33,960 bases of DNA from positions 1 to 33,960 of the forward strand of contig JAFWGJ010000098.1 of assembly GCA_017512405.1 (NCBI GenBank). The letters are read 5' to 3'. Made by a program: the position numbers and the translations under genes. Shown here in pieces: positions 1 through 33,960 of the stretch (the first letter of the stretch is position 1; every line of letters starts with the position of its first letter). The stretch comes from a bacterium (GTDB lineage Bacteria > Cyanobacteriota > Vampirovibrionia > Gastranaerophilales > Gastranaerophilaceae). The notes beneath the pieces are model-generated. The model was not told the DNA's origin, did not search any database, and saw nothing but the letters and a program-made list of their open reading frames with translations.

Positions 1-2
1 AG

Positions 3-1019
3 GACAATGGTACTATTGAGGTTGAATTAGAGGGTCTTTCAAATTCAGTAAGAGATAAAATTGGATTAGCAGATGATGATATTTGTGTTACTATTCAAGC
101 CAAGGAAGGTGTTGAACAAGATATTAATCAATTAGTGGCTCAACATACAGAAAAACAAACAGCTTATGAAGCGAAAAATGAAGCTATCAGTAATCAAGAA
201 AGTGTAATATCAGGAAAACAAACAGCTTATGATAATGCTATAACAGCTTATAATAATGCAGAAGAAGAAATAGAAGAAACTGTTACTGATGCTAACGGTA
301 ATCAAACTACAACAAAAAAGCAAAATCCTGAAAAAGCCAGATTAAAAGCCGAAATGGATAGCAAGAAAGCAGAATTGGATGCAGAAAAAGCTAAATTAGA
401 TGAATTAAAACAAGAAAAAGAACAAATATATGAAGAATTGAAAACTATTGATGATCAAATTCAAATTGGTAATACGACTTTGGGTGAGTTACTTGAACAA
501 CAACATAATGCAGAAATAATGCGTGATAACGCTCAACAAACTCTTGATGATTATACAGAACAAATAGATGCTTGTATTAATACTGATGCTGCATTGACTG
601 CTTATAGAGATACTTTGGGTGCAGATCAACAACAGGCATTAGATGGAAAAACAAGACAAGAACAAGTATTACAAATGTTGGAAAATGGAGAAATTGATTT
701 AGCTAACTGTCAGGTAAAAGTTGAGGATGCTAAACAATATGCAACAGAACAATTAGCTAAAAACAATAAATCTATTGCAGAAAAACAGGCAGACAAAGCT
801 GCATTAGTTGAATTTATTTTTAAGGCTGATAATTCTATATATAGTCATCCTGTACAACCAGCAGAGGATCCAGGTGAAGAGGTTGTAGGAGATGATGAAT
901 CAGAAGATGATATTTTTAATAATTTCAATCCGGCTGATTATGATGATTATTCAGGTTATGGTTCAGATATTGTAGGACTTGATTCACATAAAGGTCGTAG
1001 AAGTTCTTTTAATCCTTAA
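3..1019 (+). CDS. Coiled-coil protein, C-terminal part (5' end outside window)
   Basis: The reading frame is open from the first bases of the window, so this is the last 338 residues of a longer protein; the GTG at 135 is internal. About 220 residues are Ala/Glu/Lys/Gln-rich with heptad-like spacing (repeated KAELDAEKAKLDELK-type stretches), which predicts a long alpha-helical coiled coil. The last 60 residues are acidic and disordered, rich in Asp and Tyr (DDYSGYGSD), and end in a basic tail GRRSSFNP. No catalytic motif, membrane segment or known domain is visible. An inverted repeat follows the stop, so it probably ends its transcript. A structural, surface or cytoskeleton-like role would fit but is not shown. 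I do not recognise the family. Confidence 0.85.
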   Translation, partial: DNGTIEVELEGLSNSVRDKIGLADDDICVTIQAKEGVEQDINQLVAQHTEKQTAYEAKNEAISNQESVISGKQTAYDNAITAYNNAEEEIEETVTDANGNQTTTKKQNPEKARLKAEMDSKKAELDAEKAKLDELKQEKEQIYEELKTIDDQIQIGNTTLGELLEQQHNAEIMRDNAQQTLDDYTEQIDACINTDAALTAYRDTLGADQQQALDGKTRQEQVLQMLENGEIDLANCQVKVEDAKQYATEQLAKNNKSIAEKQADKAALVEFIFKADNSIYSHPVQPAEDPGEEVVGDDESEDDIFNNFNPADYDDYSGYGSDIVGLDSHKGRRSSFNP

Positions 1020-1050
1020 GCTGTTTTAATAATTTAAATATTTACAATTA

Positions 1051-1099
1051 AAAAAGAGCGTAGTAAAATAATGATAAATATTATTTATACGCTCTTTTT
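1051..1099. terminator. Intrinsic terminator, probably bidirectional
   Basis: A 12-bp perfect stem pairs AAAAAGAGCGTA (1051-1062) with TACGCTCTTTTT (1088-1099). The 25-nt loop holds a second AT-rich inner hairpin (AAATAAT/ATTATTT). The right arm ends in a T run and the left arm starts with an A run, so it could work on either strand. It lies between the coiled-coil gene and the metallopeptidase gene. Confidence 0.8.
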
Positions 1100-1123
1100 A
1101 GTATTCAAAAGGAAGGATTTAAG

Positions 1124-2806
1124 ATGAATATCAGAAATATTGTTTCAAATTTTACTGTTAATCAAAACAAAGTATCAAACAGTATGCCGAAAACAAAACC
1201 TATGCCTATGGACAGTGTTAGCTTTTCGGGCAGTATAAAAGATAATGAACAAAAATTTATTGCACTTCGTGATAAGCTTGCTGATAACATGAAAGCGGTT
1301 ACAAGCGGAGCTGAAGCTGCAAGTTGGGATTTTTATATTAACAGTACTTCTGAAAATATGGATAAAATGAACGCGGCTCAGGATAAAATGAACGAGTTTT
1401 ATGATAACAAAGACATTTATGCTGAGTTGAAAGAAATTAATGATAAAGGCGGTGTAAGCGAAAAGCACCTGAAAAAACAATTAAGAACACTTACAAGCGC
1501 ATTTGGTGACGGCATTGAGTTCAAAGAAGAACTTAAAGCTATGAATGAAAAAGAAAATGAAATTTCTCAAAAATTAAATTCATACCAAATGACAATTGAC
1601 GGCAAACCGGTTTCAAAGGCTGAAATTTCAAAAATTATGGAATCAGAAAAGGATCCTGAAATCCGTAAAAAAGCCGCTGATGCAAAAATTAAATCAGGAG
1701 ATTTAATTGCGGATGATTTGGTTGAATTAGTTAAAATGAGAAATAATTTTGCAAAAAAGAAAGGTTACGACAACTATTTTGACTATAAAATTGCTCAGGA
1801 TTACGATATTGAGCCAAAAGAACTTGATAAATTATTGGATGATGTAGCTAAAAATACTAAAAAATCAAACGAAAAAGTTATGGCAGGTATTAAAAGTGAT
1901 TTGTCAAAAGCTTTTGGCGTTAAACCTGAGGATTTAAGAAGCTATCATTTCGGCTATCTTGCAGGTGAAGACCCTGAAAAGAAAGTTAATGACGTCATTA
2001 CATCAAAAGAAGATGTTGTTGATATTTGTAAAAAAGCTTACAAAGGAATGGGCTATGATGTAGAAAAATTGCCGATTACCTTGGATTTATTCCCTCGTGA
2101 AAATAAAAATACTCACGGATTCTCGTTCCCGATTGAAGCGGGTAAAGATGCAAGAATTTTAGCAAATTTAACCGACAATGTTTCAAGCGTTGATACTTTA
2201 ATGCACGAATTGGGACATTCAGTATTTACCGTAAAAACAGATGATAAATTACCTTACATGGCTCAGGATACAACAAGCACAATGACAGAAGCTGTTGCAA
2301 TGATGATGGGTGACATGATTAGAACAGAAGGTCTTGTAAAAGACAGAATTCCATCTGAGGTTAACGAAAAATTCGAAAAATCATTAGGTAAAGAAGAATC
2401 GACTTTTGTCGGTTCCAGCATGGCTATTATTGATTTTGAACGTAATATGTACAAAAATCCGGATCAGGATTTGAAACAGTTATGGAAAGATATGGGTGTT
2501 AAATATAAAGGCAGAAGTGAGCAAGACGAGGCTACAAATGAATGGGCAACTATTCCGCACTTCTTATCTCACCCTGCATATTATCAAAACTATTTCAGAG
2601 CATCATTAATAAAGGCTCAGTTGTATGATGCCTTAACTGACAAATTTGGAAAATTAACAGAAAACAACAAAACAGCTGATTACTTAAACGAAAACTTGTT
2701 TAAATATGGCGGTTCAAAAGACGATAACGAAATTTTAAAAGATATAACAGGCAAAGAACTTAGCGCAGATGCTTTCTGCAATAGATTAAACAAATTAGTT
2801 GAATAA
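1124..2806 (+). CDS. M2/M3-type zinc metallopeptidase (ACE-like oligopeptidase)
   Basis: This is a 560-aa zinc peptidase that would trim oligopeptides. The zinc site is HELGH at residues 361-365, with the third ligand in TEAVAMMMGD at Glu389. The 24-residue gap from His365 to Glu389 and the EA-x5-GD pattern match peptidyl-dipeptidase A (ACE, family M2); M3 oligopeptidases are the close alternative. A downstream HFLSHPAYYQNYFRASL segment matches the C-terminal helix region that M2 enzymes place after the zinc site. The first ~37 residues are a polar extension (NFTVN...MPK...VSFSG) with no hydrophobic signal peptide; a similar tag opens the DHH protein at 26489. A strong GGAAGGA site at 1111-1117 supports the start. 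The stop lies 2 nt from the stop of the convergent aminotransferase gene. Confidence 0.85.
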   Translation: MNIRNIVSNFTVNQNKVSNSMPKTKPMPMDSVSFSGSIKDNEQKFIALRDKLADNMKAVTSGAEAASWDFYINSTSENMDKMNAAQDKMNEFYDNKDIYAELKEINDKGGVSEKHLKKQLRTLTSAFGDGIEFKEELKAMNEKENEISQKLNSYQMTIDGKPVSKAEISKIMESEKDPEIRKKAADAKIKSGDLIADDLVELVKMRNNFAKKKGYDNYFDYKIAQDYDIEPKELDKLLDDVAKNTKKSNEKVMAGIKSDLSKAFGVKPEDLRSYHFGYLAGEDPEKKVNDVITSKEDVVDICKKAYKGMGYDVEKLPITLDLFPRENKNTHGFSFPIEAGKDARILANLTDNVSSVDTLMHELGHSVFTVKTDDKLPYMAQDTTSTMTEAVAMMMGDMIRTEGLVKDRIPSEVNEKFEKSLGKEESTFVGSSMAIIDFERNMYKNPDQDLKQLWKDMGVKYKGRSEQDEATNEWATIPHFLSHPAYYQNYFRASLIKAQLYDALTDKFGKLTENNKTADYLNENLFKYGGSKDDNEILKDITGKELSADAFCNRLNKLVE

Positions 2807-2808
2807 TT

Positions 2809-3972
2809 TTAAGTTCTGAGTTTTTCTACAAATCTTTTTAAGCGTTCCATTGCGACTTTTAGAGTATCTAGTGAGTAGGCATAAGATATTCTTAAAAAAC
2901 CTTCTCCGCTTTCTCCGAATGCTGTTCCAGGAACTGCTGCAACATGTTCATCTTCGAGGAATTTTGTTGCAAATTCTTCGCTTGTCATTCCAAATTCTTT
3001 TATGCAAGGGAAGACATAAAATGCACCGTTTGGTTCAAAACATTCTAACCCCATATCTTCAAATGCTTTAAGCAAAAATCTTCTGCGTTGATTGTATGAA
3101 ATTTTCATTTCCAGAACATCATTATCACCGTTTTTTAAGGCTTCAATTGCTGCATATTGGCTGATTGTAGGTGCACACATAATTGCGTACTGGTGAATTT
3201 TTGTCATTTGTTTGATAAGTTCTTTTGGACCGCAAGCGTAGCCCAAACGCCAGCCTGTCATGGCGTAAGCTTTTGAAAACCCGTTTATTAAAAGAGTACG
3301 TTCTTTCATTCCGTCAAGACTTGCAATAGAAACGTGCTGACCGTTATAAGTCAATTCGCCGTATATTTCATCCGAAATTACAAAAATATCATTTTCTATT
3401 ATTATTTTTGCGATTTCTTCAAGGTCAGGTTTACCCATAACCGCACCGGTAGGGTTATTTGGGTATGGAAGAATTAATATTTTTGTTTTATCCGTAATTG
3501 CAGATTTTAATTCTTCTGCGGTTAATTTGAAATTGTTTTCAGCTTTCAGGTTAATATAAACGTTTTTTGCCCCTGCCAAATCAGCACAAGGAGCGTAAGA
3601 AACATAAGATGGCTGAGGAATAATAACTTCATCACCTGCATTAACCATTGCTCGTAATCCTATATCAATGGCTTCAGAACCTCCGACGGTTACAAGAATT
3701 TCGTCATTTGAATCGTAAGAGATGTTTTGTTTACGTTTAATGTGGTTTGAAATTTCTTCTCTTAGCGGTTTTAATCCTGCATTTGAAGTGTAAAAAGTTT
3801 TACCTTTTTCAAAAGCGTAAATTCCTTCATCTCTGATATGCCAAGGAGTATCAAAATCAGGCTCGCCAACACCAAGTGATATAGCATCTTTCATTTCGCT
3901 TACTATATCAAAAAATTTACGAATGCCTGATGGTTTAATCTCTTTTACTTTTTCTGAAATCGGTATGCTCAT
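2809..3972 (-). CDS. PLP-dependent class I/II aminotransferase (PatA-like)
   Basis: This 387-aa fold-type I aminotransferase moves an amino group between an amino acid and a 2-oxo acid in the cytoplasm. The PLP lysine is Lys234 in GFSKAYAMTGWRLGY. The other cofactor contacts are present: NNPTG at 172-176, DEIY at 201-204, and the substrate-carboxylate Arg in FLRISYAYS near the C-terminus. The sequence around SGIRKF, YTSNAGL and PGTAFGESGEGF resembles Bacillus PatA, an N-acetyl-LL-diaminopimelate/aromatic aminotransferase, but the true substrate cannot be read from sequence. Its ATG overlaps the stop of the upstream Lrp-family gene by 4 nt, so the two are translationally coupled and the regulator probably controls it. 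Confidence 0.92.
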   Translation of the reverse strand: MSIPISEKVKEIKPSGIRKFFDIVSEMKDAISLGVGEPDFDTPWHIRDEGIYAFEKGKTFYTSNAGLKPLREEISNHIKRKQNISYDSNDEILVTVGGSEAIDIGLRAMVNAGDEVIIPQPSYVSYAPCADLAGAKNVYINLKAENNFKLTAEELKSAITDKTKILILPYPNNPTGAVMGKPDLEEIAKIIIENDIFVISDEIYGELTYNGQHVSIASLDGMKERTLLINGFSKAYAMTGWRLGYACGPKELIKQMTKIHQYAIMCAPTISQYAAIEALKNGDNDVLEMKISYNQRRRFLLKAFEDMGLECFEPNGAFYVFPCIKEFGMTSEEFATKFLEDEHVAAVPGTAFGESGEGFLRISYAYSLDTLKVAMERLKRFVEKLRT

Positions 3973-4451
3973 GGAGTTATAAGTTCTCTTTCATCTTCGT
4001 GTTTTTTATCCAAAATTGTTCCGTGATCTTTGTATTTTTTTAGAATAAAGTGAGTTGCTGTACTCAAAACGCTTTCAAGAGTGGATAATTTATCCGATAC
4101 AAAGCCTGAAATCTCTTTTAGAGATTTTTCTTCCAATGTTACTAAAAGGTCGTAGCCGCCTGAAATTAAGTAAACAGATTTAACCTCAGGATAGTTATAA
4201 ATTCTTTCGGCAATTTTGTCAAATCCTTGTCCTCGTTGAGGTGTAACTCGAACTTCGATAAGGGCATTAACTTTTTCAACAGATGTTTTATCCCAATCGA
4301 TAAGTGTATGGTATCCGCATATAATGCCTTCTTTTTCGAGGTTTGCAAGTTCATCCAGAACTGCTTGTTCTGAAACTCCAAGTATAACTGCTAATTCTTT
4401 TAAATCAATACGGCTGTTTTTTTCAATAACTGTCAATAATTCTTCTCTCAT
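3969..4451 (-). CDS. Lrp/AsnC-family transcriptional regulator
   Basis: A 160-aa regulator of the feast/famine type. Residues 1-55 form the winged helix-turn-helix (IDLKELAVILGVSEQAV...LEKEGIICGY). Residues ~65-145 form the RAM effector domain, with a glycine-rich segment at the expected ligand site (YLISGGYDLLVTLE). Proteins of this family form dimers or octamers and bind amino acids. The gene sits directly ahead of an aminotransferase with an ATGA overlap, which suggests autoregulation and control of an amino-acid pathway. A strong AAGGAGAG Shine-Dalgarno precedes the ATG and a TATAAT-like -10 lies at 4478-4483 on the minus strand. The effector is unknown. Confidence 0.92.
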   Translation of the reverse strand: MREELLTVIEKNSRIDLKELAVILGVSEQAVLDELANLEKEGIICGYHTLIDWDKTSVEKVNALIEVRVTPQRGQGFDKIAERIYNYPEVKSVYLISGGYDLLVTLEEKSLKEISGFVSDKLSTLESVLSTATHFILKKYKDHGTILDKKHEDERELITP

Positions 4452-4550
4452 TTACTCTCCTTTATTTGTTGATTTAATTATATTACATTCGATTTTAAAA
4501 AGCAGTAAAAAAAAATATTTTTCGGCTAAATATATGACTGATAAATGCTC

Positions 4551-4578
4551 TTGCAAATAAAATTTGTAATGATATAAT
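4551..4578 (+). promoter_or_regulatory. Predicted sigma70-type promoter for uridine phosphorylase
   Basis: TTGCAA (4551-4556) and a perfect TATAAT (4573-4578) are separated by 16 bp. Transcription would start near 4585, giving a leader of about 40 nt that carries a GGAG site at 4611-4614 ahead of the ATG at 4623. Confidence 0.6.
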
Positions 4579-4622
4579 TGTTTCACAAGTGTTTATTACA
4601 TTAGTTAAATGGAGTTTAGAAA

Positions 4623-5393
4623 ATGCAAGAATTAGAAAAACAGTTTCACATTCACTGCGTAGAAGGTGATGTAGGTCGTTATGTATTGTTACCTGGTGAT
4701 CCAGGCAGATGCGAATCTATCGCAAAATTATTTGATGATGCTCATCACGTAGCACAAAACAGAGAATACAATATTTATACAGGAACTTTATTGGGTGAAA
4801 AAGTTAGTGTCTGCTCAACAGGTATTGGCGGTCCGTCTGCTTCAATCGCAATGGAAGAATTACATAATATTGGTGCTGATACATTTATTCGTGTTGGTAC
4901 TTGTGGTGGTATTGATTTAAATGTTCAATCAGGTGATATTGTTGTTGCAACAGGTGCTATCAGATTTGAACACACTTCAATGGAATATGCTCCTATTGAA
5001 TATCCGGCAGTTGCAAATATTGATATTACAGTTGCTTTAAGACAAGCAGCTTTGGCAATGGGTAAAACTACTCACACAGGTGTTGTTCAATGTAAAGATG
5101 CTTTCTACGGTCAACACAGCCCTAAGAAAATGCCTGTTTCTTACGAATTATTGAATAAATGGGAAGCTTGGAAACGTTTAGGTGTTAAGGCTTCTGAAAT
5201 GGAATCAGCAGCATTGTTCGTTGTAGCAGATGCTCTAAAATGTCGCTGCGGTTCTTGCTTCCACGTAATTTGGAACCAAGAAAGAGAAGCAGCAGGCTTA
5301 GACCAAAAAATGAGCGAAGATACTTCAGCAGCAGTAAAAGTAGGTGTTGAGGCATTAAAACTTATTATTCAACAAGATAAAGCAAATAAATAG
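4623..5393 (+). CDS. udp: Uridine phosphorylase
   Basis: This 256-aa enzyme splits uridine with phosphate into uracil and ribose-1-phosphate. Family markers in order are the phosphate-binding LLPGDPGR near residue 23, [17 protein letters not shown] at ~63-79, the RVGTCGGI loop with its phosphate-contacting Arg at ~91, and EMESAALFV at ~191-199, where the Glu-Met-Glu set contacts ribose. The C-terminal NQER segment is usual for the uridine phosphorylase branch rather than purine nucleoside phosphorylases. It is monocistronic: its own promoter precedes it and a hairpin with a T-rich tail follows. Uracil phosphoribosyltransferase is encoded at 20820, so the two can recover uridine as UMP. Confidence 0.92.
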
Positions 5394-5417
5394 TTTGTTT
5401 TAATATTATATTTTGGC

Positions 5418-5450
5418 GGGATTTGCTAAAAGCAAATCCCTACTATTTTT
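5418..5450 (+). terminator. Intrinsic terminator after uridine phosphorylase
   Basis: GGGATTTGCT (5418-5427) pairs perfectly with AGCAAATCCC (5431-5440) around a 3-nt AAA loop, followed by TACTATTTTT. It lies 24 nt after the stop codon. Confidence 0.8.
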
Positions 5451-5470
5451 ATTCAATATTAATTCATAAA

Positions 5471-5500
5471 TTGACATAATGCTTTAAAAAATTATATACT
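5471..5500 (+). promoter_or_regulatory. Predicted promoter placing the start at the ykgJ-like ATG (leaderless)
   Basis: A consensus -35 TTGACA (5471-5476) and -10 TATACT (5495-5500) are 18 bp apart. The -10 is followed by six bases and then the ATG at 5507, so the expected +1 falls on or next to the start codon. No Shine-Dalgarno is present. Confidence 0.6.
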
Positions 5501-5506
5501 ATCATT

Positions 5507-6133
5507 ATGGAAAACGAATTACCGGAAATAAGTGAAGAATTAAAAAACTATATTCAGTATCTTATATATTTGAATGATAAACTATCAAAATTTTTTGATC
5601 ATCAGAAAGATTATATTGCCTGTAAAAAAGGATGTGCCAAGTGTTGTAAAAATGCTGAATTCCCATATAAAAAAATAGAATTTGACTTATTGATGGAGGG
5701 TTTTAAAACTTTACCCGAAGATAAACAGCAATTAATAAAAGAAAGAGTAAAAAATTTAAAAGAAGAACAGAAAAAAACGGAGGGGCGTTTGTCGCATACT
5801 TGTCCGTTTCTAATTGATGATGTTTGTTCTGTCTATGATTTTAGGGGTATAATTTGTCGTTCTTTCGGGCTAATGTTCTATAATGAAAACGATACTCCCG
5901 GAATTCCGTTTTGTATTTTTGAAGGTTTGAATTATTCAGCTTTATTAAACAAAGAAACAGGTCGTGTATCGTCGGAAAAATATAAAGAATTAGGTTATAC
6001 TCAGGAGCCTTTGGCATTTAATGTAAGCCATAGTTTTTTAACTGACGAGGTTATCGCAAAAGGATTTGGTTTTACCTTTGGCGAAACAAAGCCTATGTTA
6101 GATTGGTTTGAAGAGGATTTTTATAATGTTTGA
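5507..6133 (+). CDS. YkgJ-type cysteine-cluster protein (putative Zn/Fe-binding)
   Basis: A 208-aa cytoplasmic protein of the YkgJ/CxxCxxCC family, annotated elsewhere as putative zinc- or iron-chelating. The N-terminal cluster is C39-KKG-C43-AK-CC46-47. The second set is in CPFLIDDVCSVYDFRGIICRSFG, which matches the family's conserved C-P-(F/L)-L...C-x-(V/I)-Y-x-x-R-(P/G)-x-x-C-R block. The biochemical function of the family is not established. The gene has its own promoter with no leader. Its last 8 nt overlap the start of rfbC, so the two are co-transcribed and probably translationally coupled, which is unusual company for a YkgJ protein. Confidence 0.82.
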   Translation: MENELPEISEELKNYIQYLIYLNDKLSKFFDHQKDYIACKKGCAKCCKNAEFPYKKIEFDLLMEGFKTLPEDKQQLIKERVKNLKEEQKKTEGRLSHTCPFLIDDVCSVYDFRGIICRSFGLMFYNENDTPGIPFCIFEGLNYSALLNKETGRVSSEKYKELGYTQEPLAFNVSHSFLTDEVIAKGFGFTFGETKPMLDWFEEDFYNV

Positions 6134-6680
6134 GTTTATTAAACAGGATATTGAAGATGTAATTCTCGTAAAACCTAAAATATATGGAGATAACAGAGGT
6201 TTTTTTGCTGAAACTTATAAAAAATCCGTGTTCATAGAAAACGGAATAGTTGATGAATTTGTGCAGGATAATCATTCAAAATCTTCTGCTCACGTTTTAA
6301 GGGGTTTGCATTATCAGGCAAAACCTTATGGTCAGGCAAAATTAGTCAGATGTACAAAAGGCAGAATTTACGATGTTGCAGTTGATTTGAGATTTAATTC
6401 AAAAACATTTGCAAAATATGTTAAAGTTGAATTATCGGAAGAAAATAAGCAAATGCTTTATATCCCGAATGGTTTCGCACACGGTTTTGTTGTTTTATCT
6501 GATGAAGCTGAATTGCTTTACAAAACAAGTTCTGAATACGCACCTGATTACGATAGAGGTGTTTTATGGAACGATGAAACAATAAATGTTAATTGGGGAA
6601 TAGATTTTGAACCTGTTTTGTCAGAAAAAGATACAAAACAACCAAAATTAAGTGAAATAAACAAAGAGGATTTATTTTGA
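6126..6680 (+). CDS. rfbC: dTDP-4-dehydrorhamnose 3,5-epimerase
   Basis: RfbC epimerises dTDP-4-keto-6-deoxyglucose at C3 and C5 on the way to dTDP-L-rhamnose. The cupin markers are GDNRGFFAETY (21-31), QDNHSKSSAHVLRGLHYQ with catalytic His62, and YIPNGFAHGFVVLSDEAELLYK. At 184 aa it has the usual length. I chose ATG 6126: an upstream in-frame ATG at 6108 would add six residues that do not fit the family, while AAGAGGA at 6111-6117 is well spaced for 6126. The stop overlaps the rfbB start by 1 nt (TGATG). The substrate is made by RfbB next door; RfbA and RfbD would have to be encoded elsewhere. Confidence 0.93.
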   Translation: MFEFIKQDIEDVILVKPKIYGDNRGFFAETYKKSVFIENGIVDEFVQDNHSKSSAHVLRGLHYQAKPYGQAKLVRCTKGRIYDVAVDLRFNSKTFAKYVKVELSEENKQMLYIPNGFAHGFVVLSDEAELLYKTSSEYAPDYDRGVLWNDETINVNWGIDFEPVLSEKDTKQPKLSEINKEDLF

Positions 6681-7645
6681 TGAAAACAATACTTGTAACA
6701 GGTGGCGCAGGTTTTATAGGGAGTTGCTTTGTCAGACATATTTTAAAAAAATATAATGATTACAACGTCATAAACCTTGATGCTCTTACTTATTGCGGTA
6801 ATTTATTAAATCTAAAAGATATTGAAGATAATTCACACTATATTTTTGAAAAGGGTAATATCTGTGATAAAAAGCTTGTTAGAGAATTAATTAAAAAAAG
6901 TGATTATGTGGTTAATTTTGCAGCAGAATCACATGTTGATAATTCAATTTTAGGTCCTGAAATTTTTATTCAAACAAATGTTAACGGTACATTGAACTTA
7001 TTACAGGCATGTAAAGAAATTGGAATTGAGCGTTATTTGCAGGTTTCAACAGATGAAGTATACGGAACACTTGGAGCAACGGGATATTTTTATGAAACAT
7101 CTCCTATTCAGCCGAATTCTCCGTATTCAGCATCCAAGGCAAGTGCAGATTTATTGGTAAGAGCATATTTTGAAACCTACGGTCTGCCTGTATTAATTAC
7201 AAGATGTTCAAACAACTACGGACCATATCAGTATCCGGAAAAATTAATTCCGTTTTTTATTTCAAAATTATTAAAAGGTGAAAAAGTACCTGTTTACGGC
7301 GACGGATTAAATGTCAGAGATTGGCTTTATGTTTACGATCATTGCGAAGCTATTGATACAGTTTTACATAATGGAAAAGTCGGTGAAGTCTACAACATCG
7401 GTGGTCATAACGAAAAAACAAATCTTGAAATTACAAAATTAATTCTTAATGCAATGGGAAAAGACGAAAGTTCAATAGAACATGTAAAAGACCGTCTAGG
7501 ACACGACAGACGCTATGCAATTTCAAACGATAAAATTACTTCTGAACTCGGATGGAAACCTTCTGTAACATTCGAAGAAGGTATAAAAATGACTATTGAT
7601 TGGTATTTAAAGAATCAAGACTGGATTTCAACCGTTAAAGCCTAA
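6680..7645 (+). CDS. rfbB: dTDP-glucose 4,6-dehydratase
   Basis: RfbB turns dTDP-glucose into dTDP-4-keto-6-deoxyglucose using bound NAD+. It is an extended SDR: TGGAGFIGS at 7-15 binds NAD, VSTDEVYG carries the Thr-Asp-Glu dehydration triad, and YSASKASADLL carries the Tyr-x3-Lys pair. NNYGPYQYPEKLIPFFI and the DWLYVYDHCEAI block are typical of RfbB rather than GalE. The ATG at 6680 is the right start, with AAAGAGGA at 6663-6670; a TTG three bases upstream is ignored. The protein is 321 aa, normal for the family. It forms the ykgJ-rfbC-rfbB transcription unit. Confidence 0.94.
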   Translation: MKTILVTGGAGFIGSCFVRHILKKYNDYNVINLDALTYCGNLLNLKDIEDNSHYIFEKGNICDKKLVRELIKKSDYVVNFAAESHVDNSILGPEIFIQTNVNGTLNLLQACKEIGIERYLQVSTDEVYGTLGATGYFYETSPIQPNSPYSASKASADLLVRAYFETYGLPVLITRCSNNYGPYQYPEKLIPFFISKLLKGEKVPVYGDGLNVRDWLYVYDHCEAIDTVLHNGKVGEVYNIGGHNEKTNLEITKLILNAMGKDESSIEHVKDRLGHDRRYAISNDKITSELGWKPSVTFEEGIKMTIDWYLKNQDWISTVKA

Positions 7646-7648
7646 ATC

Positions 7649-7676
7649 TTGCAAAAATATTTTAAAGTTTTAAAAT
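7649..7676 (+). promoter_or_regulatory. Predicted promoter for the membrane glycosyltransferase
   Basis: TTGCAA (7649-7654) and TAAAAT (7671-7676) lie 16 bp apart, the same -35 word and spacing as at uridine phosphorylase. The -10 sits in an AT-only inverted repeat (ATTTTAAA/TTTAAAAT, 7659-7676) followed by T's, which might instead be a weak terminator after rfbB. Confidence 0.4.
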
Positions 7677-7711
7677 GTTTTTAGCTGAATATGTAAAAGA
7701 GGTATGGTTTT

Positions 7712-9193
7712 GTGAAAAATTTAAGCTATGAACAAAAGACTTTTTATTTATTTTTGTTAGTGCAAATAATTTTGTATACAGGTGTTTCTTTGATAAGACT
7801 TATTATGCCGACAGATGCACTTGAAGGTATTTATTGGGGATCTTTGCACGATTTTGGAACAAATAAACATCCTCCTCTTGCGGCATGGATAACTTATGTG
7901 GTTTTTTATATTTTCAAAAAAGACTTTTTTATTTATTTAACAAGTCAAATATTCATAGCAATAGGTTTTATATTTGTTTATAAAACTGCAAGACTTTTTC
8001 TTAACGAAGTACAGTCCATATTATCAGTAGTTTTACTGGCAGGTTGTTGGGTGTATGGATATATAACCAGCTATTATGGTTTTAATCCAGATGTCGTTTT
8101 GTTATGTTTTTTACCAATAATAACTTATTTCGGATACAAAAGTGTAAAAAATAATAAATTGTCAGACTGGATTATATTGGGAATAATGACAGGACTGAGC
8201 TTTTTAAATAAATATCAGACTGCACTGCTTATTTTACCGATAATTATATGGGCAATTATATTTAACAGAAAAATTTTTAAAAGTTGGAAAGTTTATTTTT
8301 CAATAATTATAGCTTTTTTAATATTTTTGCCACACTTATTATGGTTGATTAAATACGATTTCTTCTCTTTTTCTTATTTTGGAATTGAATTAAAAAATAG
8401 AAGTTTTTTAAATCGTATAGGGTCATCATTAATTTTTCTGATAGTTCAATTGTCTGTCGTTTCAGGATCTATTTTAATGTTTTATCTGCTTAAATTAAAA
8501 CAAAAAACTAAGTTTATAATAAATCAAACTTTAAACAATCAGGATGCTTGTTTTTTGTTGTTAGTTGCGTTATTGCCTAATTTAATTCAAACTATAATGA
8601 TTATAGTAGCCGGCGGAACAGCAAGACCAAGATGGGGTTTTGAATTTTTATTTTTAACAGGTGTAATATTATTTTATTTTTTCCCTGTAAAAGAAATTTT
8701 AAAAAACGAGTTTAATTTTGTTGTTAAATTTGCTTATATAATAATGATAATAATTGCTTTGATTATGGGTTCATTGTTTGCTTTTGAAAAAAATTACAGG
8801 AGCAGATATCCGGTTGAAAAAGTTACAAATGATATAGTTGGAGATTGGAATGAACATTATGATGTGCCTGTAAAATATATAGGCGGATTTCTTGAATGGA
8901 CTTTACCAATAGTAGTTTATAATATGGATAAAAATTATGAATGTATTTTATATACATACAATCATGAAAGTCCGTGGATAACAAAAGATGATTTAAAAAA
9001 ACATGGTGCTATTATAATTTTCAGAGATCCACAGGATGTTGTGGCATACGTGAACTTTTTAAATGTTCATCCGAATAATACAAAAAATATTGTGCCAACA
9101 AATTATAAATTTGAACTTAAAAATGCATTTGGATTAAAAAGAGAATATTCCATTTATTATTATATGATACCTCCGGAAAAATATGTTAATTAA
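7712..9193 (+). CDS. ArnT/PMT-like membrane glycosyltransferase (GT39 type)
   Basis: A 493-aa polytopic membrane protein with about ten hydrophobic segments in residues 1-360 and a soluble C-terminal part of ~130 residues. The first loop contains PTDALEGIYWGS and then NKHPPLAAWI, the acidic loop and H-P-P-L signature of PMT_2-type glycosyltransferases, which move a sugar from a polyprenyl-phosphate donor to lipid or protein on the outer face of the inner membrane. The start is a GTG at 7712 with AAAGAGGT nine bases before it; the ATG at 7704 hits a stop at once. Downstream of rfbCB it may use a deoxysugar, but donor and acceptor are unknown. The 3' end overlaps acpS by 8 nt in convergent orientation. 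Confidence 0.78.
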   Translation: MKNLSYEQKTFYLFLLVQIILYTGVSLIRLIMPTDALEGIYWGSLHDFGTNKHPPLAAWITYVVFYIFKKDFFIYLTSQIFIAIGFIFVYKTARLFLNEVQSILSVVLLAGCWVYGYITSYYGFNPDVVLLCFLPIITYFGYKSVKNNKLSDWIILGIMTGLSFLNKYQTALLILPIIIWAIIFNRKIFKSWKVYFSIIIAFLIFLPHLLWLIKYDFFSFSYFGIELKNRSFLNRIGSSLIFLIVQLSVVSGSILMFYLLKLKQKTKFIINQTLNNQDACFLLLVALLPNLIQTIMIIVAGGTARPRWGFEFLFLTGVILFYFFPVKEILKNEFNFVVKFAYIIMIIIALIMGSLFAFEKNYRSRYPVEKVTNDIVGDWNEHYDVPVKYIGGFLEWTLPIVVYNMDKNYECILYTYNHESPWITKDDLKKHGAIIIFRDPQDVVAYVNFLNVHPNNTKNIVPTNYKFELKNAFGLKREYSIYYYMIPPEKYVN

Positions 9194-9557
9194 TTCCATA
9201 AAAGCATAAAACAGTTGCAGTGGCATAAGTTTTTGAATGAGAAAGAGAAACTTTTATCTCTATATTTGGATATTTTTTAATAATGCAATAAGGCGAGTTG
9301 TTTTCGTGATTTAGGATTTCAATATCACCATAAAAAACGTCACTGATTTCAAATTGAGATAAAGCTTTTACCACAGCTTCTTTTGCGCAATATCTTGCAC
9401 ATAAATGTGATGCAGATTGTTTGTCTTTGAAGCAGTATTCGAGTTCGGCAGGCGTATAGATTTTACGCAAAAATTTTTCATCCTGCTCTAACGTTTTATT
9501 ACTAAATCTTTCTATTTCTTCAATATCTGTGCCAATGGCTAATTTATCAAAATCCAT
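9186..9557 (-). CDS. acpS: Holo-[acyl-carrier-protein] synthase
   Basis: AcpS transfers 4'-phosphopantetheine from CoA to the serine of acyl carrier protein. The two Mg-binding blocks are IGTDIEEIERF (Asp11) and RYCAKEAVVKAL (Glu60, Lys64). ISDVFYGDIEI and VSLSHSKTYATATVLC are the other conserved strands, with Ser-His in the C-terminal part. At 123 aa it has normal length. It stands alone on the minus strand with its own leaderless-type promoter, and its end overlaps the convergent glycosyltransferase gene. Confidence 0.92.
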   Translation of the reverse strand: MDFDKLAIGTDIEEIERFSNKTLEQDEKFLRKIYTPAELEYCFKDKQSASHLCARYCAKEAVVKALSQFEISDVFYGDIEILNHENNSPYCIIKKYPNIEIKVSLSHSKTYATATVLCFYGIN

Positions 9558-9563
9558 ACAAAA

Positions 9564-9592
9564 TATATAAAATAAAAAGCTAATAATTGCAA
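9564..9592 (-). promoter_or_regulatory. Predicted leaderless promoter of acpS
   Basis: On the minus strand TTGCAA (9592-9587) and TATATA (9569-9564) are 17 bp apart. Six bases (TTTTGT) separate the -10 from the ATG at 9557, and no Shine-Dalgarno is present. Confidence 0.5.
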
Positions 9593-9600
9593 GATTTTTC

Positions 9601-9629
9601 TTGAATGTACAAATCCAAAAATGTAAAAT
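9601..9629 (+). promoter_or_regulatory. Predicted promoter of the secreted repeat protein
   Basis: TTGAAT (9601-9606) and TAAAAT (9624-9629) are separated by 17 bp. The leader of about 60 nt carries ATAAAGAAAGGAT (9681-9693) just ahead of the ATG at 9699. It is divergent from the acpS promoter. Confidence 0.5.
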
Positions 9630-9698
9630 AGAATTTATTTAATGGGCAATTTTTTTTATTACTTGTTTTATAAATAGTGAATAAAGAAAGGATGTGTT

Positions 9699-10133
9699 AT
9701 GAAGAAAATAGTGTTGTCTTTGTTTATTTGCTTAGCTTTTACGACATCAGTATTTGCAGAAGATGAAGATTATAGTTATCAAAATCGCATGCCATTTTAT
9801 GGTAATTATCATCAATATGGCGGAAAGGTTATTCAAATGTTTGAAGGTCCGCCTTCACCTGATAATAAGCATCCGGTGGGAATATACAGCAATATACCAC
9901 TTAGTCCATATGGAAATATGTACGGTTCAATGCCTCCAATGTACGGTAATAAACCTCCTAAGATGTATGGTAACAAGCCACCAAAAGGTATTTATGGTAA
10001 TCATCCTCCTATGTATGGTTCAATGCCTCCAATGTACGGTAATAAACCTCCAAGAATGTATGGAAACAAACCTCCAAGGAGTATGTATGGCAACAGACCG
10101 CCTATGTACGGTCAAATGCCTCCAAGGCATTAA
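9699..10133 (+). CDS. Secreted Tyr/Pro-rich repeat protein (MYGxxPP repeats)
   Basis: A 144-aa protein with a clear Sec signal peptide (MKKIVLSLFICLAFTTSVFA, cleavage before EDED). The mature part has a short acidic, Tyr-rich segment, then from residue ~74 to the end a run of short units of the form (M/I)YG-(N/S/Q)-x-PP with one or two basic linker residues. No cysteine follows the signal region and no enzyme motif is seen. An extracellular, periplasmic or wall-associated structural role is plausible, for instance as a disordered matrix protein, but nothing shows it. AAAGGA at 9687-9692 supports the start. The last 32 nt overlap the convergent PHP gene. I do not recognise the family. Confidence 0.82.
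   Translation: MKKIVLSLFICLAFTTSVFAEDEDYSYQNRMPFYGNYHQYGGKVIQMFEGPPSPDNKHPVGIYSNIPLSPYGNMYGSMPPMYGNKPPKMYGNKPPKGIYGNHPPMYGSMPPMYGNKPPRMYGNKPPRSMYGNRPPMYGQMPPRH
9918..10130 (+). repeat. Nested tandem repeat: 93-nt unit made of ~7-aa subunits
   Basis: Two 93-nt (31-codon) units, 9918-10010 and 10011-10103, and the start of a third at 10104 lie head to tail. Each unit has four subunits of 7, 8, 9 and 7 residues, beginning MYGSMPP and MYGNKPP. The copies are near identical at the 5' half (AATGCCTCCAATGTACGG in both) and diverge by K/R and H/R changes in the 3' half, so unit duplication is recent relative to the original heptad expansion. Confidence 0.9.
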
Positions 10134-10953
10134 GTATAGTTAACGCTTCAAAAGTTATTGGAATGTTTTCATAATTTAATTTTGCTAATGAAATATTCTT
10201 CTTGTTTGTTCCGTGGTAATCACTACCGCCGCTAATGAGGAGATTATTTCTTTTAGCACAATTTACAAGGAAATTTTCTTCCTGTTTTGTATACCTTGAA
10301 TAGTAACATTCCAAACCTTTTATACCATAATTTTTCATAATTTCTAATTTAGGTAAAAAATCTTTTTCTGTTAAATGTTCTTCTCCTTCACCGCCAAGCG
10401 GGTGAGCCCAAACGATTAAGGCGCCGGCATGATTCAAGGCTTCAACAGCTTCGGTTATTTCAAATCTTGTTTTAGGTGTTTTACAAGCGTCAATATATTT
10501 TTTCATTGCACTTACTGTATCTTCCGCAAGTCCTCTGTTTACAATGATGTTTGCAAAATGGGTTTTTACAACACTGGTTCTTGAATACAGCCAATCAAGT
10601 TCATCTTTTGTAAGTTCAATGTTCCATTGTTCTTTTAAATATTTTACTCTGGTTTCAAGTTTAATTCTGCGTAATTTTTTCCCTTTTTCTATTAAATTTA
10701 AGAGTTTTTTATTGTTTATATCACAGCCGTAGCCCAATATATGACATTTTATATCATCAGCTTGGCAGGTTAACTCAACTCCGCGAATGAAATTATTTGT
10801 ATATAGTTCCATTTGACGGCAACCTTCTACTGTGTCGTGGTCAGTTATTGCAAATGTTTCAATATCTGATTTTCTGATTTTTTCATAAAGTTCTTGTATT
10901 GTATCACTTCCATCAGAACAATTGCTGTGAATATGTAAATCAATTCTAGCCAT
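10102..10953 (-). CDS. PHP-domain phosphoesterase (RNase AM / TrpH-like)
   Basis: A 283-aa PHP-fold metal-dependent phosphoesterase. The metal ligands are visible: DLHIHSNCSDGS (His7, His9, Asp14), AITDHDT (Asp38, His39, Asp40), GVELTC (Glu60), HILGYG (His71), VWAHPLGG and the C-terminal GSDYHG. This pattern is shared with E. coli YciV/RNase AM, which hydrolyses 3',5'-nucleoside bisphosphates and trims RNA 5' ends; DNA polymerase PHP domains are less similar. The exact substrate here is inferred. The start overlaps ribD by 8 nt, so they share a transcript. The C-terminus is read through the antisense of the last repeat of the convergent secreted protein (32-nt overlap). Confidence 0.88.
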   Translation of the reverse strand: MARIDLHIHSNCSDGSDTIQELYEKIRKSDIETFAITDHDTVEGCRQMELYTNNFIRGVELTCQADDIKCHILGYGCDINNKKLLNLIEKGKKLRRIKLETRVKYLKEQWNIELTKDELDWLYSRTSVVKTHFANIIVNRGLAEDTVSAMKKYIDACKTPKTRFEITEAVEALNHAGALIVWAHPLGGEGEEHLTEKDFLPKLEIMKNYGIKGLECYYSRYTKQEENFLVNCAKRNNLLISGGSDYHGTNKKNISLAKLNYENIPITFEALTILNALEAFDRT

Positions 10954-11989
10954 TATTCACCGCTTTCAGAGTAATTAAAATATCAGGTTCTATTTGTTCA
11001 ACAGATTGAATTTTAAAATTTTTACTTTCATTTATATCAGTTATATTGTTACCGTCAAAAGCACTTTTTGCCGTATTATCTCCGGTAATTTTTGGTGCGA
11101 TAAACTGATAAATCTTGTCGACCAAATTTTCTTTTATTAATAAACCGTTTATTGTTCCGCCGGCTTCTGCAAAAACAGACATTATGCCTTTTTCAAATAG
11201 TTGTTTGAATAAAGTTTTTAAATCGGTATATTCAATAAATTCAATATTGTCAGGTGATTCGGGTAAATCCTTTACTGTCGTCGCTATATAAATTTTTCCT
11301 GTTTTAAAATAATCCAAAGAAAAATCACATTTTAGGCTTCTGTCTATCAAAATTTTTGTTTTACAATCGAATTTAGGATTATCCGCTAAAACAGTTGAAG
11401 AGCTAGTTAGTACAGCATCATAAATGTTTCTGAGCTTGTGTCCTCTTTCTCTCGCATTTTCTGAGGTTATCCATTTTGAAGAACCTGTTTTGGTGGCAAT
11501 TTTACCGTCAAGAGTTGTTGCGGTTTTTAGTGCAACAAAAATTTCTTTTTTAGTCATATTTTTTATAAATATTTCGTTTAAATCTTTTGCCTGTTCATTT
11601 AAAACATTTTCTATGACTTCAATATTATTTTCTTTTAGCTTTTTAATTCCGTTTCCTGCAACTATGGGGTTAACGTCTTGCATTGCAATAACAACTTTTT
11701 TAATTTTTCTTTCAATTATTAAATCAACACAAGGTGGTGTTTTTCCAAAGTGAGAACAAGGCTCAAGGTTTACAATCAAAGTTCCGCCTTCTTCTTCTCC
11801 GTTTTTTAGTTTTAAAAGGGCATCTCTTTCAGCGTGATTTTCACCGTATTTATGATGATATCCCGTTGAAATTATATTGTCATTCTTATCAAGTACAACG
11901 CAACCAACAAGCGGATTTGGTGAAACTGAACCTTGTCCGTTTTTTGCTAATTCAAAACATTTTTGCATAAGTGTTTCGTAATTTATCAT
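10946..11989 (-). CDS. ribD: Bifunctional riboflavin biosynthesis protein RibD
   Basis: RibD deaminates and then reduces the pyrimidine intermediate of riboflavin synthesis. The N-terminal zinc deaminase domain shows NHAERDALL (His52, Glu54) and EPCSHFGKTPPCVDLI (Cys78, Cys87). The C-terminal NADPH reductase domain starts near residue 147 with VALKTATTLDGKIAT and continues with SKWITSENARERGHKLRNIYDAVLTSSSTVLADNP and the glycine-rich VFAEAGGTING. At 347 aa both domains are complete. No FMN riboswitch fits in the 50-nt gap to the divergent neighbour, and the other rib genes are not adjacent; ribF is 5 kb away. The ATG has no Shine-Dalgarno and a -10 box sits 6 nt before it. Confidence 0.94.
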   Translation of the reverse strand: MINYETLMQKCFELAKNGQGSVSPNPLVGCVVLDKNDNIISTGYHHKYGENHAERDALLKLKNGEEEGGTLIVNLEPCSHFGKTPPCVDLIIERKIKKVVIAMQDVNPIVAGNGIKKLKENNIEVIENVLNEQAKDLNEIFIKNMTKKEIFVALKTATTLDGKIATKTGSSKWITSENARERGHKLRNIYDAVLTSSSTVLADNPKFDCKTKILIDRSLKCDFSLDYFKTGKIYIATTVKDLPESPDNIEFIEYTDLKTLFKQLFEKGIMSVFAEAGGTINGLLIKENLVDKIYQFIAPKITGDNTAKSAFDGNNITDINESKNFKIQSVEQIEPDILITLKAVNNG

Positions 11990-11995
11990 ATTTGT

Positions 11996-12001
11996 ATTTT
12001 A
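11996..12001 (-). promoter_or_regulatory. Predicted -10 of ribD, leaderless geometry
   Basis: TAAAAT on the minus strand is followed by six bases (ACAAAT) and the ribD ATG (11989). The -35 region is poor. There is no Shine-Dalgarno. Confidence 0.4.
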
Positions 12002-12039
12002 CAATAAACTATGATAAATTAAAAACGTAAGGAGTTTGT

Positions 12040-12714
12040 ATGGCATTTGATTTAACGTATTTAGGACATAGTGCATTCGAAATTAAGACGCACAAACAAT
12101 CTATTTTGATTGATCCTTTTTTACAGGCATCTAGAAAATATGATTATAGAGATTCTGATATAACTGATATATTTATTACACATGGTCATAGCGACCATAT
12201 AGGCAGTGCTATTGATATAGCTATAAATAAAAGAGCAACAATAACCGCAATTTTTGAATTAGCTAATTATTGTACACAAAAAGGTACGAAAACGAGGGGT
12301 GTAAATTTCGGTGCTTGGTTAGATTATGAATGGGGCAGAGCATTATTTGTTCCGGCATTTCATTCAAGTTCTTCTCCTGACGGAGTATATTTGGGCGAAC
12401 CTGCAGGTGTAATATTAGAAGTTAATGGGGTAAGAATATATCATGCAGGGGATACGGCATTGTTTTCAGATATGAAGTTTATAAGAAGATTATATAGCCC
12501 TGATATAGTAATGCTGCCTGTTGGCGGTGTTTATACAATGGATATAGAACATGCGGCAATAGCGGCAAAATGGTTAAAAGCTACGATTACAATTCCTATG
12601 CACTACAATACTTTTGATGCTATAAATGTGGATATAAGTCGTTTTGATATGCTTTTACAAACTATAAATTTAAACTGTCAAATAATGGAGCCTGATGAAG
12701 TTCTTAATTTTTAA
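12040..12714 (+). CDS. UPF0173-family metallo-beta-lactamase-fold hydrolase
   Basis: A 224-aa metal-dependent hydrolase of the UPF0173 (YtkL-like) family. The two-metal site is THGHSDH (His48, His50, Asp52, His53). GVRIYHAGDTALFSDMK supplies the bridging Asp and PMHYNTF the last His. YLGHSAFEI at the N-terminus and the PVGGVYTMDIEHAA segment are family hallmarks. No substrate has been firmly assigned to the family. AAGGAG at ~12028-12033 supports the start, and a TATGAT -10 lies at 12010-12015. The stop interlocks with that of the convergent acetyltransferase-like gene in a shared TTAA. Confidence 0.92.
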   Translation: MAFDLTYLGHSAFEIKTHKQSILIDPFLQASRKYDYRDSDITDIFITHGHSDHIGSAIDIAINKRATITAIFELANYCTQKGTKTRGVNFGAWLDYEWGRALFVPAFHSSSSPDGVYLGEPAGVILEVNGVRIYHAGDTALFSDMKFIRRLYSPDIVMLPVGGVYTMDIEHAAIAAKWLKATITIPMHYNTFDAINVDISRFDMLLQTINLNCQIMEPDEVLNF

Positions 12715-13703
12715 ATCTTAAACACAGGGCGACCCGTTTCTGCAAATAAAATAACTTCGTGTGTCGGAATTTCCTGCTTTATAAGTTTATAGAAATCTTT
12801 TACCAATATCATTTGATTTTGAACGCATTTAAAGTCTTTTTCTTTTAAATATTCTTCAAAGTTTTCTGAATTTTGTATGTATTTTTTTGACTTTATAAAC
12901 ATTGTAAAATCTTTTTGACGTTTTTGTATTTCATTTCTTGCAAAGCCAAGAATAACATCGTAATCGGGTATAAAGCCGTTTGAAATTGTTACATCAATTA
13001 TATAATTATGGTTATCGTAAGTTTTTATAGAAAAGAATGCCGCCAATGTGCGTAAATTAATATCTTCAAGGACATATTTAAATTCCGTTCCGTCTGATAA
13101 TCCTGCAAAAAAGCTGTCAGTGAATTCATTTTTCGTTTTCAATAAAGATGGTTTAAAATGCGTAATTAATGAATCATTGAAAAGCATTGCTGCCGCTTGC
13201 GCATCAGAATTTCTAAATCTTCTGAAAACGGTTGTCTCAGATGTTCGAAAATCAATATTATTCACTCGCCAAAGTTCTTCCGAGGCACATTTTCTAAATC
13301 CGCATCCGTCAATGAAAAGCTTTAATAATTCGTCATGCGAGTCATCTACTGCTGCAATAAAAGTTTGAGCACCTTTTGCTCCAAAACGTGAAATTATAAA
13401 TTCTACAAGATGTTTTCCGATATCGTAATAATCTTTTTTGAATAAAAGCTTTGTTATATTGATTTTATGGGGATTCCCGATTGCGGGAATTACCGAAATC
13501 ATTCCGTGTAAATCATTATCATCTACCAAAACATAAGATTCCGCCAAAAATTTAAGTTTTAGCGGAAGCCAATAATGAAAAATATCACAAGATGTGCTTA
13601 TTAGCTTTTTAGCAAATTTTTCCGCTTCATCATTACCTAAAAACGAAATCATATTTTTGACTTTGTTTTTGTCTGAAATTCTTAGTTTTCTAATAATTGT
13701 CAT
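12711..13703 (-). CDS. Acetyltransferase-like protein, possibly two GNAT domains
   Basis: A 330-aa protein that looks like two weak GNAT modules. Residues ~1-150 begin IRKLRISDKNKVKNMI, a typical GNAT beta1-alpha1, and continue to HGMISVIPAIG and a GAQTFIAAVDDSHDELLKLFIDGCGFRK stretch matching the beta5-alpha4 'N-x-x-A-x-x-x-Y-x-x-x-GF' end. A second copy starts at ~157 (TVFRRFRNSDAQAAAMLFND) and ends with YLKEKDFKCVQNQMILVKDF. The pyrophosphate-loop motif Q/R-x-x-G-x-G/A is not obvious in either copy, so acetyl-CoA binding is uncertain. The protein could be a degenerate transferase. It has a near-consensus leaderless promoter and overlaps its convergent neighbour by 4 nt. Confidence 0.68.
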   Translation of the reverse strand: MTIIRKLRISDKNKVKNMISFLGNDEAEKFAKKLISTSCDIFHYWLPLKLKFLAESYVLVDDNDLHGMISVIPAIGNPHKINITKLLFKKDYYDIGKHLVEFIISRFGAKGAQTFIAAVDDSHDELLKLFIDGCGFRKCASEELWRVNNIDFRTSETTVFRRFRNSDAQAAAMLFNDSLITHFKPSLLKTKNEFTDSFFAGLSDGTEFKYVLEDINLRTLAAFFSIKTYDNHNYIIDVTISNGFIPDYDVILGFARNEIQKRQKDFTMFIKSKKYIQNSENFEEYLKEKDFKCVQNQMILVKDFYKLIKQEIPTHEVILFAETGRPVFKI

Positions 13704-13709
13704 AATTGA

Positions 13710-13738
13710 ATTATATAATTTTTAAACCTTCTTTGCAA
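13710..13738 (-). promoter_or_regulatory. Predicted leaderless promoter of the GNAT-like gene
   Basis: On the minus strand TTGCAA (13738-13733) and a perfect TATAAT (13715-13710) are exactly 17 bp apart, followed by six bases (TCAATT) and the ATG at 13703. This is the cleanest example of the class in the window. Confidence 0.65.
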
Positions 13739-13743
13739 GTTTA

Positions 13744-13752
13744 TGGTAAAAT
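13744..13752 (+). promoter_or_regulatory. Predicted extended -10 of the first MDR dehydrogenase
   Basis: TGG-TAAAAT is an extended -10 (TGn + hexamer). Seven bases separate it from the ATG at 13760, so the transcript would start at or next to the start codon. It lies in a 56-nt divergent gap with the GNAT-like promoter. Confidence 0.45.
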
Positions 13753-13759
13753 TCAAAAT

Positions 13760-14773
13760 ATGCAAGCAGCAATTTATAAAAATAAAAAAATGGAAATAAC
13801 AGAACTCGAAAAACCTCTTCTTGACGGAAGAAAAGGTGCAATAATGAAAGTTCACGGTTGTGGTTTATGCGGTTCTGATATTGTGAAATATAGAGAACAT
13901 CTTGTAAATGACGGAACAGTTTTAGGACACGAAGTGGTTGGTGAAATTGCAGAAATTAATTCTGAAACTGATTTCAAAGTCGGTGACAGAATTGTATCAT
14001 CTCATCATATTCCTTGTTTTGAATGTGTTTATTGCAAAAATAAAAATTATTCAATGTGTAAACACTTTAAATCTACAAATATTTTCCCCGGTGGATTTGC
14101 AGAATATGTTTATTTATCAGAGGAGCATTTAAAAAATGTTGCACATTCAATTCCGGATAATATGACAGATGCAGAGATAGCATTTTATGAGCCTTTGGGC
14201 TGTTGTGTTAGAGCAATAAAAAGATGTGAATTACCGGAAAATTCAAAAGTTCTTGTTATTGGTATGGGTTCTATTGGATTTTTGATGGCACAAGGATTAA
14301 AAGCCTTTGGTATGGATGTTTATGGTTGCGATTTAATTAATGATAGAATTGAACTTGCAAATAATAATGGTATAAAAGCTTTTAATTCAAGAGATTTAGA
14401 CGAAACTGTCAAATATATAAAATCACAAACGGACGATTTGGGTGTAGATGCCGTATTTATGACGTCAGGAGCAGATGCGGCAATTGAGCCTGCTCTAAAA
14501 ACAGTTAGAAACGGCGGTAAAATTTTAATTTTTGCAAGTACTCCAAAAAATTTCGGTTATGCAAATAATGAAATTTATTACAGAGAATTAACTGTTTTAG
14601 GAAGTTATTCACCATCTCCAAATGACCTTGAAGATTCTTATAACTTACTTAAAGATGGTAAAGTTAATGTTCATGGAATATCAACAATTTTTAACATGAA
14701 TGATATACAAAAAGCTTTTGATGATACAATATCAAATAAGGTTTACAAAGCATACATAAAAATTAACGGATAA
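13760..14773 (+). CDS. Zinc-dependent MDR alcohol/polyol dehydrogenase, copy 1
   Basis: A 337-aa medium-chain dehydrogenase that would oxidise an alcohol or polyol with NAD(P). The catalytic zinc ligands are Cys37 (GCGLCGSD) and His57-Glu58 (LGHEVVGE); the structural zinc is Cys86, 89, 92 and 100. VIGMGSIGFLMAQ near 160 is the Rossmann loop, followed by DLINDR, whose Asp suggests NAD+ preference. I moved the start from an upstream TTG (13706) to ATG 13760, because MQAAIYKNKKMEI is the normal MDR beginning and the 18 extra residues are spurious. A related dehydrogenase follows after 2 nt. Closest functional types are sorbitol or L-threonine dehydrogenases; the substrate is not known. Confidence 0.88.
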   Translation: MQAAIYKNKKMEITELEKPLLDGRKGAIMKVHGCGLCGSDIVKYREHLVNDGTVLGHEVVGEIAEINSETDFKVGDRIVSSHHIPCFECVYCKNKNYSMCKHFKSTNIFPGGFAEYVYLSEEHLKNVAHSIPDNMTDAEIAFYEPLGCCVRAIKRCELPENSKVLVIGMGSIGFLMAQGLKAFGMDVYGCDLINDRIELANNNGIKAFNSRDLDETVKYIKSQTDDLGVDAVFMTSGADAAIEPALKTVRNGGKILIFASTPKNFGYANNEIYYRELTVLGSYSPSPNDLEDSYNLLKDGKVNVHGISTIFNMNDIQKAFDDTISNKVYKAYIKING

Positions 14774-14775
14774 TT

Positions 14776-15807
14776 ATGAAAGCAGTCAGATTTTATGCCC
14801 CTGGGGATATTAGATATGAAGAAGTTGAAATAACGCCACCTAAGGCAGGTGAGATCGTTGTTAAAATAAAAGCCGCTTTAACTTGCGGAACAGATGTAAA
14901 AACATTCAGACGCGGTCATCCTGTGTTAATAAAAAAAGTTCCGTCAGGATTCGGACACGAATTTTCAGGAATAGTTGACCGTTTAGGTGAAGGTGTTACT
15001 GATTTCAAAGTGGGTGATAGGGTTGTTGCGGCAAACTCCGCTCCTTGTGGAGAATGTTTCTTCTGCAAAAAGGAAGAATATAATTTATGTGAAAATTTAG
15101 ATTTGTTAAATGGCGCTTACGCTGAATATATAACAGTTCCCGCAAGAATTGTAAGTAAAAATATGCTTAAATTACCGGATGATTTAAGTTTTGAAAGAGC
15201 TGCATTTTGCGAGCCTCTTGCAAATGTTGTACATGGAGCTGCAAGAACGGAAATAAAAGCAGGTCAAAGTGTAGGTATTATCGGTATTGGCCCCATCGGT
15301 TTAATGTTTGCAAGAGTTGCAAAATTAAAGGGCGCAAGGGTTATTGTTGCAGGCAGAAATCCAGTAAAATTAAAGCTTGCAGAAGAATTTGCACATGCAG
15401 ATGAAATAATTGATTTAGTTAAATATCCTAATCCTGAAAAAATATTTAAAGATTTTTCTGATGAAAAAAAGGGACTTGATGTTGCAATAGAATGTGTAGG
15501 ATTGCCTGAAATATGGGAAAGACTGGTATCTTGTGTTCGTCCGGGAGGAACAGTTCATTTCTTTGGCGGATGTAAGAGCGGTTCTACGGTATCATTGGAC
15601 ACAACAAAAATGCACTACGGCGACATAAAATTGATGAGCGTATTTCATCATACACCGAAGTACTTTCGTGAAGCGTTGGATTTGATTGCATCAGGAAATA
15701 TTGAAGTAGAAAAACTTATTACAGACAAACTTGGTTTACCCGATGTTGAATATGCTATGAATCAACATATTGAAGGTAAAGCTATCAAGTTTTTAATTAC
15801 ACCTTAA
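14776..15807 (+). CDS. Zinc-dependent MDR alcohol/polyol dehydrogenase, copy 2
   Basis: A 343-aa paralogue of the preceding gene, 2 nt downstream and surely in its operon. Catalytic zinc ligands are Cys37 (LTCGTD) and His61-Glu62 (FGHEFSG). Structural zinc ligands are Cys91, 94, 97 and 105. GIIGIGPIGLMFARVAKLKG is the nucleotide-binding loop, followed by AGRNPVK with no acidic residue at the strand end, unlike copy 1. That hints at a different cofactor preference, NADP(H) perhaps. The two proteins are clearly divergent, so this is an old duplication or two recruited subunits rather than a fresh copy. The TAA stop interlocks with the stop of the convergent 59-aa ORF in a shared TTAA. Confidence 0.88.
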   Translation: MKAVRFYAPGDIRYEEVEITPPKAGEIVVKIKAALTCGTDVKTFRRGHPVLIKKVPSGFGHEFSGIVDRLGEGVTDFKVGDRVVAANSAPCGECFFCKKEEYNLCENLDLLNGAYAEYITVPARIVSKNMLKLPDDLSFERAAFCEPLANVVHGAARTEIKAGQSVGIIGIGPIGLMFARVAKLKGARVIVAGRNPVKLKLAEEFAHADEIIDLVKYPNPEKIFKDFSDEKKGLDVAIECVGLPEIWERLVSCVRPGGTVHFFGGCKSGSTVSLDTTKMHYGDIKLMSVFHHTPKYFREALDLIASGNIEVEKLITDKLGLPDVEYAMNQHIEGKAIKFLITP

Positions 15808-15983
15808 TGATTTTTAGCAAACATTTTAAGGAATTTACCCAAAAAACCTTGTGGTTGCATAAAATCAAGTGTAATCTCAATGTCTTTTGCCTCTTGCCAT
15901 AATTTTTTTACGGTTTCGGACGTTTTTTTTACTTCAAAAATGTCTGCTGCGAGCATTTTTTCGTTAAAATCATTTGACAACAT
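15804..15983 (-). CDS. Small hypothetical protein (59 aa)
   Basis: An ORF of 59 codons on the minus strand starting MLSNDFNEKMLAADIF and ending LGKFLKMFAKNH. Composition is that of a real protein: a helical, charged first half (EVKKTSETVKKLWQEAKDIE) and a hydrophobic, Gly/Phe-containing basic tail. It fills what would otherwise be the only sizeable gap in this region, and it lies downstream of ribF and the formyltransferase on the same strand. Its stop overlaps the stop of the convergent dehydrogenase by 4 nt, as three other gene pairs here do. The ribosome site is weak (AAGAAAG). No family is recognised. Confidence 0.5.
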   Translation of the reverse strand: MLSNDFNEKMLAADIFEVKKTSETVKKLWQEAKDIEITLDFMQPQGFLGKFLKMFAKNH

Positions 15984-16058
15984 AAATTACTTTCTTAATT
16001 TCGTTCACCATGAAAATATCATGATGCATATGTTAAAAAATCATTCATATATACTAAT

Positions 16059-17024
16059 TTATGAAAGGTTTCCATGCTTTTTTACAAAATGTTTTATATA
16101 AAAAGATGAAAATGGTCTGTTAAAGAAGCCATATAACTTCAATTTAGACATTTTAAGCAGTTTTCCATCTCCGCATACAACAGTAATGGATTTTTCTTTA
16201 TGGCTTTTATCTATTATTTTTCCTACTTCTTTGATATCTGTATTATTTTCTAAAATTTCTAAATAACGAGGATTTGGAATAAAAAATTTGTTTTTATATT
16301 CAAAAAATGTTTTGCTCCAAGGATGAAAAGCTCTTATATGTGCGGATATTTCTTCTGCGGTTTGTTTAAAATCAATCATAACTTCATTGTTTGTAATTTG
16401 CGGATAATAGGACGCTCTTTCTTCACTTTGGTCAACCGGTATAATAAAATCATCCGCAAGCATATTTAAAAGTTCAGTAACAGCAGAACGAGCAGTTAAA
16501 ACGGTTCTTTCTTTTAATTCTTTACCTGTATCGTCAGGTTTAATTTCAACAGCTTTTTGTAAAAGTATAGCTCCTGTGTCAAAGTTTTCGTCCATAAGAT
16601 GGAAAGTTATTCCGGATTGTTTTTCCATATGCCAAATTGTTTGCAGATAAGGATTTGGACCTCTGTATTTTGGCAAAAGTGACGGATGAGCATTTATCAT
16701 TGCGATTTTTGGAAGTCGGATAATATCTTTTTTTAATTTTTCCGACCATGTTCCTACAAGTACAATATCAGGATTTAAAGCCAGAAGTTCACGCTTAAAT
16801 TCTTCCGAATTTGCACTTTTTGATTTTATTTCAGGTAATCCGTAACTTTTTATGTAGCTGTATTCTTTTGATGGTAAGAAAAAATCTTTTAACTTTTGGT
16901 ATATTGAACAAGTTTTAAGTCTTTCGTAGCGAAAAACACCAACAATTTTGCATTTTGCATCTGTTGTGCCTATTATTAAATTGGAGAGCATATCTCCGTG
17001 ACCTAAAATTACAACTCTAAACAT
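16059..17024 (-). CDS. Formyltransferase of the methionyl-tRNA formyltransferase (Fmt) family
   Basis: A 321-aa two-domain formyltransferase using 10-formyltetrahydrofolate. The catalytic triad is Asn111, His113 (INAHPSLLPKYRG) and Asp149 (ENFDTGAIL), with the spacing found in E. coli Fmt (106, 108, 144). The C-terminal domain from ~205 holds IDFKQTAEEISAHIRAFHPW and VVCGDGKLLKMSKLKLYG, as in Fmt. The N-terminus is unusual: it reads VILGHGDMLS where Fmt has a GTPDFA-type loop. It could be the housekeeping Fmt, a paralogue, or an amino-sugar formyltransferase. It overlaps the end of ribF by 16 nt, so they are co-expressed. Confidence 0.8.
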   Translation of the reverse strand: MFRVVILGHGDMLSNLIIGTTDAKCKIVGVFRYERLKTCSIYQKLKDFFLPSKEYSYIKSYGLPEIKSKSANSEEFKRELLALNPDIVLVGTWSEKLKKDIIRLPKIAMINAHPSLLPKYRGPNPYLQTIWHMEKQSGITFHLMDENFDTGAILLQKAVEIKPDDTGKELKERTVLTARSAVTELLNMLADDFIIPVDQSEERASYYPQITNNEVMIDFKQTAEEISAHIRAFHPWSKTFFEYKNKFFIPNPRYLEILENNTDIKEVGKIIDKSHKEKSITVVCGDGKLLKMSKLKLYGFFNRPFSSFYIKHFVKKHGNLS

Positions 17025-17914
17025 TCGATATCCTTTGTAATTTGTTCTTTCAGCTCTGTTAATGATTGAAATTTCTTTTCATCTCTTATTTTATCTAAAA
17101 AGCTTATTTTTATATTTTGTCCGTAAATATCTTCATCGAAATTTAAAATATGAACTTCAACAAGTTTTTTGTTGTTTTCTGAAATTGTTGGATCAGAACC
17201 ATAGTTTGCAATTCCCATGTATTTTTCCCCACCAATTTCAACTTCCGCTGCGTATACTCCTTCTGGAATATCTACTATTTCTTTTGGGTAATACAAGTTC
17301 GCAGTTTTAAAACCAATGGTACGTCCAATCTGACGTCCTTTTAAAACTTCACCGTTTATGTAAAATCTATAACCCAGCATAAAATTAGCAAGTTTTATAT
17401 CTCCGTCTTTAAGTGCGGAACGTATTTTTGATGAACTAACGATTGTATTTTCAATTTTTACGGAATTAACTCTAAAATATTCATATCCGTACTCATTTTT
17501 CATTATTTCAAGAAAATCAGCGCTGCCTGTTTTATTATATCCAAAATGATGATTATCTCCGGTTATGATTGCTTTTGGCTTAAAATTTTCAACAAGCAAT
17601 TTTAAATAATCAGAAGCTGACATTTCTGACAAATTTTTATCAAATTCTAACTGATAAAGATAATCAATACCTGTTTCCTCAATTTTACGTATTTTTTCTT
17701 CTTTGGTTAGAATGTATTTAGTATTTTTATTTTTAATAATATTTGCAGGAGAGTCCTTAAATGTTATCAATGCGGTTTTAAAATGATTATTTTGAGCGTA
17801 TTCAACAGCTGTTTTTATAACAATTTTATGTCCGAGGTGTAAACCGTCAAAAAAGCCTAAAATTAAAACGAAGTTTTCATTTTTGTCTGTTTTTAAATCG
17901 TTAAAAATTTCCAT
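17009..17914 (-). CDS. ribF: Bifunctional riboflavin kinase/FAD synthetase
   Basis: RibF phosphorylates riboflavin to FMN and adenylylates FMN to FAD. The N-terminal FAD synthetase domain has GFFDGLHLGHK (20-30), TGDNHHFGYNKTGS (~118-131) and the ISSS-type loop as IVSSSKIRSALKDG (~159-171). The kinase domain begins near 183 with NGEVLKGRQIGRTIGF. The Mg-ATP motif normally written PTAN is KTAN here (203-206): Thr204 and Asn206 are kept, the Pro is not. The NIG motif reads ANYGSDPT. At 301 aa the length is normal. It heads a minus-strand unit with the formyltransferase and has a leaderless-type promoter. Confidence 0.92.
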   Translation of the reverse strand: MEIFNDLKTDKNENFVLILGFFDGLHLGHKIVIKTAVEYAQNNHFKTALITFKDSPANIIKNKNTKYILTKEEKIRKIEETGIDYLYQLEFDKNLSEMSASDYLKLLVENFKPKAIITGDNHHFGYNKTGSADFLEIMKNEYGYEYFRVNSVKIENTIVSSSKIRSALKDGDIKLANFMLGYRFYINGEVLKGRQIGRTIGFKTANLYYPKEIVDIPEGVYAAEVEIGGEKYMGIANYGSDPTISENNKKLVEVHILNFDEDIYGQNIKISFLDKIRDEKKFQSLTELKEQITKDIECLEL

Positions 17915-17920
17915 ACAAGT

Positions 17921-17926
17921 ATTATA
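17921..17926 (-). promoter_or_regulatory. Predicted -10 of ribF, leaderless geometry
   Basis: A perfect TATAAT on the minus strand is followed by six bases (ACTTGT) and the ribF ATG at 17914. No convincing -35 at 17-18 bp and no Shine-Dalgarno were found. Confidence 0.45.
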
Positions 17927-17951
17927 TTATAAATTTTATAAAAATAGGTAC

Positions 17952-17978
17952 ATGACAAAAATTTTTTCATGGTAGAAT
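17952..17978 (+). promoter_or_regulatory. Predicted promoter of the HerA-like/MCE/upp operon
   Basis: Extended -10 TGG-TAGAAT (17970-17978) lies 15 bp after ATGACA (17952-17957). AAGGAA at 17985-17990 precedes the ATG at 17998 by 7 nt. It is divergent from the ribF promoter. Confidence 0.4.
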
Positions 17979-17997
17979 TAATTTAAGGAACAAGCTC

Positions 17998-20184
17998 ATG
18001 AGAATATTCGAGGTTAAAAATAACCTGGTAAAGATTTTTTATGAAACAGGTGACAACCTGTTTTTATCGGGTTTTGTTATGATAAAAGACAGTCGTGAGT
18101 CCTATATCGGACAAATTATGCATCTTGAATCAAGCAAACACGGTAATGTTGCTATTGCAAAAATAATTTTTAACGTTACGGAAGATGGTGTTATAACTAC
18201 ATATTCAGGAACAATTCCGGCAATTAACAGTGCTATTTCAGTTGTAAAATCATTGGACTTTTTAAAACTTATACAGGGGCAAAACCCTATTTTAATCGGT
18301 GAATTTATAGAAAATGACCTGCTTGTTTCCTTAGATAAGAGCTTGTTAGAAAATAAACTTGTTATTTGCTCCGAAAATCAAGAAAATTCTGATTTAATGA
18401 TAAAAACGCTTAATCGTCAAATTAAGAATTATGGCAAAAAAACTGTAATTCTTGATACTGACGGTGAAAGTATATTTGACAAAAATTCTCTTGTGATGGG
18501 TGATAATTTTCGATTACCTATAAATAATCAAATTATAAATTTTATATACGAGAATGGTTTGGAATATAAAAGTGCAAGAAGCAAAGCTATTTTGCAAGAA
18601 ACTTTTTTGGAAATTAATTATTACCTTTCAAGCCTTGAAGAACCTTATATTCCTGTAAACAAATTTATAGATATCCTTGAAAAACAATATAATGAATCAA
18701 AATTACCGGAGCTTGTCCTTTTAAAAAATGTTCTGGTTAAATATAACGATGCCGGTATTTTTGCAAGAAATATAATGGAATATAAAAATCTGTTTGATTC
18801 TTTATTAAATAATCAAACAACCGTAATAGATATTTCAAAAGTTGATGAAGTATTTCAAAGAGAAGTAATTTCGTATGTATATAGTGTTATAAATGATATT
18901 TCAGAAGAATACTATGTTTTTGTAAAACTATCAAACGGAAATTCAGATAAAAAACTTTTAAAACAAATTTTTTCCAATAAAAAAGCATATACAACTATAA
19001 ATTGTTCCTATTTATACAAATACCTTACCGAATTGAAGAAAATCTCCAAAGATTTAATTCTATTTGCTCCGTTGTTACAGCAACAGGATTTCGCAAGTTA
19101 CAACACATTCCTGTCAACTTTGGGCAGAACTGAATTTATTGTATACGGTCAATCTACACAATTTATGCCATTGATAGTAAAACTTTCCGAACGGGCAAAA
19201 ATAATGAGCGTTGCGCCGCAAACAACAATAACGCCTGAGGACGCTCAAAGAATGGTTCAGAAACAATTAAAAGAACAACAGCAAAAATATCAAGCAGAGA
19301 AGATACAGGAAGAAGCATATCAGCAACAGCAGCAGTTGTCACAACAAATGTTACAGCAGCAGATGTCACAGATGGTATATCCTCAAATGATGCCGCTGCA
19401 AGCACCACCTCAAATATTTTATCCGCAGCAACCTCCGGTATATCCTAATTTGCAGATGTTTGCACCAAATCCATATATGAGTATGCAAACTCCTTACATG
19501 CAACCACAATATACGCAGCCGCAACAGGGATATGTACCTCAACCGTTTGCTACACCGCCATCTCAGCCTGTTTCTAACTCAAATGTTCAAACTCAGCAAG
19601 TACCTCAACAAGCTCCTCAGGAAGCTGTACCTCCTATATTTAAATCAATAGAACCACAAGAAATGCCTGTTGAAGATGTTGTTGAGCCAAAGCAAAATTC
19701 TGAAATTATTGATGTAGGAGATATAGAACCTTCTGAACAATTAACGGAACAAGATTTAGATTTAATTCAGGAGGTTGATATTTATGAAAATCAAGAACCT
19801 GAAATTATAGAAGAGGAAGAGTCTGTTTCTGAACAAGGAAATGCTCAGGAAGAAGATGATTCTTATCTTGATGAAATTCATCCTAATGAAACAGATATGC
19901 AAAAGCAGGAAGAAGATTCAGAAGAAGATATAAAAACAAAGTATAATATAACTGAGGAGAGTTTAAAAGAGCCTGAAACAGTTCCTGTTTATCCTGCAAA
20001 TACAGGTTTAAGAACAGATATAATTTTCGAAAAAGGAGATTTGGTCGTTCATGATAAATTTGGTAATGGCCGAATTGAGAAAATAATTAATTATGGTAGT
20101 AAAAAGCTTTGTTCGGTGTATTTTGAAGGTGTAGGCAGAAGACTTTTAGATCCTTCACTTTCTGAAATTAAAAAAGCAAATTAA
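17998..20184 (+). CDS. HerA-like pseudo-ATPase with Q/P-rich linker and UvrD/PcrA-type Tudor-like tail
   Basis: A 728-aa protein I cannot place in a named family. Residues ~1-90 resemble a HAS-barrel. The following core has the order of a HerA/VirB4-like ATPase: LENKLVICSENQENSDLMIKT at the P-loop position, TVILDTDGES where HerA has VLDPHGEY, TVIDISKVDEVFQREVISYVY near 275, and FIVYGQSTQFMPLIVKL at the SQRP-like sensor. The Walker A lacks the GxGKS/T, so ATP binding is doubtful. Residues ~405-540 are Gln/Pro/Met-rich and disordered, ~540-675 highly acidic. The last ~50 (GDLVVHDKFGNGRIEKI...VYFEGVGRRLLDPSL) match the C-terminal Tudor-like domain of UvrD/PcrA, which contacts RNA polymerase. It is first in an operon with an MCE gene and upp. 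Confidence 0.7.
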   Translation: MRIFEVKNNLVKIFYETGDNLFLSGFVMIKDSRESYIGQIMHLESSKHGNVAIAKIIFNVTEDGVITTYSGTIPAINSAISVVKSLDFLKLIQGQNPILIGEFIENDLLVSLDKSLLENKLVICSENQENSDLMIKTLNRQIKNYGKKTVILDTDGESIFDKNSLVMGDNFRLPINNQIINFIYENGLEYKSARSKAILQETFLEINYYLSSLEEPYIPVNKFIDILEKQYNESKLPELVLLKNVLVKYNDAGIFARNIMEYKNLFDSLLNNQTTVIDISKVDEVFQREVISYVYSVINDISEEYYVFVKLSNGNSDKKLLKQIFSNKKAYTTINCSYLYKYLTELKKISKDLILFAPLLQQQDFASYNTFLSTLGRTEFIVYGQSTQFMPLIVKLSERAKIMSVAPQTTITPEDAQRMVQKQLKEQQQKYQAEKIQEEAYQQQQQLSQQMLQQQMSQMVYPQMMPLQAPPQIFYPQQPPVYPNLQMFAPNPYMSMQTPYMQPQYTQPQQGYVPQPFATPPSQPVSNSNVQTQQVPQQAPQEAVPPIFKSIEPQEMPVEDVVEPKQNSEIIDVGDIEPSEQLTEQDLDLIQEVDIYENQEPEIIEEEESVSEQGNAQEEDDSYLDEIHPNETDMQKQEEDSEEDIKTKYNITEESLKEPETVPVYPANTGLRTDIIFEKGDLVVHDKFGNGRIEKIINYGSKKLCSVYFEGVGRRLLDPSLSEIKKAN

Positions 20185-20196
20185 TTCGGATAAAAT

Positions 20197-20808
20197 ATGC
20201 AACAATTAAAATCAAAAATTAAATTATATAAACAAATGGCTCGGTTCATTGAACTTTCAATTTGGTTTTTGATTCTTCTTTTTATATTTGGAATTTTTGC
20301 TGCATATAATTTATATTGTGAAAAAAATTATAGTCGTTATCAAATTTTTTTACAGGATATAGACGGAATTATTGTTGGTTCACCGGTAAAAATAATGGGT
20401 ATCCAAGTAGGTTATGTAAAAAATATAAAATTTGTTAATGATATGGTTTTTGTTGATTTTATTATAAATAAAGAGGGTGTAGAAATTCCAAAGGGTTCTA
20501 AAATAACAGTAGAATTTTCAGGGTTGGGAGGTTCTAAATCGCTTGAAGTATATGCACCAAAAGAAAAATATGACAGTGATTTGCCGCCGATTAATGTTCA
20601 ACAGCCAAGAAGATTAGGAGCTTCGGTCAGTCTGTTATATCAAATGTTTAAAAAGATAGGTGATATTATATATCGTTGTACATATTTTTCACAATCATTA
20701 GAGTTTGATTCTTTAAAGAAAACAGATTTGAAAATGAATAGTCATAAAGAAACGCAAATTTTAATAGAAGCGGATAAATGGTTAGATAAGTATAATAACA
20801 AAAAGTGA
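20197..20808 (+). CDS. MCE/MlaD-domain protein
   Basis: A 203-aa inner-membrane-anchored protein with one transmembrane helix (residues ~18-41, LSIWFLILLFIFGIFAAYNLY) and a periplasmic MCE domain at ~46-115. The core MlaD signature is present: DIDGIIVGSPVKIMGIQVGYVKNI, then VDFIINKEGVEIPKGSKITVEFSGLGGSKSLEV. MCE proteins form hexameric rings that carry lipids between inner and outer membranes, usually with an MlaE permease and MlaF ATPase; neither is here. The C-terminal ~80 residues have no helical MCE tail of the long Mce type. It starts 12 nt after the HerA-like gene, and its stop overlaps the ribosome site of upp. Confidence 0.88.
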   Translation: MQQLKSKIKLYKQMARFIELSIWFLILLFIFGIFAAYNLYCEKNYSRYQIFLQDIDGIIVGSPVKIMGIQVGYVKNIKFVNDMVFVDFIINKEGVEIPKGSKITVEFSGLGGSKSLEVYAPKEKYDSDLPPINVQQPRRLGASVSLLYQMFKKIGDIIYRCTYFSQSLEFDSLKKTDLKMNSHKETQILIEADKWLDKYNNKK

Positions 20809-20819
20809 GGTATAAAAAG

Positions 20820-21470
20820 ATGAATAAAGATATGGTAAGGGTTATAGAAAATCCTGTAATTTTCCAAAATTTATGTACTATGCGTAATAAAAATACTGAT
20901 AGTCAAGGTGTTAGAATTGCAACAAGAAAAATTACAAGAGTTCTATTGTACGAAGCATCAAAAAATTTGCCGCTTGTCGAAAAAGAAATAGAAACTCCTA
21001 TAACAAAATCAAAATTTAAAACAATAGAAGATGATATAAATATTATTATTTCGCCTATACTTCGTGCAGGACTTATTTTTACTGATGAAGCAATAGATAT
21101 TCTGCCGCAAGCCTGCATAAGACACATTGGAATGTATAGAGATGAAAAGACTTTAAAACCGGTTTGGTATTACAATAAAGTCCCAATGGAAGCTCCTAAT
21201 CCTGAAAAATTTTATATTTATATAACGGATCCAATGCTTGCAACAGGGAACTCTTTAATAGAAGCAATAAGGCTTTATGCGGATAAAAATATTCCTATAT
21301 CCCATATAAAATGTATTTGTATAATGGCTGCACCAGAGGGTATAGAGAATATTCAAAAAGCTTTTCCTGAGGTAGAAATTATAACCGCAACAATAGATGA
21401 AGGTTTAAATGAAAAAGGTTATATTGTTCCGGGTATGGGTGATGCAGGCGACAGAATATTTAATACATAA
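20820..21470 (+). CDS. upp: Uracil phosphoribosyltransferase
   Basis: Upp makes UMP from uracil and PRPP. Markers are LLYEASKNLPL, SPILRAGLIFTDEAIDILP and RHIGMYRDE. The PRPP loop is YITDPMLATGNSLIEAI, and the C-terminal uracil pocket YIVPGMGDAGDR ends the protein. I start it at ATG 20820 (216 aa): the GTG at 20805 is part of the GTGAGG ribosome site that spans the stop of the MCE gene. With uridine phosphorylase at 4623 the window carries a full uridine-to-UMP salvage route. A terminator follows directly. Confidence 0.94.
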   Translation: MNKDMVRVIENPVIFQNLCTMRNKNTDSQGVRIATRKITRVLLYEASKNLPLVEKEIETPITKSKFKTIEDDINIIISPILRAGLIFTDEAIDILPQACIRHIGMYRDEKTLKPVWYYNKVPMEAPNPEKFYIYITDPMLATGNSLIEAIRLYADKNIPISHIKCICIMAAPEGIENIQKAFPEVEIITATIDEGLNEKGYIVPGMGDAGDRIFNT

Positions 21471-21471
21471 T

Positions 21472-21498
21472 AAAAGACGGCTCAATGAGCCGTCTTTT
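21472..21498. terminator. Bidirectional intrinsic terminator
   Basis: AAAAGACGGCTC (21472-21483) pairs perfectly with GAGCCGTCTTTT (21487-21498) around a 3-nt loop. It starts 2 nt after the upp stop and sits 21 nt from the stop of the convergent 78-aa gene, serving both. Confidence 0.9.
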
Positions 21499-21519
21499 AA
21501 ATCTTTTAACAACAAATCC

Positions 21520-21756
21520 TTACGCAATACCAATTTGACGCATTGGCATTGCTTTTTTACCAAGTTGAGCAGCGCTTGTTTGATGTTCGCCATCTTTAAT
21601 GCCCAAACCTACATAAGCTGTTTCGTTAGCAAACGGATTACCTCCGTCAGCTCCACCCTTTTCTACTCTTGATACGGGTTGAAAAGGATTAACACCATTA
21701 ATGCCTTGAAGTTTCTTGGCTGCGAATGGATTGTTGTTTAATGCTGAAATATCCAA
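21520..21756 (-). CDS. Small NPF-rich hypothetical protein (78 aa, TTG start)
   Basis: A 78-residue protein on the minus strand with three NPF motifs (NNNPFAAKK, GVNPFQPVS, GGNPFANET) and a KAMPMRQIGIA end. It has no signal peptide, membrane helix or known domain. The start must be TTG at 21756: an in-frame stop lies two codons upstream and the only Met codons are near the C-terminus. The ribosome site AAAGGAT is strong and lies in ATAAAGAAAGGAT, a 13-mer also found ahead of the secreted repeat protein at 9681. It has its own terminator. The low-complexity Asn/Gly/Pro composition suggests a disordered protein of unknown role. Confidence 0.68.
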   Translation of the reverse strand: MDISALNNNPFAAKKLQGINGVNPFQPVSRVEKGGADGGNPFANETAYVGLGIKDGEHQTSAAQLGKKAMPMRQIGIA

Positions 21757-21850
21757 AATTAATATCCTTTCTTTATATTTATATTAAAACATGTTTTTAT
21801 AAAAAATTGCCTAGTTTAACAAAAATTTTACAAATGATTTAATACGGCTA

Positions 21851-21879
21851 TTGAAAAAAACTTATGTTTTTGTTAGCAT
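21851..21879 (+). promoter_or_regulatory. Predicted promoter of gpmI
   Basis: TTGAAA (21851-21856) and TAGCAT (21874-21879) are 17 bp apart. The ~30-nt leader carries a strong GAGGGG site (21904-21909) before the ATG at 21917. Confidence 0.45.
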
Positions 21880-21916
21880 TATCAAGATTATAAACACATT
21901 TTTGAGGGGATAAAAT

Positions 21917-23443
21917 ATGTCAAAAAGAGTTTTATTGTGTATTATGGATGGTTGGGGAATTTCTTCCGGAAATGACAATACAAATGCAGTAAAATTAGCA
22001 AATCCAATAAATTTTTACAAACTTAAAGAAACTGAAAAATATACTCAAATTCATGCCGATGGCGAATATGTAGGACTTCCTGAAGGGCAAATGGGTAACA
22101 GTGAGGTAGGACACTTGAATTTGGGCGCAGGACGTATTGTTTATCAGGATTTATCAAAAATTAACAGAAGTATTAAAGACGGCTCTTTCTTCAAAAATGA
22201 AAAATTTATGAATGCCGTAGAGCACGTTAAGAAAAATAGTTCTGCTCTACATTTATACGGACTTGTTTCAACAGGCGGGGTTCACTCATCTTTAGACCAC
22301 TTGTTAGCATTAATTAAAATGGCAAGTGAAAACGGTTTGGAAAAAGTTTATGTTCATGCATTTTTAGACGGTCGTGATACTCCTCCTGCAAGTGCCTGCA
22401 CATATTTACAAACAGTAGAAGACGAGCTTAAAAAATATAATCTTCCACCGGTTGCATCAGTTGTCGGCAGATATTGGATTATGGACAGAGATAACCGTTG
22501 GGAACGTGTTGAAAAAGGTTATAACTGTTTGGTTTTAGGTGAAGGGAATAAGGCAAATTCGGCTATTGAAGGTGTTAAAGCGTCTTACGCAAAAGAAATT
22601 ACAGACGAATTTGTTGAACCTGTTGTTTGTGGCGGCGAAGAATCAAGAATTCACGATAATGATGCAATTATTTTCTTTAATTACAGACCTGATAGAGCAA
22701 GAGAAATCTCAAGAGCTATTAATTTTGAAGATTTTACAGGATTTGAAAGAAAAGTGGTAAGAAAAAATCTTTACTATGTAACTTTTACAAAATATGATGA
22801 AACATTTACTTTCCCTGTTGCTTTTGAAAAAACAAAAATGGTGAATATTTTGGGCGATGTACTGGAACAAAACGATATAAATCAATTCAGAACAGCAGAA
22901 ACAGAAAAGTACGCTCATGTTACATTCTTCTTTAATGGCGGAATTGAAGAGCCAAACGCACATGAAACACGTAAACTTGTACCGTCGCCAAAAGTTCCGA
23001 CATACGATATGCAGCCGGAGATGAGTGCGTACGAGGTTTGTGAAAATGTTTTAAAGGCAATAGATGACGAAAAATACGGCTTTATTCTTGTAAACTTTGC
23101 AAATCCTGATATGGTTGGTCATACAGGTGTAATTGAAGCTGCTACAAAAGCTTGCAAAGTTGTTGATGAATGTGTTGGTAAAATCGCTGATAAGTGTAAA
23201 GAAAAAGGTTTGACAATGCTTTTAACAGCTGACCATGGTAATGCGGAAGTTATGGTTAATTCTGAAACAGGCAAACCACACACAGCTCATACCACAAATG
23301 AAGTTCCGTTTATCGTTATAAATGCGGATAAGAATATTGAATTGAAAGAAACAGGCGCTTTGTGCAATGTTGCACCGACTGTTTTACAGATAATGGGTAT
23401 AAAACAACCGGAAGAAATGGATTGTGAATCGTTAATTAAGTAA
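21917..23443 (+). CDS. gpmI: 2,3-bisphosphoglycerate-independent phosphoglycerate mutase
   Basis: GpmI interconverts 3- and 2-phosphoglycerate in glycolysis, using two Mn ions. Asp11 (CIMDGWG) and the phosphorylated Ser62 (EGQMGNSEVGHLNLGAGR) are present. The phosphotransferase half also shows NFANPDMVGHTG, LLTADHGNAE and the final HTTNEVPF with its ligand His. The phosphatase half shows HAFLDGRDTPP, VVGRYWIMDRDNRWER and FNYRPDRAREI. At 508 aa the length is normal. It is followed after 9 nt by the SNF2 helicase gene, so the two likely share a transcript, though they have no known functional link. Confidence 0.96.
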   Translation: MSKRVLLCIMDGWGISSGNDNTNAVKLANPINFYKLKETEKYTQIHADGEYVGLPEGQMGNSEVGHLNLGAGRIVYQDLSKINRSIKDGSFFKNEKFMNAVEHVKKNSSALHLYGLVSTGGVHSSLDHLLALIKMASENGLEKVYVHAFLDGRDTPPASACTYLQTVEDELKKYNLPPVASVVGRYWIMDRDNRWERVEKGYNCLVLGEGNKANSAIEGVKASYAKEITDEFVEPVVCGGEESRIHDNDAIIFFNYRPDRAREISRAINFEDFTGFERKVVRKNLYYVTFTKYDETFTFPVAFEKTKMVNILGDVLEQNDINQFRTAETEKYAHVTFFFNGGIEEPNAHETRKLVPSPKVPTYDMQPEMSAYEVCENVLKAIDDEKYGFILVNFANPDMVGHTGVIEAATKACKVVDECVGKIADKCKEKGLTMLLTADHGNAEVMVNSETGKPHTAHTTNEVPFIVINADKNIELKETGALCNVAPTVLQIMGIKQPEEMDCESLIK

Positions 23444-23452
23444 GGTAAGTAT

Positions 23453-26428
23453 ATGGCGGAGACGGGAAAAGGTTTAGATATAGATTTATCATTTAAAAAA
23501 AATAATGTTGATGAATTATTTTTTAATTTGAGTGAAAATCCAAATGGTTTTAAAAATAAAGATTTTCGCTACACTTTGAGTTTGATTTACCAAACAGTTG
23601 AAGACGAATTTGCAGGGATATTTTTAAGTCCTAATTCTCCTGTCAGAAATACTGATTTTTATTTGGTAAATAATGCAGGCAAACAATCATTTTTTGTTAC
23701 ACCTACAAATAATTTTCAGTATTATTTAAAGTCAAAGGGCTCTTTATTCCGTTGTTCTTCTAGTGTTTTAGGAACAAAAGTTGGATATGCTTTATCGCTT
23801 GATTTGGTTTTGGATTATTTCGGAGGTTTTGGTGATATAGTTGATTTTCAAGACCTTTCTTATACTTTTATTTATTTAAATAAATTAACCCAGTTCGTAA
23901 TGAAATTAATTGAAAAACTTTATTTTATACCGACTGTTAAGCGCCGTGGACAAATGTTCAGAATTGTTTATGAACCTATTATTTCTAATAATCAGCTTGC
24001 AAGAATTATAAACCAGTTTGAAGAAAATTTACCTGAGGATTTATTTATTCAAGGTGAAATGCCTAAAAACTTTGTAACAGAATTTATTTACGACTATCTG
24101 AACTACGTAGTTTATAAATTTTTGGGTATTAAGGCATACAAGTTTAAAGATATTAAATCAGGTACTTATTTAATTAAGGACTTAGAACAAAAATCTTTGA
24201 TGAAAGGTAATGACTATGCCGAAAATTTCGCACAGTGGTTCGATGAATTATATCTTGGTAAGTATGATGTTATTCCTTTCTTTAAGGTAAATAAAATTAC
24301 TGATGATGAATTTGAACTGAAAGTACATATTAAAAACAGAAAAACTGACGAAACTGCGTTGATTGATGATTTATATACCAAAGAAGAAGTTTTTGGAGCT
24401 TTGTCTTCTGATATCGCAAAAATTGTTGAAAAACAATTAAATTACGCAACACGATACATGCCGGAACTGGAAAAATTGTTTGAAGATGAAGAAAAATTAT
24501 CTTTAACTTTGGATTTAGGTGAAGTTTACAAGATAATTACGCAAACTGCTTATTACCTGCAAAAAGCTCAAATTGAGGTTATTTTACCGGATGAACTTGT
24601 AAATGTAGTTGTACCTCGTGCTTCAATCAATGCTAAGGTTAAGGCTTCACGCTCCGGAGATTTGTCGGATATATTTAATACTACATCTTCAACTTCAATT
24701 TCATTGGATGATATTCTTGAATTTTCTTACGAAGTTGCTCTTGGTAACGAAAAAATGTCCTTAGAAGAATTCCAGGAGCTTATTAAAGATTCAAAAGGTC
24801 TTGTTAAATATAAAAATAAATACATTCTTGTCGATGAGGAAGAAAGCAAGAAGCTTATTGATAGAATTGCAAAAGCTGACCACAGTAAAATGACAAGAAT
24901 GCAATTAATTCATGCATCAATGTCCGGACAGGTTGAAGAATACGATTTTGATTATGATGAAGCTTTTGCAAATATTCTGAAAGATTTTACAAAACCTGTT
25001 GAAGTAGATTCGCCAAAAGAATTAAAAGGTGAATTAAGACCATACCAGCAAACAGGTCTGAAATGGTTATGGACAAATGTTTCAAAAGGCTTTGGCTGTT
25101 GTATGGCTGATGATATGGGGTTAGGTAAAACTATTCAGGTTATAAGTTTAATATTAAAACTTAAAGAAGAAGAAAAACTTAAAAAGCCTGTTATTGTAAT
25201 ATGTCCAACAACATTAATGGGTAATTGGATGAAAGAGTTACAGATGTTTGCGCCGTCTTTAAAAGCTACAACATATCATGGTGCAGAAAGAAAGTTAAAT
25301 ACTGATGTTGATATAATTCTTACAACATACGCTATTATGCGTATTGATATTGAGGAACTGAAAAAACAGCAATGGGGTATGATTATTGTTGATGAGGCTC
25401 AAAATATTAAAAATCCTGATACTGCTCAAACGCTTGCCGTTAAGTTGTTAAAATCAGATATAAAAATAGCTATGACGGGTACGCCTGTTGAAAACAGATT
25501 AACAGAGCTGTGGAGCATATTTGATTTTATAAACGGAGGTTATTTGGGAACTCTGCGAGAATTTCAAAAGAGTTATGCTATTCCTATTGAACGTTTCAAA
25601 GAAACTTCTCGTGCTGCGAAATTAAAAATGTCAGTATCTCCGTTTGTACTAAGGCGTTTAAAAACAGATAAACACGTTATTTCAGACTTACCGGAAAAAA
25701 TGGTACTTAACGATTACTGTTACTTATCTAAAAATCAAGCAGTACTTTACGAAAAAACTCTTAATGAAATGATGGAAAAAATCAGCGGATTTACAGGTAT
25801 TAACAGACGCGGTAATATCTTTAAGCTTATTACTGCTTTGAAACAAATCTGCAATCATCCTTACCAATTCTTAAAATCGGGTGATATGAATAAGGAAGCT
25901 TCAGGAAAAATGGAACAATGTATTCAATTGGTCCAAAATATTATAGCAAATGACGAAAAGACGCTTATATTTACTCAATATAAAGAAATGGGTGATATTC
26001 TCGTAAAAATTATAGAAGAAGAATGCAATACAACACCGTTGTTCTTCCATGGTTCATTGAACGTAAATCAGCGTGAAGAAATGATTGAAGATTTTCAAAA
26101 TAATCCGGAAACAAAAGTAATGATATTGTCATTAAAAGCGGGCGGAACAGGTTTGAACTTAACAAGTGCAACAAACGTAATTCACTACGACTTGTGGTGG
26201 AATCCTGCCGTTGAAGACCAGGCAACAGACCGTACATACCGTATCGGACAAGATAAAAACGTTATGGTTCACAGACTTATTACTCTTGGTACTTTTGAAG
26301 AAAAAATTGATGAAATGCTTAAATCTAAAAAAGAACTTGCTGATATGGCAGTTTATGAAGGTGAAAAGATTATTACAGAACTTTCAGATGAAGAAATTTA
26401 CGAAATCTTTACGCTTACTGCTCAATAA
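23453..26428 (+). CDS. SNF2-family (SWI/SNF) DEAD/DEAH-type helicase
   Basis: A 991-aa SNF2 ATPase that would translocate on double-stranded nucleic acid and remodel bound proteins. The motor is in the C-terminal half: ELRPYQQTGLKWLW (Q-motif region, ~525), DDMGLGKT (Walker A, Lys559), IIVDEAQNIKN (motif II, Asp647-Glu648) and AMTGTPVENRL (III). It continues with LIFTQYKEM (IV), LSLKAGGTGLNLT (V) and DQATDRTYRIGQ (VI). All motor motifs are intact. The first ~500 residues have no zinc-finger or SWIM cysteines and no domain I can name; bacterial SNF2 proteins often have a family-specific region here. It sits in an operon with gpmI. Confidence 0.93.
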   Translation: MAETGKGLDIDLSFKKNNVDELFFNLSENPNGFKNKDFRYTLSLIYQTVEDEFAGIFLSPNSPVRNTDFYLVNNAGKQSFFVTPTNNFQYYLKSKGSLFRCSSSVLGTKVGYALSLDLVLDYFGGFGDIVDFQDLSYTFIYLNKLTQFVMKLIEKLYFIPTVKRRGQMFRIVYEPIISNNQLARIINQFEENLPEDLFIQGEMPKNFVTEFIYDYLNYVVYKFLGIKAYKFKDIKSGTYLIKDLEQKSLMKGNDYAENFAQWFDELYLGKYDVIPFFKVNKITDDEFELKVHIKNRKTDETALIDDLYTKEEVFGALSSDIAKIVEKQLNYATRYMPELEKLFEDEEKLSLTLDLGEVYKIITQTAYYLQKAQIEVILPDELVNVVVPRASINAKVKASRSGDLSDIFNTTSSTSISLDDILEFSYEVALGNEKMSLEEFQELIKDSKGLVKYKNKYILVDEEESKKLIDRIAKADHSKMTRMQLIHASMSGQVEEYDFDYDEAFANILKDFTKPVEVDSPKELKGELRPYQQTGLKWLWTNVSKGFGCCMADDMGLGKTIQVISLILKLKEEEKLKKPVIVICPTTLMGNWMKELQMFAPSLKATTYHGAERKLNTDVDIILTTYAIMRIDIEELKKQQWGMIIVDEAQNIKNPDTAQTLAVKLLKSDIKIAMTGTPVENRLTELWSIFDFINGGYLGTLREFQKSYAIPIERFKETSRAAKLKMSVSPFVLRRLKTDKHVISDLPEKMVLNDYCYLSKNQAVLYEKTLNEMMEKISGFTGINRRGNIFKLITALKQICNHPYQFLKSGDMNKEASGKMEQCIQLVQNIIANDEKTLIFTQYKEMGDILVKIIEEECNTTPLFFHGSLNVNQREEMIEDFQNNPETKVMILSLKAGGTGLNLTSATNVIHYDLWWNPAVEDQATDRTYRIGQDKNVMVHRLITLGTFEEKIDEMLKSKKELADMAVYEGEKIITELSDEEIYEIFTLTAQ

Positions 26429-26488
26429 CATGGCAATTTTTATGTAAAAAAATCCTTTATATAAATGTATAAGTGTATTTGTGTGTAA

Positions 26489-27694
26489 ATGATTATCAAT
26501 AATTACAAGAGTATTGTACAGCCTAATTTTACGGCAAATGTTATGCCTAAAAATTGTGCTGAATATATAGATAATAAACTTAAATCTGCAAAAACAGCAG
26601 ATATTTTCTGTCATAATTCAAGTGATGAGGATACTTTTAACAGTGCAAAGGCAATGTATTCCTACCTCGAATCTCAGGGGGTAAAATCAAGAATTATCGT
26701 TTCTAACGGTAAAGAATGTTACGATTACAATACAAACAAATACAATATTATACAAGCTGACGAAGTTAACGAAAACACTAAAAAAGCTGACATAGCGCTT
26801 TGTGTTGATTTCAGTGCCGCAAGCCGTGCGGTTCCTAATGTTTTAAAATATATTAACAGTTATGGTGCCAATGTTGTAGGTTTTGACCACCACAATAATT
26901 CTGATAAAATTACACCAAATTATAATCAAATTACACAATCTTATGCAAAAAATCAGGATTTACCGACTCTTGATGCCAAAAACTTTTACATTGATTCAAG
27001 CGCAAAATCAAATTGTGCAATTATATCAAGGTTTTTTGATGCAATAGGTCATAAAATTAATCGTGAAGAAGGTCGTTCGCTTCTTGCAGGTATGATTGAT
27101 GATACTTCAAAAGATGGTTTTACACGCTTTTCAGAGTCAGGAAAAATTGAAGTTTCAGAAAGAATAAATGATAACGGTAATACTAAAACTGTTATGAGTA
27201 ATGTTTTATCTCAATTGAATGTTTTTGATAAATTGGATGTTCTAAAACATTTAAGTAATAAAACAAAATTAACGGATAAAGAAATCAAATTCCAAAATAC
27301 ATTAATAGAACGCACACAATACTCTAAAAACGGAAAATTTGCTTATTTAGAAATTCAACAAGGCGACAAAACTTGGGAAGATTTAGGAAGAGATAATTTA
27401 AAAACAGAAACTGTTTTAAACAATTATCGAAAAGAAATGCTTAGAAATAAAAATTTAGAAGCCGTTGCGGTATTTTATCCTACAAATTTAAATAATGCTT
27501 ATAAAATGAGTATTCTGACCAAAAAAGATTACGCAAAACAAATTATAAATGAAATTAAGTCAACGACTTATCCTGATTTAGTTGCAGGAGGTCATGATGA
27601 CAGAAGCGGCGGAACTTTAAGTTCCTCAGATAAAACGGATTGTCATAATTGGGTAAATTTGTTTGTTAATGCTGCCGACAAAATTTTGCACTAA
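26489..27694 (+). CDS. DHH-family phosphoesterase
   Basis: A 401-aa protein of the DHH/DHHA1 superfamily (RecJ, NrnA and cyclic-dinucleotide phosphodiesterases). The metal site is complete: HNSSDEDTFNS (Asp46, Asp48), CVDFSAASRA (Asp107), GFDHHNN (Asp133-His134-His135) and GMIDDT (Asp204-Asp205). The C-terminal DHHA1 domain ends with GGHDDRSGGTL, a variant of GGGHxxAAG. Substrate could be nano-RNA, pAp or a cyclic dinucleotide. The first 22 residues are a polar extension with NFTANVMPK, like the start of the M2/M3 peptidase at 1124. An in-frame TAA directly before ATG 26489 fixes this as the earliest start; the ribosome site is weak. It overlaps the convergent gene by 4 nt. Confidence 0.86.
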   Translation: MIINNYKSIVQPNFTANVMPKNCAEYIDNKLKSAKTADIFCHNSSDEDTFNSAKAMYSYLESQGVKSRIIVSNGKECYDYNTNKYNIIQADEVNENTKKADIALCVDFSAASRAVPNVLKYINSYGANVVGFDHHNNSDKITPNYNQITQSYAKNQDLPTLDAKNFYIDSSAKSNCAIISRFFDAIGHKINREEGRSLLAGMIDDTSKDGFTRFSESGKIEVSERINDNGNTKTVMSNVLSQLNVFDKLDVLKHLSNKTKLTDKEIKFQNTLIERTQYSKNGKFAYLEIQQGDKTWEDLGRDNLKTETVLNNYRKEMLRNKNLEAVAVFYPTNLNNAYKMSILTKKDYAKQIINEIKSTTYPDLVAGGHDDRSGGTLSSSDKTDCHNWVNLFVNAADKILH

Positions 27695-28800
27695 TTTCTG
27701 TTGAGACATTTTTTTATAAATTTTGCAATTCCGGAATTTAAATTTTTGTTTATAACTTTTACAATGTCTTTATTTTCAATGTCAGTATATTCGGAATAAA
27801 GGTTTTTATCTTCGTCATTATTTACAAATACTTTCCACATACCGGAAACTTGTTTTCTAAAATATTTTGAGCCCATTGATGTGAAATCCGCATCTTTAAT
27901 AAAATATTCTATTGTAAATGTTAAAGCATTTTCAGACATTTTATAAGCATTAAAATCATCTTTTATGTTAATTGGCTTTTGATAGAATATTAAATCCGGC
28001 TTAAAAGCATGCAAACAAGCCAGTTCACCTGTTTTTCTATCTATCCCGTCTATGATTTTTAAGTTAAATCCGTTGAAAAATTCCAAATTTTTCTTCATTT
28101 TTTCTTCATCAACAGGTTCATTTTCAAGCAGAGTATTTGGGACAATAATTATGGGAAACAGTTTAAAATCTTTATCAAAATATAAAATGTTATATAGTCC
28201 GATAAACTCTGTATTTTTAACATCAGAACAAATAAATGCCGTTCTGATTTGTTTATCGGATTTTCTTATTCTTTTAAGGTTTTTAATGTAATTGTTCTTT
28301 GCCTTTATTTCATTTGTTTTACAAAAAAATAAATATTTGATTGATAAAAAAATATTTTTACTTGTTATAAAATATTCAAAAAAGTTCTTAAATTTTTCGT
28401 TGATATTATTAAGAGTTTCATTTAAAGGTATTTGAATTAATTTCTCAATTTTAACATTTTTTTTGACATAATAATTACTTTTTAGATATTTTTTTGTGTC
28501 TTCAAATAAAATACCTGTATCTAAAATAACATTAAAATTTAAAGCTCTTAAAGCAAGAGGTTTATATACATTAAATCCTTTATAATCGTAGGATTTGTCT
28601 TCTGTAATTCTTTTGTCGCTTATACCAACAATATTCAAATATTTTTTAATGTCATAATTGTCAATAACAGCATCTAAAAAGACTCCCATACCAAATAAAA
28701 TGATTTTTTTATCAGCATATTTTTCTTTAAGAATTTCTAATTTTTTTTCAAAATTCAAAGATTTTAAATAATCAACATAAGAAAGATATTCTTCATTCAT
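27691..28800 (-). CDS. Unknown protein of the glf cluster, Rossmann-like N-terminus
   Basis: A 369-aa protein of no recognised family. Residues ~28-65 read KKIILFGMGVFLDAVIDNY...VGISDKR, a Rossmann-type nucleotide-binding start. Residues 150-175 are Lys-rich. From ~187 a second part (RTAFICSDVKNTEFIGLYNILY...FKLFPIIIVPN) leads to LHAFKPDLIFYQKP, which recalls the N-terminal domain of CDP-glycerol glycerophosphotransferase-like proteins, where a similar 'PD-(I/L)-V/I-F-x-Q-x-P' line occurs. No metal site or membrane helix is seen. Its start overlaps glf by 8 nt, so it is in the same operon and most likely acts in polymer synthesis or modification. Confidence 0.62.
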   Translation of the reverse strand: MNEEYLSYVDYLKSLNFEKKLEILKEKYADKKIILFGMGVFLDAVIDNYDIKKYLNIVGISDKRITEDKSYDYKGFNVYKPLALRALNFNVILDTGILFEDTKKYLKSNYYVKKNVKIEKLIQIPLNETLNNINEKFKNFFEYFITSKNIFLSIKYLFFCKTNEIKAKNNYIKNLKRIRKSDKQIRTAFICSDVKNTEFIGLYNILYFDKDFKLFPIIIVPNTLLENEPVDEEKMKKNLEFFNGFNLKIIDGIDRKTGELACLHAFKPDLIFYQKPINIKDDFNAYKMSENALTFTIEYFIKDADFTSMGSKYFRKQVSGMWKVFVNNDEDKNLYSEYTDIENKDIVKVINKNLNSGIAKFIKKCLNRN

Positions 28801-29968
28801 TAGTGTTGTTTTCAGCCTCTGTTAAAGTATTATCCTCAGTGTTTGATATATCATCTTTATCTATTAATTTTGCAACTGTTTCAAATGCTCTTTTTACGAG
28901 TTCATCAGATTCATAATATTTGAATTCACCAAGTCTTCCTGCAAAGAATACATTAGGAAGAGTTTTAGCCTCATCATTATATTTTTGATATATTTCAATA
29001 GATTGAGGATTATTTATAGGATAGAATCTTTCATTTTTACCTAATTCAAAATTCTCAATATATTCGAATCCGACAATATCTTTATCTGTATTGTAAGTAA
29101 CATTAGGTATAATTTTTTTGTAAACATTCGTTCTTATAAAATCAAAATTATAAGGATAATTGAATGTTTGACCGTTAAGATCAGTTAAATTGTTTTCTAA
29201 CTCTGTTCTTACGCTTCTGTATGGTAATTCGCCGTGCTTATAATCGAAGTATTCATCAATTGAACCTGTATAGAAAATTCTGTCAAATTTTTCAGGATTT
29301 ATATCTGAAAAATTCGTGTTAAGTTTTAATTTAATATTTTTGTGTTTTAAAATGTTTTCAATCATATTGGTCCAGCCGCAAGTAGGGATTGCTTGATATT
29401 TGTCTTTGAAATATCTGTCATCCATACTTATATCAAAAGGATAATATGTATCAGAACAATCAGGTATGGAATTTTCAGAAATACCCCATTGTTTTATTGT
29501 ATTTGGCTTGAACACATTTTCATAAAAATATTCTGCCAAAAATTTTAAATCTTCGTCAAAATTTCTGTGCATATCAGCAAGAGTAATCTTTTTATTATAA
29601 CCAAATTTTGATATCAATTTATTTTCAAGCATTTTAGCAAAATCTTCAGGAAAAACTTCGTGCAAAGTTAACAAACATAATGGTAATGTTGCATTAATAC
29701 CCTGAATGGAAACAAGAGGTCTGAATGTTAACGGTTGTAACTTTGTAAAATTACTTAAATAATCCCAAATGAATTTATTATTAGTATGCAAAAAATTTAA
29801 GTGCTTAGGTTGAACAAGAATGCCTGTTTCCTTGTCAATGTAATCATAGTGCATACCGCCTACGTGAGAAGCTTTTTCAATAACTGTAACATCTTCATTT
29901 AATTTTGAAGCAATTCTTTCCGCTATAACAGCTCCTGTTAATCCTGCTCCTACTACTAAATTTTTCAT
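28793..29968 (-). CDS. glf: UDP-galactopyranose mutase (divergent)
   Basis: Glf uses reduced FAD to convert UDP-galactopyranose to UDP-galactofuranose. MKNLVVGAGLTGAVIAERI is the FAD-binding loop, followed by VTVIEKASHVGG and the FLHTNNKFIWDYL block. QWGISENSIPD, YQAIPTCGWTNMIENIL, IFYTGSIDEYFDYKHGELPYRSVRTE and FAGRLGEFKYYESDELVKRA match the mutase, including the C-terminal GRL-(A/G)-EYKYY. Two places depart from E. coli Glf: GGNAY is GGMHY, and HKYGAHIFHT is QPKHLNFLHT. At 391 aa the length is normal. AGGAG precedes the ATG; the GT2 gene lies 51 nt upstream on the same strand. Confidence 0.88.
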   Translation of the reverse strand: MKNLVVGAGLTGAVIAERIASKLNEDVTVIEKASHVGGMHYDYIDKETGILVQPKHLNFLHTNNKFIWDYLSNFTKLQPLTFRPLVSIQGINATLPLCLLTLHEVFPEDFAKMLENKLISKFGYNKKITLADMHRNFDEDLKFLAEYFYENVFKPNTIKQWGISENSIPDCSDTYYPFDISMDDRYFKDKYQAIPTCGWTNMIENILKHKNIKLKLNTNFSDINPEKFDRIFYTGSIDEYFDYKHGELPYRSVRTELENNLTDLNGQTFNYPYNFDFIRTNVYKKIIPNVTYNTDKDIVGFEYIENFELGKNERFYPINNPQSIEIYQKYNDEAKTLPNVFFAGRLGEFKYYESDELVKRAFETVAKLIDKDDISNTEDNTLTEAENNTNE

Positions 29969-30019
29969 TTTATAACTCCTGTTGGGTTTAATTTACCATG
30001 AAGATATTTAATATTCAAA

Positions 30020-30706
30020 TTAGTCAACAAACCTAAATTTTACTAAGGCCCATATTGCGTGAAAACCGTCTATCCAGGTGATTTTTTTGCCTTCTGTATA
30101 TTCTCTGCCGTAATATGAAATTGGAAGTTCATATAATCTTGCACCTTTTTTAAGAACCTTCGCCGTAATTTCCGGTTCAAAATCAAATCTGTTCGACTTA
30201 ATTTCAATATCTTTTATAAAATCAGCTTTAAAGGCTTTATAACAGGTTTCCATATCTGTAAGAGTAGTATTGTATAAAATATTTGTAATAAATGTTAACA
30301 ATTTATTACCCATTAAGTGGTGGAACATAAAGGCTCTTGAAGGTTTACCGCCGTTTAGTCTTGTTCCGTATGCTACATCTGCTTTGTCATCTAAAATTAA
30401 TTGAATTAAATCTTTATAATCAGCAGGATCGTATTCGAGGTCTGCATCTTGTATGATTATTATGTCTCCGGTTGCTTCTTTAAAACCTGTTCTTAATGCG
30501 GCACCTTTACCTTGATTAACATCGTGATACAAAACTTTATATGGTAAAGAAGGGTAAATTTCTTTTGTACCGTCAGTTGAACAATCATCTATTAAAATTA
30601 TTTCTTTTTCTAATCCGCAAAAATCAGCATTCTCAACTTTTTCAAGAATTATTTTTAATGTTGATACTTCGTTATAAACAGGAATTAAAATTGAAATTTT
30701 TTGCAT
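30020..30706 (-). CDS. GT2-family glycosyltransferase (polyprenyl-phosphate sugar synthase-like)
   Basis: A 228-aa GT-A-fold glycosyltransferase. It shows ISILIPVYNEVSTL (5-18), IDDCSTDGT (39-47), the metal-binding IIQDADLEYDP with Asp87-Ala-Asp89, and a conserved GKGAALRTGFKEATGD block. FDFEPEITAKVLKKGARLYELPISYYGREYTEGKKITW closes the protein. This C-terminus is characteristic of dolichyl/polyprenyl-phosphate mannose or glucose synthases (DPM1-like). No membrane helix is attached. It heads the minus-strand unit with glf and may supply a lipid-linked sugar for the polymer that galactofuranose joins. GGAG precedes the ATG. Confidence 0.88.
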   Translation of the reverse strand: MQKISILIPVYNEVSTLKIILEKVENADFCGLEKEIILIDDCSTDGTKEIYPSLPYKVLYHDVNQGKGAALRTGFKEATGDIIIIQDADLEYDPADYKDLIQLILDDKADVAYGTRLNGGKPSRAFMFHHLMGNKLLTFITNILYNTTLTDMETCYKAFKADFIKDIEIKSNRFDFEPEITAKVLKKGARLYELPISYYGREYTEGKKITWIDGFHAIWALVKFRFVD

Positions 30707-30739
30707 TAATTTTCTCCATTATTAATTTTTAAAAATATT

Positions 30740-30768
30740 TTGAATTATTATGTTAAATATTGTACAAT
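30740..30768 (+). promoter_or_regulatory. Predicted promoter of the HD-GYP gene
   Basis: TTGAAT (30740-30745) and TACAAT (30763-30768) are 17 bp apart. The leader is about 25 nt and carries AAAAGGG before the ATG at 30798. The 91-nt gap is divergent from the GT2 gene. Confidence 0.45.
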
Positions 30769-30797
30769 AAAAATGTAATAAATTAAAAGGGTGTATT

Positions 30798-32549
30798 ATG
30801 GATATTACGACTTTAACTGAAACAAAAGATATTGAGTATGCTTCAAATTTGTTGCATACTGCTGTAAAAGAATTTAATAAAAAGAATTTTTCGATGTGCG
30901 AAAATTTAATGAAGGAAGCAAAATCCACATTTAAGAATAACAATGATGGTGCAAATACTTCAATTTGCATGGCAATAGAGGGCTTTTTATTATATGAAAA
31001 AGATAAAAATAAATACGAAGAAGCTCTCAGTTTATTAGAAGATGCTAAATATCTTGCGTTGTATACTCAAAATCATGAGGCAAAAACTTTTATAGAATAC
31101 GTTTTAGGTATTATATATAAAACTGAAAAAAATTATGAGTTGGCTAAATTACATCTTGCAAATGCAAAAAACCTTGCGTTTAAAGGAGATGCACTTAATG
31201 TTCTTGATTATATAACCGGATATTTAGATGATATTCAAAATGTTTCGGACGGTTTATTATCAAATAAACGCGACCCGCTTGTAGCGTTAGTAAAAATAGG
31301 TCAATCGGTATCTGCTGAAACAAATATAGATCAGCTTTTGAGAGTAATTGCAGAAGAGACAAAAGAAGCAATTCAGGCAGACAGATGTACTGTATTTTTA
31401 TTTGATAAAGAACACAATGAATTATGGTCAAAAGTTGCATTGGGTTTAGAGGATTCCGAGATACGTTTTCCTGCTGAAAAAGGACTTGCAGGCCACTGCG
31501 TGAAAACCGGCGAAACAATTAATATAAAAGATGCATATAATGATTCACGTTTTAATCCGGAAATTGATAATAAAACCGGCTATAAGACAAAGACAATTCT
31601 TTGTATGCCTATTAAAAATTTACAGCAAAAAATTATTGGAGCCTTTCAGGTATTAAACAAACTCGAAGGGTACTTTACGGAAGAAGATGAAGATTTATTA
31701 GTAGCAATTGGTTCATCAGCCGGTATTGCATTAGAAAATGCTCAATTGTTTAAAAATCAACAAAAAATGTTGGAAGAACAGAAAATTGTATTTGAAAGTT
31801 TTATTGAAACTCTTGCGGCATCTATCGATGCTCGTGATAAGATTACCGCAGGTCATTCAACAAGGGTTAGAATGTATTCTTCAATGATAGCTAAGGCAAT
31901 GAATTTGTCTGATAACGAGGTTAATATTATTGAAAAAGCTGCTACATTGCACGATATAGGTAAAATAGGTATTCGTGATTCAGTACTTCAAAAAGAAGGT
32001 CGATTGACGGAAGAAGAATATAAACATATTCAATCACACGTAGAAATTACTCATGATATTTTGCAAAAAATTCACATGTCAGAAGATTTCAAAAAAGTTG
32101 CAGCTATAGCTTGTTCGCATCACGAAAAATTTGACGGTACAGGTTATTACAGACATAATTCAGGTCGTGAAATTCCTTTGGGTGGAAGGATTTTGGCGGT
32201 ATCGGACGTGTTTGATGCCATAACTTCCAAAAGACACTATCGTGATAAAATGCCGATAGAAAAAGTAATGAGTATACTGTTAAAAGACTCAGGTACTCAC
32301 TTTGACGGCAGTGTTGTAGATGTATTTATGCAATTACATTGTGATAGTATTATTAAAGTATTTTTGACAGAAAATCATTTAGAATTAAAGCCTGAGGATG
32401 GCGAGTTTTTATCAAAATATACAATGAAAGATTTATATGACACTTTAAAAATGGAACCGGATACATTAGATAATACTCAGCAAAATTTCATAAGTTTGTT
32501 TAATACGTATTATTATGGTCAATTTGCAGAGGATACGGCAAATGATTAA
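30798..32549 (+). CDS. TPR-GAF-HD-GYP signalling protein (cyclic-di-GMP phosphodiesterase type)
   Basis: A 583-aa cytoplasmic protein in three parts. Residues ~1-150 are helical TPR-like repeats; ~170-320 are a GAF sensor (NIDQLLRVIAEETKEAIQADR, LAGHCVKTGE, LCMPIKN); ~345-530 are an HD-GYP phosphohydrolase. Catalytic residues are His353 (AGHSTR), His385-Asp386 (HDIGKIG) and His441-His442 with HHEKFDGTGYY. The third motif normally reads GYP; here it is GYY (449-451), with IPLGGRILAVSDVFDAITSKRHYR intact. HD-GYP proteins break cyclic-di-GMP to pGpG or GMP. No receiver or membrane domain is present, so the GAF and TPRs are the input. The downstream secreted TPR gene overlaps it by 8 nt. Confidence 0.9.
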   Translation: MDITTLTETKDIEYASNLLHTAVKEFNKKNFSMCENLMKEAKSTFKNNNDGANTSICMAIEGFLLYEKDKNKYEEALSLLEDAKYLALYTQNHEAKTFIEYVLGIIYKTEKNYELAKLHLANAKNLAFKGDALNVLDYITGYLDDIQNVSDGLLSNKRDPLVALVKIGQSVSAETNIDQLLRVIAEETKEAIQADRCTVFLFDKEHNELWSKVALGLEDSEIRFPAEKGLAGHCVKTGETINIKDAYNDSRFNPEIDNKTGYKTKTILCMPIKNLQQKIIGAFQVLNKLEGYFTEEDEDLLVAIGSSAGIALENAQLFKNQQKMLEEQKIVFESFIETLAASIDARDKITAGHSTRVRMYSSMIAKAMNLSDNEVNIIEKAATLHDIGKIGIRDSVLQKEGRLTEEEYKHIQSHVEITHDILQKIHMSEDFKKVAAIACSHHEKFDGTGYYRHNSGREIPLGGRILAVSDVFDAITSKRHYRDKMPIEKVMSILLKDSGTHFDGSVVDVFMQLHCDSIIKVFLTENHLELKPEDGEFLSKYTMKDLYDTLKMEPDTLDNTQQNFISLFNTYYYGQFAEDTAND

Positions 32550-33960
32550 AAAAGGTTGGGCATTATTAATTGTTATGCTGATGACTTTGCAAATATCTTT
32601 TGCAAAGGAAGAGGCACCTGTTTCAACTTACAAAGATTTTGATGCTTTAACAATAGATTTGCTTGATCCTTCAATGAAAGTTTCTCAAATTTCAATAAAT
32701 TTTAATGTTGTAATTTCTCAGATAGAAGCGTTTAATGATTTTATCAGAGCTACTGATAAATTTAAACAAAGTAACGTCGGTGCTGCATATGATGATTATA
32801 AATATATTTTAGATAATGTAACCTCAAATGATTTTGGTTATACTGTTATGGCAGGTAAATTGGCGGATTATGGTTTGTTTTATTTATCAGAACTCGCTTG
32901 TAAAAAAATGTCAGATACAGATATTACAAAAAATCATGTAGATAATATTCAAAAGTTCTTTTATCCCAAAAAAAGATTACCTTATAACGAAGAAATATAC
33001 TTAGCAGAAGCATATTCCGATGTTATGTTTAATGATAGAAGTAAAGAAACTATGGAAGAATTGCTTGAAAATGCAGATATTCTTGAAAATTTTGATTACG
33101 CTAACTATATTCTTGCACTTGCGGCATTTAAAGCAAATCGTTTACCAATAGCCAAGCAATATATTCAAGTTGCAATTACACAAAATCCTAATAATATAAA
33201 TTATCAAATTTTGCAGGCAAAAATTCTTGCAAACGGAATGAAACCACAAGAAGCTACAAAAGTTGTTAATAGATTAAAGAAAATAGATTTAACGGAAGCT
33301 GAACTCGAAAGGCGTGTTAATGCCATTGAACAATATGTTCTTTATAAAAATGCAAAAAAAGATTGGGAAAGAAATTATTATTTAGGTAACTATTATTTTT
33401 ATGAAGGAGATTATAATAAATCTGTAAAAACACTCCAAAGTGCATTAAGTAAGAAGAAAGCCTTTAATGCAAAAGTTAATGCTTCATTAAGTCGAGTATA
33501 TCTTACAATGCAAGAATATGAAAAAGCAAAAGATGCTGCCGTAAAATCAGTTAAAAAAGATAAAAATAATGCACAAGCACGTATGACATTAGGTAATATA
33601 AATTATCTTCAAAAAAAATATAAAAAGGCTATAAACGATTACGAAAAGGTTGCCAAAGATAAAAACCAGCAAACTCATGCTGAGGTAAAAATCGCCCAAA
33701 CTTTGCAAAAAATAGGAGAAGAAAACAAATCAAAACAATTATTTGAGAAAGTTTTGGAAAAGTCTTCAACAGAATTTGAAGCATATTATAATATAGCAAT
33801 GACAGAACCCTTTAAACAACTTGCCTATTTAAAAAAAGCATTAGCATTAAATATTATGTACATAGATGCTTGGTTTGGATTAGCGCGTCATGAGCTTTCA
33901 AGAGATAATTTTGCAATGGCACAGGATTATCTTTCAAATGCTTTTTATATTGACCAAAAT
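32542..33960 (+). CDS. Secreted TPR-repeat protein (3' end outside window)
   Basis: An open frame of 473 codons without a stop before the window ends. It starts MIKKGWALLIVMLMTLQISFA, a Sec signal peptide cut before KEEAP, so the protein is periplasmic or surface-bound. From residue ~270 there are several consecutive TPR units (YYLGNYYFYEGDYNKSVKTLQSAL, ASLSRVYLTMQEYEKAKDAAVKSV, MTLGNINYLQKKYKKAINDYEKV), with less regular helical repeats before. TPRs mediate protein contacts; a role in envelope assembly is possible. It overlaps the HD-GYP gene by 8 nt, which ties the two functionally. No further domain is visible in the part present. Confidence 0.87.
   Translation, partial: MIKKGWALLIVMLMTLQISFAKEEAPVSTYKDFDALTIDLLDPSMKVSQISINFNVVISQIEAFNDFIRATDKFKQSNVGAAYDDYKYILDNVTSNDFGYTVMAGKLADYGLFYLSELACKKMSDTDITKNHVDNIQKFFYPKKRLPYNEEIYLAEAYSDVMFNDRSKETMEELLENADILENFDYANYILALAAFKANRLPIAKQYIQVAITQNPNNINYQILQAKILANGMKPQEATKVVNRLKKIDLTEAELERRVNAIEQYVLYKNAKKDWERNYYLGNYYFYEGDYNKSVKTLQSALSKKKAFNAKVNASLSRVYLTMQEYEKAKDAAVKSVKKDKNNAQARMTLGNINYLQKKYKKAINDYEKVAKDKNQQTHAEVKIAQTLQKIGEENKSKQLFEKVLEKSSTEFEAYYNIAMTEPFKQLAYLKKALALNIMYIDAWFGLARHELSRDNFAMAQDYLSNAFYIDQN

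Follow-up and report, generated by a model that had tools for sequence, protein, structure and literature searches.

A HerA-like pseudo-ATPase carrying a UvrD/PcrA-type Tudor tail in the Gastranaerophilales

HerA is a hexameric DNA translocase, represented by the Sulfolobus protein (PDB 4d2i) and by the HerAs of bacterial defence (8ziq/8zis). The SF1 helicases PcrA and UvrD possess a C-terminal Tudor domain (PF21196; 5dma, 6yi2, 9dqs), which in PcrA terminates a long disordered linker and binds a beta-hairpin with the sequence [VIL]DxxTGE[VIL][VILT] (i.e., the helicase interaction motif) that is present both in UvrB and in RpoB, where the SI1 insert carries it (PMC8318588). Mutation of H681, W684, K712 or L714 of PcrA costs binding to RNA polymerase (RNAP) (PMC5397179). 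Motif-less P-loop domains that are retained as binding modules have been described in the defence proteins DndH and PglZ; according to the parts of those reports considered here, these inactive domains are SF2-helicase second domains or STAND-type domains, unlike the HerA-type domain of this study, and the HerA/FtsK domain of the same systems is not described as inactive (PMC10853773, PMC12839542). Our searches of the literature on HerA together with Gastranaerophilales, Tudor or inactive HerA found nothing describing the architecture reported below, nor any clearly motif-less HerA that is near-universal in an order and maintained there by strong selection.

The window, which is the whole stretch of 33,960 nucleotides that was analysed, has a GC content of 31% and lies in a genome of 1.93 Mb in 161 contigs. 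The gene under study occupies positions 17998..20184 of the forward strand and encodes a 728-aa protein consisting of a HerA-like pseudo-ATPase, a flexible linker and a UvrD-type Tudor tail. The open reading frame, its ATG and its length are exactly those of the initial annotation, and the anatomy proposed there is correct. The start codon is also correct, as the same Met opens the homologues with the pattern MxIxExKNN, and the sequence AAGGA sits immediately 5' of the ATG. The window protein alone retrieved little from Pfam and NCBIfam and had no useful Pfam score. The domain matches of this protein and its family are far beyond chance.

The HerA-like domain (residues 1-404; 17998..19209, forward strand) begins with a small N-terminal beta domain (residues ~1-84), which is followed by an alpha/beta core. 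The AlphaFold2 model of residues 1-404 had a pLDDT of 89.4 and a pTM of 0.87, and the best 50 listed Foldseek matches of this model in the PDB were all HerA-family or HerA-complex entries, with E-values down to 1.9e-16 and TM-scores, normalised by the query, of ~0.6-0.75. A profile of 51 aligned homologues matched Sulfolobus HerA 4d2i (E = 6e-7) over a region covering the P-loop and the "DfnGEF" strands, and it matched the defence HerA 8ziq weakly, the "IIDLSGIP" strand included. In addition, 16 of the 51 family members matched the HerA central domain PF01935 (best E = 2.2e-9). The sequence profile and the fold together therefore establish the HerA assignment, so that the similarity expected for the N-terminal part from the initial annotation was indeed found. 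What the protein shares with HerA are the fold, the order of the elements, the N-terminal beta domain and the "D.nGE" and "IDLS" strands. The IDIS sequence that had been singled out in the initial annotation (residues 277-280; 18826..18837, forward strand) is the counterpart of the latter strand, as it aligns with "IIDLSGIP" of 8ziq, and its S280 is almost invariant across the homologue alignment. D153 and G384 are invariant among the 51 homologues, and their roles, judged from this conservation, are probably structural. Outgroup HerAs of the class were scored weakly by the family profile (best, 20.8 bits), and none of them was distinct by score, so that no particular intact HerA of the class could be singled out as the ancestor.

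Compared to HerA, the window protein is shorter, has no Walker A motif and has eroded Walker B and sensor segments. At the P-loop position it reads C124-S-E-N-Q-E-N-S-D132 (residues 124-132; 18367..18393, forward strand), without GK[S/T], as had been read from this sequence before. The question of whether relatives keep or lose Walker A received a uniform answer: GxxGxGK[S/T] was found in 0 of 51 homologues, and residue 126 was always Asp (29 homologues), Glu (16) or Asn (6). Such residues at position 126 should disfavour phosphate binding. The acidic pair of Walker B (DE) is not conserved either, with [DE]E present in the segment 303-315 of only 11/51 homologues. The Walker B and sensor segments vary within the family and hold no conserved motif, and the "SQ-like sensor" of the initial annotation was consequently dropped, while the designation HerA-type pseudo-ATPase was retained on the basis of the profile, PF01935, the AlphaFold2 model, Foldseek and the absent P-loop. 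Loss of these motifs suggests that the HerA-like body has probably lost both ATP binding and ATP hydrolysis.

Pseudo-enzymes are frequently found paired with active paralogues, and the protein could in that case be a subunit, with a regulatory or structural task, of a heteromeric ring whose active member is HerA or a different FtsK-like ATPase, which is akin to the earlier suggestion that it regulates a real HerA partner. The genome surrounding the window, however, had no DUF87 match, and a clear intact HerA was identified in only 3 of 58 genomes of the order (G021, G037 and G047), one of them adjoining a SIR2-like gene. These results rule out an obligate HerA partner and leave the heteromeric ring largely refuted and very improbable. 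Nor was a NurA, SIR2 or DUF4297 partner seen among the neighbours in the window and related loci, which is another difference from the known HerA systems. The intact HerA of G047 is the one that adjoins the SIR2-like gene (L066:77-2798), and by reading it resembles a SIR2-HerA defence pair.

The HerA-like body is followed by two additions that HerA lacks, a linker and a Tudor tail. The flexible linker (residues 405-674; 19210..20019, forward strand) is Q/P-rich and then acidic, in agreement with the spacer of the initial annotation, and in 54 homologues it has a median length of ~281 aa and a D+E content of 31%. The tail (residues 675-728; 20020..20181, forward strand) is of the UvrD/PcrA type, as had been proposed. 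All 39 tails of the family set matched PF21196 (best E = 1.1e-8), the window tail by itself scoring 19.6 bits, which is under the cut-off of 23.9, and a profile of the tails matched 9dqs (E = 3.8e-8) as well as 7egs, 6yi2, 4c2t and 5dma, which are solved UvrD/PcrA tails. A 1385-aa homologue likewise has the Tudor domain at its end. This domain thus belongs to the same sequence family as the PcrA/UvrD tails, shares their contact residues and, like the tail of PcrA, follows a long disordered linker, but the body to which it is joined is HerA-like and not an SF1 helicase.

The residues H685, F688, R715 and L717 of the window protein correspond to PcrA H681, W684, K712 and L714, respectively; the correspondence for Lys and Leu was taken from the profile alignment and that for His and the aromatic residue from the conserved H..[FYW]G pattern. 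Among the 39 tails, His is found at the first of these positions in 37, while Tyr/Phe, Arg/Lys and Leu occupy the other three in all 39, with the contact lysine of PcrA replaced by arginine in 34. The UvrDs of the same order end differently: at the position of PcrA L714, most of their tails (loci L237-L255 and L165) have Met or Val, and they end in "GKKAMDA" (i.e., "KKAMDA"), whereas the pseudo-HerA tail ends in "RRLLDP", similar to the one outgroup UvrD examined ("GKRLLDP"). In a small tree of tails, 17 UvrD tails of the order formed a separate clade (support 0.96), and the single outgroup UvrD tail clustered with the pseudo-HerA tails, with which it has "RLLDP" in common. With 60 residues and a single outgroup sequence behind it, this grouping has a weak basis and serves as a lead.

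The host order comprises gut bacteria related to cyanobacteria, in which the protein is near-universal. Of 58 Gastranaerophilales genomes, 56 contained the HerA-like part, the exceptions being G006, which is 75% complete and had no match, and G026, which matched solely via its UvrD tail. In a sample of 146 genomes of the class there were 51 matches, all of them in the family of the window, and one member of that family (G143, 99% complete) had no match. In a sample of the phylum, the family profile retrieved nothing convincing outside the window's family. The dN/dS values, which are rough because dS is near saturation, were 0.05-0.09 for the body, 0.03-0.19 for the tail and 0.08-0.5 for the linker, the last being relaxed. 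The protein evolves under strong purifying selection (dN/dS ~0.05), by which a pseudogene is ruled out. The missing catalytic motifs would suit a decaying, functionless remnant or a chance resemblance to HerA, but this explanation is refuted by selection and order-wide retention, along with the confident fold and the significant profile match, and its probability is close to nil.

The initial annotation had also suggested a polymerase-tethered scaffold, whose tail would bind RNAP as in PcrA/UvrD and whose dead HerA body would act in transcription-coupled repair or conflict resolution. That the tail is homologous to an RNAP-binding domain and largely keeps its contact positions favours this suggestion, as does the finding that full UvrD makes additional contacts with RNAP (PMC8318588). 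The docking half of the suggestion is weakened, however, as the SI1-borne motif bound by the PcrA tail is absent from the RpoBs of the order: the strict helicase interaction motif was found in 0 of 31, and these proteins have no insert at the site where B. subtilis RpoB carries it. The RpoB of the window's own genome (1104 aa) is continuous through VGRYKMNKKLNLN...DDIDHLGNRR, without an SI1-like insert. The one TGE sequence that matched loosely, VNRDTGEI, is situated in the N-terminal region of RpoB, outside any such insert. Contact with RNAP at a place other than an SI1-type motif is possible, and overall an RNAP tether appears somewhat unlikely.

Most UvrBs of the order, on the other hand, do have the motif. 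That of the own genome carries IDATTGEVI, the strict motif is present in 17 of 30 UvrBs, and most of the others have near variants (e.g., VSGEIL and INPTTGEI). Scanning the whole genome with the back-translated pattern returned three places, including UvrB. The second is an open reading frame of the window (27691-28800) with the near-match IDRKTGELA, whose last position is broken, and the third, on contig C7, holds no strict motif in open frames of at least 150 aa. The open reading frame at 27691-28800 encodes a 369-aa protein without a Pfam match and lies beside a UDP-galactopyranose mutase gene. Given that the motif is absent from the RpoBs and present in UvrB, UvrB is the best-supported target of the tail, on an argument drawn from sequence.

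In the window's genus, genes for RibF and a formyltransferase lie divergently upstream of the pseudo-HerA gene, and those for a 203-aa MlaD-domain protein and uracil phosphoribosyltransferase lie downstream (window 20197-21470); the seven nearest relatives were examined, and in these the latter pair likewise adjoins the pseudo-HerA gene. Other families within the order have a divergent comM-like gene of the Mg-chelatase type beside pseudo-HerA (L042:1229-2779, L048:6025-7575 and L052:6411-7964). A conserved gene of 151-162 aa is found directly upstream of pseudo-HerA in several families (L038:3577-4038, L042:2889-3377, L052:5744-6202 and others), and often sits, as a 152-aa gene, between comM and pseudo-HerA. 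The AlphaFold2 model of this 152-aa neighbour (pLDDT 86) has a long N-terminal helix and a beta sheet and had no PDB match below an E-value of 0.1, so it gives no clue to function. Elsewhere in the window (9699-10133), a 144-aa protein without a Pfam match has an N-terminal signal-like stretch and MYGNKPP-type repeats. Phage origin and membership in an anti-phage defence system were rejected, as there was no phage match and no PADLOC model match.

The association with comM in several other families would point to DNA uptake or recombination, and the protein might accordingly be an ATP-independent DNA-binding or nucleoid/competence factor, with a HerA ring on DNA and a tail that adds non-specific affinity, which is consistent with the weak DNA binding by the tail of E. 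coli UvrD (PMC7585439). The comM link is missing in the window's own genus, however, and the linker is strongly acidic, and this role is distinctly unlikely.

The reading that we favour, tentatively and at somewhat less than an even chance, is that of an ATP-independent scaffold or clamp whose Tudor tail docks on UvrB. The HerA-family body, without binding or hydrolysing ATP, would keep DNA or partner proteins in place where repair occurs, while the tail, on its long flexible acidic linker, would dock onto the helicase interaction motif, a beta-hairpin that has TGE at the tip. The target that fits best in this lineage would be UvrB of nucleotide excision repair, where the site of UvrD would be shared or competed for. 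We infer UvrB binding, and likewise the oligomeric state, DNA contact and repair role of the pseudo-HerA, from the features described above. Against a UvrB tether are the gene neighbours, which vary from family to family and among which no gene of excision repair was seen, and the arginine that replaces the usual contact lysine in 34 of 39 tails; the Tudor surface might instead bind other partners or DNA. A bolder and unlikely extension is that this HerA scaffold, which would be order-specific, near-universal and free of ATP, captured the ancestral docking tail of UvrD and now serves Gastranaerophilales as their main hub of excision repair, docked on UvrB, the UvrD tail of the order having drifted.

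The protein is a new combination of two well-studied modules. It also leads to the prediction that, given the lack of a docking motif in the polymerase, a Tudor domain known for binding RNAP should favour UvrB in this order. This has a bearing on PcrA/UvrD-type recruitment in lineages whose RpoB is without the motif-bearing insert.
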